This document shows, piece after piece, positions 1-64,000 of a stretch of DNA of 64,000 nucleotides (position 1 is its first letter; each line of letters begins with the position of its first letter). The position numbers were made by a program, and so were the translations under genes. The stretch is from Rhizobiales bacterium NRL2 (GTDB taxonomy: Bacteria > Pseudomonadota > Alphaproteobacteria > Minwuiales > Minwuiaceae). The stretch spans positions 4,145,031 to 4,209,030 of the forward strand of contig CP016093.1 in assembly GCA_001664005.1 (NCBI GenBank). Reading direction: 5' to 3'. The notes beneath the pieces are model-generated. The model worked only from the letters and a program-made list of their open reading frames with translations. It searched no databases and had not been told where the DNA came from.

Positions 1-1082
1 CCGTCCACCGGCGCGGCGCGGCGGTCCAGCCGGGGCTCGGCGGCGGCCAGCGGTTCGGTGCGCGGCGCGGCCAGGATCATGGCGTCGATGCCGAAGCCGG
101 GATCGAGTTCGGCCAGCTTCTCCGCGAACAGCCGCTCCCAGTGCCCGGCATCGCGCATGGCCCGGGCGCAGCCCACGGTCAGCACCGAGACGCCGCCGTC
201 GGCGAGATAGGCCGCAAGGTCAAGACGGCGCGCGCCGCGGCGCTCCTTCGCCAGCCATTCGGCCATGCGCGCGATCAGCCGGCCGGCGGTGCGGGCGATG
301 TCCCCGGCCGCGCCGATGGGCTCGCCGAAATCGGCGCGGACACGGAACTCCGGTGTAGGCAGCAGCGGCGAGATAGGCTCGCCCGCCCGCCCCAGCGCCC
401 GGTCGAGGCGGCGCATGACCTCGGTTCCGAAGCGCCGGCCCAGACTTTCGCGCGGCAGGCGGTAGAGTTCGCCGATGCGGTGAAGGCCCAGGCGGCGGAG
501 CCCTTCGACGGTCTGCGCGTCCAGGCGCAGCGCCGCCACCGGCAAGGCGGCGAGCCGCACCATGGTCCCGCCCGGCGGCGCGATGACCCCCGCCCCGCCT
601 TCCGCGGCCGCATCACCGAAATGGGCCAGCGCCCAGGCTGCGCCGGGCGTGTCCGCCAGGGCGAGGCGAACCGTGATCCCGGCCCCGTCGAAACGCTTCG
701 CCATGTCGTCCAGCATCGCCGTCTCGCCGCCGAAGAGATGATCGCAGCCCGTGCTTTCCAGGATCAGCCCCTCGGAGCCGTCCAGGGCCGTCCAGGGGCT
801 GTAGCGGCCCGCCCAGCGCGCCAGCACCGCCAGCGCCTCCGCGTCCGCCTCAGGCTCGGCCGGCGCGGTCCTGAGCGAGGGGACCACGGCGCGGGCGTCG
901 GCCAGGGTCATGCCGGGAGACAGCCCCGCCGCGACGGCGGCCGGACTCACCGCCTGCAGGCGCTGGCCGCCCCGGGCGGCATGGGTCAGCGCCAGCGGAC
1001 CGCCGGGTGCGCCGGCCTCAAGCCGTTCCCTGCGATCGGTCGGCCAGTGGGGCAGCCAGATCGAAACATAGCGTTTGCTCAT
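1..1082 (-). CDS. imuB: ImuB, Y-family polymerase-like mutasome protein (3' end outside window)
   Basis: Reading the minus strand from the ATG at 1082 gives a frame that stays open to the window edge, starting MSKRYVSIWLPHWPTDRRER, the typical ImuB opening. In known systems ImuB is a catalytically dead Y-family polymerase paralogue that ties ImuA and the error-prone polymerase DnaE2 to the beta clamp during SOS mutagenesis. About 360 residues are visible; the C-terminus, where the clamp-binding motif would lie, is missing. The start lies 65 bases inside the end of imuA, so the two are probably translationally coupled. dnaE2 would be expected just beyond position 1. Family assignment is confident; activity cannot be judged. 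Confidence 0.88.
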   Translation of the reverse strand, partial: MSKRYVSIWLPHWPTDRRERLEAGAPGGPLALTHAARGGQRLQAVSPAAVAAGLSPGMTLADARAVVPSLRTAPAEPEADAEALAVLARWAGRYSPWTALDGSEGLILESTGCDHLFGGETAMLDDMAKRFDGAGITVRLALADTPGAAWALAHFGDAAAEGGAGVIAPPGGTMVRLAALPVAALRLDAQTVEGLRRLGLHRIGELYRLPRESLGRRFGTEVMRRLDRALGRAGEPISPLLPTPEFRVRADFGEPIGAAGDIARTAGRLIARMAEWLAKERRGARRLDLAAYLADGGVSVLTVGCARAMRDAGHWERLFAEKLAELDPGFGIDAMILAAPRTEPLAAAEPRLDRRAAPVD

Positions 1083-1794
1083 CGTGGCGAAGGGTCCAGT
1101 CTGCGGCGCGGCCGCCGCGGCAGCGCCAGAGGGAGAGGTGGAGGTGAAGGGGGCCCGGCAACGGCATCTCGCCGGCGCTTTCGGGCGGGACCAGGGGTTC
1201 GGCGCGCCAGCGGGTCAGCGCCGCGCCGGGCGCGCGGTCCCCCGCGGGACCGCGCAAGAGCAGACCCATCGCCTTCCCCTTCTGGGCGGCGAGCTGCAGC
1301 CGGCGGGTCTCGGTCATGCCGATGGCCGGCGTTTCCGCGACCGCCGCGGCCACCGCGCCGGAGGCGAGCGCCTCCTCCATCGCCCATTGGGCGTCCCGCT
1401 CCCGTTTCGCGGTAACGAACAGCACCCGGGCCGGATCGACGCCCCGCCCGGCGAGGCCGGGTCCGTAGAGCCGCCCCCGCTCCCGCGCGCCATCGGCCGT
1501 CTGGCACCAGAGGACCGGGCGGTCTTCCGCCTCCCGCGCCAGCAGGCGGCGGACAAGGAAAAGCGCGAACCCGGTCTCCATCAGGCCGGCGATCTCGTGC
1601 AGGCCGACGAGCGGCAGCCCGCCCCATGGCAGATGCCGGTCCAGCGCGGCGACGCCCGTCGGCAGCGCGGGCCGCCACGGCTCGCCCTCGGGCGCCAGGT
1701 CGGAGAGCTGCCGCTTCAGCCAGGCGAGCCGTTCACGGTCTCCCGCGTCGGTCTCCGGACGCGCCGGCCGGTCGATGTTGCGATAGCTTCCCAT
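1018..1794 (-). CDS. imuA: ImuA, RecA-like SOS mutagenesis protein
   Basis: This 258-residue protein is the first gene of an imuA-imuB cassette. ImuA is a short RecA/SulA-like protein needed, with ImuB and DnaE2, for damage-induced mutagenesis in alphaproteobacteria. The N-terminal third carries the family-typical stretch around GVAALDRHLPWGGLPLVGLH, followed by a RecA-fold core with VLWCQTADGARERGRLYGPGL. No intact Walker A motif is seen, as is usual for ImuA. Its 3' end overlaps imuB by 65 bases. A LexA box lies about 30 bases upstream of the ATG, so DNA-damage induction is expected. Length and gene order fit the family. Confidence 0.9.
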   Translation of the reverse strand: MGSYRNIDRPARPETDAGDRERLAWLKRQLSDLAPEGEPWRPALPTGVAALDRHLPWGGLPLVGLHEIAGLMETGFALFLVRRLLAREAEDRPVLWCQTADGARERGRLYGPGLAGRGVDPARVLFVTAKRERDAQWAMEEALASGAVAAAVAETPAIGMTETRRLQLAAQKGKAMGLLLRGPAGDRAPGAALTRWRAEPLVPPESAGEMPLPGPLHLHLSLWRCRGGRAADWTLRHDEQTLCFDLAAPLADRSQGTA

Positions 1795-1823
1795 GCCGCC
1801 GTTCCGTTCTCATCAGCCTATTT

Positions 1824-1838
1824 GTTCTATTTTTGTTC
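1824..1838 (-). promoter_or_regulatory. SOS (LexA) box upstream of imuA
   Basis: The bases GTTC at 1824-1827 and GTTC at 1835-1838 are separated by exactly seven bases (TATTTTT). Read on the minus strand this is GAAC-N7-GAAC, the direct-repeat LexA operator known in alphaproteobacteria. It sits 30 bases before the imuA ATG in an AT-rich patch, where a promoter for imuAB would be. Its sequence and position match well. Confidence 0.88.
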
Positions 1839-1963
1839 TTACCAACAGGCGGCCGCAGAGTCAATTGGAAGGGAGGGCTGCGCGGCGAGGCACTTGACGC
1901 CGCCGGACGCCCGTGCCGTCTTCCCGCCATCGCAAGGACAGGCCGCAAGACGGGGAGGCGCCA

Positions 1964-2821
1964 ATGGATTACGAACACATCATCTACGCGGTCGAGGACG
2001 GGATTCTCACGATCACGCTCAACCGCCCCGACAAGCTCAACGCTTTCACCGAGCAGATGCGCACCGAGATCATGGACGCCCTCGACAAGGCGGACGCCGA
2101 CGACGACGTGCGCGCCATCATCTTCACCGGCGCGGGCCGGGGCTATTGCGCCGGCGCCGACCTGAGCCGGGGCGGCAGCACCTTCGATTATTCCAAGCGC
2201 GGCTATGCGGAAGGCGAAGTCGTCCGCGACGGCGGCGGCGTGATGACGCTGCGCATCTATCAGTGCAAGAAGCCGGTGATCGGCGCCATCAACGGCCCGG
2301 CGGTCGGCGTCGGCTCCACCATGCAGCTTCCGATGGACATCCGCATCGCCTCCGAAAAGGCGCGTTTCGGCTTCGTCTTCGCCCAGCGCGGCGTGGTGCC
2401 GGAGGCCTGCTCGTCCTATTTCCTGCCGCGTCTGGTCGGCATTTCCCAGGCGCTGGACTGGGCCTATTCGGGCCGCGTCTTCGAGGCCGACGAGGCCCTG
2501 AAGGGCGGCCTGGTGAAGGAAGTCGTGCCCCACGACCAACTCCTGCCCCGCGCCCGCGAGATCGCGAAGAGCTACATGGAGCGCAGCTCCGCCGTCTCGG
2601 TGGCCATGATCCGCGCCATGTTCTGGCGCCTGCTGGCCGCCGATCACCCGATGGAGGCGCACCAGATCGACAGCCGGGGCATGGTCGCCATGGGCGCCGC
2701 GGCGGACGCGCAGGAAGGCGTCAGCTCCTTCCTTGAAAAGCGCGCGCCGAACTTCACCATGAAGCCCTCGCAGGACATGCCGGACTTCTATCCGTGGTGG
2801 GAAGAGCCGGAGTTCAAGTAA
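1964..2821 (+). CDS. Enoyl-CoA hydratase/isomerase (crotonase) family protein
   Basis: This is a 285-residue crotonase-fold enzyme acting on acyl-CoA thioesters. The N-terminal strand-turn region ILTITLNRPDKLNAF and the oxyanion-hole loop GAGRGYCAGADLS are visible, as is the second oxyanion segment GPAVGVGSTMQLPMDIRIAS. The later FVFAQRGVVPEACSSYFLPR segment supplies glutamate candidates for catalysis. The start is the ATG at 1964 behind GGGGAGG; the frame is open further upstream but without family similarity. It is divergent from imuA and probably co-transcribed with the downstream GST gene. The exact substrate is unknown; it resembles the broad group annotated as crotonase/enoyl-CoA hydratase in fatty-acid or aromatic-acid breakdown. 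Confidence 0.9.
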   Translation: MDYEHIIYAVEDGILTITLNRPDKLNAFTEQMRTEIMDALDKADADDDVRAIIFTGAGRGYCAGADLSRGGSTFDYSKRGYAEGEVVRDGGGVMTLRIYQCKKPVIGAINGPAVGVGSTMQLPMDIRIASEKARFGFVFAQRGVVPEACSSYFLPRLVGISQALDWAYSGRVFEADEALKGGLVKEVVPHDQLLPRAREIAKSYMERSSAVSVAMIRAMFWRLLAADHPMEAHQIDSRGMVAMGAAADAQEGVSSFLEKRAPNFTMKPSQDMPDFYPWWEEPEFK

Positions 2822-2883
2822 GGGGGAACCGCACACCCGGGGATGGCATGGCTGGCCGGGTGTGCGGCTCCGGGAGTGAAGGG

Positions 2884-3510
2884 ATGACCGAATACGTTCT
2901 CCACAACCGCCGGGGTTCCGGCGGCTTCGCGGTCGAGGCGGCGCTGGCCATGGCCGGCGCGGATTTCCGGCTGGCCGACATCGATGCCCCGGTCAGCACG
3001 CCGCTGCCCGATAGCTTCCGCGCCATCAATCCCTGGAAGCAGGTGCCCGTCCTCGACCTGCCCGACGACACGCGGATGACGGAGACGGCGGCGATGCTGA
3101 TCCATATCGCCGACGCCTTCCCCGCAGCCGGCATCGCGCCAGCGCCGGAGTCGCCCGACCGCGCGCAGTTCCTGCGCTGGATCGCGTTTCTGGCGACAAA
3201 CGTCTACGAGAGCGTCCTGCGCCGCGTCTATCCCGAGCGCTATACGGACGATCCGTCGGGCACAGGGGCGGTGGCCAGCGCCGCAACCCGGCGCGGGATG
3301 GAAGCGCTCCGGGTGGTGGAGGACGCGATCGGCCTGCACGGCGTCCTGCTGGGCGAGCAGTTGTCGGTCGCCGACGTCTATCTCGCCATGCTGCACCGCT
3401 GGGTCGACAAGCGGGAAGAACTGCCCCGCTGCACGGCGCTGCGCCGGAGCGTCGCCCGGGACGAGGTCGTCGGGCCGGTCTGGCGCAGGCATTTCGAGCG
3501 GCAGGGGTGA
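2884..3510 (+). CDS. Glutathione S-transferase family protein
   Basis: This 208-residue protein has a thioredoxin-like N-terminal domain (residues 1-80), with INPWKQVPVLDLPD carrying the cis-proline region and MTETAAMLIHIAD the E/D-T/S glutathione gamma-glutamyl site. A helical C-terminal domain ends in the usual LSVADVYLAMLHRW capping motif. It starts at the ATG at 2884, 62 bases after the crotonase gene and behind GGGAGTGAAGGG. It probably belongs to the same transcript. GSTs conjugate or isomerise electrophiles in the cytoplasm. The catalytic Tyr/Ser/Cys cannot be assigned from sequence alone. Confidence 0.85.
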   Translation: MTEYVLHNRRGSGGFAVEAALAMAGADFRLADIDAPVSTPLPDSFRAINPWKQVPVLDLPDDTRMTETAAMLIHIADAFPAAGIAPAPESPDRAQFLRWIAFLATNVYESVLRRVYPERYTDDPSGTGAVASAATRRGMEALRVVEDAIGLHGVLLGEQLSVADVYLAMLHRWVDKREELPRCTALRRSVARDEVVGPVWRRHFERQG

Positions 3511-3536
3511 AGAACCGGCCTCCTCGGGCCTGAAAC

Positions 3537-4826
3537 CTACCCCATCGCAGCCGGTTTCGGCCCGCCGCTCGCCCAGTCGAGCAGTTCGACCGTGTGCACG
3601 ACCGGGGCGCCGACCGCGCCCTGAAGCTGGGTCATGCAGCCGATGTTCCCCGCCGCCACGACGTCCGGCGCGGTGCGGCGGATATGCTCGGCCTTGCGCG
3701 CCTTCAGCTTCTCCGCCAGCACCGGCTGCATCAGGTTGTAGGTCCCGGCGGAACCGCAGCAGAGATGCGGTTCCATGGGCTCGACGACACGGAACCCCGC
3801 GGCGCGCAGCAGGTCCTTGGGCGGATCCACGATCTGCTGACCATGGCGGAGCGAGCAGGCCGAATGGTAGGTCACCGCGACATCCGACGGCGCCGCGGCG
3901 CCGTCGGGCAGGCCGAGTTCGGCCAGGAGTTCGGTGACGTCGACGGCGAGTTCGGAGACCCGCGCCGCGCGCCCGGCCCACTCGGCATCGTTGCGCAGCA
4001 TGAAGCCGTAGTCCTTCACTGTCGTGCCGCAGCCCGAGGCGTTGATCACGATGGCGTCCAGCCCCTCGTCTTCGGCCTCGCGGCTCCAGGCCGCGACATT
4101 GGCCTTCACCGAAGCGTGCGCCGCGTCCTCCATGCCCATGTGATGGGTAAGCGCGCCGCAGCAGCCCGCGCCCTCCGCTACCACCACATCGCAGCCGAGC
4201 CGGTTGAGCAGGCGGATCGTCGCCCCGTTGATGGCCGGGTTCAGCACCTGCTGGGCGCAGCCGGCGAGCAGGGCCACGCGCTTCCGCCGCTCCCCCGGTG
4301 CCCGGTGTACCTGGGGCCGGTCGACGCCTGAGGGCGTCGGCAGCGAGCGGGGCGCCAGCGCCAGCATCGCCTTCAGCCGCCCCGGCATCATCCGCGCAAA
4401 AGGCCGGCCGGCCATGGCGCCGATCAGCGCCAGGCGGAACCGCTTCGGATGGGGCAACAGCCAGGCCAGCAACCTCCGCAGCGCCCGGTCGGTCAGGGGC
4501 CGCCGGTGGTGTTCTTCGATATACGCCCGCGCGTGATCGACCAGGTGCATGTAGTGCACACTCGCCGGACAGGTCGTCATGCACGACAGGCACGACAGAC
4601 AGCGGTCGATATGGGTGACCACCTGCGGCTCCGGCGCGCCGCCGCGCTCCAGCATGTCGCGGATCAGATAGATGCGCCCGCGCGGGCTGTCCCGCTCGTC
4701 GCCCAGCAGCACGTAGGTCGGGCATGTCGCGGTGCAGAAGCCGCAATGGACGCAGGAGCGCAGGACCTCGTTGGAGCGCTCGTAGGCCGGATCCGCGAGC
4801 TGGACGAGAGAGAAGTTCGTCTGCAT
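3537..4826 (-). CDS. glcF: Glycolate oxidase iron-sulfur subunit GlcF
   Basis: This 429-residue protein carries two 4Fe-4S ferredoxin motifs, CVHCGFCTATCP (Cys 25, 28, 31, 35) and CLSCLSCMTTCP (Cys 76, 79, 82, 86). Two cysteine-rich CCG-type domains follow, with GCAQQVLNP, GAGCCGAL, YHSACSLRH and LCCGSAGTYNL. This is the standard GlcF/(S)-2-hydroxy-acid dehydrogenase Fe-S architecture. GlcF passes electrons from the GlcD/GlcE flavin subunits to the quinone pool at the membrane. The start at 4826 overlaps the glcE stop by one base (TGATG), which argues against the longer in-frame start 39 bases upstream. It is the last gene of the glc operon. Confidence 0.94.
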   Translation of the reverse strand: MQTNFSLVQLADPAYERSNEVLRSCVHCGFCTATCPTYVLLGDERDSPRGRIYLIRDMLERGGAPEPQVVTHIDRCLSCLSCMTTCPASVHYMHLVDHARAYIEEHHRRPLTDRALRRLLAWLLPHPKRFRLALIGAMAGRPFARMMPGRLKAMLALAPRSLPTPSGVDRPQVHRAPGERRKRVALLAGCAQQVLNPAINGATIRLLNRLGCDVVVAEGAGCCGALTHHMGMEDAAHASVKANVAAWSREAEDEGLDAIVINASGCGTTVKDYGFMLRNDAEWAGRAARVSELAVDVTELLAELGLPDGAAAPSDVAVTYHSACSLRHGQQIVDPPKDLLRAAGFRVVEPMEPHLCCGSAGTYNLMQPVLAEKLKARKAEHIRRTAPDVVAAGNIGCMTQLQGAVGAPVVHTVELLDWASGGPKPAAMG

Positions 4827-6040
4827 CAGACGCCCTCCACCATGCGGCCCGGATTGAGCACGCACTTCGGGTCGAAGCCCTCCTTGATACGGCGGGAGAG
4901 CGCGGCGACGGGCGCCGCTTCCGGCTCGAAGACGGGCACGCTCATGCGCACGCCGTCCGGCGCGCGCATCAGCGTGGCGTGGCCGCCGTTCAGCCCCTGC
5001 CGCACGATAACAGCGCGGGCGTCATCGCCGGGCTCGACGGCGAGCCAGACCAGCCCGCCGGCCCAGTCGAGATAGCCGTCGCCGCCCGTCTCAGCCATCG
5101 CGCGGTCCAGCCAGGCGCCGCCGTCGGTCGCCGGCAGGGAGACCCGCCAGAGCGCCCGGTCACGGCCCAGCAGCGGCTGCACGTCCCGGATCTCGGTCCA
5201 GAATTCGCCCGAGCGATGGCCATGCAGTTCCTCGACCCCGCCACGCCCGGCGAACATCGCCTTCAGCGCCCCGGCGCGGTGTTCGACCGACGGCCCCGGT
5301 CCCTCGACGCGGATCGCGGTCACCGAGGTCCCGGCCCCGGCGACGTAGTCCACGGTCGATTCCATGGCGATCGCGGCCGGCAGGTGGCAGAGGCCGGTCA
5401 CCTCGTGCGGCGCGCCGGCGGCCTCCGCCATCGCCGCCGCCGCCTCCGCCACGCCGAGGCCGAAGACCATCACGGTCCAGGTCTTCTCCGGCGCCGGCAG
5501 CACCTTGAAGGTGACTTCCGAAAGCGCGGCCAGCGTGCCGAAGCTACCGCAGACCAGCTTGGAGAGATCGTAGCCCGTGACGTTCTTTACCACGCGGCCG
5601 CCGGACTTGAAGATCTCGGCGCGGCCGGAGACGCCGCGGAAGCCCAGCAGATGATCGCGCGCCGCACCCGCCCGGAAGCGCCGCGGCCCGGCGAGGTTGC
5701 AGGCGAAGACGCCGCCGATCGTACCGCCGGCCTGCGCGTGGCCGTAGATCCGGCCCAGATGGGGCGGCTCGAAGGCCAGCATCTGCCGCTTCGCCGCCAG
5801 CGCCGCCTCGATCTCGTCCAGCGGGGTCCCCGCGCCGGCGCTCATCACCAGTTCCTCGGGCTCGTAGAGGCGGATGCCCGAGAGCGCCGACAGGTCCAGC
5901 CGCCGGTCCGCTGCGGCGGGCCGGCCGAAGCCGCGCTTGGTGCCCTGCCCCGCCACCTCCAGCGGCGCGCCACTGGCCACCGCCTCGGCGACGCACTCAC
6001 GCAGGTGCTCCTCGTTCAGGGGCTTCATGTCAGCGGCCAT
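4826..6040 (-). CDS. glcE: Glycolate oxidase FAD-binding subunit GlcE
   Basis: This 404-residue protein is of the FAD-binding type-4 (PCMH) family. Seen are EVAGQGTKRGFGRP and the FAD-cradle segment around AQAGGTIGGVFACNLAGPRRF, followed by GRAEIFKSGGRVVKNVTGYDLSKL, which is highly conserved in GlcE. The C-terminus ends in FDPKCVLNPGRMVEGV. GlcE works with GlcD and GlcF to oxidise glycolate to glyoxylate. The ATG at 6040 follows GAGGAAAT and is preferred to a longer in-frame start. glcF begins on the last base of the stop codon. The 147-base gap to glcD holds a palindromic repeat. Confidence 0.93.
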   Translation of the reverse strand: MAADMKPLNEEHLRECVAEAVASGAPLEVAGQGTKRGFGRPAAADRRLDLSALSGIRLYEPEELVMSAGAGTPLDEIEAALAAKRQMLAFEPPHLGRIYGHAQAGGTIGGVFACNLAGPRRFRAGAARDHLLGFRGVSGRAEIFKSGGRVVKNVTGYDLSKLVCGSFGTLAALSEVTFKVLPAPEKTWTVMVFGLGVAEAAAAMAEAAGAPHEVTGLCHLPAAIAMESTVDYVAGAGTSVTAIRVEGPGPSVEHRAGALKAMFAGRGGVEELHGHRSGEFWTEIRDVQPLLGRDRALWRVSLPATDGGAWLDRAMAETGGDGYLDWAGGLVWLAVEPGDDARAVIVRQGLNGGHATLMRAPDGVRMSVPVFEPEAAPVAALSRRIKEGFDPKCVLNPGRMVEGV

Positions 6041-6057
6041 CGGGATTTCCTCGACGC

Positions 6058-6138
6058 GTCCCGGCCCCGAGCCGGGACCCATGCCTGAGCATCTCCGGTG
6101 ACGCAGCGAGGGCGGAAAGGCTCTGGCGTGGGTCCCGG
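6058..6138. repeat. Compound palindrome between glcD and glcE
   Basis: GTCCCGGC at 6058-6065 and GCCGGGAC at 6071-6078 form a perfect 8-bp stem with a 5-base loop. The segment CCGGGACCCATGCC at 6072-6085 also pairs (13 of 14) with GGCGTGGGTCCCGG at 6125-6138. The unit resembles dispersed REP/BIME-like elements. A related CCGGGGCCCATGCC segment occurs near 52846. It may affect the ratio of glcD to glcEF message. Confidence 0.6.
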
Positions 6139-6187
6139 ATCGGCGCTGCGCGCCGCCCAGGACGCGGGAATATCAGAGTCAGAACCA

Positions 6188-7674
6188 TCAGAAACGCGGC
6201 AGGTCGGGGAACGGCATCTTGCCGCCATGAATGTGCATGCGGCCGAGCTCGGCGCAGCGGTGCAGCGTCGGGAACACCTTGCCGGGATTGAGCAGGCCGT
6301 CGGGGTCGAAGGCGCATTTCAGCCGCTGCTGCTGGTTGAGGTCGACCTCGGTGAACATCGTCCCCATCAGGTCGCGCTTCTCGACGCCGACGCCGTGCTC
6401 GCCGGTCAGCACACCGCCCACCTCGACGCAGAGCCGCAGGATGTCGGCGCCGAAGTCCTCGGCACGTTCCAGTTCGCCCGGTTCGTTGGCGTCATAGAGG
6501 ATCAGCGGATGCAGGTTGCCATCGCCGGCGTGGAAGACATTGGCGACGCGCAGGCCGTACTTCTCGCTCATCTCCGTCATGCGGGCCAGCACGTGGGGCA
6601 GCCGGGCGCGCGGGATCGTACCGTCCATGCAGTAATAGTCCGGCGAGATCCGCCCCACCGCGGGAAAGGCCGCCTTGCGGCCGGCCCAGAAGTTCAGCCG
6701 CTCGGCCTCCGAGGTGCTGACCCGGAGCGAGACCGCGCCGCGCTTCTCGCAGAGCCCGCGCACGATCTCCGTCAGGTGATCGACCTCGACCGCCGGCCCG
6801 TCGAGCTCGATGATCAGCAGCGCCTCCACATCCAGCGGATAGCCGGGATGACAGAAGGCCTCGGCGGCGTGAATGGCCGGCCGGTCCATCATCTCCATGC
6901 CGGCCGGTATGATGCCGGCGCCGATGATGTCGGCGACGCAGGCTCCGCCCGCCTCGACGCTGTCGAAGCCGACCAGCAGGCCGCGGGCCACCTCGGGCCG
7001 GCGCAGGATGCGGACGGTGACCTCGGTGACCACGCCCAGCAGACCCTCCGAGCCCGTCAGCACGCCGATCAGGTCATAGCCCGGCTGATCCAGGTGCCGC
7101 CCGCCCAGGCGGATCACCTCGCCGTCCATCAGCACGACCTCCAGGCCCAGGATGTTGTTGGTGGTCAGGCCGTATTTCAGGCAGTGCACGCCGCCCGAAT
7201 TCTCGGCGACATTGCCGCCGATGGAGCAGGCGATCTGGCTGGACGGGTCCGGCGCGTAGTAGAAGCCCTCCCCTCCACCGCCTGGCTGATGGCGAGGTTG
7301 GTCACACCGGGCTGCACCACGGCGGCGCGGTTCGGGTAGTCGATCTCCAGCACGCGGTTGAGCTTGGCCAGCCCCAGCAGCACGCCGTCGGCCAGCGGCA
7401 GCGCGCCGCCCGAGAGCGAGGTGCCGGCGCCGCGGGGCACCACCTTGACCCCGGCGGCCTTGCAGAGCGTCAGGATGCGGCTCACCTCGGCAGTCGTCTC
7501 CGGCAGCACGGCGATCATCGGCGGCTGGCGGTAGGCGGTCAGCCCGTCGCATTCGAAGGCGCGCAGCGCCGCCTCGTCGACGACGACGCTGTCGGACGGC
7601 AGGAATTCGCGGAATCGGGCGACCAGTTCGCTGCGCTGGCTCAGCGCGGCCTGATCGGGTTCCGGCATCTGCAT
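6188..7674 (-). pseudogene. glcD: Glycolate oxidase FAD subunit GlcD, broken by a one-base frameshift
   Basis: The gene reads as GlcD in two frames. The first 135 or so residues, from the ATG at 7674, hold VVPRGAGTSLSGGALPL and VVQPGVTNLAISQAVEG. The rest, in another frame, runs from EGFYYAPDPSSQIACSIGG through NSGGVHCLKYGLTTNN and the C-terminal TGEHGVGVEKRDLM to the stop at 6188. The break lies in the C run at 7270-7273 (GGGG on the coding strand). One extra G would restore a 495-residue protein of normal family length, with the expected spacing AVEGEGFYYAP. Everything else looks intact. This is either a recent loss of function or, quite possibly, a sequencing/assembly slip in a homopolymer. 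Confidence 0.85.
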
Positions 7675-7704
7675 GGTTCGGGCTCCCTTGCTGCGGGGGC
7701 CATC

Positions 7705-8343
7705 CTACAACAGGCCGTGGCCCGCGAGGCAACGCTCCAGGTTCCCGGGATCCCGGAAGTGATGGACGCGGAACCCGAGCCGCTCGGCGGCGGCGATGTT
7801 GGCCGCCGAATCGTCGACGAACAGCGTCCGCCGCGGCTCGAGCCCGCAGGCCCGGACGGCGTGATGGAAGATCGCCGGGTCGGGCTTGATCAGCTTGACC
7901 TGGCCAGAGACCACGATATGGCCGAAATGGCCGAGAAAGCCGAAGCGCTCGAGCGCGAAGGGAAAGGTTTCCGCCGACCAGTTGGTCAGCGCATGCAGGC
8001 GGACGTCATTGGCCTTCAGCCGCTCCAGCAGCGCCACCGAGCCCTCGATGGCGCCGGGCAGCATCTCCGGCCAGCGGGTCCAGAAGGCCTCGATCTCGTC
8101 GGCATACCAGGGATGGCGCGCCGCCAGCGCGGCGACATTGTCCTGGAAGCGCTCGCCGGCGTCATGCCGCGCGTTCCAGGCCGGCGTGCAGACGACCGAG
8201 AGGAAGTGCTCCATCTCCCGCGGACGTCCGGCGAAGAGGCGGCGGTAGAGATGGCGCGGATCCCAGGCGATCAGGACATTGCCCAGATCGAACAGGACGG
8301 TGTCGACGGGGTTGCCGCGGACGGCATCCGCGGCGGCGGCCAT
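7705..8343 (-). CDS. HAD-superfamily hydrolase (haloacid dehalogenase-like, subfamily IA)
   Basis: This 212-residue protein has the HAD motifs in order: motif I FDLGNVLIAWDP (nucleophile Asp19), motif II LHALTNWSAE, the motif III lysine in KLIKPDPAIF, and motif IV LFVDDSAAN. The helical cap lies between residues 30 and 90. Such enzymes hydrolyse phosphate esters or haloacids; the substrate cannot be read from sequence. The start at the ATG at 8343 begins close to motif I and avoids an upstream extension that is out-of-frame coding for rpmJ. It lies between rpmJ and glcD on the same strand with a 30-base gap to glcD, so phosphoglycolate is one possible substrate. That is only a contextual guess. 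Confidence 0.85.
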   Translation of the reverse strand: MAAAADAVRGNPVDTVLFDLGNVLIAWDPRHLYRRLFAGRPREMEHFLSVVCTPAWNARHDAGERFQDNVAALAARHPWYADEIEAFWTRWPEMLPGAIEGSVALLERLKANDVRLHALTNWSAETFPFALERFGFLGHFGHIVVSGQVKLIKPDPAIFHHAVRACGLEPRRTLFVDDSAANIAAAERLGFRVHHFRDPGNLERCLAGHGLL

Positions 8344-8366
8344 GGGCCGCGCGGGCCCGGGCGGCG

Positions 8367-8492
8367 TCAGCCCTGGCGGGCCTTCATGCGCGGGTTGCGC
8401 TTGTTGATCACATAGATCCGGCCCTTGCGGCGGATCATGCGGCAGTTGCGGTCGCGCGACTTGGCGGACTTCAGCGAGCTCAGAACCTTCAT
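8367..8492 (-). CDS. rpmJ: 50S ribosomal protein L36 (bL36)
   Basis: This is a 41-residue, highly basic protein beginning [17 protein letters not shown] and ending [12 protein letters not shown]. It matches the alphaproteobacterial form of bL36, in which the zinc-binding cysteines of the standard form are largely lost (only Cys17 remains). It sits alone, with its own promoter at 8554-8582, rather than in the spc operon, as is usual in this class. AGAGAGACG precedes the ATG. Confidence 0.96.
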
Positions 8493-8553
8493 CGTCTCTC
8501 TCCGTGGGGCGCCCGGCCATGGGGCAGCCGTCGCGAATGTTCGGAAGTCGCGC

Positions 8554-8582
8554 TTTCTAGTGGGCCGGCCGGGGGCTGTCAA
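8554..8582 (-). promoter_or_regulatory. Sigma70-type promoter of rpmJ
   Basis: On the minus strand, TTGACA (8582-8577) is followed after 17 bases by TAGAAA (8559-8554). This is a near-consensus housekeeping promoter about 60 bases before the rpmJ ATG. It is seen in sequence; function is inferred. Confidence 0.7.
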
Positions 8583-8633
8583 CCGCAGGGCGGCTGCGGC
8601 GGCGCGGCTTGTGCGCAACGGGCCGGAAACCCC

Positions 8634-8663
8634 CTTGCAGGGGCCGCGCGGCATCGCTATAGA
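8634..8663 (+). promoter_or_regulatory. Promoter of the tRNA-Val gene
   Basis: CTTGCA at 8634-8639 and TATAGA at 8658-8663 are 18 bases apart and lie about 50 bases before the tRNA. This is the usual form of strong stable-RNA promoters in alphaproteobacteria. Confidence 0.7.
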
Positions 8664-8710
8664 ACCGCTCTCGCCCCGCCGGTCCCGGCCGCGCCGGGGG
8701 AGACCCTTGG

Positions 8711-8785
8711 GGGCGCGTAGCTCAGTGGGAGAGCACTACGTTGACATCGTAGGGGTCGCTGGTTCAATCCCAGCCGCGCCCACCA
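8711..8785 (+). tRNA. tRNA-Val (anticodon GAC)
   Basis: A full cloverleaf is visible. The acceptor arms are GGGCGCG (8711-8717) and CGCGCCC (8775-8781), the D-arm contains AGCTCAGTGGGAGAGC, and the anticodon stem CTACG/CGTAG encloses TTGACAT (anticodon GAC). The T-arm is CTGGTTCAATCCCAG, and CCA is encoded at 8783-8785. Confidence 0.97.
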
Positions 8786-8899
8786 TTTATCCCCAACCAT
8801 TGCCAATCGATCGACGGCCTGATCTGCATCCGTCGCGCAACCCGGCCATCCGCGCTAGCATGATGGGGTTCGCGTGCACGAAGACGAGGCAGCGATACC

Positions 8900-9256
8900 A
8901 TGCCTGTCCGCTACGAGAAGAACGCCTATGACCCGCCCGACGCGAAGCGGGACGGCGTGCGCATTGTCGCCACGCGTTACTGGCCGCGCGGGCTGAAACG
9001 GGAGGCGGCCGACCTCTACCTGCCCGATCTGGCGCCGTCGACCGAGTTGCTGCACGCCTTCCGGGATGAAGAGATCACCTGGCAGGCCTTCGCGAAGCGC
9101 TACCGCGAGGAGATGAAGGGCCAGACCTCCCACCTGCGCACCCTGAACTGGCTGAGCGAGCGGGCGGGCCGGCGGCTGACCGTCCTCTGCACCTGCGAGA
9201 CCGCCGAGCGTTGCCACCGCCGCCTGCTGGCCGGGCTGATCGAGAAAGCCGGCTGA
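8900..9256 (+). CDS. DUF488 domain protein
   Basis: This 118-residue protein has the DUF488 pattern: a basic N-terminal segment VATRYWPRGLKRE, a central PSTELLHAFRDEEITWQAFAKRY-like helix pair, and the conserved C-terminal CTCETAERCHRRLL with cysteines and histidine. The biochemical role of the family is not established. It stands alone downstream of tRNA-Val. Confidence 0.88.
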   Translation: MPVRYEKNAYDPPDAKRDGVRIVATRYWPRGLKREAADLYLPDLAPSTELLHAFRDEEITWQAFAKRYREEMKGQTSHLRTLNWLSERAGRRLTVLCTCETAERCHRRLLAGLIEKAG

Positions 9257-9435
9257 CAGCGACGCCCGCGGGCCACGTGCCCGGAAATCGCCGTTCAAAT
9301 CCTGGGCGCCGTGGACTAGATATCGGGAACATTCGTTCAGGGCGCTGTCCGGCCGGCATGTGGGGAGACATGCCGGGGATTGCGGCTGCGGCCGCCGGAA
9401 GCGGCGCCCGGGACGGCGGGAAACGGGGAGAGATC

Positions 9436-11067
9436 ATGACCGAACATGCAAATGCCGCCACGCGTCCCGACTGCGACGTGGTCGTGGTGGGCGCGGGCTT
9501 CGCCGGGATCTACGCGCTGTGGACGGCGCGGCAGCGGGGCCTGAGCGTCCGCGGCTTCGAGAGCGCCTCGGACGTGGGCGGCACCTGGTACTGGAACGCC
9601 TATCCCGGCGCGCGCTGCGACGTCGACAGCTATTCCTACGCCTACTTCTTCGACAACGAGGTGGTGCGCGAATGGAGCTGGTCGGACATCTGCGCCGAAC
9701 AGCCGGAGATCCAGAACTACCTCCGCTTCGTCGCCGAACGCTGCGGCGTCATCGGCGACATCACCTTCGAGACCCGGGTCACCGGCGCCGAGTTCATGGA
9801 AGAATCCGGGCTCTGGCGGGTCCGCACCTCGGGCGGCGAGGAAGTCCTCTGCCGCTATCTCGTCCTCGCAGTGGGCGCGCTGTCGCAGCCCAAGGCGCCC
9901 GACATCGAGGGTGTCGACAGCTTCGCCGGCGAGGCCTATTTCACCTCGTCCTGGCCCAGGGACCGGGAGGTCGACCTCCGCGGCAAGCGCGTCGGCGTCA
10001 TCGGTACGGGCTCGTCGGGCGTGCAGGCGATCCCCGAGATCGCCAAGGTCGCCAGCGAGGTCGTGGTCTTCCAGCGCACGGCGAACTTCGTGACGCCCAC
10101 CGGCGGCGGCCCGATGGACCCGGAGAAGGTGGCCGGCCTGCGCCAGGATCCGCAGGCGGTGCGGCAGGGCATGCGCGAGACCTATGGCGGCACCTACCCG
10201 CCCAGCATGGGCGACCTGCGCTTCAGCGACCTGGACGAGGCAGGCCGGGAGCGCGAGCTCTGGAAGGCCTGGGAGGGCGACTATGTCCAGCTCGCCTTCC
10301 TCGACGCCCACACGCCGGAAGCCAACGAGGCGATCTCCGCGTTCATCCGACAGCGGATGCTGGAGCAGGTAAACGACCCCTGGACCGCCGAGCGGCTGGT
10401 GCCCTGGGACCACCCCTATGGCGGCAAGCGGCCCTGCCGCAGCGACGTCTACCTGCAGACCTACAACCAGCCCCATGTCCGGCTGGTGCACCTGCCGGAT
10501 ACGCCGATCGAACGCATCGTGCCGGCGGGCATCGTGACCTCGGAGGAGACGTTCGAACTCGACGTGATCGTCTACGCGACCGGCTTCGACGCGCTTTCCG
10601 GCCCGGTCCGCGCCATGAACATCGCCGGCATCGACGGCGTACGGATGAACGACGTCTGGGCGGACGGGCCGGTGAACTATCTGGGGACGATGGTGCACGG
10701 CTTCCCGAACCTGTTCCTGCCGTCCAGCGCCATGTCGCCGTCGGTGCTGTCGAACATGGCGACCCTGGCCGAGCAGCAGGTCGACTTCATCTTCGACACC
10801 GTCGCCTGGCTGGAGGAGAACGGCCGGCCGGCGCTTCATCCCAGGGCGGAATCCCAGGAATTCTGGGCCGACGAGACCCTGCGCTACGCCAGGCGCGTGC
10901 CCGGCGCCCTGACCACGGACAGCTGGTACAACGGCGCCAACGTGCCGGGCAAGCCACGCCGCTACATGGTCTATCGCGGCGGTTTCAAGCGCTACAACGA
11001 GACCTGCTACGCCGAACTGGAAAACGGCTTTCCGGGCTATGAACTGATCGCCTTGGACGCCGCCTGA
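9436..11067 (+). CDS. Baeyer-Villiger-type flavin monooxygenase with atypical fingerprint
   Basis: This 543-residue two-dinucleotide-fold flavoprotein is of the cyclohexanone monooxygenase type. The FAD site is GAGFAG (residues 19-24), the conserved GGTWYWNAYPGARCD follows, and the NADPH fold is GVIGTGSSGVQ. The Baeyer-Villiger fingerprint FxGxxxHxxxWP reads FAGEAYFTSSWP, so its histidine is Phe169. The usual C-terminal ATGFD motif is present (VYATGFDALSGP). Family members insert oxygen next to ketones using NADPH and O2. The start at 9436 follows GGGGAGA. It is first in a row of catabolic genes, but a strong hairpin follows its stop. Whether it still does Baeyer-Villiger chemistry is doubtful given the substitution. 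Confidence 0.88.
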   Translation: MTEHANAATRPDCDVVVVGAGFAGIYALWTARQRGLSVRGFESASDVGGTWYWNAYPGARCDVDSYSYAYFFDNEVVREWSWSDICAEQPEIQNYLRFVAERCGVIGDITFETRVTGAEFMEESGLWRVRTSGGEEVLCRYLVLAVGALSQPKAPDIEGVDSFAGEAYFTSSWPRDREVDLRGKRVGVIGTGSSGVQAIPEIAKVASEVVVFQRTANFVTPTGGGPMDPEKVAGLRQDPQAVRQGMRETYGGTYPPSMGDLRFSDLDEAGRERELWKAWEGDYVQLAFLDAHTPEANEAISAFIRQRMLEQVNDPWTAERLVPWDHPYGGKRPCRSDVYLQTYNQPHVRLVHLPDTPIERIVPAGIVTSEETFELDVIVYATGFDALSGPVRAMNIAGIDGVRMNDVWADGPVNYLGTMVHGFPNLFLPSSAMSPSVLSNMATLAEQQVDFIFDTVAWLEENGRPALHPRAESQEFWADETLRYARRVPGALTTDSWYNGANVPGKPRRYMVYRGGFKRYNETCYAELENGFPGYELIALDAA

Positions 11068-11076
11068 CGCGGCCGC

Positions 11077-11107
11077 GGGACCGCCGCGCCGGCAGTGCGG
11101 CGGTCCC
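11077..11107 (+). terminator. Hairpin after the monooxygenase gene
   Basis: GGGACCGCCGC (11077-11087) and GCGGCGGTCCC (11097-11107) form a perfect 11-bp stem with a 9-base loop, starting 10 bases after the stop codon. No T run follows directly, so it may be a processing block or a weak terminator. Confidence 0.5.
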
Positions 11108-11219
11108 TGCGCATTCCGCTTGTGTTTCCGCGCGTCCGGTCCACCTAATGGCGCGCCCCGGTCGGTGTGCAGTCCGGGGCATTCCCGCCATCTCTTTCCA
11201 GACCGGAAGGTTCAAGGAA

Positions 11220-11543
11220 ATGCGAACGCTCATCATTGTCATGGGCCTGACGGCGCTGGTCTCGTTCGGGGCCCGCGCGGAGAATCTCTACTTCCTTCTC
11301 ATCAACCAGAGCAGCGCGGACATCGTCGAGTTCCATGTCTCACCGCCCGATGCGTCCCGCTGGACGGACAATCTGATCCCGGACGGCTACGTCCTGCCGG
11401 CCGGCAACGAGGTCGAGGTCGCCATCGAGGACGGCCAGGATCACTGCGCCTACGACATCCGCGCGGTCTTCGCCGACGGCGAGGTCTTCGAGGAGTACGA
11501 TACCGACCTCTGCGAACTGGGGCAGTGGACCTTCACCGACTGA
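11220..11543 (+). CDS. Small secreted protein of unknown function
   Basis: This 107-residue protein has a clear signal peptide, MRTLIIVMGLTALVSFGARA, with likely cleavage before ENLYF. The mature part is acidic and contains the stretch FLLINQSSADIVEFHVSP and two cysteines (HCAYD and DLCELG) that could form a disulfide in the periplasm. The shape suggests a small beta-rich periplasmic protein. No function is recognised. The ATG at 11220 is chosen because the signal sequence begins there, preceded by GGAAGG; a longer open frame upstream carries no signal. It is a monocistronic-looking gene between the monooxygenase and the CoA-transferase. Confidence 0.75.
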   Translation: MRTLIIVMGLTALVSFGARAENLYFLLINQSSADIVEFHVSPPDASRWTDNLIPDGYVLPAGNEVEVAIEDGQDHCAYDIRAVFADGEVFEEYDTDLCELGQWTFTD

Positions 11544-11688
11544 ACCGCCGCGATCGTGCGGGCTACGCGCGAGACTGATTTTTCTACTCGCGGGTCAGCA
11601 TTGTCATCCTTTCATGGCATCGGGCGCCGTCCTTTGGCATACTCCGCCCGCGCCGGGCCGCGTAATGGCCCGGCCGGGGAGGCATTCG

Positions 11689-11748
11689 ATGACTGATTTT
11701 GCAGACACGCCGGCCGGCTGCGGCCGGCCTGAACGAGGCGGCGCATGA
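11689..11748 (+). CDS. Putative 19-residue leader peptide coupled to the CoA-transferase gene
   Basis: An ATG at 11689 follows the strong ribosome site GGGGAGG at a 7-base spacing. It opens a 19-codon frame (MTDFADTPAGCGRPERGGA) whose stop overlaps the CoA-transferase start as ATGA (11745-11748). Within it, CCGGCCG (11710-11716) pairs with CGGCCGG (11721-11727) around a 4-base loop. It may be a coupling leader or a chance frame; no homology can be claimed. Confidence 0.35.
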   Translation: MTDFADTPAGCGRPERGGA

Positions 11749-12956
11749 GCGGGCCGCTGGAGGGAATCCGCGTCCTCGACCTGACGCGCTTCGCCGCCGG
11801 TCCGCACGCGACCCAGATGATGGGCGATTCCGGCGCCGACGTGGTCAAGGTCGAGGGCCTGACCGGCGACGGCATGCGCATGGCCGATTCCAAGGTCGGC
11901 AAGCCCGACAGCATGTTTTTCATGACCATCAACCGCGCCAAGCGCAGCCTGTCGGTCGATCTGCGCAACGAGGACGGCAAGGCGGTGCTGCGGGAACTCG
12001 TCACCCGGGCCGACATCCTGGTGGAGAACTTCCGTCCCGGCGTGATGGAGGATATGGGCTTCGGCTGGGAAACGCTGCAGGAAATCAATCCACGGCTGAT
12101 CATGGTACGGGTCTCCGGCTTCGGCCAGGAAGGGCCCTGGGCCAAACGCGCCTCCTACGATCCGGTGATCCAGGCGCTGTCCGGTTTCCAGGAGCTGACG
12201 GGGTCGCCCGACGGCCCGCCCACGGTCTGCGGCACGGTCGTGACGGACTATCTCACCGGCCTGCACGCCGTGATCGGCGCGGTCACCGCGCTGCAGGGAC
12301 GCGAGCGTACCGGCCGCGGCCAGTGGGTCGACGTCTCCATGCTGGACGCGGCGACCAGCCTGCTGATGACAGCCATCCCGGAGTACCTCCATCTCGGTCA
12401 GGTCCGGACCCGGCGCGGCAACAAGAACCCGGTTTCCGTGCCGTCGCACTGCTTCGAGTGCGCCGATGGCCGGTTCGTCCACATCACCGCCTGGACCGAC
12501 GGCGAGTTCGCCAAGCTGTCCAGGGCGATGGGGATGCCGGAACTGCTGGAGGATCCGCGCTTCGCCGACATCGACAACCGGGTCGCCAACGAAAAGGCGA
12601 TCGAGAAGATCATCGCCGACTGGATGATGCAGTTCGACGCCGCGGAGGTCGAACGCCGTTTGATGGCGATGAGCCTGCCGGCGGCGCGGGTCGCGACCAT
12701 CGCCGAGGTCGCCGAGAACCCGCAATTGCAGCATCGGGGACACATCGTCGAGGTGGAGCACGCCAGCCAGGGACGCCTACCGGTGGCGGGGCCCGCAATC
12801 CGTTATTCCGACAGCCCCTTGCCTGCGGTGCACAAGGTGCCGATGCTGGGCGAGCATAGCGCCGAGGTGCTGCGCGAGTGGCTGGACTACGACACGGCGC
12901 GCATCGACGCGCTGGAGACGGCCGGCGTGATCCGGACGGCGGCAGGGGGCCGCTGA
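11745..12956 (+). CDS. CaiB/BaiF family CoA-transferase (class III)
   Basis: This 403-residue protein shows the family N-terminus LEGIRVLDLTRFAAGPHATQ with a Rossmann-like start, then ADVVKVE, NRAKRSLSVDL and VENFRPGVMEDMGF. SYDPVIQALSG contains the aspartate (Asp139) in the place of the catalytic Asp of formyl-CoA transferase. Class III enzymes move CoA between carboxylic acids through an aspartyl-CoA anhydride. The substrate is unknown. It lies just before the dctPQM transporter and two SDR genes, so it may activate the imported acid. The start overlaps a possible leader peptide. Confidence 0.9.
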   Translation: MSGPLEGIRVLDLTRFAAGPHATQMMGDSGADVVKVEGLTGDGMRMADSKVGKPDSMFFMTINRAKRSLSVDLRNEDGKAVLRELVTRADILVENFRPGVMEDMGFGWETLQEINPRLIMVRVSGFGQEGPWAKRASYDPVIQALSGFQELTGSPDGPPTVCGTVVTDYLTGLHAVIGAVTALQGRERTGRGQWVDVSMLDAATSLLMTAIPEYLHLGQVRTRRGNKNPVSVPSHCFECADGRFVHITAWTDGEFAKLSRAMGMPELLEDPRFADIDNRVANEKAIEKIIADWMMQFDAAEVERRLMAMSLPAARVATIAEVAENPQLQHRGHIVEVEHASQGRLPVAGPAIRYSDSPLPAVHKVPMLGEHSAEVLREWLDYDTARIDALETAGVIRTAAGGR

Positions 12957-13130
12957 CGGAGACACCGACCGGACGCAAGGAGCCGGCGGCAACCGCCGCG
13001 GCGCATCGTTCGTGGGGGAACGGTGGGCCGGCGCGGCGGGAACGCGGTCGGGTGCCGAAGCGTCAGAGGCCGGCGACGGTCGCCGGCATTCGTGCAACGG
13101 GCGCCAAGCCCACAACGGGGAGGAGAAGAC

Positions 13131-14168
13131 ATGCAGACCCTGATCAGGAATATCGCGCCGGTGGCGTTCGCGGCGGCGCTTGTCGTCGTCGGCGTCTCGC
13201 AGGCCCGCGCCGAATGCGACGAGGTCTTCACGCTGAAGTACCACAACGCCTATCCGCCGACGCTGGCGCTCTACAACAAGGTCGGCGCCGGCTTCAAGGA
13301 GCGCGTCGAGAAGTGGTCCGACGGCTGCATCAAGTTCGAGAACTATGATTCCGGCGCCCTGACCTCGGTCGCCGGCATGGTCGACGCCACCGACCAGGGC
13401 ATCATCGACATCAGCCACAGCTGGGGTGCGTTCTACGTTGGCGACATCCCCGAAGGGGACATCGAGATCGGCCTGCCGCTGGCCTGGGGCGAGACCTACG
13501 AAGCCTATGACGCCTACTACAACCGCGGTCTGAAGGAAGTCATCGCGGAGGCCTATGAGAGCCGCTTCAACGTCAAGCACTTCCCCTCGATCATCGGGCT
13601 GGAATACGTCATCGCGACCCGCGAGGAGATCAGCGGTCTCGAAGACCTGAAGGGCATGAAGCTGCGCGCGCTCGGCGTCTACGGCGAGATGGCGCAGCAG
13701 CTCGGCGCATCTGCAGTGGTCATTCCGGGCGGTGAGCTCTACTCCGCGCTGCAGCTCGGCACCATCGACGGTCTGATCTACGGCGCCGAAGCCATCGTCG
13801 CCCAGGGCCTCCAGGAGTTCCTGAAGACCGCGATCGTGGAGCCGAACCTGAACGCCGGCGCCGGGCACTGGCTGTTCAACCGCGACACCTGGGAGAGCCT
13901 GCCGCCGAACCTCCAGAACGTGATCAACATGGCCGTCGATTACGGCAACCTGGCCGGCGCCATGGACTACCGGGTGGTCGAGGCCAAGAACATCGGCGTG
14001 CTGGCGCGCGACGGCGTCAAGCTGCTCGAACTCTCCGGCGAGGAGCAGGCGCGGCTGAACGGGATCGCCGTGGAGATGTGGAACAAGATCGCCGAGCGTT
14101 CCGAACTCGCCGCCAAGGGCGTCGAGATCGTGAAGCAGCAGCAGCGTGAGTTCGGTCAGATCGACTGA
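13131..14168 (+). CDS. dctP: TRAP transporter substrate-binding protein (DctP family)
   Basis: This 345-residue periplasmic solute receptor has a signal peptide with likely cleavage after VGVSQARA. The DctP fold is visible: FTLKYHNAYPPT at the N-terminus, then DATDQGIIDISHSWGAFYVG. The family arginine lies in the segment LRALGVYGEMAQQLGASAV, which normally contacts the substrate carboxylate, and it is followed by GELYSALQLGTIDGLIYGAE. TRAP receptors bind organic acids and deliver them to the DctQM membrane part. It starts at the ATG at 13131 behind GGGGAGGAGAAG. dctQ and dctM follow. The ligand is unknown; the neighbourhood suggests an alicyclic or branched carboxylate. Confidence 0.92.
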   Translation: MQTLIRNIAPVAFAAALVVVGVSQARAECDEVFTLKYHNAYPPTLALYNKVGAGFKERVEKWSDGCIKFENYDSGALTSVAGMVDATDQGIIDISHSWGAFYVGDIPEGDIEIGLPLAWGETYEAYDAYYNRGLKEVIAEAYESRFNVKHFPSIIGLEYVIATREEISGLEDLKGMKLRALGVYGEMAQQLGASAVVIPGGELYSALQLGTIDGLIYGAEAIVAQGLQEFLKTAIVEPNLNAGAGHWLFNRDTWESLPPNLQNVINMAVDYGNLAGAMDYRVVEAKNIGVLARDGVKLLELSGEEQARLNGIAVEMWNKIAERSELAAKGVEIVKQQQREFGQID

Positions 14169-14180
14169 CGCAACCGGCTT

Positions 14181-14207
14181 CGGCGGCGGCCCGCGTGGCC
14201 GCCGCCG
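14181..14207 (+). promoter_or_regulatory. Intercistronic stem-loop between dctP and dctQ
   Basis: CGGCGGCGGCC (14181-14191) and GGCCGCCGCCG (14197-14207) form an 11-bp stem with loop CGCGT, 12 bases after the dctP stop. Such stems behind binding-protein genes are known to stabilise the upstream message and lower expression of the membrane genes; that role here is inferred. Confidence 0.55.
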
Positions 14208-14276
14208 GACCGTTCCGGCCGCCGGCCCCGGAACCGGCCGGCGTTCCGGATGTCCCCAATCCTGGAGAATGGCCCG

Positions 14277-14795
14277 ATGGATCGGCTGAAGTCGATCGAC
14301 AGGATCAGCGGCTGGATGTCGGTGATCTCGTCCTGGACACTGCTTGCAATGACCCTGATCGTCGGCTTCGAGGTGGCGGCCCGCTACCTCTTCAACAGCC
14401 CGACCATCTGGGCGTGGGATGTCAACGTGCAGCTGATGATGCTGCTGCTCATGTTCGGCGTCGCCGAGGCCTACCGCCGCGACGCCCATGTGCGCGTCGA
14501 CATACTGACCGGGGCGCTTCCGCCGCGCGGCCGCGCCATTCTCGACGTGCTCTACGCACCGGTCTTCTTCCTGATCACGGTGATCATCGTCTGGACCGGC
14601 TGGGAGTATTTCCACCAGGCCTTCGAGCGCGGCCAGACCGCGCCCACGATCCTGGCCCCGCCGCTCTGGCCCATCAAGTTCGCCATACCGCTGGGCGGCG
14701 CGGTCCTGTTGCTGACGGGCGTGGCGAAGCTGATCCGTGACCTGCGCGTCGTCTTCCGCGGCGCCGAAGACGAGAGCGGCGAGGGCGGACGATGA
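14277..14795 (+). CDS. dctQ: TRAP transporter small membrane subunit (DctQ)
   Basis: This 172-residue protein has four predicted membrane helices: around SVISSWTLLAMTLIVGFEVA, VQLMMLLLMFGVAEA, ILDVLYAPVFFLITVIIVWTG and FAIPLGGAVLLLTGVA. The first is followed by the family pattern AARYLFNSPTIWAWD. It pairs with DctM to form the Na+-coupled permease. The start at the ATG at 14277 follows GGAGAATGG. The stop overlaps the dctM start (ATGA), so the two are translationally coupled. Confidence 0.92.
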   Translation: MDRLKSIDRISGWMSVISSWTLLAMTLIVGFEVAARYLFNSPTIWAWDVNVQLMMLLLMFGVAEAYRRDAHVRVDILTGALPPRGRAILDVLYAPVFFLITVIIVWTGWEYFHQAFERGQTAPTILAPPLWPIKFAIPLGGAVLLLTGVAKLIRDLRVVFRGAEDESGEGGR

Positions 14796-16132
14796 GCCCG
14801 GAACTGATCACCGTCCTGATCTTCGCCAACCTGATCCTGTTCCTGGCGACGGGCTTTCCGGTCGCCTTCTCCCTGATCGGCATCTCGCTGATCTGGATCC
14901 TGATCCTGCACGGCGACCGGGCGCTCGGCATGGTGCCGTCGACCATCTTCGACACCGCCACGACCGACATCTTCATCGCGGCGCCACTGTTCATCTTCAT
15001 GGCGATCGCGCTCTACCGCGTCGGCATCGGCAACCTGATCTACGAGGCGATCCATCACTGGACCGCCGGCGTGCCCGGCGGACTGGCCATCGGCACGGTC
15101 GCGGCGGCCGCGCTGATCGCAGCCATGACCGGCATCGGCGGCACGGCCGTCCTCGTCCTCGGCGTGCTGGCCATTCCGGAGATGCTCCGCCGCGGCTACA
15201 ACGTCCGTCTCGCCATCGGCGGCCTGCCGCCGGGCGGCGCGCTGGGCGTCCTGATTCCGCCCACCGTGATCGGCGTGCTGCTGGGCGGTTTCACCGGCAT
15301 TCCGGTCGGCCATCTGTTCTTCGGCGCAGCCGTGCCCGGCCTTCTGATCGCCGTGTTGTTCTGCATCTACATCCTGATCCGCTGCACGATGAACCCCGAA
15401 CTGGCGCCGCGGCTGGCCAAAGAGGATCGGCCACCGATGCGCGAGAAGCTGATCGCGACCAGCCGTATCGCCTTGCCGATGGTGCTGATCGCCGTGGTCC
15501 TCGGCAGCATCTGGCGCGGCGTGGCGACACCGTCGGAAGCCGCGGGCATCGGCGCGCTCGGCACGCTGGTGATCGCATTGGGCATGGGCCGGCTGAACTT
15601 CCGTGCGCTCAGGGAGATGCTGGCCGACGCAGGCCAGGTTTCGGTGATGGTTCTGACCCTGGTCGTCGGCGGCGCGCTTTTCTCACGCCTGCTGCAGTTC
15701 TCGGGATCGGCGCGGATGATCTCCGACCTGATGGTCGGCATCGACGTCGGCGTCTACGGCACGCTTCTGATCTTCCTCGGCCTGGCGATCCTGCTGGGCA
15801 TGTTCATCGATGGCGCAGCGATCATCTTCATCGTCACGCCGATCATGATGCCGGTGGTCGAATCCATGGGCATCCATCCCGTCTGGTTCGGCGTCATGCT
15901 GATGATCGCGGTGGCGATCGGCTATGTGACCCCGCCCTTCGGCATGAACCTGTTCTACCTGAAGGGGATCATCGAGCAGATCAAGGGCACGCCCGGCTGC
16001 GAGGTTCTGAACCGCGTCGGCGTCCGCGACATCTGGATGTCGTGCCTGCCCTATGTCGTGGTGATGATCCTGGCGCTGCTGCTGGTGCTGCTGTTCCCGG
16101 GGCTGGCGACCTGGCTGCCGGGCCACATGTAG
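14792..16132 (+). CDS. dctM: TRAP transporter large permease subunit (DctM)
   Basis: This 446-residue, very hydrophobic protein has about 11-12 membrane segments. Typical DctM elements are FLATGFPVAFSLIGISL, PLFIFMAIALYRVGIG, GTVAAAALIAAMTGIGGTAV, and the loop GGLPPGGALGVLIPPTVIGVL. The second half has FIDGAAIIFIVTPIMMPV and GYVTPPFGMNLFYLKG. It forms the translocation path and works in elevator fashion with DctP-delivered substrate and sodium. It is the last of the dctPQM genes and is followed by two SDR genes in the same direction. Confidence 0.94.
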   Translation: MSPELITVLIFANLILFLATGFPVAFSLIGISLIWILILHGDRALGMVPSTIFDTATTDIFIAAPLFIFMAIALYRVGIGNLIYEAIHHWTAGVPGGLAIGTVAAAALIAAMTGIGGTAVLVLGVLAIPEMLRRGYNVRLAIGGLPPGGALGVLIPPTVIGVLLGGFTGIPVGHLFFGAAVPGLLIAVLFCIYILIRCTMNPELAPRLAKEDRPPMREKLIATSRIALPMVLIAVVLGSIWRGVATPSEAAGIGALGTLVIALGMGRLNFRALREMLADAGQVSVMVLTLVVGGALFSRLLQFSGSARMISDLMVGIDVGVYGTLLIFLGLAILLGMFIDGAAIIFIVTPIMMPVVESMGIHPVWFGVMLMIAVAIGYVTPPFGMNLFYLKGIIEQIKGTPGCEVLNRVGVRDIWMSCLPYVVVMILALLLVLLFPGLATWLPGHM

Positions 16133-16192
16133 GCTGCGCCCGGCCGGGGAGGGCCGGACGCCGGAAACAACGAACCGGGGAGGAGTGAAGAC

Positions 16193-16981
16193 ATGGCCGA
16201 GGAAGTCATCAAGGCGGGCGGGACCCCGCATTATCCGGAGGGCGTGGCCGTCGTGGTCGGCGGTTCGGGCGGCATCGGCCGCGGCTGCTGCGAGCGGCTC
16301 GCCGCGCACGGCACCGACGTCGCGCTGACCTACCGCAACAACAAGGCCAAGGCCGACGACGCCGTGGCCGCGATCCAGGCGGCGGGCCGGAAGGGCCACG
16401 CGGCGCCGCTCGACCTTTCCGACCGGGACGCGGTCGTCCGCTATTTCGACGATGTGGCCGAGCGCTTCGGCGCCATCCACACCGTCGTCTTCGCTGTCGG
16501 CGCCGACATCACCATGGCCTATGTCGGCGACATCGACCCCGACGAGTGGGAACGCACGATCGAGGGCGACCTGAACGGCTTCTACCGCGTGTTCCGCGCC
16601 AGCCTGCCCCACCTGCGCAAGCAGGGCGGATCCTATGTGGCGCTGACGTCCGCCGGCATTCCCCGCCATCCGCCGCGCGACATCCTGTCGACCGTTCCGA
16701 AGGCGGGCATCGAGGCGCTGGTGCGCGGCATCGCCCGCGAGGAGGGCCGCTACGGCATCCGCGCCAACGCGATCCAGCTCGGCGTGATCGACGCCGGCCT
16801 GTTCGACCGGATCAGGGAGCAGGTCTCCGACAAGTTCGTCGAGGCGATGAAGAACAACACCGCGCTGCGCCGCTTCGCCTCCGCGCACGAGGTGGGCGAC
16901 GCCGCCGTCTATCTCTCGTCGTCGGTCGGCAGCTTCATCACCGGCCACAGCCTGCTCTTCGACGGCGGCTACGCGGTCTGA
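16193..16981 (+). CDS. SDR-family oxidoreductase lacking the catalytic tyrosine
   Basis: This 262-residue protein has a Rossmann fold with the cofactor motif GGSGGIGRG (residues 23-31). The usual NNAG is replaced by AVGAD. Ser153 is in LTSAG and Lys170 in STVPKAG. The expected Tyr of YxxxK is Ser166. The C-terminal signature GSFITGHSLLFDGGYAV is classical. It follows dctM by 60 bases behind GGGGAGGAG and precedes a normal SDR. It may be a non-standard dehydrogenase/reductase, or a subunit that pairs with the next protein. The serine codon is clear in the sequence. Confidence 0.87.
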   Translation: MAEEVIKAGGTPHYPEGVAVVVGGSGGIGRGCCERLAAHGTDVALTYRNNKAKADDAVAAIQAAGRKGHAAPLDLSDRDAVVRYFDDVAERFGAIHTVVFAVGADITMAYVGDIDPDEWERTIEGDLNGFYRVFRASLPHLRKQGGSYVALTSAGIPRHPPRDILSTVPKAGIEALVRGIAREEGRYGIRANAIQLGVIDAGLFDRIREQVSDKFVEAMKNNTALRRFASAHEVGDAAVYLSSSVGSFITGHSLLFDGGYAV

Positions 16982-17017
16982 CAGAATGAAGCGGTCACCA
17001 TACAGGGAGGGACGGCC

Positions 17018-17785
17018 ATGACGGAGAGGAAGGGCATACTGCCCTCCATGCGCCTCGACGGCATGACGGCGCTGGTCACCGGCGCCGGCCGCGGCATCGG
17101 GCGCGGCTGCGCCCAGGCGCTGGCGGAGGCGGGCGCGGAGGTGATCTGCGTCTCGCGGACCCGCTCCGAACTGGACGAACTGGTCGCCGACATTAAGGCG
17201 CTTGGCGGCAAGGCCCGGGCCGAGACCTGCGACGTCTCGGAACCCGAACAGATCGAGGCACTTTTCGAAGGGCTGGAGCGGCTCGACGTGCTGGTCAACA
17301 ACGCGGGCATGAGCACGGTCCATCCGGTCGCCGAGATCCCGGTCGAGAACCTGGACCGCATGCTGAACGTCAACTGCCGCGGCATGGTGCTGGTCGCCAA
17401 GGGCGCGGCGCGCATCATGGAGCGCCAGCAGAGCGGCGTGATGATCAACCTGTCGTCGACCTACGGCAAGGTCGGCCGCGCGACCAACTCGGTCTACGCC
17501 GCCACCAAGCACTTCGTCGAGGGTTTCACCAAGTCGATCGCGCTGGAGCTGGCGCCGAAGGGTGTCCGTGTCTGCGCCATCGGCCCGACCGCGATCGAGA
17601 CGCCGATGACCACCGACCGGCTGAACGACCCCGTCTACGGGCCGGATCTGCTGGCGCGCATCCCCATGGGCCGCTTCGGTCAGGTGCAGGACGTCGTGGG
17701 CGCGGTCGTCTTCCTCGCCTCGCCGGCCGCGGCGCTGATCACCGGCACCACGATCATGGTCGACGGCGGCTGGACGGCACAGTAA
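17018..17785 (+). CDS. SDR-family oxidoreductase (classical, complete catalytic site)
   Basis: This is a 255-residue classical short-chain dehydrogenase. The nucleotide-binding motif TGAGRGIGRG is near residue 21, NNAG is in LVNNAGMST, and the catalytic Ser is in NLSSTYG with Tyr/Lys in YAATK. The C-terminus ends in ALITGTTIMVDGGWTAQ. The arginine-containing VSRTRSELDEL after strand 2 suggests NADP(H) preference, although this is weak. It lies 36 bases after the Tyr-less SDR, so the two are probably made together and could form a mixed oligomer. A role in oxidising an alcohol taken up by the nearby TRAP system is inferred. Confidence 0.9.
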   Translation: MTERKGILPSMRLDGMTALVTGAGRGIGRGCAQALAEAGAEVICVSRTRSELDELVADIKALGGKARAETCDVSEPEQIEALFEGLERLDVLVNNAGMSTVHPVAEIPVENLDRMLNVNCRGMVLVAKGAARIMERQQSGVMINLSSTYGKVGRATNSVYAATKHFVEGFTKSIALELAPKGVRVCAIGPTAIETPMTTDRLNDPVYGPDLLARIPMGRFGQVQDVVGAVVFLASPAAALITGTTIMVDGGWTAQ

Positions 17786-17862
17786 TGGGCCTGGACCGCT
17801 TCGCTGAGAATCCTTCGCATTGACGCTCGACGGTCCGGGACGACGGAACTAGTTTCCGCCTC

Positions 17863-18756
17863 ATGACGGAGAACATGATCGATGCGGGCGTCCTCCGGGT
17901 CGCCTACCGGGAATTCGGACCGGCCGATGGCTGGCCGGTCATTCTCGGACACGGCTTTCCCTATGACGTGCGCGCCTACCGGCAGTCGGCGCCGATCCTG
18001 GCCGATGCGGGCGCGCGGGTGATCGTGCCCTGGCTGCGTGGCTATGGCCCGACGCGGTTCCTGTCCGGCGACACGCCCCGCTCGGGCGAGCAGGCCGCGC
18101 TCGGCGCCGATCTGAAGGCGCTGATGGATGCGCTGGAGATCGAGCGCGCGGTCCTCGCCGGCTATGACTGGGGCGGGCGCGCCTGCTGCGTGGTCTCGGC
18201 GCTCTGGCCGGAACGGGTGACCGCGCTGGTGTCGGGCAATTCCTACAATATCCAGCACATCGCCCGCGCCATGGAGCCCGGCCCCGCCTGGCTGGAGGCG
18301 CAGCTCTGGTACCAGTACTATTTCCATTCGGATCGCGGTCGGCGCGGGCTGGAGGAGAACCGCCGCGACGTCATCCGCTATCTCTGGCGCACCTGGTCGC
18401 CGACCTGGTATTTCGGCGATCCGGCCTTCCAGGCCTCGGCGCCGAGCTTCGACAATCCGGACTTCGTCGACGTGGTCATTCACTCCTACCGCCACCGCTA
18501 CGGCCTGGTCGACGGCGACCCGACGGTCGCCGACATCGAAGCGCAACTGGCGAAGCAGCCCGACATCGTGGTTCCGGCAATCACCATCGACGGCACCGCC
18601 GATCCTCTGGCCGCCGACACCTCCGCCCATGCGCCCAAGTTCACCGGCCCGCACGAGCACCGCTTCTTCGACAATGCCGGCCACAACCTGCCCCAGGAAC
18701 GTCCAAGCGACTGGGCGGCGGCGATACTCGACGCCCGCGCGATGGCCTCCGCCTGA
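17863..18756 (+). CDS. Alpha/beta hydrolase, epoxide hydrolase/haloalkane dehalogenase type
   Basis: This 297-residue alpha/beta-hydrolase has the oxyanion segment GHGFPYDVRAYR and VPWLRGYGPTRF. The nucleophile elbow is GYDWGGRA with aspartate (Asp102) rather than serine, and the C-terminal histidine is in DNAGHNLPQERP. An Asp nucleophile points to epoxide hydrolase, dehalogenase or related C-X bond hydrolases rather than esterases. The cap region lies between about residues 125 and 205. It is in the same direction as the SDR genes with a 77-base gap. Its substrate is unknown; ring-opening of an oxidised intermediate would fit the neighbourhood. Confidence 0.87.
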   Translation: MTENMIDAGVLRVAYREFGPADGWPVILGHGFPYDVRAYRQSAPILADAGARVIVPWLRGYGPTRFLSGDTPRSGEQAALGADLKALMDALEIERAVLAGYDWGGRACCVVSALWPERVTALVSGNSYNIQHIARAMEPGPAWLEAQLWYQYYFHSDRGRRGLEENRRDVIRYLWRTWSPTWYFGDPAFQASAPSFDNPDFVDVVIHSYRHRYGLVDGDPTVADIEAQLAKQPDIVVPAITIDGTADPLAADTSAHAPKFTGPHEHRFFDNAGHNLPQERPSDWAAAILDARAMASA

Positions 18757-18765
18757 CCCGAACCG

Positions 18766-19236
18766 TCAGCGGTCCAGATGGGGTTTCATGTCAGCGCGCC
18801 CGAGCAGCCGCCGCGTCTCCCGCTCCACCAGCCGCGCCAGCCTAAGGGCCGGGAAACCCATCATGTGCCGCGCCGTCTGGGTGGCGGCGACCTCCTCGTA
18901 GCTGGCGATCAGCCCGTCCTTCAGGTGACAGATCGAGACGCCCTCGAACCCGGCGCGCACGCCCTTCGAATCCGGCAGCTTCGAATCCCAGCTGAACAGG
19001 TAGCGGGCATAGCCGACGCCGCCCTGCGCCACCGGCTCGTGGAAGGTCCAGCGGAAGTTCTCCCCGTCCCGGTGGAAGAAATCCGAGAACAGGCGCGCGA
19101 TCTCCGCCCTGCCCTCGAACGCGCCATAGAAATCGTCGTGATAGACGCCGTCCGGCGTGAAACAGGCGGCGGCCTCCTCGAACGCGCCGCGGCACACCGC
19201 ATCACCCATGCGGCCGATCAGGTCTTCGAATGACAT
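18766..19236 (-). CDS. SnoaL-like / NTF2-fold protein
   Basis: This 156-residue protein has the small alpha+beta-barrel pattern of SnoaL-like polyketide-cyclase/limonene-epoxide-hydrolase relatives. It opens with an N-terminal helix MSFEDLIGRMGDAVCRGAFE, then ACFTPDGVYHDDFYGAFEGRA and a beta-rich core. The start at 19236 is chosen for its GGGAGGAAG ribosome site and the family-like beginning; a longer open frame upstream is not credible. It is divergent from the EthA-like monooxygenase gene, sharing a 157-base control region. The ligand or reaction is unknown. Confidence 0.75.
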   Translation of the reverse strand: MSFEDLIGRMGDAVCRGAFEEAAACFTPDGVYHDDFYGAFEGRAEIARLFSDFFHRDGENFRWTFHEPVAQGGVGYARYLFSWDSKLPDSKGVRAGFEGVSICHLKDGLIASYEEVAATQTARHMMGFPALRLARLVERETRRLLGRADMKPHLDR

Positions 19237-19393
19237 CGTGCTTCCTCCCCAGGAAATGAAGGCGGCAACGCTAGGCCGCCCTGCCCGGTCTGTCCATTCG
19301 CGGCCGCCTTGACCGAGATCAACTTGCGTGCGCCGGCCGATGGCATTATCCCGTTGACGCAAACGTAAGTCCGTCTTCGGGGGAGCGAAGCCC

Positions 19394-20896
19394 ATGAACG
19401 TCACCGCCGCGCCCGCCCGGCACGCCGATGCAGCCGTCGAGAATTTCGACGTGCTGATCGTCGGCGCCGGCATTTCCGGGATCGACGCCGCCTACCACCT
19501 GCAGCAGCACTGCCCGGACAAGAGCTTCGTCCTGCTGGAGAACCAGGAGAGCTTCGGCGGCACCTGGCTGACGCACAAATATCCCGGCATCCGCTCCGAC
19601 AGCGACCTGTTCACCTTCGGTTATTCCTGGAAACCCTGGGTCGACAAGCCGATCGCCACCGCCGACAAGATCATGCGCTATCTCGACGAGGCCCTCGACG
19701 AGCAGGACATCCGCCGCCACATCCGCTTCCGCCATCAGGTAACGGCCGCCCGCTGGTCGAGCGCGGACAAGCGCTGGGCCGTCGAGGTGCTCGACAGGGC
19801 GACCGGCGAGATCCGCCGTTTCTCGGCCAGTTTCCTGTGGATGTGCCAGGGCTATTACCGTCACGAGGAAGGCTACAAGCCGGACTTCCCCGGCCAGGAC
19901 CGCTTCAAGGGACAGATCGTCCATCCGCAGGAATGGCCCGAGGACCTCGACTACGCGGACAAGAAGGTCGTCGTCATCGGTTCCGGCGCGACCGCGGCGA
20001 CGCTGATCCCGGCGATGGCGGAGAAGACGGCGCACATCACCATGCTGCAGCGTTCGCCGACCTATTTCTTCGCCCGGCCCAACGAGAACGAACTCGCCAC
20101 GCAGCTCCGCGAACTCGACATCCCGCAGGAGTGGATCCACGAGATCGTCCGCCAGAAGATCCTGAAGGACCAGCGCATGATCCAGACGCTCTCCTTCACG
20201 CAGCCCGACTTCCTGAAGAACCAGCTGCTCGGCGCGGCGAAGGAGTATCTCGGCGAGGACTTCGATTACGAAACCCACCTGACGCCCAGCTACCGCCCCT
20301 GGCGGCAGCGCCTCGCCCTGATTCCCGACGGCGACCTTTACACGGCGATCAGGGCGGGCAAGGCCGCCATCGTCACCGACGAGATCGAGAGCTTCACCGA
20401 GACCGGCATCCGCGTGAAATCGGGCGAGGAGCTGGAGGCCGACATCATCGTCACGGCGACGGGCTTCAACTTCTGCATCCTGGGCGACATCGAGATCGAG
20501 ATCGACGGCCGGCCGCTCGACTTTGCCGACACGGTGACCTATCGCGGCGTGATGTATTCGGGCGTGCCGAACATGGCTTGGGTCTTCGGCTATTTCCGGG
20601 CGAGCTGGACGCTGCGCGCCGACCTGATCTCGGGCTTCGTCACGCGGCTGCTGAACCACATGGCGGACAAGGGCGCGGAGATGGTCGTGCCGACGCTCCG
20701 CGACGAGGACCGGGGCATGAACTTCGGCCCCTTCATCGACCCGGAGAACTTCAATCCCGGCTACGTCACGCGCTCGCTGCACCTGCTGCCGAAACAGGGC
20801 GACAAGGACCCCTGGCGCTTCGAGCACGACTACTTTGCCGAGAAGGACGTCCTGCCGGTGGCCGAACTGGACGACGGGGTGCTGATCTACCGGTAG
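19394..20896 (+). CDS. EthA-like flavin-containing Baeyer-Villiger monooxygenase
   Basis: This 500-residue flavoprotein has the FAD motif VGAGISG (residues 23-29), the GGTWLTHKYPGIRSDSD segment, and a complete fingerprint FKGQIVHPQEWP. The NADPH fold is VVVIGSGATAATL, and TATGFNF lies late in the protein. The short length and KYPGIRSDSDLFTFGY place it near EthA/type-I monooxygenases that oxidise ketones or thioketone/amide drugs. It is expressed away from the SnoaL-like gene. It closes the catabolic stretch that begins at 9.4 kb. Unlike the first monooxygenase in the window, its fingerprint histidine is present. Confidence 0.9.
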   Translation: MNVTAAPARHADAAVENFDVLIVGAGISGIDAAYHLQQHCPDKSFVLLENQESFGGTWLTHKYPGIRSDSDLFTFGYSWKPWVDKPIATADKIMRYLDEALDEQDIRRHIRFRHQVTAARWSSADKRWAVEVLDRATGEIRRFSASFLWMCQGYYRHEEGYKPDFPGQDRFKGQIVHPQEWPEDLDYADKKVVVIGSGATAATLIPAMAEKTAHITMLQRSPTYFFARPNENELATQLRELDIPQEWIHEIVRQKILKDQRMIQTLSFTQPDFLKNQLLGAAKEYLGEDFDYETHLTPSYRPWRQRLALIPDGDLYTAIRAGKAAIVTDEIESFTETGIRVKSGEELEADIIVTATGFNFCILGDIEIEIDGRPLDFADTVTYRGVMYSGVPNMAWVFGYFRASWTLRADLISGFVTRLLNHMADKGAEMVVPTLRDEDRGMNFGPFIDPENFNPGYVTRSLHLLPKQGDKDPWRFEHDYFAEKDVLPVAELDDGVLIYR

Positions 20897-20991
20897 TCCC
20901 ACATGGCGCGCGGGGGGTGGCATGACCGGCCCGCCTTCGGACCGAGTCCGAGGCAACAGTTTCCGGCGGTTCAATCAAAGATTGGAACGAC

Positions 20992-21585
20992 CTAGATTCC
21001 CTTGCGGCTGGCGAAGGCGGTCACCAGCGTGCCATCGTCGAGATAGTCCAGCTCGCCGCCGACCGGCACGCCGCGCGCCAGCCGGGTGATCTCGACGCCG
21101 CTTTCTTCCAGCCGCTCGGTGATGTAGTGGGCCGTGGTCTGTCCGTCGACGGTGGCGTTGGTGGCCAGGATGATCTCGGTGACCGCCGGGTCGGCGGCGC
21201 GCGGAATCAGGCTCTCGATGTTGAGGTCCTCGGGGCTCACCCCGTCCAGCGCGGAGAGTACGCCGCCGAGGACGTGATAGCGGCCGCGGAAGGCGGAAGC
21301 GCGTTCCAGCGCCCAGAGGTCGCCGACCTGTTCGACGACGCAGATGATCGCCGGGTCGCGCCGCGGATCGGCGCAGATCTCGCAGGGGTTCACGGTGTCG
21401 ACATTGCCGCAGGTCGCACAGACGCCGACCGATTCGGCGGTCTGGGCCAGCGCCTCGGCCAGCGGCAGCATCACCGCCTCCTTGCGCTGGATCATATGGA
21501 GCGCCGCGCGCCGCGCCGAACGCGGACCGAGTCCGGGCAGCTTGGCCAGCAGCCTGATCAGGCGTTCGACATCGGCGGCGGCCAT
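20992..21585 (-). CDS. recR: Recombination mediator RecR
   Basis: This is a 197-residue protein of normal length. It has an N-terminal helix-hairpin-helix ([20 protein letters not shown]), a C4 zinc finger with Cys56, 59, 68 and 71 (CATCG, NPCEIC), a Toprim domain ([15 protein letters not shown]) and the C-terminal [19 protein letters not shown]. RecR works with RecF/RecO to load RecA on gapped DNA. It is the last gene of the SRP RNA-dnaX-ybaB-recR group, 29 bases after ybaB. Confidence 0.97.
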
Positions 21586-21614
21586 GGTTCAGTGACGCTC
21601 CAGATCCGGCGTCT

Positions 21615-21938
21615 TCAGAACGGCAGCTTCATGCCGGGCGGCAGGTCGAGCCCGCCGGTGACTTCGCTCATCTTCTCCTTGGCCGCCCCGTCGGCGCGGC
21701 GCTTGGCGTCGTTCAGCGCCGCCACGACCAGATCCTCGACCATCTCGGGGTCTTCGGGGTCGAGCAGGGAAGGATCGATCTTCACCTTCTGCACCGCGCC
21801 CTTGGCGGTCATGGTGACCTTGACCATGCCGGCTCCGGCCTCCCCGGTGACCTCCAGCGTCTCCAGTTCGGCCTGCAGGGATTCCATCTTCTCCTGCATG
21901 GCCTTGGCCTGCTTCATCAGGTTGCCGAGATTCTTCAT
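21615..21938 (-). CDS. ybaB: YbaB/EbfC nucleoid-associated protein
   Basis: This 107-residue protein begins [20 protein letters not shown], the standard amphipathic N-terminal helix, followed by [18 protein letters not shown] and the C-terminal helix with [14 protein letters not shown]. EbfC proteins bind DNA as dimers. The start overlaps the end of dnaX by four bases, matching the conserved dnaX-ybaB-recR order. Confidence 0.96.
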
Positions 21939-23629
21939 CCGTCTTCGTTCTCCTCGTCATCCGGAGCGGGGGGGACCGGCTCGGCGCCAAGCTCCGCCCG
22001 GCCGATCACGAACGCCTTCGGAAAAAACTTCTTCACCTCGCGGACCAGCGGATCGTCCTCGTCGGAGGCCTGGCGCTGCGCCGCCGCGGCCCGGCGCTGC
22101 TCGGCAACGGTCGGCTCGCCCTCGGCGTTGGAAATGATAACACCCCAGCGCGCGCCGGTCCGCTGGTTCAGCCAGTTGACCAGCCGCTGACTGAAATCCG
22201 CCGGCGCGCCGTCGGTCAGCGCGATTTCCAGGCGGCCGGGCTGATAGCTGACCAGCCGGACGTGGTTCTCCAGATGGCCCAGCAGGCCGATCTCCTTGGC
22301 GTCGTCGACGAACTGCAGCAACGCCTGGAAGTCCTGCGGCAGCGGCGGCCCGTCCGGTTCCGGGGCCGCCTGTGGCGCGGGACGGGAAACCGCCTGCGCC
22401 TGTGGCCGGGCTCCGCCGCCGCCATTGCCGCCGCGCGGGGCCTGCGGCTGTGGCGCGGCCGGCGCCGCGCCGCCGTCCTGCTGCAGGCGGCGCATCAGGT
22501 CCGCCGGGTCCGGCAGGTCGGACGCGTAGGCCAGGCGGATCACCGACATCTCGGCCGCGGCGATCGGCGACGGCGCGTTGCGCGCTTCCGCCAGGGCCTT
22601 CAGCAGCATCGACCATGCGCGGGAAAGCACCGGCATCGACAGCGCCGCCGCCATGGCCTGGCCCTTCTCCCGCTCCTCGGCGGCGCGCGCCTCGGGCGGT
22701 TCGTGGCCCGGCGCCAGCTTCTCCGCCGACAGCCAGTGGGTCACTTCCAGCAGATCCTGAAGGATCATCTGCGGGTCCGCGCCGGCGTCGTAGAGTTCCC
22801 GCAGAAGGGTCAGCGCTTCGGCGCCCTCGCCCTTCATCGCCGCCTCGTAGAGCTCCAGCACGCGGCGGCGGTCGGCGAGTCCCAGCATGTCACGGACCAG
22901 CGCCTCGTCGGCCTGCCCGCCGCCATGGGCGATCGCCTGATCCAGCAGCGAAAGCGAATCGCGGACGGAGCCCTCGGCGGCGCGCGCCAGCAATTGCAGC
23001 GCGCCCTCGTCGACGGTCGCGCCCTCGCTGTCGGCGATCGATTTCAGGTGCCGGATCAGGCCGTCTGCCGGCACGCGCTTCAGGTCGAAGCGCTGGCAGC
23101 GCGACAGCACCGTTACCGGCACCTTGCGGATCTCGGTGGTGGCGAAGATGAAGACGACGTGCGCCGGCGGCTCCTCCAGCGTCTTCAGCAATGCGTTGAA
23201 GGAGTTGTTCGACAGCATGTGGACCTCGTCCACGATGTAGACCTTGAAGCGGCCCTGCACCGGCAGATAGGGCACGCTGTCGAGAAGCTCCCGCATCTGC
23301 TCGACCTTGGTGCGGGAGGCCGCGTCCAGCTCCTGAACGTCGATGTGCCGCCCCTCGGCGATGTCGCGGCAGTCCTTGCAGGTCCCGCATGGCGTCATGG
23401 TCGGGCCGTCGACCGAGCCGCAGTTGAGCGCCTTGGCGATGATCCGCGCGGTCGTCGTCTTGCCCACGCCGCGCACGCCGGTGAGCATGTAGCCGTGGTG
23501 CAGACGCTTGTGCTCGATGGCGTTGGAGAGAGTGCGGACCAGCGCGTCCTGGCCGATCAGTTCGTCGAAGCTCTGGGGGCGGTACTTGCGTGCGAGAACC
23601 TGATAGGGCGCTGGACCGGCCTCTGTCAT
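21935..23629 (-). CDS. dnaX: DNA polymerase III subunit tau (DnaX)
   Basis: This 564-residue clamp-loader ATPase has Walker A GVRGVGKT (residues 51-58), a zinc module of Cys70, 81, 84 and 87, and Walker B VDEVH (residues 133-137). The sensor-1/arginine-finger segment LSRCQRF is near 175. A proline/alanine/glutamine-rich linker (about 385-425) leads to the tau C-terminal domain that binds polymerase. It loads the beta clamp at the replication fork. No A-rich slippery site for making gamma is seen in the middle of the gene. The SRP RNA gene lies directly upstream on the same strand and may share its transcript. Confidence 0.97.
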
Positions 23630-23659
23630 CGTCCCTGCACGGCTCCATGGAGTGATCGG

Positions 23660-23760
23660 GCGGGAGATTGCCCGGCGACCCGGACCGGATTCGTTACGGC
23701 TGCTTCCTTCCGGATCTGACCGGGTTGGCGAGCGGTCCGTCCGCAGGCAACCTCCCGGGC
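23660..23760 (-). ncRNA. ffs: Small SRP RNA (4.5S type)
   Basis: The minus strand contains the invariant SRP domain IV core GGTCAG, then CCGGAAGGAAGCAGCC, at 23721-23698. The ends pair: GGGAGGTTGCC (23756-23746) with GGCAATCTCCC (23672-23662), giving an RNA of about 95-101 nt. A promoter lies just before it and dnaX starts about 30 bases after it, the normal alphaproteobacterial arrangement. Exact ends are approximate. Confidence 0.93.
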
Positions 23761-23762
23761 CG

Positions 23763-23792
23763 TATATCGCAAGGAAGTCCCCCCCATTTCAA
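23763..23792 (-). promoter_or_regulatory. Promoter of the SRP RNA gene
   Basis: On the minus strand TTGAAA (23792-23787) and GATATA (23768-23763) are 18 bases apart. They would place the transcript start at about 23758, at the expected 5' end of the SRP RNA. Confidence 0.7.
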
Positions 23793-23798
23793 GGGGAG

Positions 23799-24611
23799 TC
23801 AGCCGCCCAGTTCGCGTCCCCTGTCGCGGGCGGCCAGAACCGCCTTTTCCATCAACGGCTTCAGGCCGCCTTCTGCCATCAGCACCTTCAGCGCCGCCTC
23901 GGTCGTGCCGCCGGGGCTGGTGACATTGACGCGAAGCTGCGCCGGGCCGTCATCCGCATCCCGCGCCAGGCAACCGGCGCCGTAGACCGTCTGCAGCGCC
24001 AGCCTGGCGGAGAGCTCCGCCGGCAGGCCCGCCGCCTCGCCCGCCGCGGCCAGACATTCGATCATGTGGAAGACATAGGCCGGACCGGAACCGGAAACCG
24101 CCGTCACCGCGTCCATCTGGCCCTCGTCCTCGACCCATGCGACTTCGCCCACCGCCGCCAGCAATTCACCGGCGCGGGTCTTCATCGCCTCGGTGACGTT
24201 CGGATTCGGACAGGCGACGATCATCCCCTTGCCCACGGCCGCCGGCGTGTTGGGCATGGTGCGCACGATCGCCGCGTCACCGCCCAGCGCGCCCTCGAAG
24301 AAGCCGATGGTGGTGCCGGCGGCGATGGAGAGGAACTGCGTCGCCGGCGACCTGAAACGGGCATAGGCCGGCGCGACATCGGCCATCATCTGCGGCTTCA
24401 CCGCCAGGATCACGCAGTCGGGGGCGAATCCGTCCGGGACGTCGTCCGCAGAGGACACGACGGTGACACCCTTCGCCTTCAACGCCGTCTGTGCGGCCTC
24501 GGCCGGCTCCACGATCACCACGGTCTCCGGATCGGTGCCGCGCGCCAGCCAGCCGTCCAGCATGGCGCCGCCCATCTTGCCGCAACCGACGAGAAGCCGT
24601 CCGTTGGCCAT
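23799..24611 (-). CDS. proC: Pyrroline-5-carboxylate reductase
   Basis: This 270-residue protein has an N-terminal NAD(P) fold (LLVGCGKMGGAMLDGW), the central ILAVKPQ and MPNTPAAVGKGM segments, and the C-terminal signature VSGSGPAYVFHMIE plus VTSPGGTTEAAL. ProC reduces pyrroline-5-carboxylate to proline. The MANGRL start at 24611 gives the typical N-terminus; an upstream in-frame ATG adds eight unlikely residues. It stands between the SRP RNA promoter and the metallo-hydrolase gene, all on the minus strand. Confidence 0.96.
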   Translation of the reverse strand: MANGRLLVGCGKMGGAMLDGWLARGTDPETVVIVEPAEAAQTALKAKGVTVVSSADDVPDGFAPDCVILAVKPQMMADVAPAYARFRSPATQFLSIAAGTTIGFFEGALGGDAAIVRTMPNTPAAVGKGMIVACPNPNVTEAMKTRAGELLAAVGEVAWVEDEGQMDAVTAVSGSGPAYVFHMIECLAAAGEAAGLPAELSARLALQTVYGAGCLARDADDGPAQLRVNVTSPGGTTEAALKVLMAEGGLKPLMEKAVLAARDRGRELGG

Positions 24612-24682
24612 TTTCAAGGTCCTCCGCGTTTTCAATCCCCTCCCTCGATGGGGGGAGACCTCTCTAATCTATCCGCCCCGTC

Positions 24683-25327
24683 TCAGACCTGCACGAAGTC
24701 GGCGCAATAGGGGTTCGTCATGCGCTCGTTGCCGAAGGTGGACGTGTCGCCATGGCCCGGCACGAAGGTGACGTCGTCGCCCAGCGGCCAGAGCTTCTCC
24801 CGGATCGAGGTGATGAGCTGCTGATGGTTGCCACGAGGGAAATCGGTGCGACCGACCGAGCCGCGGAACAGCACGTCGCCGACAATGGCGATCTTCGAGG
24901 GCTCGTGGAAGAAGATCACGTGGCCGGGCGTGTGGCCCGGGCAATGGCGGACCTGCAGCGTCATGGTGCCGACGGTGACCTCGTCGCCGTCTTCCAGCCA
25001 GCGGTCCGGCGTGAAGGAGCGGGCATGGCCGAAGCCGAAACGCTGCGCCTGCTCGTCGAGACGGTCGATCCAGAAGGTCTCCTCCTTCTGCGGCCCCTCG
25101 ATCGGCAGCTCCAGCTTCTCGGCCAGTTCCGCCACCGCGCCGGCATGGTCGAGATGTCCGTGGGTGACCAGGATCTTCTCCAGCCTGACGCCGTTCTCCT
25201 TCGCGACCTCCAGCAGGTGCTCGGCGTCGCCGCCCGGATCCGTCAGCGCCCCCACCATGGTCTCCGGGTCCCAGATGACGCAGGCGTTCTGTCGGAAGGG
25301 CGTGACGGGCACGATGGCGACTTTCAT
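24683..25327 (-). CDS. Metallo-beta-lactamase-fold hydrolase (glyoxalase II-like, YcbL type)
   Basis: This 214-residue protein has the metal motif THGHLDHAG (HxHxDH) near residue 55, CPGHTPGH near 128, the aspartate in IVGDVLFRGSVGRTDFP, and a final histidine in VPGHGDTSTFGNE. This pattern matches type-I glyoxalase-II/YcbL proteins, which hydrolyse thioesters such as S-lactoylglutathione. Substrate choice is not proven by sequence. It is a compact single-domain form and lies 71 bases upstream of proC on the same strand. Confidence 0.9.
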   Translation of the reverse strand: MKVAIVPVTPFRQNACVIWDPETMVGALTDPGGDAEHLLEVAKENGVRLEKILVTHGHLDHAGAVAELAEKLELPIEGPQKEETFWIDRLDEQAQRFGFGHARSFTPDRWLEDGDEVTVGTMTLQVRHCPGHTPGHVIFFHEPSKIAIVGDVLFRGSVGRTDFPRGNHQQLITSIREKLWPLGDDVTFVPGHGDTSTFGNERMTNPYCADFVQV

Positions 25328-25446
25328 GGACTTCTCCCCTTGGCTGTCATGCAGATGTAGCGGCCCCCGCCCCGCGCGTGAAGAGGCGGCGATTGACGCC
25401 CGCCACGCCCTGGGGCATCTGACGCCGGTTCCAGGGGAGGGAGCAC

Positions 25447-25857
25447 ATGATTCGCAACGAGATCAGGGCCACGCCGATCTTTTCCGACCACATGCCGATC
25501 CGTGTGGTGGAGAAGGCGAACGGCCGCTACGTGCTGGAGACGGAGTTCGGCGACTATCACCTGAACGCCGCCGGCTCGGTCCATGGCGGCATGCTGTCGG
25601 CCTTCCTGGACTGCGGGCTGGCCGGCGGCGGCGCTTCCGCCGTGGATGGCGGGCGCGGCAAGTACGGCGTCACCATGACCATGACGGTGAACTTCGTGCG
25701 CGAGGCCCGCCCCGGACTGCTGCGCTGCGAGGCGGTGGTTGTCGGCGGCGGCCGGGCGACGAAGTTCGTCGAGGCGAAGCTCTACGACGACGGCGCCGGC
25801 GCGGTGGCGACCGCCAGCGGCGCGGTCAGGGTGATCGACCTTCCCGCAAGCGGCTGA
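25447..25857 (+). CDS. PaaI-family hotdog thioesterase
   Basis: This 136-residue single hotdog domain has HLNAAGSVHGGMLSAFLDCGLAG, the HGG motif of the PaaI group with the catalytic Asp in the following helix, and MTMTVNFVREARPG on the central strand. PaaI-like enzymes release free CoA from (hydroxy)aryl- or acyl-CoA. It starts at the ATG at 25447 after GGGGAGGGAG. It converges on the Lrp-type regulator with a 4-base gap. Substrate is unknown. Confidence 0.89.
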   Translation: MIRNEIRATPIFSDHMPIRVVEKANGRYVLETEFGDYHLNAAGSVHGGMLSAFLDCGLAGGGASAVDGGRGKYGVTMTMTVNFVREARPGLLRCEAVVVGGGRATKFVEAKLYDDGAGAVATASGAVRVIDLPASG

Positions 25858-25861
25858 GCGC

Positions 25862-26356
25862 CTACTCGCCGGCCGCGGTCTCGGCCAGTTCGACGGGGAC
25901 GCCGGGTTCGTACTTGGACTGCCGGATGCCGAGCGAAGTCTTCACGTGGGCCACGTTCGGCGCGGCGGTGAGTTCCGTCGTCAGGAAGTGTTGATAGGCT
26001 TCCCAGTCCTTCGCCACGACCTTCAGGATGAAGTCGATCTCGCCGGCCAGCATGGTGCACTCACGCACCAGCGGCCAGTTGCGCACCCGGGTCTCGAAGG
26101 CCTTGAGATCGTTCTCCGCCTGATTCTCCAGCCCCACCATGGCGAAGACCGTGACGCCGAAGCCCAGCAGTTCGGGCGCGAGGTGGGCGTGATAGCCCTG
26201 GATGTAGCCGGCGTCCTCCAGGGCGCGCACCCGGCGCAGGCATGGCGGCGCGGAGATGCCGACCCGTCGGGCCAGTTCCACATTGGTGATCCGGCCGTCA
26301 GCCTGCAGATCGGCGAGGATCCGCCGGTCGATGCCGTCGAGCTTTACGCGCTGCAT
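25862..26356 (-). CDS. Lrp/AsnC-family transcriptional regulator
   Basis: This 164-residue regulator has an N-terminal winged HTH (LDGIDRRILADLQADGRITN, then VELARRVGISAPPCLRRVRALE) and a C-terminal RAM/ligand domain (VRECTMLAGEIDFILKVVAKD). Such proteins sense amino acids or related metabolites and act as oligomers. It ends four bases from the thioesterase gene, which is convergent. Which genes it controls is not clear; the 74-base gap to the upstream PAP2 gene holds no obvious operator. Confidence 0.92.
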   Translation of the reverse strand: MQRVKLDGIDRRILADLQADGRITNVELARRVGISAPPCLRRVRALEDAGYIQGYHAHLAPELLGFGVTVFAMVGLENQAENDLKAFETRVRNWPLVRECTMLAGEIDFILKVVAKDWEAYQHFLTTELTAAPNVAHVKTSLGIRQSKYEPGVPVELAETAAGE

Positions 26357-26430
26357 GAAAAGTACCCATCGGCCATTCTGCGCGCAACATTATTGCGTGA
26401 CGCGCGATTCCGCAACCGCGAAATCAGCAT

Positions 26431-27207
26431 TCAGCGGGGATGGCGCAGCCAGCGCCAGGCGAAGGCCGCCCCCTCGCCCGCTGCGCGGCCCATGGCCGCC
26501 AGCCGCCTGGGCAGCGCCCTGACCTCGGCCCAGCGCCAGCGCATGAACGGACGCCACAGAACCGCGGCAATGGCGACGTTGATCACCCCGGCATAGACCA
26601 CGTCGAACAGGTAGTGTGAGCCGTTCAGCATCCGCAGCAGCCCCACCGTCGCACCGATCCAGAGCGTCGCTTTCATCAACTGCCAGCGCCGCCGGCCGGA
26701 GGCGAAGGCGAGCGGCAGGGCGATCAGGACGAACCCCGCCGCGGCGTCGCCGGAGACGAAGGAGCAGTTCCGCTCGCAGCCCTTCGCCGGCAGCACGGGC
26801 GGCTGATAGCGCGCCTCACCGCCATACTCGACCGTCTGCATCGGCCGGGGCCGGTCGAAGCGGTCCTTGAGGATGTTGTTGGTGACCAGACCGAGCCCGA
26901 GACCGACGACCGCGCCGACATAGAGCAGCCGCCGGAGCGTCAGCCAGCGCTGTCCCGGCATGCGGAAGCTGCGGACGGCCAGGGCGACCACAAGGGCCGC
27001 CAGCAGCCAGTAGAAGGCCGGACGGATATAGCCGTGAAAAGCCGTGCCGACCCAGGAATCGGTCAGCCAGAACTCGCCGCCGCCCAGATGGAACAGTCCC
27101 GCCGTCCAGTGATCGAGGGGCACGTAGATCCCGACCGGCGCAAGGAACAGCCCCGCCACGAGGCAGATGTCGCGGATGCGGTCGAGACCTGCGGCGCGCA
27201 TATTCAT
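26431..27207 (-). CDS. PAP2-family phosphatase with variant motif (SGD instead of SGH)
   Basis: This 258-residue membrane protein has about five to six helices and a PAP2 active site: C1 KDRFDRPRP (Lys114 to Pro122), C2 SFVSGDAA (residues 149-156) and C3 RMLNGSHYLFD (Arg192, His198, Asp202). In C2 the usual PSGH histidine is Asp154. Such enzymes remove phosphate from lipid A, polyprenyl-diphosphate or phosphatidylglycerol phosphate at the periplasmic face. The start at 27207 overlaps the stop of the preceding PAP2 gene by four bases. The two CXnC cysteines (GCERNCSF) just before C2 may form a disulfide. The role is inferred from the envelope operon context. Confidence 0.83.
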   Translation of the reverse strand: MNMRAAGLDRIRDICLVAGLFLAPVGIYVPLDHWTAGLFHLGGGEFWLTDSWVGTAFHGYIRPAFYWLLAALVVALAVRSFRMPGQRWLTLRRLLYVGAVVGLGLGLVTNNILKDRFDRPRPMQTVEYGGEARYQPPVLPAKGCERNCSFVSGDAAAGFVLIALPLAFASGRRRWQLMKATLWIGATVGLLRMLNGSHYLFDVVYAGVINVAIAAVLWRPFMRWRWAEVRALPRRLAAMGRAAGEGAAFAWRWLRHPR

Positions 27208-27917
27208 GCCGATGCCGCCACGGGCGCGACGCCCCGGCGCGCCATGAAGCCCTTCAGCCACCACGCAGTAAAACCGCCCAGCGCCGCGCCGGCGACGATG
27301 TCGGCGAAGAAGTGCGCCCCGATGGCGAGCCGGCCGAGGGAGCCCGCCACCGCCGCGCCGATGAAGAACCAGCGGAAGCGCGGGAACAGGACCGAAAGCG
27401 CCACCGCCGCCGAGAACAGCGTCGTGGCGTGGCCCGAGGGGAAGGACTGCAGCCGCCAGTCGAAGGCGAACAGGGTCCACTCCGCCGTCTCGCCGGGGCT
27501 CAGCGCCATGGGACGCGCGCGTCCGAAGATAGTCTTGAAGATGTTGGCGACGATGCCGGAGACCGAGACCGAGGCCAGAAGATAGGCGAGGCTGACTGTC
27601 CACCAGCGCAGACGGCGGCGGACTTCCGGATCGCCGGCCAGCCGGAAAAGCAGCAGACAGGCCAGCAGCCAGCAGGCGCTCGGCACGATGAACCACTTGC
27701 TGTCGCCCAGGTCCTCGACGGTCCGCAGCGCCGTGGCCAGCATCCCCTGCGACTGATGCAGCTTCGTCGTCAGCCAGAGGTCGAAGCCGGCCGAGCCAAC
27801 CACCGCCGCCGCCAGGATGGCTTCGTAGAGCGCGATCTGCCAGGGCAGCAGGTAGCGGCCGCGAACCTCGGCCAGGCGGCGCTCCCCGGCGGCCCGAAGC
27901 GGGTTGGCGTCGCTCAT
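27204..27917 (-). CDS. PAP2-family phosphatase, canonical motifs
   Basis: This 237-residue integral membrane phosphatase has all three motifs: C1 KTIFGRARP (Lys128 to Pro136), C2 FPSGHATT (PSGH at 160-163) and C3 GRLAIGAHFFAD (Arg196, His202, Asp206). Predicted helices flank these. It probably dephosphorylates a lipid at the periplasmic side of the inner membrane. It overlaps both its upstream neighbour (the GT39 gene, 4 bases) and the second PAP2 gene (4 bases), so all three are translationally coupled. Having two PAP2 enzymes side by side suggests two lipid phosphate substrates or positions. Confidence 0.9.
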   Translation of the reverse strand: MSDANPLRAAGERRLAEVRGRYLLPWQIALYEAILAAAVVGSAGFDLWLTTKLHQSQGMLATALRTVEDLGDSKWFIVPSACWLLACLLLFRLAGDPEVRRRLRWWTVSLAYLLASVSVSGIVANIFKTIFGRARPMALSPGETAEWTLFAFDWRLQSFPSGHATTLFSAAVALSVLFPRFRWFFIGAAVAGSLGRLAIGAHFFADIVAGAALGGFTAWWLKGFMARRGVAPVAASA

Positions 27918-29572
27918 TGCGGCCCTTCGCTGACATAGATCGTGATCGCCACCGGCCGTCCCCGGGCGTAGTTGAAGCCTGCAACCGTCTCCATCGCGAC
28001 CACCTTGTGGCCCGTGGTCCCCAGCCGGTCAAGAAAGGCGTCCCGCTGGCGCGCTTCGACCGCGGCGACGCCGCACCGGGGATGAGCCGCCAGGTGGTCG
28101 GCCGCTTCCGCCCCGCTGCCCAGGACGGTGCGGGTTTCGGTCAGGAAGACCAGGCTCGGCTCGGTGAAGCCCGCACTGGCCAGCCAGGGACGTTCGCAGC
28201 CGGCCCGCGCCGGCAGCGCCTCGACCAGGCGCGGCGCGACGAAGGCCGGCTCGAGGGACGGAATGAAGCGTCCGAAGACCGCACCGGAGAAGACCATCGC
28301 CAGGAGGCCGAGACCGACCAGATGCCGCGCGGTCGCCCCGCCGACCGCCAGCCTGTAGCCGGCGTGCAACGCCGCGAACAGCAGCACGCCGGCGAGCCAG
28401 GCAACGCCGAAGGACAAGCCGATCTCGATTCCCATGACCGGCATGGCCAGCGCCAGCGCCAGGGTAATCAGACTCCAGAGTCCGAATGCGGTCCAGCGCC
28501 ACCAGCGCGGCCCGGCCGGGTCCGCGTCCGCCAGCGCCGCGGCGGCGAGGATCGCCAGAGCCGGATAGGCCGGCAGGACGTAGTGCGCCAACTTGGTCGG
28601 CGTCAGTGCGAAGACGATCCAGGTGAGCAGCGCCCAGCCGAGCAGCAACAGCACCTCGCCGCGGCGGCGGCTCCGCCAGATCCAGGGCAGGGCCAGCAGG
28701 CCCAGCAGCGAGAACGGCCAGAAGGTCAGCGGCGCCAGCGCCAGATAGAGGCCGGGCGGCGCGCCGTGGCTCTCCTGCCCGCCGGCGACCTTGGCGAGCA
28801 TGTCCTTGCCGATGGATTCGGCGAAGAAGCTGCCGTCGGTCGCCATGCCGATGGCGATGAACCACGGCGCGCCGACGGCGGCGAAAAGGAGAACGCCTGT
28901 CAGCGTGCGCAGCCGCCCGATCCAGCCGAGGCCGCGGCGGCGCCAGCTTTCCGCCAGCGCAAGGCCCGCGACAGGCAGGAACAGGATCGGCCCCTTGACC
29001 AGGAAGCCGGCGCCGAGCGTCGCCCAGAAACCGTAGGCGGAAAGCACCGCGCGGGCCCGCCCCTGGATGACGCGGACCATCAGCGCCAGCGCCGCGAGGG
29101 TGAATGCCAGCAGGGCCGCGTCGGTCTTGGCCGTGCGCGCCTCGACGTTGAGCAGCACCGCCGCCGCCATGATCGCGCCCGCCGTGAAGCCGACGCCGGG
29201 GCCGAACAGCATGCCGCCGATGGCCGCGGTCAGCAGTACCGCGGCGACCGCCGAGACGAGCGACGGCAGCCGGTAGGCCCAGATCGCCTCGCGCTCGCCC
29301 GTCAGGCTGACCGCGGCGGCCTGCAGCCAGTAGATGCCGGCCGGCTTCTTGTGGCGCGCCTGGTCCTGGAAGCGGATGTCGACCAGGTCGCCGGTCTCCA
29401 GCATCTGCTTGGTCGCCTGAGCGAAGCGGCTTTCGTCGCGGTCGACGGGCGGGATCGAGAACAAGCCCGGCAGGAAGAAGGCCAGCGCGACGAGGGTGAG
29501 GAGGCCGTAGCGCCAGCGCCTCGGCCAGTCGCCGATGCGGTCGATGAGGGCGGCAGGACTCATGCCGCCCAT
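27914..29572 (-). CDS. ArnT-like GT39 glycosyltransferase
   Basis: This is a polytopic protein of about 552 residues with roughly 11-12 membrane helices. The first periplasmic loop contains PPVDRDESRFAQATKQMLETG; the acidic DE pair is the hallmark of ArnT/PMT-type GT-C transferases, and KKPAGIYWLQA follows, as in ArnT. A soluble C-terminal part follows the helices. These enzymes move a sugar from a polyprenyl phosphate carrier to lipid A or a glycan in the periplasm. Starts at 29572 (MGGM) or 29563 (MSPAAL) are both possible. The upstream GT2 and LAB_N genes would supply the sugar-polyprenyl donor, giving an Arn/Rgt-like pathway. Confidence 0.88.
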   Translation of the reverse strand: MGGMSPAALIDRIGDWPRRWRYGLLTLVALAFFLPGLFSIPPVDRDESRFAQATKQMLETGDLVDIRFQDQARHKKPAGIYWLQAAAVSLTGEREAIWAYRLPSLVSAVAAVLLTAAIGGMLFGPGVGFTAGAIMAAAVLLNVEARTAKTDAALLAFTLAALALMVRVIQGRARAVLSAYGFWATLGAGFLVKGPILFLPVAGLALAESWRRRGLGWIGRLRTLTGVLLFAAVGAPWFIAIGMATDGSFFAESIGKDMLAKVAGGQESHGAPPGLYLALAPLTFWPFSLLGLLALPWIWRSRRRGEVLLLLGWALLTWIVFALTPTKLAHYVLPAYPALAILAAAALADADPAGPRWWRWTAFGLWSLITLALALAMPVMGIEIGLSFGVAWLAGVLLFAALHAGYRLAVGGATARHLVGLGLLAMVFSGAVFGRFIPSLEPAFVAPRLVEALPARAGCERPWLASAGFTEPSLVFLTETRTVLGSGAEAADHLAAHPRCGVAAVEARQRDAFLDRLGTTGHKVVAMETVAGFNYARGRPVAITIYVSEGPQ

Positions 29573-29588
29573 TGTGCGAACAGGTTGG

Positions 29589-29945
29589 TCATCCCCGATG
29601 CCGCGTCCGCAGCACTCGGGGATCGGGCAGCACGGGACATTCGGAAATCGCCGCCCCGCCAAGGCTGCCGCTCAGATCGCGCCATTCCGGATTGTGCGCC
29701 TCGATCACCGAGGTCTTCTGTTCGCGTGTCCACCGCTTTATCCGTTTCTCCCGCCGGATCGCTGACTCTGGATCGCCGTGCGACTCGTACCAGATCAGAT
29801 ACTTGATGCTGTAGCGGTTGGTGAACGAGTTGGGAATGCCCGCCTTGTGCTGATGACACCGTCCAATGAGGTCGGATGTCACGCCGACATAGAATGCGCC
29901 ACGTCGTGCATTGGCGAGAATGTAGACGTAGTAAGCCTTCACCAT
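29589..29945 (-). CDS. Single-domain GIY-YIG nuclease family protein
   Basis: This 118-residue protein has the UvrC/URI-type GIY-YIG core: YYVYIL at residues 5-10, FYVGVTSDL at 19-26, the arginine in GRCHQHKAG (Arg29), and the metal-binding glutamate in AIRREKRIKRW (Glu67) with the NPEW motif near residue 85. All key residues look present, so nuclease activity is possible. It interrupts an envelope-sugar operon, lying 80 bases after the LAB_N gene and 16 before the GT39 gene. Its last 10 or so codons are formed by a palindromic repeat (29591-29623), and another similar palindrome lies just upstream. Function is unknown; such small genes are common and mobile-looking. Confidence 0.88.
   Translation of the reverse strand: MVKAYYVYILANARRGAFYVGVTSDLIGRCHQHKAGIPNSFTNRYSIKYLIWYESHGDPESAIRREKRIKRWTREQKTSVIEAHNPEWRDLSGSLGGAAISECPVLPDPRVLRTRHRG
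29591..29623. repeat. Palindrome at the 3' end of the GIY-YIG gene
   Basis: ATCCCCGA (29591-29598) and TCGGGGAT (29616-29623) form a perfect 8-bp stem with a 17-base loop. The sequence encodes the last residues of the GIY-YIG protein. It is closely related to the palindrome at 29969-30000. Confidence 0.7.
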
Positions 29946-29968
29946 TGCCCGCGACCGGAGACCACCCG

Positions 29969-30000
29969 ATCCCCGCGCGCTGCTTCGCAACGGCGGGGAT
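29969..30000. repeat. Palindrome upstream of the GIY-YIG gene
   Basis: ATCCCCGC (29969-29976) and GCGGGGAT (29993-30000) are perfect inverted arms around a 16-base loop. Seven of the eight arm bases match the palindrome at 29591-29623, so the nuclease gene is bracketed by two copies of one repeat type. Confidence 0.7.
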
Positions 30001-30025
30001 GACGGAAAGGGGACGCCCGGAGCAA

Positions 30026-32217
<2,192 letters not shown>

Positions 32218-32305
32218 ATTCGGCGGCTGCGCTGGTTAGGTTGAGCCCCCGTTCGCGCCCGGGAGGCTGCGGACGGGTCGTCTTGTCTCGGAACCCGGGA
32301 ACACC

Positions 32306-33502
32306 ATGAACATTCACGAATATCAGGCGAAGGCGCTGCTGCGGAAGTACGGCGTCGCGACGCCGAACGGCAAGCCGGCCTTCACGGTCGACGAGGCGGT
32401 CAAGGCCGCCGAGGAACTGGGCGGACCCGTGTGGGTCGTCAAATCGCAGATCCACGCGGGCGGACGGGGCGCCGGCCGCTTCAAGGGCAACCCGGACGGC
32501 AAGGGCGGCGTGCGCGTCTCCAAGTCCGTCGACGAGGTCAGGACCAACGCCGGCGAGATGCTGAACCAGGTGCTGGTCACCAAGCAGACCGGCGAAGCGG
32601 GCAAGGAGGTCAAGCGCCTCTACATCGAGGACGGCTGCGACATCGCCCGCGAGCTCTACCTCTCGGTCCTGCTCGACCGCGGCACCAGCGCCATCACCTT
32701 CATGGCCTCGGCCGAGGGCGGCATGGACATCGAGGACGTCGCCGAGAAGACGCCGGAGAAGATCCTGCGCGTGAAGGTCGATCCCGGCACCGGCATCTCC
32801 GGTTTCCACGCCCGCAGGATCGCCTTCTTCCTGGGTCTCGAGGGCGACCAGGTGAAATCGGCGACGAAGTTCATCACCGCGCTCTACAACGCCTTCGTCG
32901 ATCTCGACGCCAGCCTGGTGGAGATCAACCCGCTGGTGGTCACCGGCGGCGGCGAGGTGATCGCGCTCGACGCCAAGATGAACTTCGACGACAACGCGCT
33001 CTACCGCCACAAGGACGTGGCCGAACTGCGCGACGTCGAGGAAGAGGATCCGATGGAGGTCAAGGCCTCCGAATACGACCTCAACTACGTCAAGCTGGAC
33101 GGCGAGATCGGCTGCATGGTCAATGGCGCGGGCCTCGCCATGGCGACCATGGACATCATCAAGCTCTACGGTTCAGAGCCCGCCAACTTCCTGGACGTGG
33201 GCGGCGGCGCCACCAAGGAGAAGGTGACCGAGGCGTTCAAGATCATCCTGTCGGACCCCAACGTGAAGGGCATCCTGGTCAACATCTTCGGCGGCATCAT
33301 GCGCTGCGACGTCATCGCCGAGGGCGTCGTCGCGGCGGCCCGCGAGGTGAAGCTGGACAAGCCGCTGGTGGTCCGGCTCGAGGGCACCAATGTCGAGCAG
33401 GGCAAGCAGATCATGGCCGATTCGGGCCTGACCATCGTCGCCGCCGACAATCTGGCGGACGCCGCGGAGAAGGTCGTCAAGGCCGTGAAGGAGGCTGCGT
33501 AA
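32306..33502 (+). CDS. sucC: Succinyl-CoA synthetase beta subunit
   Basis: This 398-residue protein has an N-terminal ATP-grasp domain ([33 protein letters not shown]) and a C-terminal CoA-ligase-type domain ([33 protein letters not shown]). With SucD it converts succinyl-CoA to succinate while making a nucleoside triphosphate. The stop codon is followed directly by the sucD ATG, so translation is coupled. Confidence 0.97.
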
Positions 33503-34378
33503 ATGGCGGTTCTGGTCAACAAGGACACCAAGGTCATCTGCCAGGGCTTCACCGGCAACCAGGGGACCTTCCACTCCGAGCAGGCGATCGCCTACGGCAC
33601 GAAGATGGTCGGCGGCACCAGCCCGGGCAAGGGCGGTTCCGAGCATCTGGGCCTGCCCGTGTTCAACACCGTGGCCGAGGCGAAGGACAGGACCGGCGCC
33701 AACGCGTCCGTGATCTACGTGCCGCCACCCTTCGCGGCCGACGCGATCCTGGAAGCGATCGACGCCGGGATCGAGCTGATCACCTGCATCACCGAAGGCA
33801 TTCCCGTGCTCGACATGGTGAAGGTAAAGCACGCGCTGCAGCGGTCCGGCAGCCGCCTGATCGGGCCGAACTGCCCCGGCGTCATCACGCCCGACGAGTG
33901 CAAGATCGGCATCATGCCCGGCCACATCCACAAGCGCGGCAATGTCGGCATCGTCTCGCGCTCCGGCACGCTGACCTACGAGGCGGTGGCGCAGACCACG
34001 GCCGCGGGGCTGGGTCAGTCGACCTGCATCGGCATCGGCGGCGACCCGGTCAACGGCACCAACTTCATCGACTGCCTGGACCTGTTCCTGGGTGACGACG
34101 AGACCGAATCGATCATCATGATCGGCGAGATCGGCGGCACCGCCGAGGAGGAGGCCGCGGAATTCCTCAAGGCCTCGAAGGTGAAGAAGCCGGTCGTCGG
34201 CTTCATCGCCGGCGTGACCGCGCCGCCGGGCCGCCGCATGGGCCATGCGGGCGCCATCATCGCCGGCGGCAAGGGCGGCGCCGAGGACAAGATGGAGGCC
34301 ATGCGTTCGGCCGGCATCACCGTCGCGGACTCGCCGTCGGCGCTGGGCACCACGCTGGTGGAGAAACTCAAGTCTTAA
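33503..34378 (+). CDS. sucD: Succinyl-CoA synthetase alpha subunit
   Basis: This 291-residue protein has a CoA-binding Rossmann domain ([20 protein letters not shown]), the motif [20 protein letters not shown], and the phosphorylated active-site histidine in [10 protein letters not shown] (His248). It pairs with SucC. It starts on the base after the sucC stop. The gap to sucA is 86 bases. Confidence 0.97.
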
Positions 34379-34464
34379 CGGGGCGTCAATCGCAGCTATG
34401 CTAACCCGCCCCTTTGGAATGACGACAGAAGGGACGCGGGGGAAAGCCCCGCGCCGGGCACGAA

Positions 34465-37368
34465 ATGGGTTCTGAGAATCTCGCAGCCGCTTTCCTGAAC
34501 GGCACGAACTCCATTTTCATCGAGGAGCTCTACGAGAAATATCTCGAAGATCCGACCTCCGTGGACGAGAGCTGGGCCGGCTTCTTCGACACCGTGGGCG
34601 ACGAGCTGGAGACGGTCCGGCGCGCCACCGACGGCGCGAGCTGGGGCGCGAAGAACGGCAGCCTGGAGGTCGACGACCCCTATGAACTGCTCGGCCCCGC
34701 GGTCAAGGCGGGCGCGCGCACCGAGACTCCGGTCGATTCCGAGCAGGCCCGGCAGGCGACGCTGGACAGCCTTCGGGCCCTGATGCTGATCCGCGCCTAT
34801 CGCGTGCGCGGACACCTGCAGGCCACGCTGGATCCGCTGGGTCTGGACCAGCCGATGGAGCATCCGGAGCTCAATCCGAAGACCTACGGCTTCGAAGACA
34901 AGGACATGGACCGTCCGATCTTCCTCGACAAGGTTCTCGGCATGGAAGCCGCGACCATGCGGGAAATCCTGGAGGTCGTGCAGAAAGTCTACTGCGGCAC
35001 CCTGGCCGTCGAATACATGCACATCCAGAGTCCGGAACAGAAATCCTGGATCCAGAACCGCATCGAGGGCCCGGACAAGGAAGTCACCTTCACCCTGATG
35101 GGCAAGAAGGCGATCCTGAACAAGATCGCCGAGGCCGAGGGCTTCGAGAACTTCATGAACGTGAAGTACACCGGCACCAAGCGCTTCGGCCTGGACGGCG
35201 GCGAGGCGCTGATGCCGGCCATGGAGGCGATCATCAAGCGCGGCGGCCAGCTCGGCGTGCAGGAGATCATCCTCGGCATGCCGCACCGCGGCCGCCTGAA
35301 CGTGCTGACCAACGTGATGGGCAAGCCGTTCCGCGCCGTGTTCTCCGAGTTCCAGGGCAACGCCGCCAACCCCGACGACGTCCAGGGCTCGGGCGACGTC
35401 AAGTATCACCTCGGCACCTCGTCCGACCGCGAGTTCGACGGCAACAAGGTGCATCTGTCGCTGACCGCCAACCCGTCGCACCTGGAAGCGGTCGATCCGG
35501 TGGTCCTGGGCAAGGCGCGGGCGAAGATCCGCCAGCTCGGCCCCAACAGTTCCCACAAGGTGCTGCCGATCCTGATGCACGGCGACGCCGCCTTCGCCGG
35601 CCAGGGCATTGTCGCGGAGTGCTTCGGCCTGTCGGGCCTGAAGGGCTACGCCGTCGGCGGCACGATCCATATCATCGTCAACAACCAGATCGGCTTCACG
35701 ACCTCGCCGAAATACTCCCGCTCCTCGCCCTATCCGTCCGACGTGGGCAAGATGGTCGCCGCGCCGATCCTGCACGTGAACGGCGACGATCCGGAAGCCG
35801 TCGTGCACGCCGCCAAGATCGCCACGGAGTTTCGTCAGGAGTTCGGCGTCGACGTGGTGCTCGACATGTTCTGCTATCGCCGCCACGGCCATAATGAGGG
35901 CGACGAGCCCTCCTTCACCCAGCCGCTGATGTACCGCAAGATCGCCTCCCACCCGACGACTCGCCAGATCTACGCCCGGCGGCTGGTCGAGGACGGCGTG
36001 ATGACCGAGGAGGAAGCCGACCAGATGGTTTCCGGCTTCCGCGAGTACCTGGAAGGCGAGTTCGAGGCGGCCAACTCCTTCCGGCCCAACAAGGCCGACT
36101 GGCTGGAGGGACGCTGGAGCGGCCTGTCCGTCGCGCCGCTCGGCGACCGCCGCGGGGCGACCGCGGTGCCGATGGAGAAGCTGAAGGAGATCGGCGCGGG
36201 GCTGACGCATATCCCGGAGAACTTCAACGCCCACCGCACCATCAAGCGCCTGATGCAGTCAAAGCAGAAGATGTTCGAGAGCGGCGAAGGCATCGACTGG
36301 GCCACCGCCGAGGCGCTCGCCTTCGGCAGCCTGGCGCTGGAGAACGTGCCCGTGCGGCTGTCGGGCCAGGATTCAGGCCGCGGCACCTTCAGCCAGCGCC
36401 ATTCGGTGCTGGTCGACCAGGTGACCGAGGACCGCTACCAGCCGCTGAGCAACATCGCCGAGGAACAGGCCACCTTCGAGGTCATCGATTCCATGCTCTC
36501 GGAGGCCGCGGTGCTCGGCTTCGAATACGGCTTCTCGCTGGCCGAGCCCAACGCGCTGGTGTTGTGGGAAGCGCAGTTCGGCGACTTCGCCAACGGCGCC
36601 CAGGTGATCATCGATCAGTTCCTCTCCAACGGCGAGGCCAAGTGGCTGCGCATGAGCGGACTGGTGATGCTGCTGCCGCACGGCCATGAAGGCCAGGGAC
36701 CCGAGCACAGCTCCGCCCGGCTGGAGCGCTATCTGCAGCTCTGCGCCGAGGACAACATGCAGGTCGCGAACTGCACCACGCCGGCTAACTACTTCCACAT
36801 CCTGCGCCGCCAGGTGCACCGCGATTTCCGCAAGCCGCTGATTCTGATGACGCCCAAGTCGCTGCTGCGCCACAAGCGTTGCGTGTCGACCCTGGACGAC
36901 TTCTCGACCGGTTCGTCGTTCCACCGGGTGCTCTACGAGGAGACCCTGCCGAGCGACAAGAAGAAGGCGAAGACCCTGATCCTGTGTTCCGGCAAGGTCT
37001 ATTACGACCTGGTCGACAAGCGCGAGGAACTGGGCGCCGACGACGCCCACATCCTGCGCATCGAGCAGCTCTATCCCTACCCGACCAAGCCGCTGGTCGA
37101 GGAACTGAAGCCCTACACGCACGTGGACCGGGTGATCTGGTGTCAGGAAGAGCCGCGCAACATGGGGGCGTGGCTGTTCGTCCAGAACTGGCTGGAGGAA
37201 TGCTTCCAGCTGGCCGACATGAAGAAGGTCAAGCGGCCCTGCTATGTGGGACGTCCGCCCTCGGCCTCGCCCGCCACCGGTCTGGCCCGGGTGCACCTGA
37301 AAGAGCAGGACATCCTCTGCACCAAGGCGCTCAAGGGCGAGCCCGCCGGCGCCAACCCGGAATACTGA
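34465..37368 (+). CDS. sucA: 2-oxoglutarate dehydrogenase E1 component
   Basis: This 967-residue thiamine-diphosphate enzyme has the E1o N-terminal segment [16 protein letters not shown] (contact to the core), the substrate/TPP region [18 protein letters not shown], and [16 protein letters not shown]. The TPP-Mg motif starts at [10 protein letters not shown] and runs to NNQIGFTT. The transketolase-like C-terminal part has [10 protein letters not shown] and [19 protein letters not shown]. It decarboxylates 2-oxoglutarate and passes the succinyl group to SucB. A small hairpin, CGCGGGG/CCCCGCG (34435-34453), sits just before the ATG and may limit ribosome access. That is inferred. Confidence 0.98.
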
Positions 37369-37402
37369 AGACCAAGAAGAGCACCGACGCGAAAGGCGCG
37401 AC

Positions 37403-38707
37403 ATGGCTGTTGAAATCAAGGTGCCCACAATGGGCGAGTCGATCACCGAGGCCACGGTCGGCCAGTGGTTCAAGAAGGAAGGCGACGCCGTCGCCGTCGA
37501 CGATCCCCTCTGCGAACTGGAAACCGACAAGGTAACGCTGGAGGTGAATGCGACCTCGGCCGGCGCGCTTTCCGAGATCGTCGCCGAGGAAGGCGCTACC
37601 GTCGAGGTGGGCGCCCTGCTCTGCCGCATCGACGAAAACGCCGAGGGCACAAAGTCCGAGGACAAGCCGAAGGCGAAGGACGAGGCGCCTAAGGACGAGA
37701 AGAAGGACGCGGGCGACAAGCCGAAGCAGGACAAGGCGCCGGAGAAGAAGGACGCGGCGCCGAAAAAGCCGGCGAAGGACGTCGTCGCCATGGACTCCGC
37801 GAAGGCCCTGGCCGAGGAGAAGGGCGTCAGCCTGGATGGTATCGAGGGCACCGGCAAGGACGGCCGCGTCACCCGCGCCGACGTCGCCCGCGCCATCGCC
37901 GAGGGGCGCGCCAAGCAGGCCGAACGGCAGCGGTCGTCGTCGGGCGGCGGTCAGGCGGCGCTCGCGCCGGAGAGCGTCCCCGGTTCTTCCGGGCCGCGGC
38001 CCGAGGAGGACCGCGAAGAGCGCGTGCGCATGTCGCGGCTGCGCCGCACCATCGCCCGGCGTCTGAAGGAGGCGCAGAACACCGCGGCCATGCTGACCAC
38101 CTTCAACGAGGTGGACATGACCGAGGTCCTGGCGCTGCGCAGCGCCTACAAGGACGATTTCGAGAAGAAGCACGGTGCCCGACTGGGCTTCATGGCCTTT
38201 TTCATCAAGGCCTGCATCGCGGCGCTGAAGGAGCTGCCGGCGGTCAACGCCGAGATCGACGGCGACGACATCGTCTACAAGAACTACTACCACATCGGCG
38301 TCGCGGTCGGCACGCCGAACGGCCTGGTCGTTCCGGTGGTGCGGGACGCCGATCAGAAGTCCGTCGCCGGCATCGAAAGCACCATCGCGGATCTCGGCAC
38401 GCGCGCCCGGGACGGCAAGCTGGGACTGGACGAGCTGCAGGGCGGCACCTTCACCATCTCCAATGGCGGGGTCTACGGCTCGCTGATGTCGACGCCAATC
38501 CTCAACCCGCCGCAATCGGGCATCCTGGGCATGCACAAGATCCAGCAGCGGCCCATGGAAGTCGGCGGCGAGATCAAGCTGCGGCCGATGATGTACCTGG
38601 CTCTCTCCTACGACCACCGCATCATCGACGGCCGCGAAGCGGTGCTGTTCCTGGTCAAGGTGAAGGAGAACCTGGAGGACCCGCGGCGGCTGATCCTGGA
38701 TCTCTGA
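37403..38707 (+). CDS. sucB: 2-oxoglutarate dehydrogenase E2 (dihydrolipoyl succinyltransferase)
   Basis: This 434-residue protein has one lipoyl domain (residues 1-75, lipoyl Lys43 in ETDKVTLEV) and a Lys/Ala/Asp/Glu/Pro-rich flexible linker (about 76-130). Then come a peripheral-subunit-binding domain ([20 protein letters not shown]) and the acyltransferase core ending in [12 protein letters not shown], with catalytic His405 and Asp409. It forms the core of the complex and makes succinyl-CoA. It lies 34 bases after sucA. Confidence 0.98.
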
Positions 38708-38782
38708 CGGCGGCCGTCGCCGCGGAGCGCCGGGGAGCGAATTGAACCCTCGCCAAGCGAGTGCGGGCAGGAGAGTGATACG

Positions 38783-40195
38783 ATGAGTGACGACAAGCGC
38801 TACGACCTGGTGATCATCGGCGGCGGCCCGGGCGGCTACGTCGCCGCGATCCGCGCCGCGCAGAACGGCATGACAGTGCTCTGCGTCGACAAGCGCGGGC
38901 GGCTGGGCGGCACCTGCCTCAATGTCGGCTGCATCCCCTCGAAGGCGCTGCTGCAGAGCTCTCACCTCTATGAGGAGGCCGCCGGCGAGCACTTCGCCGG
39001 GCACGGCATCAAGGCCAGTCCGAAGCTGGACCTGAAGACCATGCTGGGCCGCAAGGACGAGGTCGTCACCAGCCTGACCGACGGCATCGAGGGGCTGTTC
39101 AAGAAATACAAGGTCGAGCTGGCCTATGGCTTCGGCAAGATCGTCGACCGGGAGACCGTCTCGGTGACGCCCAATGACAAGAAGAAGGCCTACGAGGTCA
39201 AGACGGACACGATCCTCATCGCCACCGGTTCCGACGTCGCCACCATCCCGAATGTCGAGATCGACGAGGAGCGCATCGTCTCGTCGACCGGCGCGCTGGA
39301 CCTGAAGAAGGTGCCGAAGTCGATGATCGTCATTGGCGGCGGCTATATCGGCCTGGAGCTGGGTTCCGTCTGGCGGCGTCTGGGCGCCGAGGTGACCGTC
39401 GTTGAGTTCCTCGACCGCATCCTGCCCAACATGGACAACGAGGTCTCCAAGCGCGCCAAGGTGCTGTTCTCCAAACAGGGCATCGAGTTCAAGGTCTCGA
39501 CCAAGGTCACCGGTGCGGAAGCGCAGAAGACCCAGGTCAAGCTCACCGTCGAGCCCGCGAAGGGCGGCGACGCCGAGGAGCTGAAGGCCGACGTCGTACT
39601 GGTCGCGGTGGGCCGCCGGCCCTACACGGAGGATCTGGGCCTCGAGGATCTGGGCATCGAGACCGAGAAGGGCTTCATTCCCGTCGACGAACACTTCCAG
39701 ACATCCGTACCTGGCGTCTTCGCCATCGGCGACTGCATTCCCGGGCCGATGCTGGCGCACAAGGCCGAGCACGAGGGCGCGATCGTCGCCGACCATCTCG
39801 CCGGCGAGGCGGGGCATATCGACTACGACCGCGTGCCGGGCGTCGTCTACACCTGGCCGGAAATCGCCTCGATCGGCCGGACCGAAGAACAGCTCAAGGA
39901 AGCCGACATCGCCTACAATGTCGGCAAGTTTCCCTTCTCCGCCAACTCCCGCGCGCGCTCGATCGGCGAGAAGGACGGCATGGTGAAGATCCTGGCCGAC
40001 AAGGAAAGCGACCAGGTGCTGGGCGTCCACATCATCGGTCCCGACGCCGGCAACATGATCCACGAGGCCCTGGCCGTGATGGAGCTTGGCGGCACCGCCA
40101 GCGAGGTCGGCCACATGTGCCACGCCCACCCGACGCTGAACGAGGCGGTCAAGGAAGCTGCCATGGCGGTGCGCGGGCAGACCATCAACATGTGA
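38783..40195 (+). CDS. lpd: Dihydrolipoyl dehydrogenase (E3)
   Basis: This 470-residue flavoprotein has the FAD motif IIGGGPGGYVAAIRAAQ and the redox disulfide in GGTCLNVGCIPSKALL (Cys45/Cys50). The NAD fold has IVIGGGYIGLELGSVW, the second FAD site is FAIGDCIPGPMLAHKAEHEG, and the C-terminal His-Glu pair is in HAHPTLNEAVKEA. It reoxidises lipoyl groups of SucB. A 75-base gap follows sucB, with GGAGAG before the ATG. It completes the local 2-oxoglutarate dehydrogenase complex. Confidence 0.98.
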   Translation: MSDDKRYDLVIIGGGPGGYVAAIRAAQNGMTVLCVDKRGRLGGTCLNVGCIPSKALLQSSHLYEEAAGEHFAGHGIKASPKLDLKTMLGRKDEVVTSLTDGIEGLFKKYKVELAYGFGKIVDRETVSVTPNDKKKAYEVKTDTILIATGSDVATIPNVEIDEERIVSSTGALDLKKVPKSMIVIGGGYIGLELGSVWRRLGAEVTVVEFLDRILPNMDNEVSKRAKVLFSKQGIEFKVSTKVTGAEAQKTQVKLTVEPAKGGDAEELKADVVLVAVGRRPYTEDLGLEDLGIETEKGFIPVDEHFQTSVPGVFAIGDCIPGPMLAHKAEHEGAIVADHLAGEAGHIDYDRVPGVVYTWPEIASIGRTEEQLKEADIAYNVGKFPFSANSRARSIGEKDGMVKILADKESDQVLGVHIIGPDAGNMIHEALAVMELGGTASEVGHMCHAHPTLNEAVKEAAMAVRGQTINM

Positions 40196-40203
40196 GCGGG
40201 CCG

Positions 40204-40569
40204 ATGATGCGCCTGGACCACGTCAATGTCCGCTGCACCGACCTGGAAGCGACCCGCCGCTTCTTCGAGGAGATCGTCGGCCTGCACGTCGGCGACCGCC
40301 CCGACTTCCCCTTCCCCGGGTACTGGCTCTATGCCGGCGACCAGGCGGTGGTGCACCTGGTCGGAAGCGACCTCATCGACGCCGCGCTGGGCAAGGGCAC
40401 GGTCGACCATTTCGCCTTTCGCGGTGGCGACTATGACGGCCAGAAGGCAGCGATCGAACGCGCCGGCTTGAAGTACCGGGAAAACGACGTGCCGGGCGTG
40501 CCGCTCCGGCAGATCTTCGTCGCCGGTCCCGACGGCATAACCGTGGAACTCCAGTACGACACCGACTGA
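40204..40569 (+). CDS. VOC-family (glyoxalase/dioxygenase fold) protein
   Basis: This 121-residue protein is built of two beta-alpha-beta-beta-beta units: MMRLDHVNVRCTDLEATRRFFEEI, then TVDHFAFRGGDYDG and GPDGITVELQYDTD. His6, His80 and Glu115 or so are candidate metal ligands. VOC proteins include glyoxalase I and dioxygenases; the reaction here is unknown. It starts eight bases after the lpd stop, so it is probably on the suc-lpd transcript. Confidence 0.87.
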   Translation: MMRLDHVNVRCTDLEATRRFFEEIVGLHVGDRPDFPFPGYWLYAGDQAVVHLVGSDLIDAALGKGTVDHFAFRGGDYDGQKAAIERAGLKYRENDVPGVPLRQIFVAGPDGITVELQYDTD

Positions 40570-40734
40570 TCCGCCGCCCTCGGCGGCGCGAACCACAGGT
40601 GCAGCCATGCGTCCTGCGACGGTGGCGCCGTGACCTTTGTCACATTTTTCCGAATAGCGGGTGACGCATGACTGTTGACTACAGGGACCGCTGCATTCGG
40701 GCGCGGTCGTCCGCGTATTCTCATTGGGCGTGTG

Positions 40735-41232
40735 ATGCTGGCGAAACCTGACGACGGCAAGATCAGGGACACCGTGGCCGAGGCGCAGGACCGGCTGCGC
40801 TCGGAGGTCACGCAGGCCGCCCTGCGCTACTGGCTGTCGACCCGCGGCGAGCGCATCTGGCCCCGGCGGGAAGATTTCGACCCGTCCGAGGTCAAGCACC
40901 TGCTGCCCAATCTTGCCGTGCTCTCGGTCGAACGCAATCCGGTCGACTTCGTCTACCGCCTGACCGGCACCGATGTGGACGCGCACATGGGCGGCAACCT
41001 CAAGGGCCGGCAGGTGGGCGAAATTCCGAACCAGCGGGCGCCGAGCGCCTACTGGACGACCCTGCTCGCCACCGCCGAAACCGGTCTGCCGCAGGCCAGG
41101 GAAATCGCCTACGCCAATGCGCGCGGGGACTTTCGCTCCTGCGAGGTCATCGGCCTGCCCTATTCGACCCACGGCCAGTCCATCGACCGGGTCATCGTCG
41201 CCTTCGAATTCCGCCGCCTGGACGACAGCTGA
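40735..41232 (+). CDS. PAS-domain protein (PAS_5 type)
   Basis: This 165-residue protein has VTQAALRYWLSTRGERIWPRR at the start, followed by a PAS-like core: HLLPNLAVLSVERNPVDFVYRLTG is seen in parts as HLLPNLAVLSV and DFVYRLTGTDV. GNLKGRQVGEIP and a beta-rich end (DRVIVAFEFRRL) complete it. This is the PAS_5 family common in Rhodospirillales and nearby orders, usually single-domain sensors of unknown ligand. Start at the ATG at 40735 is likely; a GTG just before it and an ATG at 40675 are also in frame. It converges on the ABC-F gene. Confidence 0.82.
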   Translation: MLAKPDDGKIRDTVAEAQDRLRSEVTQAALRYWLSTRGERIWPRREDFDPSEVKHLLPNLAVLSVERNPVDFVYRLTGTDVDAHMGGNLKGRQVGEIPNQRAPSAYWTTLLATAETGLPQAREIAYANARGDFRSCEVIGLPYSTHGQSIDRVIVAFEFRRLDDS

Positions 41233-41244
41233 GCCCGGCCCGGC

Positions 41245-43128
41245 TCAGCCGGCGTCCTCCAGACGCTCCGCCGCCTCCATCCAGCGCTGTTCCGCCTCGG
41301 CCACCGCGCGTTCGGCCGCGGCCTTGAGACGATTCAGTTCCGCCTGTTTGTCCGGCGAGCCCCGGTAGATTTCCGGATCGTGCAGATGCGCCTCGATGCG
41401 GCGGATCTGCGCCGTCAGCGTCTCGATGTCCTTTTCCGCCTTCCGCATCGACTTGCGCAGCGGCGACAGTTCGGCGCGGGCGTCCGCAGCCTTCTTGCGC
41501 GCTTCGCGCCGGTTCGGCTTCGCCGCGCCTTCCCGGGCCGCGCGGTCGGGGCGCGCGGCCTCCGCCGCCTCCGACAACGCCAGGCGCTTGTAATCGTCCA
41601 TGTCGCCCTCGAACGGCTCCACGCCGCCGCCGGCGACCAGCCAGAGGCGGTCGGCGACGGCCTCGACCAGATGACTGTCATGGCTGACCAGGATCACCGC
41701 GCCGCCGAAGGCGTTGAGCGCCTGCACCAGCGCCTGGCGGCTGTCGATGTCGAGATGGTTGGTCGGTTCGTCCAGGATGATCAGATGCGGCTCCCCCTGC
41801 GCCATCAGGCAGAGCGCCAGCCTGGCCTTCTCGCCGCCCGACATTTCGGCAGCCGGCGTCTCGACGCGCTTGTGGTCGAGACCGAAGCCGTCCAGCCGCG
41901 TGCGCAGCGCCGCCTCGCTGTCATAGGGGCGCAGTTCCCGTATGTGGTCCAGCGCCGTCCGGCCGGGTTTCAGATCCTCGATCTGGTGCTGGGCGAAGAA
42001 ACCGATCTTCAGCTTCGAGGACCGGCTGACCTTGCCGGATTCCGCCTTCAGCCGCCCGGCGATCAGCTTGGCCAGCGTCGACTTGCCGTTGCCGTTCGCA
42101 CCCAGCAGGGCGATGCGGTCGTCATCGTCGAGCCGGAGACTCACGCGCCGCAGCACCGGCCGGCCCGGCTCGTAGCCGACATCGACGCTCTCCATGGAGA
42201 CGATCGGCGGCGCCAGCCGTTGCGGTTCGGCGAACGGAAAGCGCGGCGCACGCGCATCGACCACCGCGGCGACGGGCTGCATCTTCGCCAGCATCTTCAG
42301 CCGGCTCTGCGCCTGGCGCGCCTTGGAGGCCTTGTAGCGGAAACGGTCGACGAAGGACTGGATGTGCGCCCGCTCCGCCGCCTGCTTGTTGGCCAGGTCC
42401 GCCTGCTGGCGCTGGGCCATGCGGCGGCGCTCCTCGAAGCTGTCGTAGTTGCCCGAGTAGAGCGTCAGGCCGAGCTGGTCGAGATGGAGGATATCGGTCA
42501 CGGCCCGGTTCAGCAGGTCCCGGTCATGGCTGACGATGATGACCGTGTGCCGGTATTTCTGCAGGAAGTCCTCCAGCCAGAGCGTCGATTCCAGGTCGAG
42601 ATGGTTGGTCGGTTCGTCCAGCAGCAGGATCTCCGGCTCCGCGAACAGCGCCGCGGCCAGCGCGATGCGCATGCGCCAGCCGCCGGAGAAGGCGCTGCAG
42701 GGCTGGTCCTGTCGGTCGGCGTGAATGCCGAGGCCGTCGAGGATGGTGGCGGCGCGCGCCGGCGCGGCATGCGCCCCGATGTCGGTGAGCCGGGTCTGGA
42801 TGTCGGCAATGCGGTGCGGGTCCGTCGCCGTCTCGGCCTCCGCCAGCAGATCGGCGCGCTCGGTATCGGCCGCCAGCACCGCCTCGATCGCCGGCATGGG
42901 CCCGGTCGGCGCCTCCTGCGCGACGGTGCCGATCCTCGAGCCGCGCGGCGTCTCGACCGACCCGGAGTCCATCGCCACCTCACCCATGATGGCGCGCAGC
43001 AGCGTCGTCTTGCCGGTGCCGTTGGGACCGACCAGCCCGGCCCGATGGCCGGTGGCGATGCGCGCGGTCGCGCCCTCCAGCAGCGTCCGCCCGGCGATGC
43101 GGATCGTGATGTCTTCCAGTACAAGCAT
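41245..43128 (-). CDS. ABC-F family ATPase (YheS/Uup-like)
   Basis: This 627-residue soluble protein has two ABC domains. Walker A motifs are GPNGTGKTT (near 34) and GANGNGKST, and signatures are FSGGWRMRIALA and MSGGEKARLALC. Walker B is ILLLDEPTNHLD and IILDEPTNHLD, and a charged linker (KYRHTV to KASKARQAQSR) lies between the domains. The C-terminus (about 530-627) is a lysine/glutamate/alanine-rich coiled coil. No membrane segments are present. ABC-F proteins act on the ribosome E site during translation. Length and coiled-coil end fit YheS/Uup-type rather than EttA. Confidence 0.93.
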   Translation of the reverse strand: MLVLEDITIRIAGRTLLEGATARIATGHRAGLVGPNGTGKTTLLRAIMGEVAMDSGSVETPRGSRIGTVAQEAPTGPMPAIEAVLAADTERADLLAEAETATDPHRIADIQTRLTDIGAHAAPARAATILDGLGIHADRQDQPCSAFSGGWRMRIALAAALFAEPEILLLDEPTNHLDLESTLWLEDFLQKYRHTVIIVSHDRDLLNRAVTDILHLDQLGLTLYSGNYDSFEERRRMAQRQQADLANKQAAERAHIQSFVDRFRYKASKARQAQSRLKMLAKMQPVAAVVDARAPRFPFAEPQRLAPPIVSMESVDVGYEPGRPVLRRVSLRLDDDDRIALLGANGNGKSTLAKLIAGRLKAESGKVSRSSKLKIGFFAQHQIEDLKPGRTALDHIRELRPYDSEAALRTRLDGFGLDHKRVETPAAEMSGGEKARLALCLMAQGEPHLIILDEPTNHLDIDSRQALVQALNAFGGAVILVSHDSHLVEAVADRLWLVAGGGVEPFEGDMDDYKRLALSEAAEAARPDRAAREGAAKPNRREARKKAADARAELSPLRKSMRKAEKDIETLTAQIRRIEAHLHDPEIYRGSPDKQAELNRLKAAAERAVAEAEQRWMEAAERLEDAG

Positions 43129-43282
43129 GGGGCGCTTCCATAGCGCAATCGGCGGCGCGGCGCATCGCCGCTGTTGGCCGCAGAGGACGGTGCGGCTATA
43201 AGCCGGGCGTCATTCTTTCGCGGCCGATCCGGCACGGGCGGCGCGAGTTCTCAACGCGACCCGAACCGAACGAGGTAGGACC

Positions 43283-43705
43283 ATGGCCACCGAACGCACG
43301 CTCTCCATCATCAAGCCCGACGCGACCCGCCGCGACCTGACCGGCAAGATCAACGCCATGATCGAGGGCGCGGGCCTGAAGATCATCGCCCAGCGCCGCA
43401 TCCGCCTGACCCGGGAGCAGGCCGAGGGCTTCTACGACGTCCACCGCGAGCGTCCGTTCTTCGGTTCGCTCTGCGATTTCATGACCTCCGGTCCGGTTGT
43501 CGTGCAGGTGCTGGAAGGCGACGACGCCGTCGTCCGCTACCGCGAGGTCATGGGCAAGACCAACCCCGCCGAGGCCGACGAGGGCACCATCCGCAAGGCT
43601 TTCGCCGAATCCATCGAGGCCAACTCGGTGCATGGCTCCGACAGCCCGGAGAACGCCGCCAACGAGATCGCCTACTTCTTCGCCGCGGTCGATATCGTCG
43701 GCTGA
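43283..43705 (+). CDS. ndk: Nucleoside diphosphate kinase
   Basis: This 140-residue protein has the Ndk start [14 protein letters not shown], the [14 protein letters not shown] segment, and the phosphohistidine in [12 protein letters not shown] (His117). It moves terminal phosphate between NTPs and NDPs. It is divergent from the ABC-F gene with a 154-base region between, and AACGAGGTAGG before the ATG. Confidence 0.98.
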
Positions 43706-43764
43706 GGCGGCGCAGGCGGGCCGGGGATGGCCGGGCCGGCGCACCGAAGGGGGCGGTTTCAATG

Positions 43765-44631
43765 TCACCCCGCCCACTCCTCGATCAGGGGCTTCCAGGC
43801 CAGCGCGTCTTCGGGGCCGCGGAGAGCTGATTTCAGTCCCGCCATGGCGGAGACCGGCACCGTGACCCGTCCCACGCCGAGACGGACCAGCCCGTCCAGT
43901 TCCTTCGGGTCTTCCGGCATGGAGACGGTGATCTCCACCGAGGCCGGATCGCGGCCCGACTCCTCCGCCGTCTTCCGCGCCAGGTCGATCAGGTCGATTG
44001 GGGCGCCGCGGGCGGGGAAGAAACCGTCGCCCAGCCGGCCCGCTCGCCGCGCCGCCGCCTTCGAATGGCCGCCGACGACGATCGGCACGTGCCGCTTCGG
44101 CGGCCTGGGCTCGCAGTAGAGCGGATCGAAGCGGATGTGTTCGCCATGAAACTCGACGGGGCTGTCGGCCCAGAGCCGGCGCAGCGCCCGGATCGCTTCG
44201 TCGGTGACCGGTCCCCGCGCCTCGAAGGGCGCATCCAGGGCGCGGAATTCCTCCGGCATCCAGCCGACGCCGACGCCCAGGACGATCCGCCCGCCGGCCA
44301 TGTGGTCGAGGGTCGCCACCTGCTTGGCGACATGCACCGGCTTGTGCTGCGGCAGTATCAGGATGCCGGTCGCAAGCTTGATCCGGCTGGTGCGGGCGGC
44401 GACATATGCCATCCAGATCAGCGGGTCGGGCAGGTCGATGTCTTCGGTCCCGCCGGCCATGCGGCCGCCTTCGGCATAGGGATAGTTGGGCTGGTAGCCT
44501 TTCGGCACGACCGTGTGTTCGACGGTCCAGAGGCTCTCGAACCCCGCCTCCTCGGCCGCCTCGGCCAGTTCAACGGCGCGGACCGGGTCCACATAGGGCC
44601 CTGTATTGCAGTATCTCAGTCCGAACTTCAT
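43765..44631 (-). CDS. Luciferase-like (LLM) flavin monooxygenase, copy A
   Basis: This 288-residue TIM-barrel protein of the bacterial luciferase family has AVELAEAAEEAGFESLWTVEH, RIKLATGILILPQHKP, GRIVLGVGVGWMPEEF and VPIVVGGHSKAAARRAGR. These are typical of the probable-F420/FMN LLM group (TIGR03619-like). Such enzymes use reduced FMN or F420. It lies 22 bases from a close paralogue of equal length on the same strand, clearly a tandem duplication. Substrate is unknown. Confidence 0.88.
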   Translation of the reverse strand: MKFGLRYCNTGPYVDPVRAVELAEAAEEAGFESLWTVEHTVVPKGYQPNYPYAEGGRMAGGTEDIDLPDPLIWMAYVAARTSRIKLATGILILPQHKPVHVAKQVATLDHMAGGRIVLGVGVGWMPEEFRALDAPFEARGPVTDEAIRALRRLWADSPVEFHGEHIRFDPLYCEPRPPKRHVPIVVGGHSKAAARRAGRLGDGFFPARGAPIDLIDLARKTAEESGRDPASVEITVSMPEDPKELDGLVRLGVGRVTVPVSAMAGLKSALRGPEDALAWKPLIEEWAG

Positions 44632-44653
44632 GTCGCTGCTCCCTTGCCCGGTG

Positions 44654-45520
44654 TCAGGCCGCCCAGTCTTCCAGAAGGCCCTTCCATGACAGAACCTCTT
44701 CGGGACTCGAGACCGCCGTCCGCATGCCGGTGACCGCCGAGACCGGCACCGTCACCCGATCGACGCCCATCTTCCGGTAGTCGGAGAGCTCGGCCCGATC
44801 ATCGGGCATCGAGGCCGTGATCTCGATGTCTGCCGGATCGCGTCCCGCTTCCTCGGCCGCTTGCCGGGCGATCTCGAACAGGTCCGCCGGCGCCCCGCGC
44901 GCGGGGAAATAGCCGTCGCCCAGCCGCCCGGCGCGGCGCGCGGCTGCTTTGGAGTGGCCGCCGACGATGATCGGAATGTGCCCGCCCGCCGGACGCGGCT
45001 CGCAATAGAGCGGCGGGAAATCGACATGCGCGCCGTGGAACTCGGCCGGGCTGTCGGCCCAGAGCCGCCGCAGGGCCTGGATCGCCTCGTCGGCGAACCG
45101 GCCCCGGTGCTCGAACGACGCGCCCAGCGCCTGGAATTCCTCCGGCATCCAGCCGACGCCGACGCCCAGCATGAAGCGCCCACCGGCCAGCCGGTGCAGG
45201 GTGGCGGCCTGCTTGGCCACGTGCAGCGGCTTGTGTTGCGGCAGGATCAGGATGCCGGTCGCGACATTGATGCGGCTCGTGCGCGCGGCGACGAAGCTCA
45301 GCCAGACAATCGGGTCGGGCATGTCGACATCCTCGACGCCGCCGGCCATCTTGCCGCCTTCCACCTGCGGCGCATTGGGCGCATAGCCCCTGGGCACGAC
45401 GGTGTGCTCGATCGCCCACAGGCTCTCGAAGCCCGCTTCCTCCGCCGCCTCGGCCAGCTCGATCGCCGGCCCCGGTTCGACGAACGCGCCCGTGTTGCAG
45501 AATCTCAGTCCGAATTTCAT
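44654..45520 (-). CDS. Luciferase-like (LLM) flavin monooxygenase, copy B
   Basis: This is a 288-residue paralogue of the adjacent downstream protein, sharing almost all motifs: MKFGLRFCNTG, AIELAEAAEEAGFESLW, ATGILILPQHKPLHVAKQ, LGVGVGWMPEEFQAL and VGGHSKAAARRAGRLGDGYF. By eye roughly two thirds of residues are identical. Differences cluster in the regions after GY.PN and in the helix after SMPDDRAE, which may change substrate or partner. It is the first gene of the pair. Confidence 0.88.
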   Translation of the reverse strand: MKFGLRFCNTGAFVEPGPAIELAEAAEEAGFESLWAIEHTVVPRGYAPNAPQVEGGKMAGGVEDVDMPDPIVWLSFVAARTSRINVATGILILPQHKPLHVAKQAATLHRLAGGRFMLGVGVGWMPEEFQALGASFEHRGRFADEAIQALRRLWADSPAEFHGAHVDFPPLYCEPRPAGGHIPIIVGGHSKAAARRAGRLGDGYFPARGAPADLFEIARQAAEEAGRDPADIEITASMPDDRAELSDYRKMGVDRVTVPVSAVTGMRTAVSSPEEVLSWKGLLEDWAA

Positions 45521-45589
45521 GCCGCTCCTCCCCCAGGGCGCCGGCCGTCAACATGGCAGACCGCCCGCGGGGAAGGAAGGCTACGGGGT

Positions 45590-46066
45590 TCAGACGGTAC
45601 CCGACTTCCGCCAGATCAGGTGATCGAGGGAGATCGGCCCCGCGCCGCGCACGAAGATGTAGACGAGGCTCAGCATCCAGAAATAGTGCTCCCACTGGAA
45701 ATAGGCCGGGTTCGATGCGCCGAGCACGAACTGGATGACCAGCGCCATGCCGAGCAATGGCAGGGCCGCGAGTCGGGTCATGAAGCCCAGCACCAGCAGA
45801 ACCGGCATCGCCAGTTCGAAGAAGGTGGCGAAATACGCCGCAATCTCCGGCGGCAGCACCGGCACGGCGTATTCGTACTGGAACAGGAAGACCGTGTTCT
45901 CGAAGTCGTTGAGCTTGAGCCAGCCGGACTGGAAGAAGATGCGCGCCATGATGAGCCGGAAGGCGAGATCCACCAGCGGGCCGCCCACCCGCTCGACCGG
46001 GCCGAAGATGCCCGCATAGAGGCCGGCCAGGCCTTGACCGCTCCGAGGCGTGTCCATCGTCGTCAT
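45590..46066 (-). CDS. DoxX-family membrane protein of the bufferin/gig locus
   Basis: This 158-residue protein has four predicted membrane helices. DoxX features are seen in LAFRLIMARIFFQSGWLKL, AAYFATFFELAMPVLLVLGF and PLLGMALVIQFVL. DoxX proteins are quinone-linked or redox membrane proteins of mostly unclear function. A DoxX gene (gigT) is the last gene of the gold-induced gigPABT operon of Cupriavidus metallidurans. Here it is also last, overlapping the DUF2063 gene by ATGA. Its role in the metal-stress system is unknown. Confidence 0.88.
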   Translation of the reverse strand: MTTMDTPRSGQGLAGLYAGIFGPVERVGGPLVDLAFRLIMARIFFQSGWLKLNDFENTVFLFQYEYAVPVLPPEIAAYFATFFELAMPVLLVLGFMTRLAALPLLGMALVIQFVLGASNPAYFQWEHYFWMLSLVYIFVRGAGPISLDHLIWRKSGTV

Positions 46067-46839
46067 CTCGATTCTCCTTCGTCGTCATGGCCGCCGCGGA
46101 CGAAGAGTCCGCCGGCCAGATGGCGCGCCAGCGCGCCCTGCAGATCGAAGCCCGGATCGGCCTGCTGACAGCGCGCGGCGGCCTCGCCCAGCGTGCAGCC
46201 CTCGGCCAGCGCTGCGAGGAAGGCGTACTCGGCCGGATGCAATGGCAGGCAGATCACCTCAGCCTCCGGCCGCGCGACCAGAGCCGCCTCCGGCCGGGGC
46301 CGCACCGCCGCCGGGTCGGCGGCTGTTTCCGGGCTCATCCGGATCGCATGCACCGGCCAGTCCGAAGCGATCAGCGCCGCCGAGGGATGCAGCCCAAGAC
46401 GCAGCGCCATCAGATCTTCCGGCGAGAGCCCGGCAAGCTCGGAAGGGCCGACCGGCGTCGCCTCGGACGCGCCATAGGCCGCATTCACCGCCCATTCGAG
46501 GCGGGCCACATCGGCGAGGAACGGCCATCGCTGCAAGGGCTCCGAGAGGGCGACGAATTCCGCCAGCTCCGCGCCGTAGTCCAGCAGATGGTTCGCTCGG
46601 GGCGGCGCGTGCCGCACGAACGCGGCCGACAGCCGGCCGAACAGATCCTCGCCAATGATGGCGACAATGGCGGGGAAGGTATTGGCCAGAACCTCGCGGA
46701 GCGAGGCGAAGGTGTTGTTGCGGTAGACCTCGAAGCGGTCAGCCTGCCGGCCGTCATCGGCGAGCGCGCCCAGTATCGGACCCGGCTCGCCGGCGACGCT
46801 TTCGGCGAAGCGCCGCTGCAGCTCGGCGAGGCCGCTCAC
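46063..46839 (-). CDS. bufC: DUF2063 partner protein of the MNIO enzyme (BufC/HvfC/GigB type)
   Basis: This 258-residue protein opens with the DUF2063 pattern LAELQRRFAESVAGE and DRFEVYRNNTFASLREVLANTFPA, followed by FVRHAPPRANHLLDYGAELAEF and LARLEWAVNAAYGA-like segments (ARLEWAVNAAYGA here). The C-terminal part has LHPAEYAFLAALAEGCTLGEAA. In related systems this protein brings the precursor peptide to the MNIO enzyme. A GTG start at 46839 overlaps the bufB stop (GTGA), and its own stop overlaps the DoxX start. No better ATG exists upstream. Confidence 0.9.
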   Translation of the reverse strand: MSGLAELQRRFAESVAGEPGPILGALADDGRQADRFEVYRNNTFASLREVLANTFPAIVAIIGEDLFGRLSAAFVRHAPPRANHLLDYGAELAEFVALSEPLQRWPFLADVARLEWAVNAAYGASEATPVGPSELAGLSPEDLMALRLGLHPSAALIASDWPVHAIRMSPETAADPAAVRPRPEAALVARPEAEVICLPLHPAEYAFLAALAEGCTLGEAAARCQQADPGFDLQGALARHLAGGLFVRGGHDDEGESR

Positions 46840-47750
46840 GCCGTCGCCCGGCGCGGTCCCGCCAGCGCGTCCATGCGCCGCTGGGCTTCCGCCGTCTCCG
46901 CCAGGATGACCTGGAGATCGGGAATGCAGGTGTCCCATTCGATCAGGGTCGGCACCCCTCCGAGCCGGTCCAGAGCACGCTCGTAGAGCGTCCAGACGTC
47001 GTCGCGGACGCGGCTGCCGTGATCGTCGATCAGCAGCGTGCCGCCCGGCGTCTCGCGCTCGGCATGGCCGGCAAGGTGGATCTCGCCCACCGCCTCGAAC
47101 GGCATGCGGTCGAGATAGTCATTGGCGTCGAAACCCAGGTTCCGCGCACTGACATGGATGTTGTTGACGTCGAGAAGCAGGCCGCAGCCGGCGCGGCGCA
47201 CGGTCTCGGCCACGAAGTCGGCATGGTCCATCTCGGCGCCGGCGAACTCCAGATACATGGACGGATTCTCCACCATCACCCCGCGGCCAAGCGCGTCCTG
47301 GAAGATGGCGATATTGCGCACCAGGATGTCCAGGGCCTCCTCGGTGCAGGGCAGCGGCAGCAGATCGTTCAGGCTGGCCCCGCCCGCGGCCTTCGGGGCC
47401 CGCACCCAGGCGATATGGTCGGAGATGGCGGCGGGACGGAACCGGTCGGCCAGAGCGCGGATGCGCTTCAGATGATCCCTGTCGGGTTCGTCGACGGAGC
47501 CGAGCGAGAGGCCGACCCCGTGCAGGCTGAGTTCGAAGCGCTCGCGCACGGCCTCGAGCTGGCGCAGGCGCGGACCGCCCGGGTACATGTAGTTCTCGGT
47601 GTGGACCTCGACCCAGTCGACGGCGGGCGGCCGGTCGATGACCTGCAGCACATGAGGATGACGCAGGCCGAACCCGGCGGTCGGCGGCAGGCTGGGTGTG
47701 GAATGGTTCACGACGGACGGCAGCCGTTCCGGCAGGGCACAGAGGGACAC
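46836..47750 (-). CDS. bufB: MNIO-family (DUF692) RiPP-modifying enzyme (BufB/HvfB/GigA type)
   Basis: This TIM-barrel protein of about 304 residues is of the multinuclear non-haem iron oxidase family. Candidate iron ligands are spread in order: ELSLHGVGLSLG, AISDHIAW, MVENPSMYLE, LLLDVNNIHVSARN, EIHLAGHAE, LIDDHGSRV and LIEWDT. Family enzymes convert cysteines of small precursor peptides into oxazolone/thioamide or thiooxazole groups that bind copper. The start is uncertain: the GTG at 47750 lies inside a hairpin, and a second GTG precedes NHSTPSLPP. It follows the bufA-type precursor by 34 bases and is coupled to bufC. Confidence 0.92.
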   Translation of the reverse strand: MSLCALPERLPSVVNHSTPSLPPTAGFGLRHPHVLQVIDRPPAVDWVEVHTENYMYPGGPRLRQLEAVRERFELSLHGVGLSLGSVDEPDRDHLKRIRALADRFRPAAISDHIAWVRAPKAAGGASLNDLLPLPCTEEALDILVRNIAIFQDALGRGVMVENPSMYLEFAGAEMDHADFVAETVRRAGCGLLLDVNNIHVSARNLGFDANDYLDRMPFEAVGEIHLAGHAERETPGGTLLIDDHGSRVRDDVWTLYERALDRLGGVPTLIEWDTCIPDLQVILAETAEAQRRMDALAGPRRATA

Positions 47751-47768
47751 CGGATGATCCGGCGTCCC
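47744..47768 (-). promoter_or_regulatory. Hairpin between precursor and MNIO genes, covering the GTG start
   Basis: GGGACACCGGAT (47744-47755) and ATCCGGCGTCCC (47757-47768) pair along 12 positions with one G-U in the RNA. The stem begins 16 bases after the precursor stop and includes the GTG at 47750. It could stabilise the precursor message and hold back bufB translation, giving more peptide than enzyme. This role is inferred. Confidence 0.6.
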
Positions 47769-47784
47769 CTGTCCCGGCTGGAAA

Positions 47785-48078
47785 TCAGCCCTTCATCTTC
47801 TCGTTGACGCCGTCGAAGGCCTGCTCCTGGCCGCCCATCTCCTCGCACTCGGTCTTGGTGGCGAGTTTCCACTCGCCGCCGGAGTAGTCGACGGTGGACT
47901 GACCGGCGCAGGAATGGGTGCCGGCCTTGTTGGCGCAGTCGTTCTGGCCGGCCTTGGCGATGCCGTAGCACTTGACCTTGTCGGCGGCGACCGCCTCGAC
48001 CGGGCCGAGGGTGGCGGCCATGCCGACCGCACCGGCGAGGGCGGCGGCGACGGAAAGGGACTTGAAGGTGGCGTTCAT
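47785..48078 (-). CDS. bufA: DUF2282 precursor peptide, bufferin type (copy 1)
   Basis: This 97-residue exported precursor has a signal peptide (residues 1-32) ending in AEAVAA-like AVAAD. The mature part of about 65 residues has four cysteines at 37, 48, 57 and 78 in the frames [31 protein letters not shown] and TECEEMGG. This is the DUF2282 pattern of BufA/GigP. In characterised bufferins, internal cysteines are modified by the MNIO enzyme and the peptide then binds copper in the periplasm. CAGAGGAG precedes the ATG. It lies directly before bufB. It is a paralogue of the gene at 48948-49250. Confidence 0.92.
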
Positions 48079-48238
48079 CAGGATTCTCCTCTGTGTTTCA
48101 TTGACCCGCGGGGCGGTCAGTGTTGCCAGCGGCCGGGTTCCCCGCAACCCCGTCCGCCAAGACCGCTCCGGTTAAAGCCGGAACGACCGTGTTCGAAACG
48201 ATGCCATCACAGCATTGCAGAAGCCGTGCATGGCGTGA

Positions 48239-48766
48239 TCACTCGGTGACAGGCGCCTTTGCGCCGTCCAGTTCCGGCACCGCTCCGTCATTGGCCGGAC
48301 GATCCTCGATGCCGGACCAGTTGCCTTCGGCGGCGGTCAGGTTGCCGCCGATGTCGGCTTCCCAGAAGCCGACCACCGCGCGGGTGACGTTGAGATAGAG
48401 CTTGCCGTCGACGATGCGCCACAGATGCGGATTTCCCGGCGCCTTGCCGCCCTTGGCCACGCCGAAGGCGCAATGGCCGTCATAGGCGGGCGCGTATTTC
48501 GCCGGATCCGCCAGGAAGGCGTCCCGGTTCGCGGCGGTCGAAAAGGCCCAGGTCGCGCCGTTGTACTCGGCGGTGAAGTTGGCCCGTCCGGGCACGGCCG
48601 GCGGCTGGCGTTCGCCCACTGGCGCCTGCGCCAGACCGCGATAGGCGACGGGATCGTAGCCGCTCAGCGCGAAGCCGCTGCCGTCGACATACTGCTCGCC
48701 CGCCTGGACGCCGCCCGAAAGGATCAGGATGACCGCAGCCGCAAGCATCGCAGCGCCTCGCATCAT
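48239..48766 (-). CDS. Exported YHS-domain protein within the bufferin locus
   Basis: This 175-residue protein has a signal peptide (MMRGAAMLAAAVILILSGGV, cleavage after QA). The mature part has the YHS pattern: YVDGSGFALSGYDPVAYRGL, then TWAFSTAANRDAFLADPAKYAPAYDGHC is seen as WAFSTAANRDAFLADP and YAPAYDGHCAFGVA, followed by GKLYLNVTRAVVGFWEADI. YHS domains occur in copper- and heavy-metal-handling proteins, and GHCA holds the single cysteine. It lies between two bufferin precursor genes on the same strand, so a shared metal role is likely but not shown. GGGAGG precedes the start. Confidence 0.87.
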   Translation of the reverse strand: MMRGAAMLAAAVILILSGGVQAGEQYVDGSGFALSGYDPVAYRGLAQAPVGERQPPAVPGRANFTAEYNGATWAFSTAANRDAFLADPAKYAPAYDGHCAFGVAKGGKAPGNPHLWRIVDGKLYLNVTRAVVGFWEADIGGNLTAAEGNWSGIEDRPANDGAVPELDGAKAPVTE

Positions 48767-48905
48767 CCGGTCGGCCTCCCTGTCTGGTTGACTTCTTTCA
48801 GGCCGCTGTCCGGCGGCCCGCTGAGATGGAAGATAAGACCGCAACCTGCCCACGCGCCCTACACGAGTTGTTGAGAGATCGCGTGATCGGGCGCCGGAAG
48901 CGAAA

Positions 48906-48938
48906 GGGCGCGGCGAAGGACGAACCGCCGCCGCGCCC
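48906..48938 (-). terminator. Hairpin after the second bufferin precursor gene
   Basis: GGGCGCGGCG (48906-48915) and CGCCGCGCCC (48929-48938) form a perfect 10-bp stem with a 13-base loop, 9 bases after the stop of the precursor gene. On the minus strand only TTT follows, so it may partly terminate or protect the precursor message. Confidence 0.5.
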
Positions 48939-48947
48939 CCGGGACGG

Positions 48948-49250
48948 TCAGCCGTCCTTCATCATCTTCGCCTTCTCGTTCATGCCCTCGAAGGCGGCCT
49001 GCTTGCCGCCCATCTCCATGCACTTCCCGGCGTCGTCGACCATCTTCCAGTCCTGGCCGCTGTAGTCGGCCGTGGAGTGGCCCTTGCAGCTGTGGTTGCC
49101 GGCCGCGCAGTCGTTCTCGCCGGCCTTCGCGACGCCGAAGCACTTGACGCCGTCAGCGGCCAGGGCCGGGGCGGCCGTCATTGCGGCGGCCATGCCGACA
49201 GCGCCGGCGAGAGCGGTGGCGACGGTGAGGGATTTCAGGGTGGTCTTCAT
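48948..49250 (-). CDS. DUF2282 precursor peptide, bufferin type (copy 2)
   Basis: This 100-residue exported precursor has a signal peptide [20 protein letters not shown] and onward to ALAA (residue 32). The mature part has four cysteines at 37, 48, 55 and 77 ([20 protein letters not shown], then GKCMEMGG). It shares with copy 1 the frame KC-aromatic-G-AKAG-NDC, HSC-G-ST-DYSG and EMGG, but the C2-C3 spacing is two residues shorter and the C-terminus is extended by MMKDG. It is the first gene of the locus and is followed by a hairpin. It has no MNIO gene directly beside it, so it presumably uses BufB/BufC in trans. Confidence 0.92.
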
Positions 49251-49497
49251 GGCTGGTTCTCCTTGCTGTCCAGTGAAGGCAGCGGGATGATGACGAAGCG
49301 AACCGGGGTGCAACAGGGGCCGTTCGCGCCGGGAGCCCCGGTATCCGGGGGTTTCGGAGCGCAGCGTGAAGACGGCGTGAACGCGCGTCAGCAGCCGGCG
49401 CCGCCGTCCGGGCCGGGCCTGCCGAGGCGCGAAAACGCGCCGATCCCGCAGCTTCAAATTGTCTTGAGAACCCGGTGTTCGCGCGGTTTGGGCCGCG

Positions 49498-51126
<1,629 letters not shown>

Positions 51127-51222
51127 GGCGAACCTCCCCGATCACCGCCCCTGTCAGGCAACTGTTTTAGGGCGGGCTTGCGTCGGCAGGCAAGCGCGGC
51201 TCGAAATCGCTCAGCGCCCCCC

Positions 51223-52683
51223 TCAGAACGCGCCGATCACCGTACCGAGCAGGATCGCCACGGCCAGCGCCAGGATCGGGCCCAGGACGGCGACCACGAA
51301 AATGTCGGCGTAGGACTGCCGGTGGGTCAGGCCGCAGATCGTCAGCAGGGAAATGACCGCGCCATTGTGCGGCAGGGCATCCAGCCCCCCGGTGGCGATA
51401 GTGGTGACGCGGTGCAGCAATTCGGGCGGGATGCCGGCGGCCGCACCCATTTCAAGATAGGTCGGGCCCAGCGTCTGGAGCGCAATCCCCATTCCGCCCG
51501 AGGCCGAGCCCGTTATCCCCGCCAGCACGTTGACGGAAATCGCAAGAGAGATCAGCGGGTTGCCCGGCGCAATACCGAGGATCGCGTCCCGGATGGCGGC
51601 GAACGCGGGCAGCGTGGCGATGACCGCGCCAAAACCCACGAGCGCGGCGGTGTTGAAGATCGGCAGGACCGAAGCGTTGGCGCCGTCCGACAGCGTCTTG
51701 CCTGGCGCATTCAACCGTCGAATGTTCATCGCCCAGACCGCCAGGATCGCCGCGGAAAGCGCCGCGATGATCGCCCACATCCCCCTGACCGAATCGAGTG
51801 TGGCCGGGCCATAGGGCGGCGCGACAAGATAGTCGGTGTCCAGTTCCGGGACGATGACTTCGAGGAACAGCAGGTTGAAGACGACGACCAGGACCACCGG
51901 CAGCACCGCAGAACCGAAGCCGGGCCGCCCGTGCCGCCCGGACCCGGCCAGCGGCGGAAGTTCGGCCGTATCGAACCCCTCGCCCTGGGCGCGCTCCCGG
52001 ATTGTCCGCTGGACCTGCTCCATGGCCACCGGTTCGACCGCAGTCAGGTAACCTTCGCCCGCCTGCCGCGCCCTGCGCTCGCGGAAACCGAGCCAGACGA
52101 GCCCGACGCCGAGCATGATCGCTCCGGAGACGATCCCGATCCCCGGAGCGGCGAAGGGTGTGGTGCCGAAGAACGGCATCGGGATCACATTCTGGATCGC
52201 CGGCGTGCCCGGAAGCGCGGTCATGGTGAAAGTGAACGCGCCGAGCGCGATCGTGGCCGGGATGAGCCGTTTGGGTACGCCCGCTTCGCGGAAGAGCGCT
52301 GTCGCGATCGGATAGACCGCAAAGGCAACGACGAAAAGCGACACACCCCCGTAGGTCAGCAGGGCGCAAGCCAGAACGATCGCCAGTATCGCGCGTTTGC
52401 GCCCCAGCCAGGTGATGGTTCGATGCGCGATCGCAGCGGCTGACCCCGACGCCTCCATCATCTTGCCGAATACCGCGCCGAGCAGGAACAGCGGGAATAG
52501 AAGCACGATGAAATTGCCTGCTGCCTTCATGAAGACCTGCGTCAGGGTCGCGAGCAGGGGCGCGCCGGCAAAGGCCGCCGCCAGCAGCGCCAGCAGCGGC
52601 GCCAGAAGCAGCACGCTGACTCCCCGGTATGCCAGCAGGATCAGCAGAAGGAGCGAGATCAGAATACCAAGGATGTCGAGCAT
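51223..52683 (-). CDS. GntP-family permease
   Basis: This 486-residue membrane protein has about 12 helices. It begins MLDILGILISLLLLILLAYRG, as in GntP/gluconate-type permeases, and has ALLTYGGVSLFVVAFAVYPI, FTFTMTALPGTPAIQNVIP, ITGSASGGMGIALQT and GLDALPHNGAVISLL, which are characteristic of this group. A soluble loop of about 60 residues (VEPVAMEQVQRT to PLAGSGRHG) lies in the middle. It likely imports an organic acid by proton symport. It may be expressed with the downstream monooxygenase; the ligand is unknown. Confidence 0.88.
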   Translation of the reverse strand: MLDILGILISLLLLILLAYRGVSVLLLAPLLALLAAAFAGAPLLATLTQVFMKAAGNFIVLLFPLFLLGAVFGKMMEASGSAAAIAHRTITWLGRKRAILAIVLACALLTYGGVSLFVVAFAVYPIATALFREAGVPKRLIPATIALGAFTFTMTALPGTPAIQNVIPMPFFGTTPFAAPGIGIVSGAIMLGVGLVWLGFRERRARQAGEGYLTAVEPVAMEQVQRTIRERAQGEGFDTAELPPLAGSGRHGRPGFGSAVLPVVLVVVFNLLFLEVIVPELDTDYLVAPPYGPATLDSVRGMWAIIAALSAAILAVWAMNIRRLNAPGKTLSDGANASVLPIFNTAALVGFGAVIATLPAFAAIRDAILGIAPGNPLISLAISVNVLAGITGSASGGMGIALQTLGPTYLEMGAAAGIPPELLHRVTTIATGGLDALPHNGAVISLLTICGLTHRQSYADIFVVAVLGPILALAVAILLGTVIGAF

Positions 52684-52827
52684 GGGCGATCTCGGCTCAG
52701 GTCGGAGGCGGCAACAGGTGGCGGGGAAATCCGGAGCGGACCGCTTGCCCCGGTCACCAAGGGTAGCGGCAAGCCTGGCCTCGCCGCCGCGCTATTTGGC
52801 TTCGGATCGGGCGTTCCGCAAACACGC

Positions 52828-52853
52828 GGGCCCCGGGCGAGAACCCGGGGCCC
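52828..52853. repeat. GC-rich perfect palindrome downstream of the amidohydrolase gene
   Basis: GGGCCCCGGG (52828-52837) and CCCGGGGCCC (52844-52853) form a 10-bp stem with loop CGAGAA. The following CATGCC links it to the repeat at 6058-6138. A second, weaker inverted pair CGCGCGAG/CTCGCGCG (52886-52893, 52914-52921) lies nearer the amidohydrolase stop. Together they may end or protect that transcript. Confidence 0.6.
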
Positions 52854-52929
52854 ATGCCGGTGCGTGACCGGGAAAGTCCGAAAGACGCGCGAGCCGCCCG
52901 GACGGACCGGACCCTCGCGCGCCAGCCGG

Positions 52930-54657
52930 TTACTCTGCGGCCTGTGCCATCTGCTGTTCGACGCCGCCGTGACGCAGCAGCCGGCCCGAATAGGTCTCGG
53001 TCTGCTGGTCGTCGCGGATGGTGACCTCGCCGTTGACGAGGACGTAGCGGTAGCCGCTGGCCCGCTGGATACGGCGCCACTCCCCGCCCGGCAGGTCGTG
53101 GACGATCTCGTCGGGCAGCACCTTCAGGTTCTCGTAATCGTAGGCAATGATGTCGGCCGGCGCGCCGAGGGTCAGCGTGCCGCGCCCGGTGAAGCCGGCA
53201 AGCTGTGCCGGCAGGGCCGCGAGCCGCCAGTGCGCCTCCTCCAGGGTGATCATGCCGTTGTCGCGCACGATCTTGCAGATCGTCTCGGTCGGATAACGGC
53301 CGGCGGTCAGGAACTTGGTATGCGCGCCGCCGTCGGAGACGCCGAACAGGACATAAGGGTCGTCCACGATCTCCTTGAGGTACTCCAGCTTCCCGTTCGG
53401 CGGGGCGGCGAAGAACTCGGTCTCCAGGTCCTCCTCCACGGCCATGTCGAGCATGACGTCGACCGGGTGCTTGCCCATCTTCTCGCCGGCGAGCGCCAGG
53501 GTATGGTCCTCCCACTGCTTGTTCTTCTCCAGCTGCGGGCCGACGATGACGATGTCGACCAGCGGGCCGGTCGCCGTCTGCGGCATCTGGTCCTTCATCG
53601 CCTGGCGGCGCGCCGGATCGGCCAGCTTCTGCTTGCGTTCCTCCAGCGTGCCGGTGGTCGCCTCGCGCCAGGCTTCCGAATCGTCGAACAGGTTCCAGTT
53701 CTCGAAGGTGAAGGTGAAGCCGGCGTCCGTGGTCAGGCCCTGGCCGACGACGCGGATGCCCCGCTCCCGGCAGGATTTCAGCCATTCGAGGACGCGGCGG
53801 TGGATTTCGGGGCGATGGTCGAAGGCCTGGACCACGTTCATGATCATCGGCCGGCCGGAAATCTCGGCCATCTCCTCGTAGAACGCGTGGTCGCGCTTGT
53901 TGTCGCCGGAGACCAGCAGCATCTGCATGAAGCCCTCGTTGCGGTCGCGCAGCACGCGCGCCAGCACACGGCAGGTCTCGTCATGCATGACGTCGGTCGG
54001 CATCGGCGTGCCGTCGAAATCGCGCTGCACCGAGGCCGGGCCATCGGGAATCATGCGCTGGGCCGACCAGCCGCAGCCGCCGGCGTCCAGGCTCTCGTTG
54101 AACAGGCGCACGATCTCGGCATGCTCCTCGTCGGTCGGCATCTCGCCGGCCTTGGCGCGCTCGAAACCCATTACCCAGATCAGCAGCGGGCCGATCGGCA
54201 CATAGGGCAGCAGGTTCATCGCCTTGGGCGTGCGCTCGACGGAATCGAGAAACTCGGGGAAGGTCACCCAGTCCCAGGGCATGCCTTCCTTCATCGATTC
54301 CATCGGAATGGCCTCGACGCGGGTCATGGACATCATGGCGCGCTCGCGCATCTCCGGCTTCACCGGCGCGAAGCCGAAACCGCAATTGCCGATCACCGCC
54401 GAGGTGATGCCGTGCCAGCCCGACAGCGTGCAGTACGGATCCCAGAAGACCTGGGCGTCGTAATGGGTGTGCAGATCGACGAAGCCCGGCGCGACGATCA
54501 GGCCGGTCGCGTCGATGACTTCCGCCGCGTCCTTCGCGTCGATATGGCCGATCTCGGCGATGACGCCGTTGTTGATGCCGATGTCGGCGCGGTAGCGCGG
54601 CGCGCGCGTGCCGTCCACGACCATCCCGTTCTTGATTACGCGTTCAAAGCGGGCCAT
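52930..54657 (-). CDS. Amidohydrolase (N-acyl-D-amino-acid deacylase type)
   Basis: This 575-residue protein has a split beta-sandwich at the N-terminus (VIKNGMVVDGTRAPRYRADI), the metal motif FVDLHTHYDAQVFWDP (HxH), VIGNCGFGFAPV, and a late metal-binding aspartate region (GVSDGGAHTKFL). It ends with the sandwich segment RGTLTLGAPADIIAYD. This is the amidohydrolase-3/D-aminoacylase group, zinc enzymes that cleave N-acyl amides; the substrate is not known. The start at 54657 follows GGGGAGGATCG. A perfect palindrome of TetR-operator type lies 45 bases before the start, and the tetR gene is just beyond it. Confidence 0.9.
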   Translation of the reverse strand: MARFERVIKNGMVVDGTRAPRYRADIGINNGVIAEIGHIDAKDAAEVIDATGLIVAPGFVDLHTHYDAQVFWDPYCTLSGWHGITSAVIGNCGFGFAPVKPEMRERAMMSMTRVEAIPMESMKEGMPWDWVTFPEFLDSVERTPKAMNLLPYVPIGPLLIWVMGFERAKAGEMPTDEEHAEIVRLFNESLDAGGCGWSAQRMIPDGPASVQRDFDGTPMPTDVMHDETCRVLARVLRDRNEGFMQMLLVSGDNKRDHAFYEEMAEISGRPMIMNVVQAFDHRPEIHRRVLEWLKSCRERGIRVVGQGLTTDAGFTFTFENWNLFDDSEAWREATTGTLEERKQKLADPARRQAMKDQMPQTATGPLVDIVIVGPQLEKNKQWEDHTLALAGEKMGKHPVDVMLDMAVEEDLETEFFAAPPNGKLEYLKEIVDDPYVLFGVSDGGAHTKFLTAGRYPTETICKIVRDNGMITLEEAHWRLAALPAQLAGFTGRGTLTLGAPADIIAYDYENLKVLPDEIVHDLPGGEWRRIQRASGYRYVLVNGEVTIRDDQQTETYSGRLLRHGGVEQQMAQAAE

Positions 54658-54701
54658 TCGATCCTCCCCATGGCGTCCTGATACGTGAACGGACTCTCGC
54701 A

Positions 54702-54715
54702 TGAACGATCGTTCA
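54702..54715. promoter_or_regulatory. Perfect palindrome, likely TetR operator
   Basis: TGAACGATCGTTCA is a perfect 14-bp palindrome in the 101-base gap between tetR and the amidohydrolase gene. Its form is typical of TetR-family operators, and its place is right for control of the amidohydrolase promoter. Binding is inferred. Confidence 0.7.
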
Positions 54716-54758
54716 GGGCAAGAGCGGACCGGGAGTCAACCGACAGGGAGGCAAGGGC

Positions 54759-55364
54759 TCAGCCTTCGCCGGCCCCCAGGATCGCCAGCGCGAAACCGAC
54801 ATAGATTCCGGCCAGATCGTCGGGGCTGCGCGGACCGCCCTGCTTGTACCAGCCGGCCACCGAGGTGCACATGGTCAGGATCGCCAGATTCGCCTCGGCC
54901 GGCGCCTCGCAGCGGAAGCTGCCGTCGGCGAGTCCGGCGGCGATCACCTCCTTGTAGAGCGCCGAGACCGCGTCGCGCGCGGCCATGGCTTCGGCCAGGG
55001 CGTCGGGGCCGAGGCTGCGCAGCTCGGTATTGCCCACGAAGCTTTCCGCCTGGCGGGCCGTGTGCAGGCGGACATGGGCGCGGACCAGCGCCGCCATCTG
55101 GTCGACGGGGTTCGGCCCGGCTGCCGCCCGCGCCGCCACGAGCTCGTCGCGCAGGTCGTTGGTGACCTTCAGCATCAGCGTGCGCAGGATCTCTTCCTTG
55201 GACGGGAAGTGATAGTAGATCAGCGCGATGGAGACCCCGGCCTCCTTCGCAATGGTGCGGATCGAGGTGCCGTGGAAGCCGTCGCGGACGAAGACCTCCA
55301 GCGCGGCGTTCAGAATCATGGCGGCGCCGTCCCGGCCCTCGCCCTCCGCCGCCGCGCGGGCCAT
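54759..55364 (-). CDS. TetR-family transcriptional regulator
   Basis: This 201-residue regulator has an N-terminal HTH (AAMILNAALEVFVRDGFHGTS, then IRTIAKEAGVSIALIYYHFPSKEEIL) and a helical ligand domain resembling the TetR_C type of fatty-acid/acyl-CoA regulators. The ATG overlaps the gatB stop by one base (TGATG), so it is read at the end of the gatCAB transcript. It lies just upstream of a palindromic operator and the amidohydrolase gene, its likely target. The ligand is unknown. Confidence 0.92.
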   Translation of the reverse strand: MARAAAEGEGRDGAAMILNAALEVFVRDGFHGTSIRTIAKEAGVSIALIYYHFPSKEEILRTLMLKVTNDLRDELVAARAAAGPNPVDQMAALVRAHVRLHTARQAESFVGNTELRSLGPDALAEAMAARDAVSALYKEVIAAGLADGSFRCEAPAEANLAILTMCTSVAGWYKQGGPRSPDDLAGIYVGFALAILGAGEG

Positions 55365-56815
55365 CAGCCGAGGATCTTCTGGCGCAGGATCTCGTTGACC
55401 GCCTGCGGGTTGGCCTTGCCCTGGCTGGCCTTCATGACCTGACCGGTGAACCAGCCGAGCAGCTTCTCCTTGCCGTCCTTCACCTCGGCCACCTTGTCCG
55501 GGTTCTCGGCGATCACCTGGTCGACCAGCCCCTCGATGGCGCCGGTGTCGGTGACCTGCTTCAGGCCCTTCTCCTCGATGATCGCATCCGGGTCCCGGCC
55601 GGTCTCGCACATCGCCTCGAAGACCTCCTTGGCGATGCGGCCCGAAATGGTCTTGTCGGCGATGCGGTCGATCAGCTGGCCGAGCTGTTCGGCCTTCACC
55701 GGGCTCTCGTCGATGTCCTGACCAGTCCTGTTCAGAAAGCCGAACAGGTCCGTGGTCACCCAGTTGGAGGCCATCTTGGCGTCGCGTCCGCTGGCCACCG
55801 TCTCGAAATAGTCGGCGCGGGTGCGGTTCGACGTCAGCGTCCGGGCGTCGTATTCGGACAGGCCGTACTGCTCCTTGAAGCGCGCCTTCTTGGCGTCGGG
55901 CAGTTCCGGCAGGCCGGCGCGGACCTTCTCCACCCATTCCGGCTCCAGCTCCAGCGGCAGCAGGTCCGGGTCCGGGAAGTAGCGGTAGTCGTGCGCCTCC
56001 TCCTTGGAACGCATGGACCGCGTCTCGCCCTTGTTGGGGTCGAACAGCCGGGTTTCCTGGTCGATCGAGCCGCCGTCTTCCAGGATGTCGACCTGGCGGC
56101 GCGCCTCGTACTCGATGGCCTGGCGGATGAAGCGCATGGAGTTGACGTTCTTGATCTCGCAGCGCGTGCCATAGCCCTCGCCGGGGCGGCGCACGGAGAC
56201 ATTGACGTCGGCGCGCAGCGAGCCCTCCGCCATGATGCCGTTGCAGGTCCCGAGATACTGCACGATCTGGCGGACCTTCTCGACATAGGCCGAGGCTTCT
56301 TCCGCCGAGCGCATGTCAGGATCGGAGACGATCTCCATCAGCGCCACGCCCGAGCGATTGAGATCGACATAGGACATGGACGGATGCTGGTCGTGCACGG
56401 ACTTGCCGGCGTCCTGCTCCAGGTGCAGGCGCTCGATGCCGATGTCCTTGGTCCCGCCGTCGGCCAGTTCGATGGTGATCATGCCGCGGCCGACCACGGG
56501 CTGCTTGTACTGGCTGATCTGGTAGCCCTGCGGCAGGTCCGGATAGAAGTAGTTCTTGCGGTCGAAGACCGAGTAGTTGTTGATCTCCGCGTTCAGGCCC
56601 ATGCCGGTCCTGACCGCCTGCTCGACGCAGTGTGCGTTGATCACCGGCAGCATGCCCGGCAGGCCGGCGTCGACGAAGCTGACCTGGCTGTTGGGTTCGG
56701 CGCCGAAGGCGGTCGAGGCGCCGGAGAACAGCTTGGCGTTCGAGGTCACCTGGGCGTGGATCTCAAGCCCGATGACGATTTCCCACTCGCCCGTGGCGCC
56801 CTGGATCGTGCTCAT
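55364..56815 (-). CDS. gatB: Asp/Glu-tRNA(Asn/Gln) amidotransferase subunit B
   Basis: This 483-residue protein begins [22 protein letters not shown] and has the GatB motifs [34 protein letters not shown] and [13 protein letters not shown]. The C-terminal GatB/Yqey domain ends in [13 protein letters not shown]. It kinates and channels ammonia to convert mischarged Glu-tRNA(Gln) or Asp-tRNA(Asn). The start at 56815 overlaps the gatA stop as ATGA, which is why it is preferred over the ATG at 56827. Confidence 0.97.
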
Positions 56816-58290
56816 TTCACCCACCATTTCGAAGGCCGGGCGTCGTAGCCCGCGCGCTGCTCCAGCGCGCCCGCGACGCGGAACAGCGTCATCTCGTCGA
56901 AGGCGGGACTGAGGATCTGCAGGCCCAGCGGCATGCCGTCCTTCGACAGCCCCACCGGCACCGACGCGCCCGGCAGTCCGGCCATGGAGGCCGGCACCGT
57001 GAAGACGTCGTTGAGATACATCGAGATCGGGTCGCCCGTCTTCTCTCCCTCGGCGAAGGAAGGCGTCGGCGTGGTCGGCGTCAGGATCGCGTCGACCTTC
57101 CCGAAGGCCTGCTCGAAGTCGCGCAGGATCAGGGTGCGGACCTGCTGGGCCTTGCGGTAATAGGCGTCGTAATAGCCGGCGGAGAGCACATAGGTGCCGA
57201 TCATCACGCGCCGCTGCACCTCGTTGCCGAAGCCTTCGGCGCGGCTGCGCTCATAGGTATCCAGCAGGTCCTCGCCGGGCACGCGCAGGCCGTAGCGCAT
57301 GCCGTCATAGCGGGCGAGATTGGACGAGGCTTCCGCCGGCGCGACGATGTAATAGGTCGGCAGGGCGTACTTCGTGTGCGGCAGGCTGATTGGGACGATC
57401 TCGGCGCCCGCGTCGCGCAGCATCTCCTCGCCGCGCGACCAGAGCTGCCCGATCTCCTCGGGCATGCCGTCGACGCGGTACTCTGCGGGAATGCCGATCT
57501 TGAGGCCCCGCACGTCCTGGCCCAGCGCGGACTCGAAGTCCGGCACCGCGGCGTCGACCGAGGTCGAATCCTTCGGATCGAAGCCGGCCATGGTTTTCAG
57601 CATGATCGCCGCGTCGCGCACGGTGCGCGTCATCGGCCCCGCCTGGTCCAGCGAGGAGGCGAAGGCGACGATGCCGAAGCGCGAGCAGCGCCCGTAGGTC
57701 GGCTTCACGCCGACGATGCCGGTGAAGGCCGCGGGCTGGCGGATCGAGCCGCCGGTGTCGGTGCCCGTCGCGGCCACGACGATGTGCGAGGAGACGGCCG
57801 CCGCCGAGCCGCCCGACGAGCCGCCGGGAACGTATCGGCGATTGTCGCCCTCGGGCGCCCAGGGGTTCACCGCCGGCCCGTAATAGGAGGTCTCGTTGGA
57901 CGAGCCCATGGCGAACTCGTCCAGGTTGAGCTTGCCCAGCATCACCGCGCCGGCGTCCCAGAGGTTCCGGGTCACGGTCGATTCATAGGGCGGATGGAAG
58001 CCGTCCAGGATGTGGCTGGCCGCGGTGGTCAGCACGCCCTCGGTGCAGAACAGGTCCTTGATGCCGAGCGGCACGCCCTCAAGGGCGCCGGTCTCGCCCT
58101 TCCGGCGGCGGGCGTCGGACGCCTTCGCCATTTCCACCGCCTTCTCCGGCGTCTCGGTGATGAAGGTGTTCAGCGGACGCGCCGTCCCGATGGCCCTGAT
58201 ATAGGCCTCGGTGATCTCGACGGAGGTGAAGTCGCCCTTGGTCAGCCCGTCGCGGGCCTCGGCGAGGGTGAGGTCGGTCAGGTCCGTCAT
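56812..58290 (-). CDS. gatA: Asp/Glu-tRNA(Asn/Gln) amidotransferase subunit A
   Basis: This 492-residue amidase-signature protein has the Ser-cisSer-Lys triad in the segments VPLGIKDLF (Lys), [14 protein letters not shown] and [13 protein letters not shown]. It hydrolyses glutamine and passes ammonia to GatB. It begins directly after the gatC stop. Length and order gatC-gatA-gatB are standard. Confidence 0.98.
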
Positions 58291-58578
58291 CTACTCGACC
58301 ACCTTGGGCACGGCGAAGAAGTTCATGTCGGACGCCGGCGCGTTGCCGGTGACCTTTTCCGGATAGCCGCCGTCGGTGACCTGGTCGGCGCGCCAGCGCA
58401 GCTTGTGCTTTTCCACCGAGGTCATGGGCGGCACGTCGGTGGTGTCGACTTCGCCCAGCTGCTCCACCCAGTCGATGATCTGGTTCAGCTCCCGGCCGAG
58501 ATCGTCCAGCCGGTCCTCGTCGACCCTGATCCGCGCGAGCTTCGCCACGCGGCGCACCGTTTCCCTGTCCAGCGACAT
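58291..58578 (-). CDS. gatC: Asp/Glu-tRNA(Asn/Gln) amidotransferase subunit C
   Basis: This 95-residue protein starts MSLDRETVRRVAKLARIRVDE and has ELNQIIDWVEQLGEVDTTDV and LRWRADQVTDG, the family pattern. GatC stabilises the GatA-GatB complex. The ATG at 58578 is chosen because the family N-terminus begins there; an in-frame ATG nine codons upstream is less likely. It is first in the gatCAB-tetR group. Confidence 0.96.
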   Translation of the reverse strand: MSLDRETVRRVAKLARIRVDEDRLDDLGRELNQIIDWVEQLGEVDTTDVPPMTSVEKHKLRWRADQVTDGGYPEKVTGNAPASDMNFFAVPKVVE

Positions 58579-58738
58579 CGCGCTCCGTCCATTGTCTGAA
58601 GACACAAGGCGGCAACCGCCAAGGCGCGTTTCCTACCAAGGCGCTCGGAAGGCGGCAAGTGGCGCGGCGGCGCACGAAAGAACCGGCGCGCCCGGATCAT
58701 TCAACCCGATGGCATACGCCGGTTCATTCAGGGAGCCG

Positions 58739-58761
58739 CCGGACGGCGTCGCGCCGTCCGG
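58739..58761 (-). terminator. Hairpin downstream of the PRC-barrel gene
   Basis: CCGGACGGCG (58739-58748) and CGCCGTCCGG (58752-58761) form a perfect 10-bp stem with a 3-base loop, 23 bases after the PRC-barrel stop. No T tract follows on the minus strand, so the terminator call is tentative. Confidence 0.5.
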
Positions 58762-58784
58762 GGCCGTTGCCTGCCGCGGGGAGA

Positions 58785-59516
58785 TTACTCCTCGCCGAAG
58801 GCCTCGCCTTCCCAGTTGTCCTCGTCGAGCCGGCCGTAGTTGAAGCGCTCGGTCTCCTCCAGCTCCGCCAGGGTGTACGGCGTGCTGTAGTACGGCTGGT
58901 ACGGGTCGAAGGTGTTGGCGTAGGGGACCGCCCGCGGGCCGAGGCCATAGCCGTAGCCGTAGCTCGGACGGACGATCACGCTCTTGATGGCGCCATCATT
59001 GCCGAAGATCACATCGTCCACCAGGCCATAGCCGACGCGGTTCTCCAGCAGCATGGAATCGCCGATCAGGTTGCTGACGCGCCAGTTCTGCGGCTTCGCT
59101 GGCATGTCATCGACGGTTTCGAACATGCCCACATGGCCGTCCTCGAGCTCTTCCTCGGTGAGCGGCGCGGTGAAGGAATCCGAACGGTTCCGTTTCATCC
59201 GGTCATAGGGAATGGCCACGTGGCTGTCGCCGATATCCAGGAAGCCGCCGCCTTCGACGACCACCCTGGCGATCTTGCCGTCGGGTCCGATCATGAAGTC
59301 CTCGACCTCGCCGATCTCGTCGCCATTGGCGCCATAGACATCCTCGTCCAGCATCGCGTCGGCGCTCCAGCCCTTGTAGACCGATTCCTCGTCCCAGCTT
59401 TCGAGGTCCACCCAGTCGTCGTTCTGGGCGTCCTGCGCCTGCGCGACACTGATCGCGCCAAGCGACACGGCGCCGGCGAGCATGGCTGCGGTAATCCGTC
59501 CAGGGTTCCTAAACAT
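58785..59516 (-). CDS. Exported PRC-barrel domain protein
   Basis: This 243-residue protein has a signal peptide (to SVAQAQ, about residue 28). The first PRC-like barrel is around DVYGANGDEIGEVEDFMIGP to DSHVAIPYD; a second similar unit is near NRVGYGLVDDVIFGNDGAIK. It ends with a tyrosine/glycine-rich stretch (SYGYGYGLG, PYQPYYSTPY) and an acidic tail. PRC barrels bind RNA, protein or small molecules; periplasmic two-barrel forms are common in alphaproteobacteria with unclear function. GGAGGAG precedes the ATG at 59516. Confidence 0.87.
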   Translation of the reverse strand: MFRNPGRITAAMLAGAVSLGAISVAQAQDAQNDDWVDLESWDEESVYKGWSADAMLDEDVYGANGDEIGEVEDFMIGPDGKIARVVVEGGGFLDIGDSHVAIPYDRMKRNRSDSFTAPLTEEELEDGHVGMFETVDDMPAKPQNWRVSNLIGDSMLLENRVGYGLVDDVIFGNDGAIKSVIVRPSYGYGYGLGPRAVPYANTFDPYQPYYSTPYTLAELEETERFNYGRLDEDNWEGEAFGEE

Positions 59517-59721
59517 TACGCTCCTCCTGGTTATCGTGCTTGTTGGGTCGCCTGTGCGCCGACGCCATGGCCCCGGGCGGGCCGCGCCTTGCGGCGCCTG
59601 CCCGGTGATTGTTGGTCTTGTTGGACCCGTCGTCGGCGACGGCGTCACCCGCCCACATGGTACGACGCACCGTTCGCGCAAGGGGTCTGCGGCGACCGTG
59701 TCGCGGCGAAACCGGCCAGTA

Positions 59722-60414
59722 CTATTTGAGCTGTTCCAGCAGGCCCGCGACCTGGCGGCTGCCCGAGGAACGGTCGGCCAGCGCCCGGCGGCCGCCGGCG
59801 GCGTAGACCGCGACCGCGCGCAGCAGTTCCTTCAGCGCCTCGGCGCTGTTGGCGTCGAAGCGGCAATAGGCGCCGCCCGACAGTTTCGCCATCTGCCGGA
59901 AGGTCCCGGCGGCGAGCGGCTCCCCGCCCTCGTGGAACATGAACAGCGGCGTGTTCAGCAGGCCGAGCTGGCCGGCCTGGTCGCAGAGGTAGTCGGCATC
60001 CTCTTCCATGCAGTCGCCGACGAAGACGACCGCCTGCACGGGCTTCGCCTTCGTTTCCTTCATTGCGCGGCCCAGCACCTTGCCGATCTGGGTGCGCCCG
60101 CCGAGGCAGCGCACCGTCAGCATGGCGCGGCGCAGCTCCGCCGGCTCCGAGTACCATTTGCTCGCCCGGCACTCGCCGAAGCCGCGGTAGAAGATGAGCT
60201 GGATATCGAGGCCGCCCAGTTCCTCGGCGGCCTGGAACATCTCCGCCTGGATGTGCAGCGCCCGGTCCCACTGATGCTGGCGGCTGGCGGTCGCGTCCAT
60301 GGCGAAGATCAGCCGCCCGCGCCGGCCGGTCGATTTCGCCGGCGTCGACTTCACCTTCTTCAGGAATGCGTCGATGTCGCCCCGGCCCGAGGGCCTGTCC
60401 AGGTCGCGCGCCAT
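59722..60414 (-). CDS. von Willebrand factor type A domain protein
   Basis: This 230-residue cytoplasmic-looking protein has a vWA fold. The first strand and MIDAS-like site is LIFAMDATASRQHQ (DxTxS in place of DxSxS), then IQLIFYRGFGECRASKWYS, a threonine region GGRTQIGKVLGRA, and VVFVGDCMEEDAD with the later acidic site. It probably binds a metal and a protein partner. It begins four bases after the DNA glycosylase stop, so it is in the same operon. No other domain is present. Its partner is unknown; neighbouring genes are for base repair and arsenic. Confidence 0.82.
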   Translation of the reverse strand: MARDLDRPSGRGDIDAFLKKVKSTPAKSTGRRGRLIFAMDATASRQHQWDRALHIQAEMFQAAEELGGLDIQLIFYRGFGECRASKWYSEPAELRRAMLTVRCLGGRTQIGKVLGRAMKETKAKPVQAVVFVGDCMEEDADYLCDQAGQLGLLNTPLFMFHEGGEPLAAGTFRQMAKLSGGAYCRFDANSAEALKELLRAVAVYAAGGRRALADRSSGSRQVAGLLEQLK

Positions 60415-60418
60415 GGCC

Positions 60419-61096
60419 TCAGTCCTCCTCGCCCACCGACATGGCGAGCGTGCGGCTGATATGGGCCATGGGCCGGCCGGATTCATCGGCCCAGGCGTTG
60501 AAGGCCGCCTGGGTCGCGGCGAGGTCTCGTTTCGAGGTTGGGTTGCGGTCGACCGCGCCCCATTTGATCAGGGCCTTCACGACGTCGCCGCCCAGCACGT
60601 AGCCGTCGCGGCCCATCTGGCGCAGGAAGTACATCCCCGAATTGCCCGAGAGGCGCTTCGCCCGCTTCTTCAGAACCTCCATCAGCCCCGTCTGATCGGT
60701 CACCGGATGGTTGGCGAAGAAGGCGCCGGCGGAGCCGTGCTCGCGGATCAGGCCGATGACGAAGACCGCGTTCTCCCGCGTCGCCTGGATCTTGGCGGCG
60801 TTGCGCACGATGTCGGGGTTGCGGGTCAGCGCGTCGAGGGCGTCATCGTCCATCATCGCCACGCGGCCCGGATCGAAGCCGTGGAAGGCGGCCTCGAAGC
60901 CCGGCCACTTGGCGTCGATCACCTTCCAAGAGAACCCGGACTGGAACACCGCCCGGGTCATGCCCGCAAGCCAGCGGTCGTCGGGGATCGCGGCCACCTC
61001 CTCGGGTGGCCGGATCGCCGGCATCAGCGCTTCGAGGGCGTCCTCGCCGCCCTTGCGTTCGGCGGCGCGGGCCCGGATTCTGGCGAACGTTTCCAC
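60419..61096 (-). CDS. tag: DNA-3-methyladenine glycosylase I (Tag family)
   Basis: This protein of about 225 residues shows the Tag pattern: ETFARIRARAAERKGGEDAL at the start, then FQSGFSWKVIDAKWPGFEAAF, FDPGRVAMMDDDALDAL and the conserved IVRNAAKIQATRENA helix region. Tag removes 3-methyladenine from alkylated DNA. The zinc-binding ends of E. coli Tag are not apparent, as in a subgroup of alphaproteobacterial forms. The GTG at 61096 is favoured because an ATG at 61186 would overlap arsI by 65 bases and add an unlike proline/arginine-rich stretch. It sits between arsI and the vWA gene. Confidence 0.83.
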   Translation of the reverse strand: METFARIRARAAERKGGEDALEALMPAIRPPEEVAAIPDDRWLAGMTRAVFQSGFSWKVIDAKWPGFEAAFHGFDPGRVAMMDDDALDALTRNPDIVRNAAKIQATRENAVFVIGLIREHGSAGAFFANHPVTDQTGLMEVLKKRAKRLSGNSGMYFLRQMGRDGYVLGGDVVKALIKWGAVDRNPTSKRDLAATQAAFNAWADESGRPMAHISRTLAMSVGEED

Positions 61097-61121
61097 GCCG
61101 TATAATTGGCGCGGTCCCGCC

Positions 61122-61556
61122 TCAGCCGCAACAGGCGCCGCCGCTCCTCGGCGCGGTTTCCTCGGTCGGCGCGTGGTCGACGCCATAGACCGGGATCTCG
61201 TTCAGCGTGTGGAAGATCTCCCACGGAACGCCGGCGGGATCGCGGGACCACGACTTGTTGCCGAAGGCGTAGCAGCACTCGGCGTTGCGCTGCGGCGCGA
61301 CCGCCTGCTCGGCGGCGGCGAGACGGCCCTCGATCGTCTCGACCTCCTCGTCGCTGTCGACCTGAAAGCCCAGGTGGTCGACGCCGGTCTTCGCGCCGCG
61401 GTTGGAGATGGCGAAGTTCACCGCCGGATCGTCCAGCATCCACTTGGCGTAATCGCCCTTCAGGACGGTCGGCTCGGCGGCGAACAGGGTGGAATAGAAC
61501 GCCGTGGACTTCTCCAGGTCGTCAACGGCGATGTGCACGTGCAGGCGTCGGGCCAT
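61122..61556 (-). CDS. arsI: ArsI-type VOC protein (methylarsenical C-As lyase)
   Basis: This 144-residue VOC-fold protein has the candidate metal ligands His8 (LHVHIAVDD), His61 (GVDHLGF) and Glu113 (PWEIFHTL), and the vicinal cysteine pair in NAECCYAFGNKSW (Cys94/95) that binds trivalent arsenicals in known ArsI enzymes. A second pair lies at the C-terminal end (GGACCG). ArsI cleaves the C-As bond of methylarsenite using Fe(II) and O2. The gene overlaps arsR by 35 bases. Cadmium-induced CadI relatives share the fold, but the CC motif and arsR neighbour favour ArsI. Confidence 0.88.
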   Translation of the reverse strand: MARRLHVHIAVDDLEKSTAFYSTLFAAEPTVLKGDYAKWMLDDPAVNFAISNRGAKTGVDHLGFQVDSDEEVETIEGRLAAAEQAVAPQRNAECCYAFGNKSWSRDPAGVPWEIFHTLNEIPVYGVDHAPTEETAPRSGGACCG

Positions 61557-61872
61557 GGTCTTCGCTCCTCTGGCTGGGTGTCTGTGTCTGCCGGCTGCAG
61601 CAATTGCGCAGCAGGAAGGTCGAAAGCCGCTGGACGGCGGCGAACTCCGCGGTGTGGACCAGCCGCCGGCCCTCGCGCGCCGCCCGCACGAGGCCCGTCC
61701 GCTTCAGGTGGTCCAGGTGGTGCGACAGCGTCGTCCAGGGGATGGAAAGCGCCGCCGACATAGTCGAGGCGTCGGCCCCCTCCGGCCCGCATTCCACCAG
61801 GAACTGCAGGATGGCGAGGCGGCTCTCATGGCCCAAGGCGGCGAAGGCTTCGGCTGCGGTCAAATTATCCAT
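61522..61872 (-). CDS. arsR: ArsR-family metalloregulator
   Basis: This 116-residue winged-helix repressor has AFAALGHESRLAILQFLVE at its start and the recognition region MSAALSIPWTTLSHHLDHLKRTGLV. It lacks the classical ELCVCDL site; instead a Cys pair is near the C-terminus (LRNCCSRQ, Cys91/92) plus Cys28. These are the type of ligand set used by variant ArsR sensors for (methyl)arsenite. An AT-rich inverted repeat covers its start codon, suggesting autorepression. Its 3' end overlaps arsI by 35 bases. Confidence 0.92.
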   Translation of the reverse strand: MDNLTAAEAFAALGHESRLAILQFLVECGPEGADASTMSAALSIPWTTLSHHLDHLKRTGLVRAAREGRRLVHTAEFAAVQRLSTFLLRNCCSRQTQTPSQRSEDHGPTPARAHRR

Positions 61873-61898
61873 ATCACTAGATATATAGATAATTTGAC
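61859..61898. promoter_or_regulatory. Inverted repeat over the arsR start, likely ArsR operator
   Basis: GTCAAATTATC (61859-61869) and GATAATTTGAC (61888-61898) are perfect 11-bp arms around an 18-base AT-rich core that itself contains ATATC/GATAT (61871-61884). The left arm lies within the first arsR codons. In so GC-rich a genome this is a marked AT island and fits autoregulation. Confidence 0.65.
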
Positions 61899-61966
61899 GG
61901 ACGTCAATCCCCTCCGAACCCCTGCGCCAGGGGGGAAGTGACTATACGGTGACGCCTGCGCCTGCC

Positions 61967-62162
61967 GGTCCCGTGACTTGATCGCGGGACCCGGTGGGGC
62001 GGCGCTACAGTGCTGGACCCCGGGATCAAGTCCCGGGGCGGGTGGTGTCGTTCTCTACCGCGTCATGCCCGCCCCCCGAACGGGGGTCAGGGGCAGGCTT
62101 GTGCGGGCATCCGGCAATGCAACGGACCTGCAGCGAAGCAGCTCCGGACCCCCGCACGGGGG
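61967..62162. repeat. Cluster of small palindromes in the arsR-upstream gap
   Basis: The gap 61873-62183 (311 bases) holds no gene. It contains several stems: GGTCCCG/CGGGACC (61967-61991), CCCCGGGA/TCCCGGGG with loop TCAAG (62018-62038), ATGCCCGC/GCGGGCAT (62065-62110), and two CCCCCG/CGGGGG hairpins (62073-62086 and 62149-62162). The pattern resembles alphaproteobacterial intergenic palindromic repeats. Confidence 0.6.
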
Positions 62163-62183
62163 CGGGGGTGACTGTTCGAGGAG

Positions 62184-62750
62184 TCAGTCCGGTGCGTTGC
62201 CGGGCTTCCACTTGATGGAGCAGCCCATGGAGGGCACCTGGTCCGCCGGCGCCTCGCCGCCCGTCGCGACGGCCTTCATGGCCTCGACCAGATCGCGGGC
62301 CGCACCCGGCTTCGGCGTGATCCCGCCTTCGGCCAGCCGGCCGCGGTAGACCAGCTTCAGATCCCGGTCGAAACCGAACAGGTCGGGCGTGCAGACCGCG
62401 CGATAGGCCTTCGCCACCGCCTGGCTTTCGTCGATCAGGTAGGGGAAGTCGAAGCCGTGCTGCGCCGCGAAGGCGGCCATCTTCTCCGGCGCGTCGTCGG
62501 GATGGGCGCGATAGTCGTTGGGCATGATGCCGACCGTGGCCACGCCCACCCGTTCCAGTTCGCGCGCGTCCGCCGCCAGATCCTCGGCCACCGCCTTCAC
62601 ATAGGGGCAGTGATTGCAGATGAAGGCGATCACGATGCCGTTCTCGCCTTTCAGATCGGCGAGCAAGCGGGTCTCGCCGCCGGGTTCGGGCAGGCTGAAG
62701 TCCGCCGCCGTCCAGCCCAGCTCACCCGCAGGGGTTTCGGTCAAGGTCAT
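62184..62750 (-). CDS. Thioredoxin-fold (AhpC/TSA-like) protein
   Basis: This 188-residue protein has the peroxiredoxin/thioredoxin pattern: a FSLPEPGGETRLLADL-like N-terminus, IVIAFICNHCPYVKAVAEDL with the CNHC motif near residue 45, and VCTPDLFGFDRDLKLVYRG with the cis-proline and a second cysteine. The CNHCPYVK form marks a common 'thioredoxin family protein' subgroup of redoxins whose partners are unknown. No signal peptide is seen, so it is cytoplasmic. It is monocistronic. Confidence 0.89.
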   Translation of the reverse strand: MTLTETPAGELGWTAADFSLPEPGGETRLLADLKGENGIVIAFICNHCPYVKAVAEDLAADARELERVGVATVGIMPNDYRAHPDDAPEKMAAFAAQHGFDFPYLIDESQAVAKAYRAVCTPDLFGFDRDLKLVYRGRLAEGGITPKPGAARDLVEAMKAVATGGEAPADQVPSMGCSIKWKPGNAPD

Positions 62751-62819
62751 TCGGGGCCTCCCTCTGGCTGAAGGAAGCCCCGATGGTGACAGGTGCGGCC
62801 CGCGATGGCCAGTGGCGGC

Positions 62820-64000
62820 TCAGGCGGCGCGGACGCCGTCGAGGAAGCGCGAGACCACCTGCTTGAGCTCGCCCGAGGAGGCGTTGAGCGAACCCGAGCG
62901 GTCCAGCACCAGGGTCGCCGCGCTGCCGGTCTGGCTCGACGCCTGGGAGAGCTGTTCGATCGCCTCCGAGACCGAGCGCGTGCTCTCCGCCGCCTGGCGG
63001 GTGCTGCGCGAGATCTCGTTGATCGAGGCGATCTGCTCCTCCACCGCCGAGGCCACTACCGTGTTGGTCGTGTGCAGCTCCTGGATCCGGGTCTTGATCT
63101 CCTTGATCGCGTCGACCGAGTTGTTCGAGGCGTCACGGATGTTGTCGACCTTGCGGCGGATGTCGATCGTCGCCTCCGCCGTCTGGTCGGCCAGGTTCTT
63201 CACCTCGGTCGCCACCACCGCGAAGCCCCGCCCGGCGTCGCCCGCCCGGCTGGCCTCGATGGTCGCGTTCAGCGCCAGCAGGTTGGTCTGCTCGGCGATG
63301 TCGCTGATCAGTTCCACGATCGAGCCGATCTCTGCCGCTGTCAGCGACAGCGACGACATGGTCTCGTCGGTGCGCTCGGTCTGCGCCGCGGCCTGCTCGG
63401 CCGCGCTCGCCGCCTGGCTCACCTTCTCGCCGACCTCGTTGACCGCCGCCGCCAGCTGCTCGGCCGCCGCCGAGACCGACTGCACGTGCTCGGTCGTGGC
63501 CCGGGCCGCGTCGGCGACCTCCTGCGCCTGACCGCTGGCGGATTCCGCCATGCCCGACATCTCCTGCGCGGTCGAGCGCATGTCCCCGGCGGCGCCGGCG
63601 ACGCTGTCGACCACGCCGATGACGCCCGATTCGAAGCCGTCGGCCAGGTCGTGCATGGCCTTTCGCTTCTCTTCCGCGGCGCGGCGTTCGTCCTCTACCT
63701 TCTCGGCTTCCAGGCGGCGCATCTCCTGCGCGTTCAGCTTGAAGACCTCGACGGCGCGGGCCATGCGGCCGATCTCGTCGTGCTGCTTCGTCGCCGGAAT
63801 TTCGGTTTCCAGCTCGCCCTCCGTCAGCCGGCCCATGGCGCCGGCCAGAGACTTCAGGCTGCGCACGATGACCCGGCCGACGAACAGCCAGCCGATCAGC
63901 ACGGCAACCGCCACGGCGACCGCCGAGACGATGGCCAGGATCATCGAGTTCTGCTCGATCTGCTGCTCCACGGCGCGGGCGGTGCCGTCCCCGGAGCGGA
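62820..64000 (-). CDS. Methyl-accepting chemotaxis protein (5' end outside window)
   Basis: The frame is open to the window end, so only the C-terminal 393 residues or so are visible. A membrane helix ([22 protein letters not shown]) is followed by a HAMP domain ([22 protein letters not shown]), a glutamate/lysine-rich coiled coil ([17 protein letters not shown]) and the signalling domain. The hairpin tip [27 protein letters not shown] is seen in parts as [17 protein letters not shown] and [15 protein letters not shown]. It would bind CheA/CheW. It has no C-terminal CheR-tethering pentapeptide (ends DGVRAA). The periplasmic sensor lies beyond the window. Confidence 0.93.

Follow-up and report, generated by a model that had tools for sequence, protein, structure and literature searches.

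Why should a gene for a small nuclease be bracketed by palindromes in the middle of an envelope operon? The question is raised by a locus of Rhizobiales bacterium NRL2 that lies within a 64,000-nucleotide stretch of its genome, called the window, to whose first letter all window coordinates refer.

The nuclease gene, its operon, and its palindromes

The features at and around the locus are as follows.

29587–30004, minus strand: whole putative element, REP / GIY-YIG gene / REP with tags outward, delimited from the sequence, the palindromes, and the architecture common to related loci
29965–30004, minus strand: upstream REP, with CGTC tag, ATCCCCGC stem, 16-nt loop, GCGGGGAT, and CGGG tail
29589–29945, minus strand: GIY-YIG nuclease gene, 118 aa (PF01541, E 5.2e-13)
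29587–29627, plus strand: downstream REP, with GGTC tag, ATCCCCGA stem, 17-nt loop, TCGGGGAT, and CGGG tail
30026–30343, minus strand: LAB_N gene, upstream of the element (PF07578, E 3.6e-31)
30340–31065, minus strand: GT2 glycosyltransferase gene (PF00535, E 3.1e-26)
27914–29563, minus strand: GT39-type (PMT) gene, downstream of the element (PF13231 and PF02366)

In a profile search, PF01541 was the sole Pfam match of the nuclease gene, with a score of 49.5 bits against a curated cut-off of 22.6, and the protein retained Y8, Y19, G21, R29, E66, and N85 (own numbering), so that a preliminary description of the locus was right to report a 118-residue GIY-YIG protein with intact catalytic residues. 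We take Y8, Y19, R29, E66, and N85 to be the catalytic Y, Y, R, E, and N of the GIY-YIG superfamily; all five were invariant in 20 of 20 aligned members, and in a larger alignment of 50 rows E66 was nearly invariant and the other four were invariant. With dN/dS values of 0.05–0.46 in the nine pairs, out of ten, that allowed the ratio to be computed, the protein is under purifying selection and its catalytic residues are intact. The predicted fold had a mean pLDDT of 80, with a low-confidence C-terminal tail that is the part encoded by the downstream REP. Its nearest solved structures were the UPF0213 proteins BH0048 (1zg2) and EF2693 (1ywl), and the small GIY-YIG proteins of UPF0213/COG2827 share both the fold and the catalytic residues of the window protein; the next structural relative was Slx1, a branched-DNA nuclease, at a Foldseek E-value (0.044 and weaker) that makes it a lead only. 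The source genome carries four small GIY-YIG genes of this kind besides UvrC. As for the operon, the order GT2-LAB_N-GT39-PAP2-PAP2 given earlier stands on Pfam matches for GT2, LAB_N, and GT39, and on recognition by eye in the list of open reading frames for the two PAP2 genes. The element probably landed between the LAB_N and GT39 genes and probably has no role in the function of the operon.

Palindromes were present at 29591–29623 and 29969–30000, exactly where they had been described, and none of 100 shuffles of the window yielded even one of them. They are not two copies of one palindrome, as first supposed: their sequences differ and share only the outer arms (ATCCCCG/CGGGGAT), making them two subtypes. 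The upstream REP lies exactly 23 bp from the ATG, and the downstream REP takes in the stop codon and the final codons of the gene, in keeping with the earlier claim that the second palindrome encodes the protein end. A strict form of the palindrome pattern occurred 40 times in the 4.70-Mb source genome and not at all in a reversed control; three of the 40 copies touch or adjoin two of the four small GIY-YIG genes, namely the window gene and that of locus L003. Both window subtypes also stand side by side without a gene at genome positions 118584–118680 (pair L351).

The repeats resemble the CGTC REPs of Di Nocera, De Gregorio, and Rocco (2013; PMC3733652, available in part), a class described there as lacking a dedicated transposase and occurring mostly in Alphaproteobacteria; dRS3 of Neisseria and the Rickettsia repeats RPE-4 and RPE-6 belong to it. 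The class is defined by a CGTC, TGTC, or CCTC tag at one end, an 8–9 bp stem beginning with AT, a 4–5 nt loop, a CCA tail, and dispersed, often paired copies (PMC3733652, same part). In the window, the upstream REP carries CGTC and the downstream REP carries GGTC; both stems (ATCCCCGC/GCGGGGAT and ATCCCCGA/TCGGGGAT) begin with AT; and the copies are dispersed (the 40 strict copies against none in the control) and also paired, in two-REP units of ∼105 nt. Owing to the long loops of 16 and 17 nt and the CGGG tail found in the source genome, the window repeats are called a CGTC-type variant and are not strict members of the class; the canonical 4–5 nt loop and CCA tail are present in two of the genomes compared (G019 and G017).

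Association of REPs with small GIY-YIG genes

Two sets of loci were compiled. Set 1 comprised 60 small GIY-YIG loci drawn from 95 alphaproteobacterial genomes, each taken with flanks of at most 8 kb, together with the four loci of the source genome; the 60 were the top sixty of the match list, skipping three contig-edge matches, one second match nearby, and full-length UvrC. Set 2 comprised 80 loci from a scan of named genomes, recruited by a peptide pattern of the clade and by similarity to the window protein, and speaks for this selected GIY-YIG clade only; four of its loci were too short to test, and two more duplicate set 1. The record titles in set 2 named Omnitrophota, Bacteroidetes, Deltaproteobacteria, Dehalococcoidia, Planctomycetota, Uhrbacteria, and others. 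Tagged REPs were defined as GTCAT plus an exact 6-nt stem, and in the flank comparison the 130 bp upstream of each gene was set against the region around and downstream of its stop, with a score of at least 30 counted as a pass.

The density of tagged REPs in set 1 was 0.82/kb near the genes and 0.049/kb at distances of >1 kb. Flank-to-flank similarity reached the threshold for 32 of 64 GIY-YIG genes in set 1, as opposed to six of about 612–615 neighbouring open reading frames, and for 57 of the 76 testable genes in set 2, as opposed to 10 of 489 neighbours; with duplicates removed, the counts were 32/64 and 56/74 (neighbours in set 2, 10/488). Neighbours with spacers on both sides, used as a control, passed in three of 196 cases in set 1 and six of 213 in set 2, and HNH nuclease genes from the same 95 genomes passed in none of 30. 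Paired perfect hairpins with matching stems flanked 12 of the 64 genes in set 1 and one of 613 neighbours, and tagged REPs lay on both sides of 42 of the 76 genes in set 2 and of three of 489 neighbours. The REP detector itself found 288 REPs in the loci and eight in reversed sequence. The link between the small GIY-YIG gene and REPs is thus established computationally, and the neighbouring open reading frames, the isolated neighbours, the HNH genes, and the reversed sequence rule out chance or intergenic clutter as its source. To the question raised by the preliminary description, whether such palindromes are tied to GIY-YIG genes or are common everywhere, the answer is that they are strongly linked to one GIY-YIG clade.

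The arrangement of the flanking REPs was regular. In a collection of 168 distinct loci, the REP closest to the gene, taken up to 60 bp away, pointed its tag outward in 52 of 64 cases upstream and 56 of 68 downstream; for the tag-outward REPs the median gap was 23 bp to the start codon and 8 bp to the stop codon. Identical 6-nt stems were found on the two sides in 37 of 59 two-sided loci (mean 7.0 and maximum 16 in 2000 shuffles), and the similarity of REP stems grew with that of the proteins (Mantel rho 0.22, p 0.001, n=89, host phylogeny uncorrected).

The clades were compared in a phylum-wide sample of 26 loci. REPs flanked none of 17 gammaproteobacterial YhbQ-type genes, for which no mobility role is described in the literature examined (seen in part), and neither of two genes of another type; they flanked all four genes with a VYILAS...GTLYVGVTS kind of signature and all three of a further group. 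These last three genes, together with one alphaproteobacterial subclade, adjoin a different palindrome of the CTTCGACAAGCTCAGG kind, as sorted by eye. A palindrome of the CTTCGACAAGCTCAGGATGA kind adjoins a related GIY-YIG group (L059, L067, L078, L084, L085, L091, L092, L120, L132, and L140), and in some of those loci its end supplies the stop codon. A plasmid-borne gene of Rhizobium tumorigenes had no REP beside it (one locus). A search of a phage collection returned one weak hit only, so phage carriage is not indicated.

At the level of whole genomes the relation was looser. Among the 95 genomes, 20 contained both canonical REPs and a small GIY-YIG gene, 31 the gene only, six the REPs only, and 38 neither, and the counts of the two were loosely related (Fisher p 0.006, Spearman 0.41). 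The canonical REP pattern was missing from 31 of the 51 genomes with a small GIY-YIG gene, a shortfall due in part to other stems in use and to other GIY clades being counted. Conversely, among seven genomes hand-picked from the REP pattern table and searched again, no gene of this clade was found in three (G038, with 88 REPs; G084, with nine; G044, with seven), which implies that REPs either outlive the gene or spread otherwise.

Presence, absence, and gene-less REP pairs

The closest relative compared (G007), with 95–97% identical DNA, carries a single such gene, whereas the source genome carries four; the gene common to both is that of L003, flanks included. At the window locus, what G007 keeps is CGTCATCCCCGC, half of the upstream palindrome; the DNA after it is unrelated, and the gene is missing. 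Five further congeners lack the gene and have a short spacer only, so the gene is not a constant member of this operon. Together with the tie of the palindromes to one GIY-YIG clade, this means that both checks by which the preliminary description could have failed turned out in its favour, and its interpretation is supported. The exact empty site that it predicted, differing by the loss of palindrome-gene-palindrome alone, was not found at the window locus in any of the six congeners, where the half REP of G007 and the short spacers of the other five leave the insertion footprint unreadable.

Two other sites of the source genome were also compared. Between yebC and ruvC, a 523-bp insert of the source genome has no counterpart in G007, and the gene-less allele is without any REP; at the L001 site, G007 carries a gene-less REP doublet instead of the gene. 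(The yebC-ruvC region gave identical scores in G007 contigs C37, C15, and C4, which suggests that these contigs are redundant.) No target-site duplication was seen at yebC-ruvC, the one clean empty site, and the intergenic sequence at the other sites was diverged. Likewise, when 244 kb of the source genome was compared with one G007 contig, REP doublets were polymorphic, with spacers too diverged for target sites to be read. As a separate observation, a stretch of ∼80 bp with CTGGGGTCAAGCCCCAG palindromes beside the L002 gene (L002 1797–1878) had >30 partial matches dispersed in G007.

Comparable differences were found in other genera. Among Sphingobium plasmids, the gene separates fnrL from a response regulator in seven records, and the three that were read have the order REP-gene-REP; of four records without the gene, two have a single two-tagged palindrome, consisting of the outer arm of one REP plus the whole of the other, and two have other palindromes. 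In Sinorhizobium meliloti Ak57, between gltA and lpxB on pSymB (L279), a complete element is immediately preceded by a C-terminal piece of the gene with REPs at its borders, and strain K101 has REPs only at this site. The Ak57 piece resembles an incipient internal-deletion derivative. All the sites read (LAB_N/GT39, yebC/ruvC, fnrL/response regulator) were intergenic, with no intron, intein, or conserved target gene.

Gene-less REP pairs also occur away from such sites. The ends of the gene-bearing element of G019, down to the tails, are found again on gene-less pairs in that genome. Several loci of the source genome (L006, L010, L011, L014, L015, and L016) contain a conserved two-REP unit, ∼105 nt long and alike in its interior, that is a candidate REPIN-like element; a shared origin of its interior and that of the gene-bearing element was unsupported (permutation p 0.37–0.92). 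Tags pointed outward in 20 of 22 two-REP stretches chosen from earlier listings, and unselected loci held eight tag-outward and two tag-inward pairs; the two gene-less pairs of L001-like REPs in G007 are tag-inward.

A putative mobile element and competing explanations

The window feature is likely, in our judgment, to be a minimal mobile element in its gene-bearing form, with the order REP-nuclease-REP. Such an element would consist of a CGTC-tagged REP, ∼20 bp, a GIY-YIG gene of ∼95 codons, ∼8 bp, and an inverted second REP, with both tags outward. This layout, its recurrence, the matching of the REPs, the presence and absence between relatives, and the gene-less pairs with the same ends are all observed in the loci described above. 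The nuclease would recognise its own REPs when they are extruded as hairpins, much as Slx1 recognises branched DNA, and nick or cut there; host repair or replication would then establish a copy elsewhere, either of the complete element or of a REP pair without the gene. No GIY-YIG enzyme is known to join DNA, so the copying step must come from the host. The gene-less pairs would be non-autonomous derivatives, like the REPINs of RAYTs. REP cleavage and mobilisation by the nuclease are what we infer from these arrangements. Counting against the mobile-element reading are the three REP-rich genomes in which no gene of the clade was found, the 31 genomes with a small GIY-YIG gene but no canonical REP pattern, the target-site duplication that was looked for and not seen, the inward tags of the two G007 pairs, the dissimilar interiors of the source-genome doublets and the gene-bearing element, and the R. 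tumorigenes gene with no REP beside it.

The main rival to this element is a parasite of the homing type, in which the nuclease cuts a pre-existing REP or doublet and the gene is copied in by recombination, the REPs being its target and spreading otherwise. It fits the gene-less alleles of Sphingobium and Sinorhizobium, in which a two-tagged palindrome occupies the site, the G007 doublet at the L001 site, the REP-rich genomes without the gene, and weak matches of some members to homing endonuclease profiles. Free-standing GIY-YIG homing endonucleases share with the window-type elements a gene that is missing from the same site in relatives; they differ from these elements, which are REP-flanked, sit in many intergenic places, and have no intron, intein, or conserved target gene. 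That the flanking REPs are complete, inverted, matched, and at fixed spacing, that the gene-less yebC-ruvC allele has no REP whatever, and that REP and protein similarity covary all argue against homing, which we consider unlikely.

A second alternative, that the protein is a DNA-repair nuclease (a UvrC back-up) placed by chance in REP-rich spacers where the REPs act merely as terminators or insulators, is decidedly improbable. A repair role was proposed for the COG2827 paralogs of Caulobacter, one of which is preceded by an SOS box (PMC1839093, available in part), and REPs are generally located downstream of genes (PMC3733652, same part as above). Yet paired REPs were absent at neighbouring genes and at HNH genes, three of the four genes are missing from a relative 95–97% identical, which is unexpected for a repair gene, and termination leaves a matched, inverted upstream REP unexplained. 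Regulation offers a third reading, in which hairpins in the mRNA of the gene itself would be targets of the nuclease or of some other factor and the unit is not moved by the enzyme. The downstream REP lies inside or touches the coding region at several loci, including the window, and hairpins stand 23 bp before the start, as autoregulation might have it; it leaves unexplained both the presence and absence between relatives and the gene-less copies with the same ends, and we think it very improbable. Chance placement of an accessory gene in a REP-rich genome, for which the 40 strict copies of the source genome might speak, is refuted by all the enrichment tests with internal controls and is scarcely credible.

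If the mobile-element reading is followed, the closest known systems are the RAYT/REPIN elements (REPtrons), which likewise combine one small nuclease gene between inverted REPs, dispersed gene-less pairs, and an association of enzyme clade with REP type. The gene of the window element is flanked by inverted REPs that are also dispersed, as in a REPtron, but it does not encode an HUH tyrosine transposase: RAYTs are HUH enzymes acting on GTAG REPs, whereas the window element has a GIY-YIG enzyme and CGTC-type REPs. The RAYT analogy drawn in the preliminary description therefore holds for the architecture, and the window element would be one that works like a REPtron, outside the RAYT family. 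With the CGTC REPs as published, the window repeats share an AT-first 8-bp stem, dispersed and paired copies, and, in the upstream REP, the CGTC tag; they differ in their 16–17-nt loops and CGGG tail, as against 4–5 nt loops and CCA, and in the enzyme gene, which the published class lacks (PMC3733652, same part). GIY-YIG genes of ∼95 codons could escape a CGTC-REP survey such as that of Di Nocera et al. (2013).

Our literature search, which included few subscription papers and for which preprints were outside the scope, found, among the entries listed, none recognisable as a published link of GIY-YIG genes to REPs, dRS3, or palindromic elements. A Moraxella paper names RAYT and GIY-YIG merely as clade-specific genes (PMC9465073, available in part), and the main text of RepRanger mentions no nuclease, transposase, or RAYT (PMC12306157, available in part). 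The CGTC REPs (dRS3, RPE-4, RPE-6) have been enzyme-less in print since 2013, and the small GIY-YIG genes, whose annotations read excinuclease or UvrC-like and for which a repair role has been suspected, are a natural candidate for the missing enzyme, so that both orphans gain a testable partner. For annotation, such GIY-YIG genes look like mobile passengers able to sit in operons, as in the envelope operon here.

The small GIY-YIG protein may thus be the enzyme that spreads CGTC-type REPs. A wider proposition, on which we are evenly divided, is that a distinct class of minimal mobile elements gives rise to the CGTC-type REPs, whose range extends from Alphaproteobacteria and Neisseria to candidate phyla. 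The sole enzyme of these elements would be a stand-alone GIY-YIG protein of ∼95 residues, which would recognise the hairpins at its own ends and work by cut-and-repair without strand joining. If true, the RAYTs would be joined by another REP-making machinery of independent origin, and two unrelated nuclease folds would have reached the same palindrome-spreading life style. Beyond the Alphaproteobacteria, the gene at 2489–2773 of the Neisseria gonorrhoeae locus L275 (NZ_CP119140.1), which came from a plasmid collection, has 12 tagged REPs within 600 bp, in a dense dRS3-like array that ties dRS3-type repeats to the same GIY-YIG clade.

Follow-up and report, generated by a model that had tools for sequence, protein, structure and literature searches.

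Bufferins form a large, recently described class of copper-binding peptides. Their operons encode small peptides that, once modified, sequester surplus copper in the periplasm (PMC12452194, PMC13097082). An MNIO/DUF2063 enzyme pair turns central cysteines of the peptide into thiooxazoles, and the exported product binds copper (PMC12452194, PMC13097082). Bufferins with a Cys1-Cys4 disulfide have been described, as have, in general terms, tandem precursors (PMC12452194). The window studied here, a stretch of 64,000 nucleotides within the complete 4.70-Mb genome of Rhizobiales bacterium NRL2, carries a related six-gene locus. The GIG operon of Cupriavidus metallidurans and Legionella pneumophila reportedly has the same four-gene core in the same order; unlike it, our locus also contains a YHS-domain gene and a second precursor gene. 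The features, in the direction of transcription, are the following.

48948..49250, minus strand: upstream bufferin precursor, DUF2282, Buf1 type (PF10048, 64.4 bits)
48239..48766, minus strand: exported YHS-domain protein, NF041384 "YHS (seleno)protein" subfamily (PF04945, 34.6 bits; NF041384, 120 bits)
48079..48238, minus strand: 160-bp gap between the YHS gene and the downstream precursor gene (measured)
47785..48078, minus strand: downstream (ancestral) bufferin precursor, DUF2282, Buf1 type (PF10048, 73.9 bits)
46836..47750, minus strand: MNIO maturase, BufB type, start codon uncertain (NF050167, 356 bits)
46063..46938, minus strand: DUF2063 partner, BufC-like, its true start possibly inward of the listed ATG (PF09836, 72.8 bits)
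45590..46066, minus strand: DoxX membrane protein in the gigT position (PF07681, 67.2 bits)

Open reading frames and Pfam and NCBIfam matches confirm the six genes, with the strand, order and coordinates given in the earlier note. Its reading of a bufferin/gig-type locus also stands, as the core families score above their Pfam cut-offs (DUF2282, 22.4 bits; YHS, 30.3; MNIO, 25; DUF2063, 27.2; DoxX, 23.6) and the MNIO reaches the BufB equivalog level (PF05114, 326.4 bits; NF050167, MNIO_BufB, 356 bits against a cut-off of 310). Four features of a Buf1 system are present, namely, a four-cysteine DUF2282 precursor, a BufB-type MNIO, a DUF2063 partner and DoxX. These family matches, which are clear, identify the locus as a Buf1-type bufferin operon. 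It resembles the bufferin 1 operon of Caulobacter (PMC12452194) in its core genes, their order, the four-cysteine precursor pattern and the BufB-level MNIO, and probably in the Sec-type signal peptide of the precursor. It differs in the extra upstream YHS gene, in the second precursor and in the lack of the NrsF anti-sigma gene, for which none of the nine genomes of the family gave a PF06532 match. A Buf2 identity of the precursors was considered and rejected: both match the BufA2 model NF050166 weakly (34.2 and 32 bits, cut-off 60), and their four-cysteine pattern is that of Buf1. The DUF2063 protein likewise scores below the cut-off of the HvfC model NF050145 (62.6 against 142 bits), and DoxX falls below that of the HvfX equivalog model. 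Among structures in the PDB, the MNIO has 3bww and MbnB as relatives; a PDB sequence search with the DUF2063 protein gave no match. The MNIO gene is the only one in the genome, and thus both peptides must share this enzyme, if both are modified, in line with the shared enzyme pair of the earlier note.

Comparison within the genus Minwuia changes the picture of how the locus was put together. DUF2282 is present in six of seven genomes, and in all six the order is YHS-DUF2282-MNIO-DUF2063-DoxX, with the YHS gene directly upstream. The downstream precursor is kept in these six genomes at 82 to 97% identity, and the upstream one is limited to the window genome and its sister species (G007), whose operon proteins are 93 to 99% identical to those of the window (89% for DUF2063). 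The YHS gene had been described as inserted between two precursor copies. This is not borne out: since YHS occurs in all six loci and the upstream precursor in two, the upstream precursor is the addition, and Minwuia had YHS ancestrally.

The pairing of YHS with DUF2282 is not confined to Minwuia. The class sample comprised 120 DUF2282 loci from 385 alphaproteobacterial genomes; 74 of these loci have the DUF2282-MNIO-DUF2063-DoxX core without YHS, and about nine in ten bufferin loci lack the YHS gene. Of about 114 loci outside Minwuia, 10, belonging to six other families, have a codirectional YHS gene immediately upstream of DUF2282. The number expected by chance, estimated with rounded values for the mean number of YHS genes and for genome size, is 0.008 (P of about 2e-28, kinship ignored). 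YHS is also the commonest recurrent family among codirectional upstream open reading frames in the class loci, several of the other clusters looking like shadow frames. In the phylum sample, four YHS-DUF2282 loci were found outside the class, in three genomes of one family. The proposed tie between YHS and bufferin loci is thus upheld, since the pairing is found in one lineage after another, well above what chance would give; the placement, which might have been an accident of this one genome, is repeated in Minwuia, in other families and outside the class. The YHS protein is probably a real working partner of the bufferin operon.

A scan of named genomes for the 80 closest YHS relatives placed 16 in a YHS-DUF2282-MNIO-DUF2063-DoxX arrangement, some of these being the same Minwuia genomes, and one divergent from the operon. 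In 62 cases, in Rhodobacterales and Thalassospira, the YHS gene stands alone and the surrounding 8 kb hold no bufferin genes, which indicates that YHS has a further role independent of bufferin. The plain YHS-DUF2282 arrangement is found, for example, in the culturable Oceanibacterium hippocampi and Pelagibius marinus. MNIO and DUF2063 are missing from two loci, L094 and L264, that retain YHS-DUF2282-DoxX, their genomes having complete operons elsewhere (L124 and L263). YHS and DoxX thus seem to go with the peptide, and less so with the enzyme.

Bufferin-linked YHS proteins fall into at least two YHS lineages, one with the motif DGHCA (25 rows) and a separate set with GGF/GGW/GGYCA (7 rows). 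By MNIO phylogeny, the enzymes of Minwuia belong to a supported clade of 39 rows whose other members lack YHS, and the remaining YHS-linked enzymes fall outside it. Eight changes of the YHS label are needed on this tree, and its starred branches force at least three (FastTree, local support only). The existence of at least two YHS lineages and of separate MNIO lineages indicates that the YHS-bufferin pairing arose more than once. The DUF2282 tree agrees, as it places the precursors that accompany one YHS lineage in two distant clades.

The published survey of MNIO clusters counted unrelated genes only when they lay no more than 10 bp from a cluster gene (PMC12452194). As the YHS-DUF2282 gaps range from 13 to 482 bp across loci (start codons estimated), that survey would have missed YHS. 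Neither PMC12452194 nor PMC13097082 mentions it, and no literature joining YHS with bufferin, MNIO or DUF2282 was found in a search limited to open papers without their supplements. The Buf1 core is ordinary and tandem precursors are already known in general; the recurrent YHS companion, absent from the searchable bufferin papers, is what makes the locus valuable. For the YHS (seleno)protein family, the pairing also supplies an operon setting, one that we met in no searchable paper.

Copper-transporting ATPases are among the other proteins that contain YHS domains. The protein encoded in the window matches family NF041384 over its whole mature length (120.2 bits, cut-off 70), and an export signal was recognized by eye. 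Unlike most of its close relatives within the family, which mostly stand alone, it is linked to a bufferin operon. Its conserved cysteine lies within DGHCA, and this residue, Cys99, is invariant among 36 relatives. The structure model reaches a mean pLDDT of 66, a modest confidence overall, with a moderately confident core. It gave no significant match in the PDB, only short weak ones to the toluene monooxygenase family, and the PDB sequence search gave no match. The histidine preceding the cysteine was considered as a bufferin-specific ligand and discarded, since stand-alone relatives have it as well and other bufferin-linked lineages lack it. Since the residues before the cysteine differ between the bufferin-linked lineages, no common metal site beyond the cysteine itself is apparent.

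By analogy with characterised bufferins, the MNIO/DUF2063 pair would modify the two central cysteines of each precursor in the cytoplasm, turning them into thiooxazoles; Sec would then export the modified peptides, and these would bind periplasmic copper. There the YHS protein, also exported, would work with the bufferin peptide. We hypothesize that it is most likely a thiol-based partner for copper handling or relay, which would load, unload or reduce the metal through its single conserved cysteine. The second precursor would be a lineage-specific expansion, depending on the same enzyme pair and raising the dose or widening the range. We regard the chances as even that this whole picture, a Buf1 operon with a periplasmic copper-handling YHS partner and an added precursor, is correct. 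A more general and tentative proposal, which we hold to be possible but rather doubtful, is that periplasmic YHS proteins are dedicated bufferin partners, repeatedly recruited, which hand copper to the thiooxazole peptide or receive it from there. To our knowledge, the fate of bufferin after copper loading is not established, and a recurrent exported YHS protein is a concrete candidate for its loading, unloading or maintenance. If copper is indeed passed on in this way, bufferin would serve as a link in a metal relay rather than simply as a sink.

The main rival to a copper-handling partner is a thiol redox helper. YHS might act in the periplasm to maintain the proper state of the bufferin cysteines, for instance by forming the Cys1-Cys4 disulfide or by protecting the peptide, without carrying copper. 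In favor of this are the disulfide described in bufferins (PMC12452194), the single invariant cysteine, with no second one among the 36 relatives, and the recorded selenoprotein forms of the family (PMC9312934; NCBIfam name), which would suit a reactive thiol or selenol. Yet disulfide catalysis seldom relies on a lone cysteine outside a CxxC motif, and no selenocysteine form of the bufferin-linked YHS was present among the loci examined. We consider this reading unlikely, though a serious competitor.

Alternatively, copper or stress might induce YHS as a periplasmic protein that uses the bufferin promoter for convenience, as a member of the same regulon, and never touches the peptide. The predominance of stand-alone genes among its relatives agrees with this, as do the upstream elements common in Minwuia, where the palindrome CACGCAATCGCGTG is perfect in four other genomes and adjoins a GTAACC box. 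In these four genomes, both elements precede YHS, and the space between YHS and DUF2282 lacks them, which fits YHS as the first gene of the operon and also counts for the partner reading. The window matches the palindrome only with 4 mismatches, no better than shuffled sequences, so that control may differ there; the 160-bp space between YHS and DUF2282 leaves room for a separate promoter. Sigma-F-like control through GTAACC-N16-CG was also considered and rejected, as this motif stands upstream of YHS in three of six Minwuia loci, the window not among them, and NrsF is absent. Against shared regulation alone stands a pairing that is repeated in separate lineages, always directly upstream and codirectional, even where the MNIO is missing, and we judge an uninvolved, co-regulated protein to be quite unlikely.

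The two precursors raise a different question, that of specialization for different metals. Both have a basic start, a hydrophobic stretch and an AxA-type cleavage site, as judged by eye. After its probable Sec-type signal peptide, the upstream precursor shows the pattern C-x10-C-x6-C-x21-C, and the downstream one shows C-x10-C-x8-C-x20-C. The 6 and 8 residues between Cys2 and Cys3 are as the earlier note had read them, but its view that this difference is unusual and signals distinct metal preferences found no support. Among 128 DUF2282 proteins, the Cys2-Cys3 spacing is 6, 7 or 8 in 33, 65 and 30 cases, all of them ordinary values; the Cys1-Cys2 spacing is 10 in every one, and the Cys3-Cys4 spacing is nearly always 20. 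Less usual is the upstream copy's third spacing of 21 residues, seen in 5 of 128 proteins, including this precursor and its sister-species copy. The upstream copy has diverged to about 60% identity with the downstream one and has a dN/dS of 0.075 against the sister-species copy, and this purifying selection, which marks it as a real, maintained gene, could be taken, with the divergence, to favor such specialization. However, tandem precursors occur at other loci without YHS, and having more than one DUF2282 per MNIO is a trait that our locus shares with the described tandem-precursor clusters (PMC12452194), from which it differs in that YHS separates the two precursor genes. Specialization for different metals through the Cys2-Cys3 spacing is accordingly improbable.

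That YHS is a chance neighbor unlinked to the bufferin operon, as its absence from most bufferin loci might suggest, is scarcely credible given the 10 pairings observed in the class against 0.008 expected, the loci outside the class and the genus-wide conservation. The added precursor may have arisen by local duplication. Its exact sister in the DUF2282-domain tree is weakly supported; the tree does group it with the Minwuia DUF2282 proteins in one well-supported clade of 14 rows.

Maturation enzymes are missing from two of the compared loci, each of which holds a YHS gene, a DUF2282 precursor gene and DoxX, with neither MNIO nor DUF2063:

L094, 4507-5755: YHS-DUF2282-DoxX
L264, 4602-6268: YHS-DUF2282-DoxX

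Since a second, complete operon is present elsewhere in both genomes, this gene content suggests that the L094 and L264 peptides would be matured in trans.

In an uncultured Roseovarius MAG (L175), a complete bufferin operon and its adjoining YHS gene are divergently oriented, which is the same YHS-bufferin pairing in a different geometry. The YHS proteins of two records labelled Mesoflavibacter and Nocardioides marinus (L159 and L222) group inside the alphaproteobacterial ones, and these records may be mislabelled or contaminated.

Two closely spaced DUF2282 genes, without YHS, occur at each of L268, L269 and L270; these are tandem precursors with differing layouts. In the sister species, a third, weak DUF2282 match (24.1 bits; L015, G007:C61:4904-5005) falls within a 780-residue open frame, possibly reflecting a fusion or chance.

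Beyond DoxX, the window carries the following:

43765-45520: two luciferase-like monooxygenase paralogs

These share ~70% identity. The sister species also has two copies and L012 to L014 have one each, while the locus comparison among Minwuia relatives found none at L011.

Upstream of YHS in four Minwuia genomes (L011 to L014), approximately 120 bp before the YHS domain begins, a perfect palindrome, CACGCAATCGCGTG, adjoins GTAACC and is kept despite diverging flanks; its window counterpart is degenerate.
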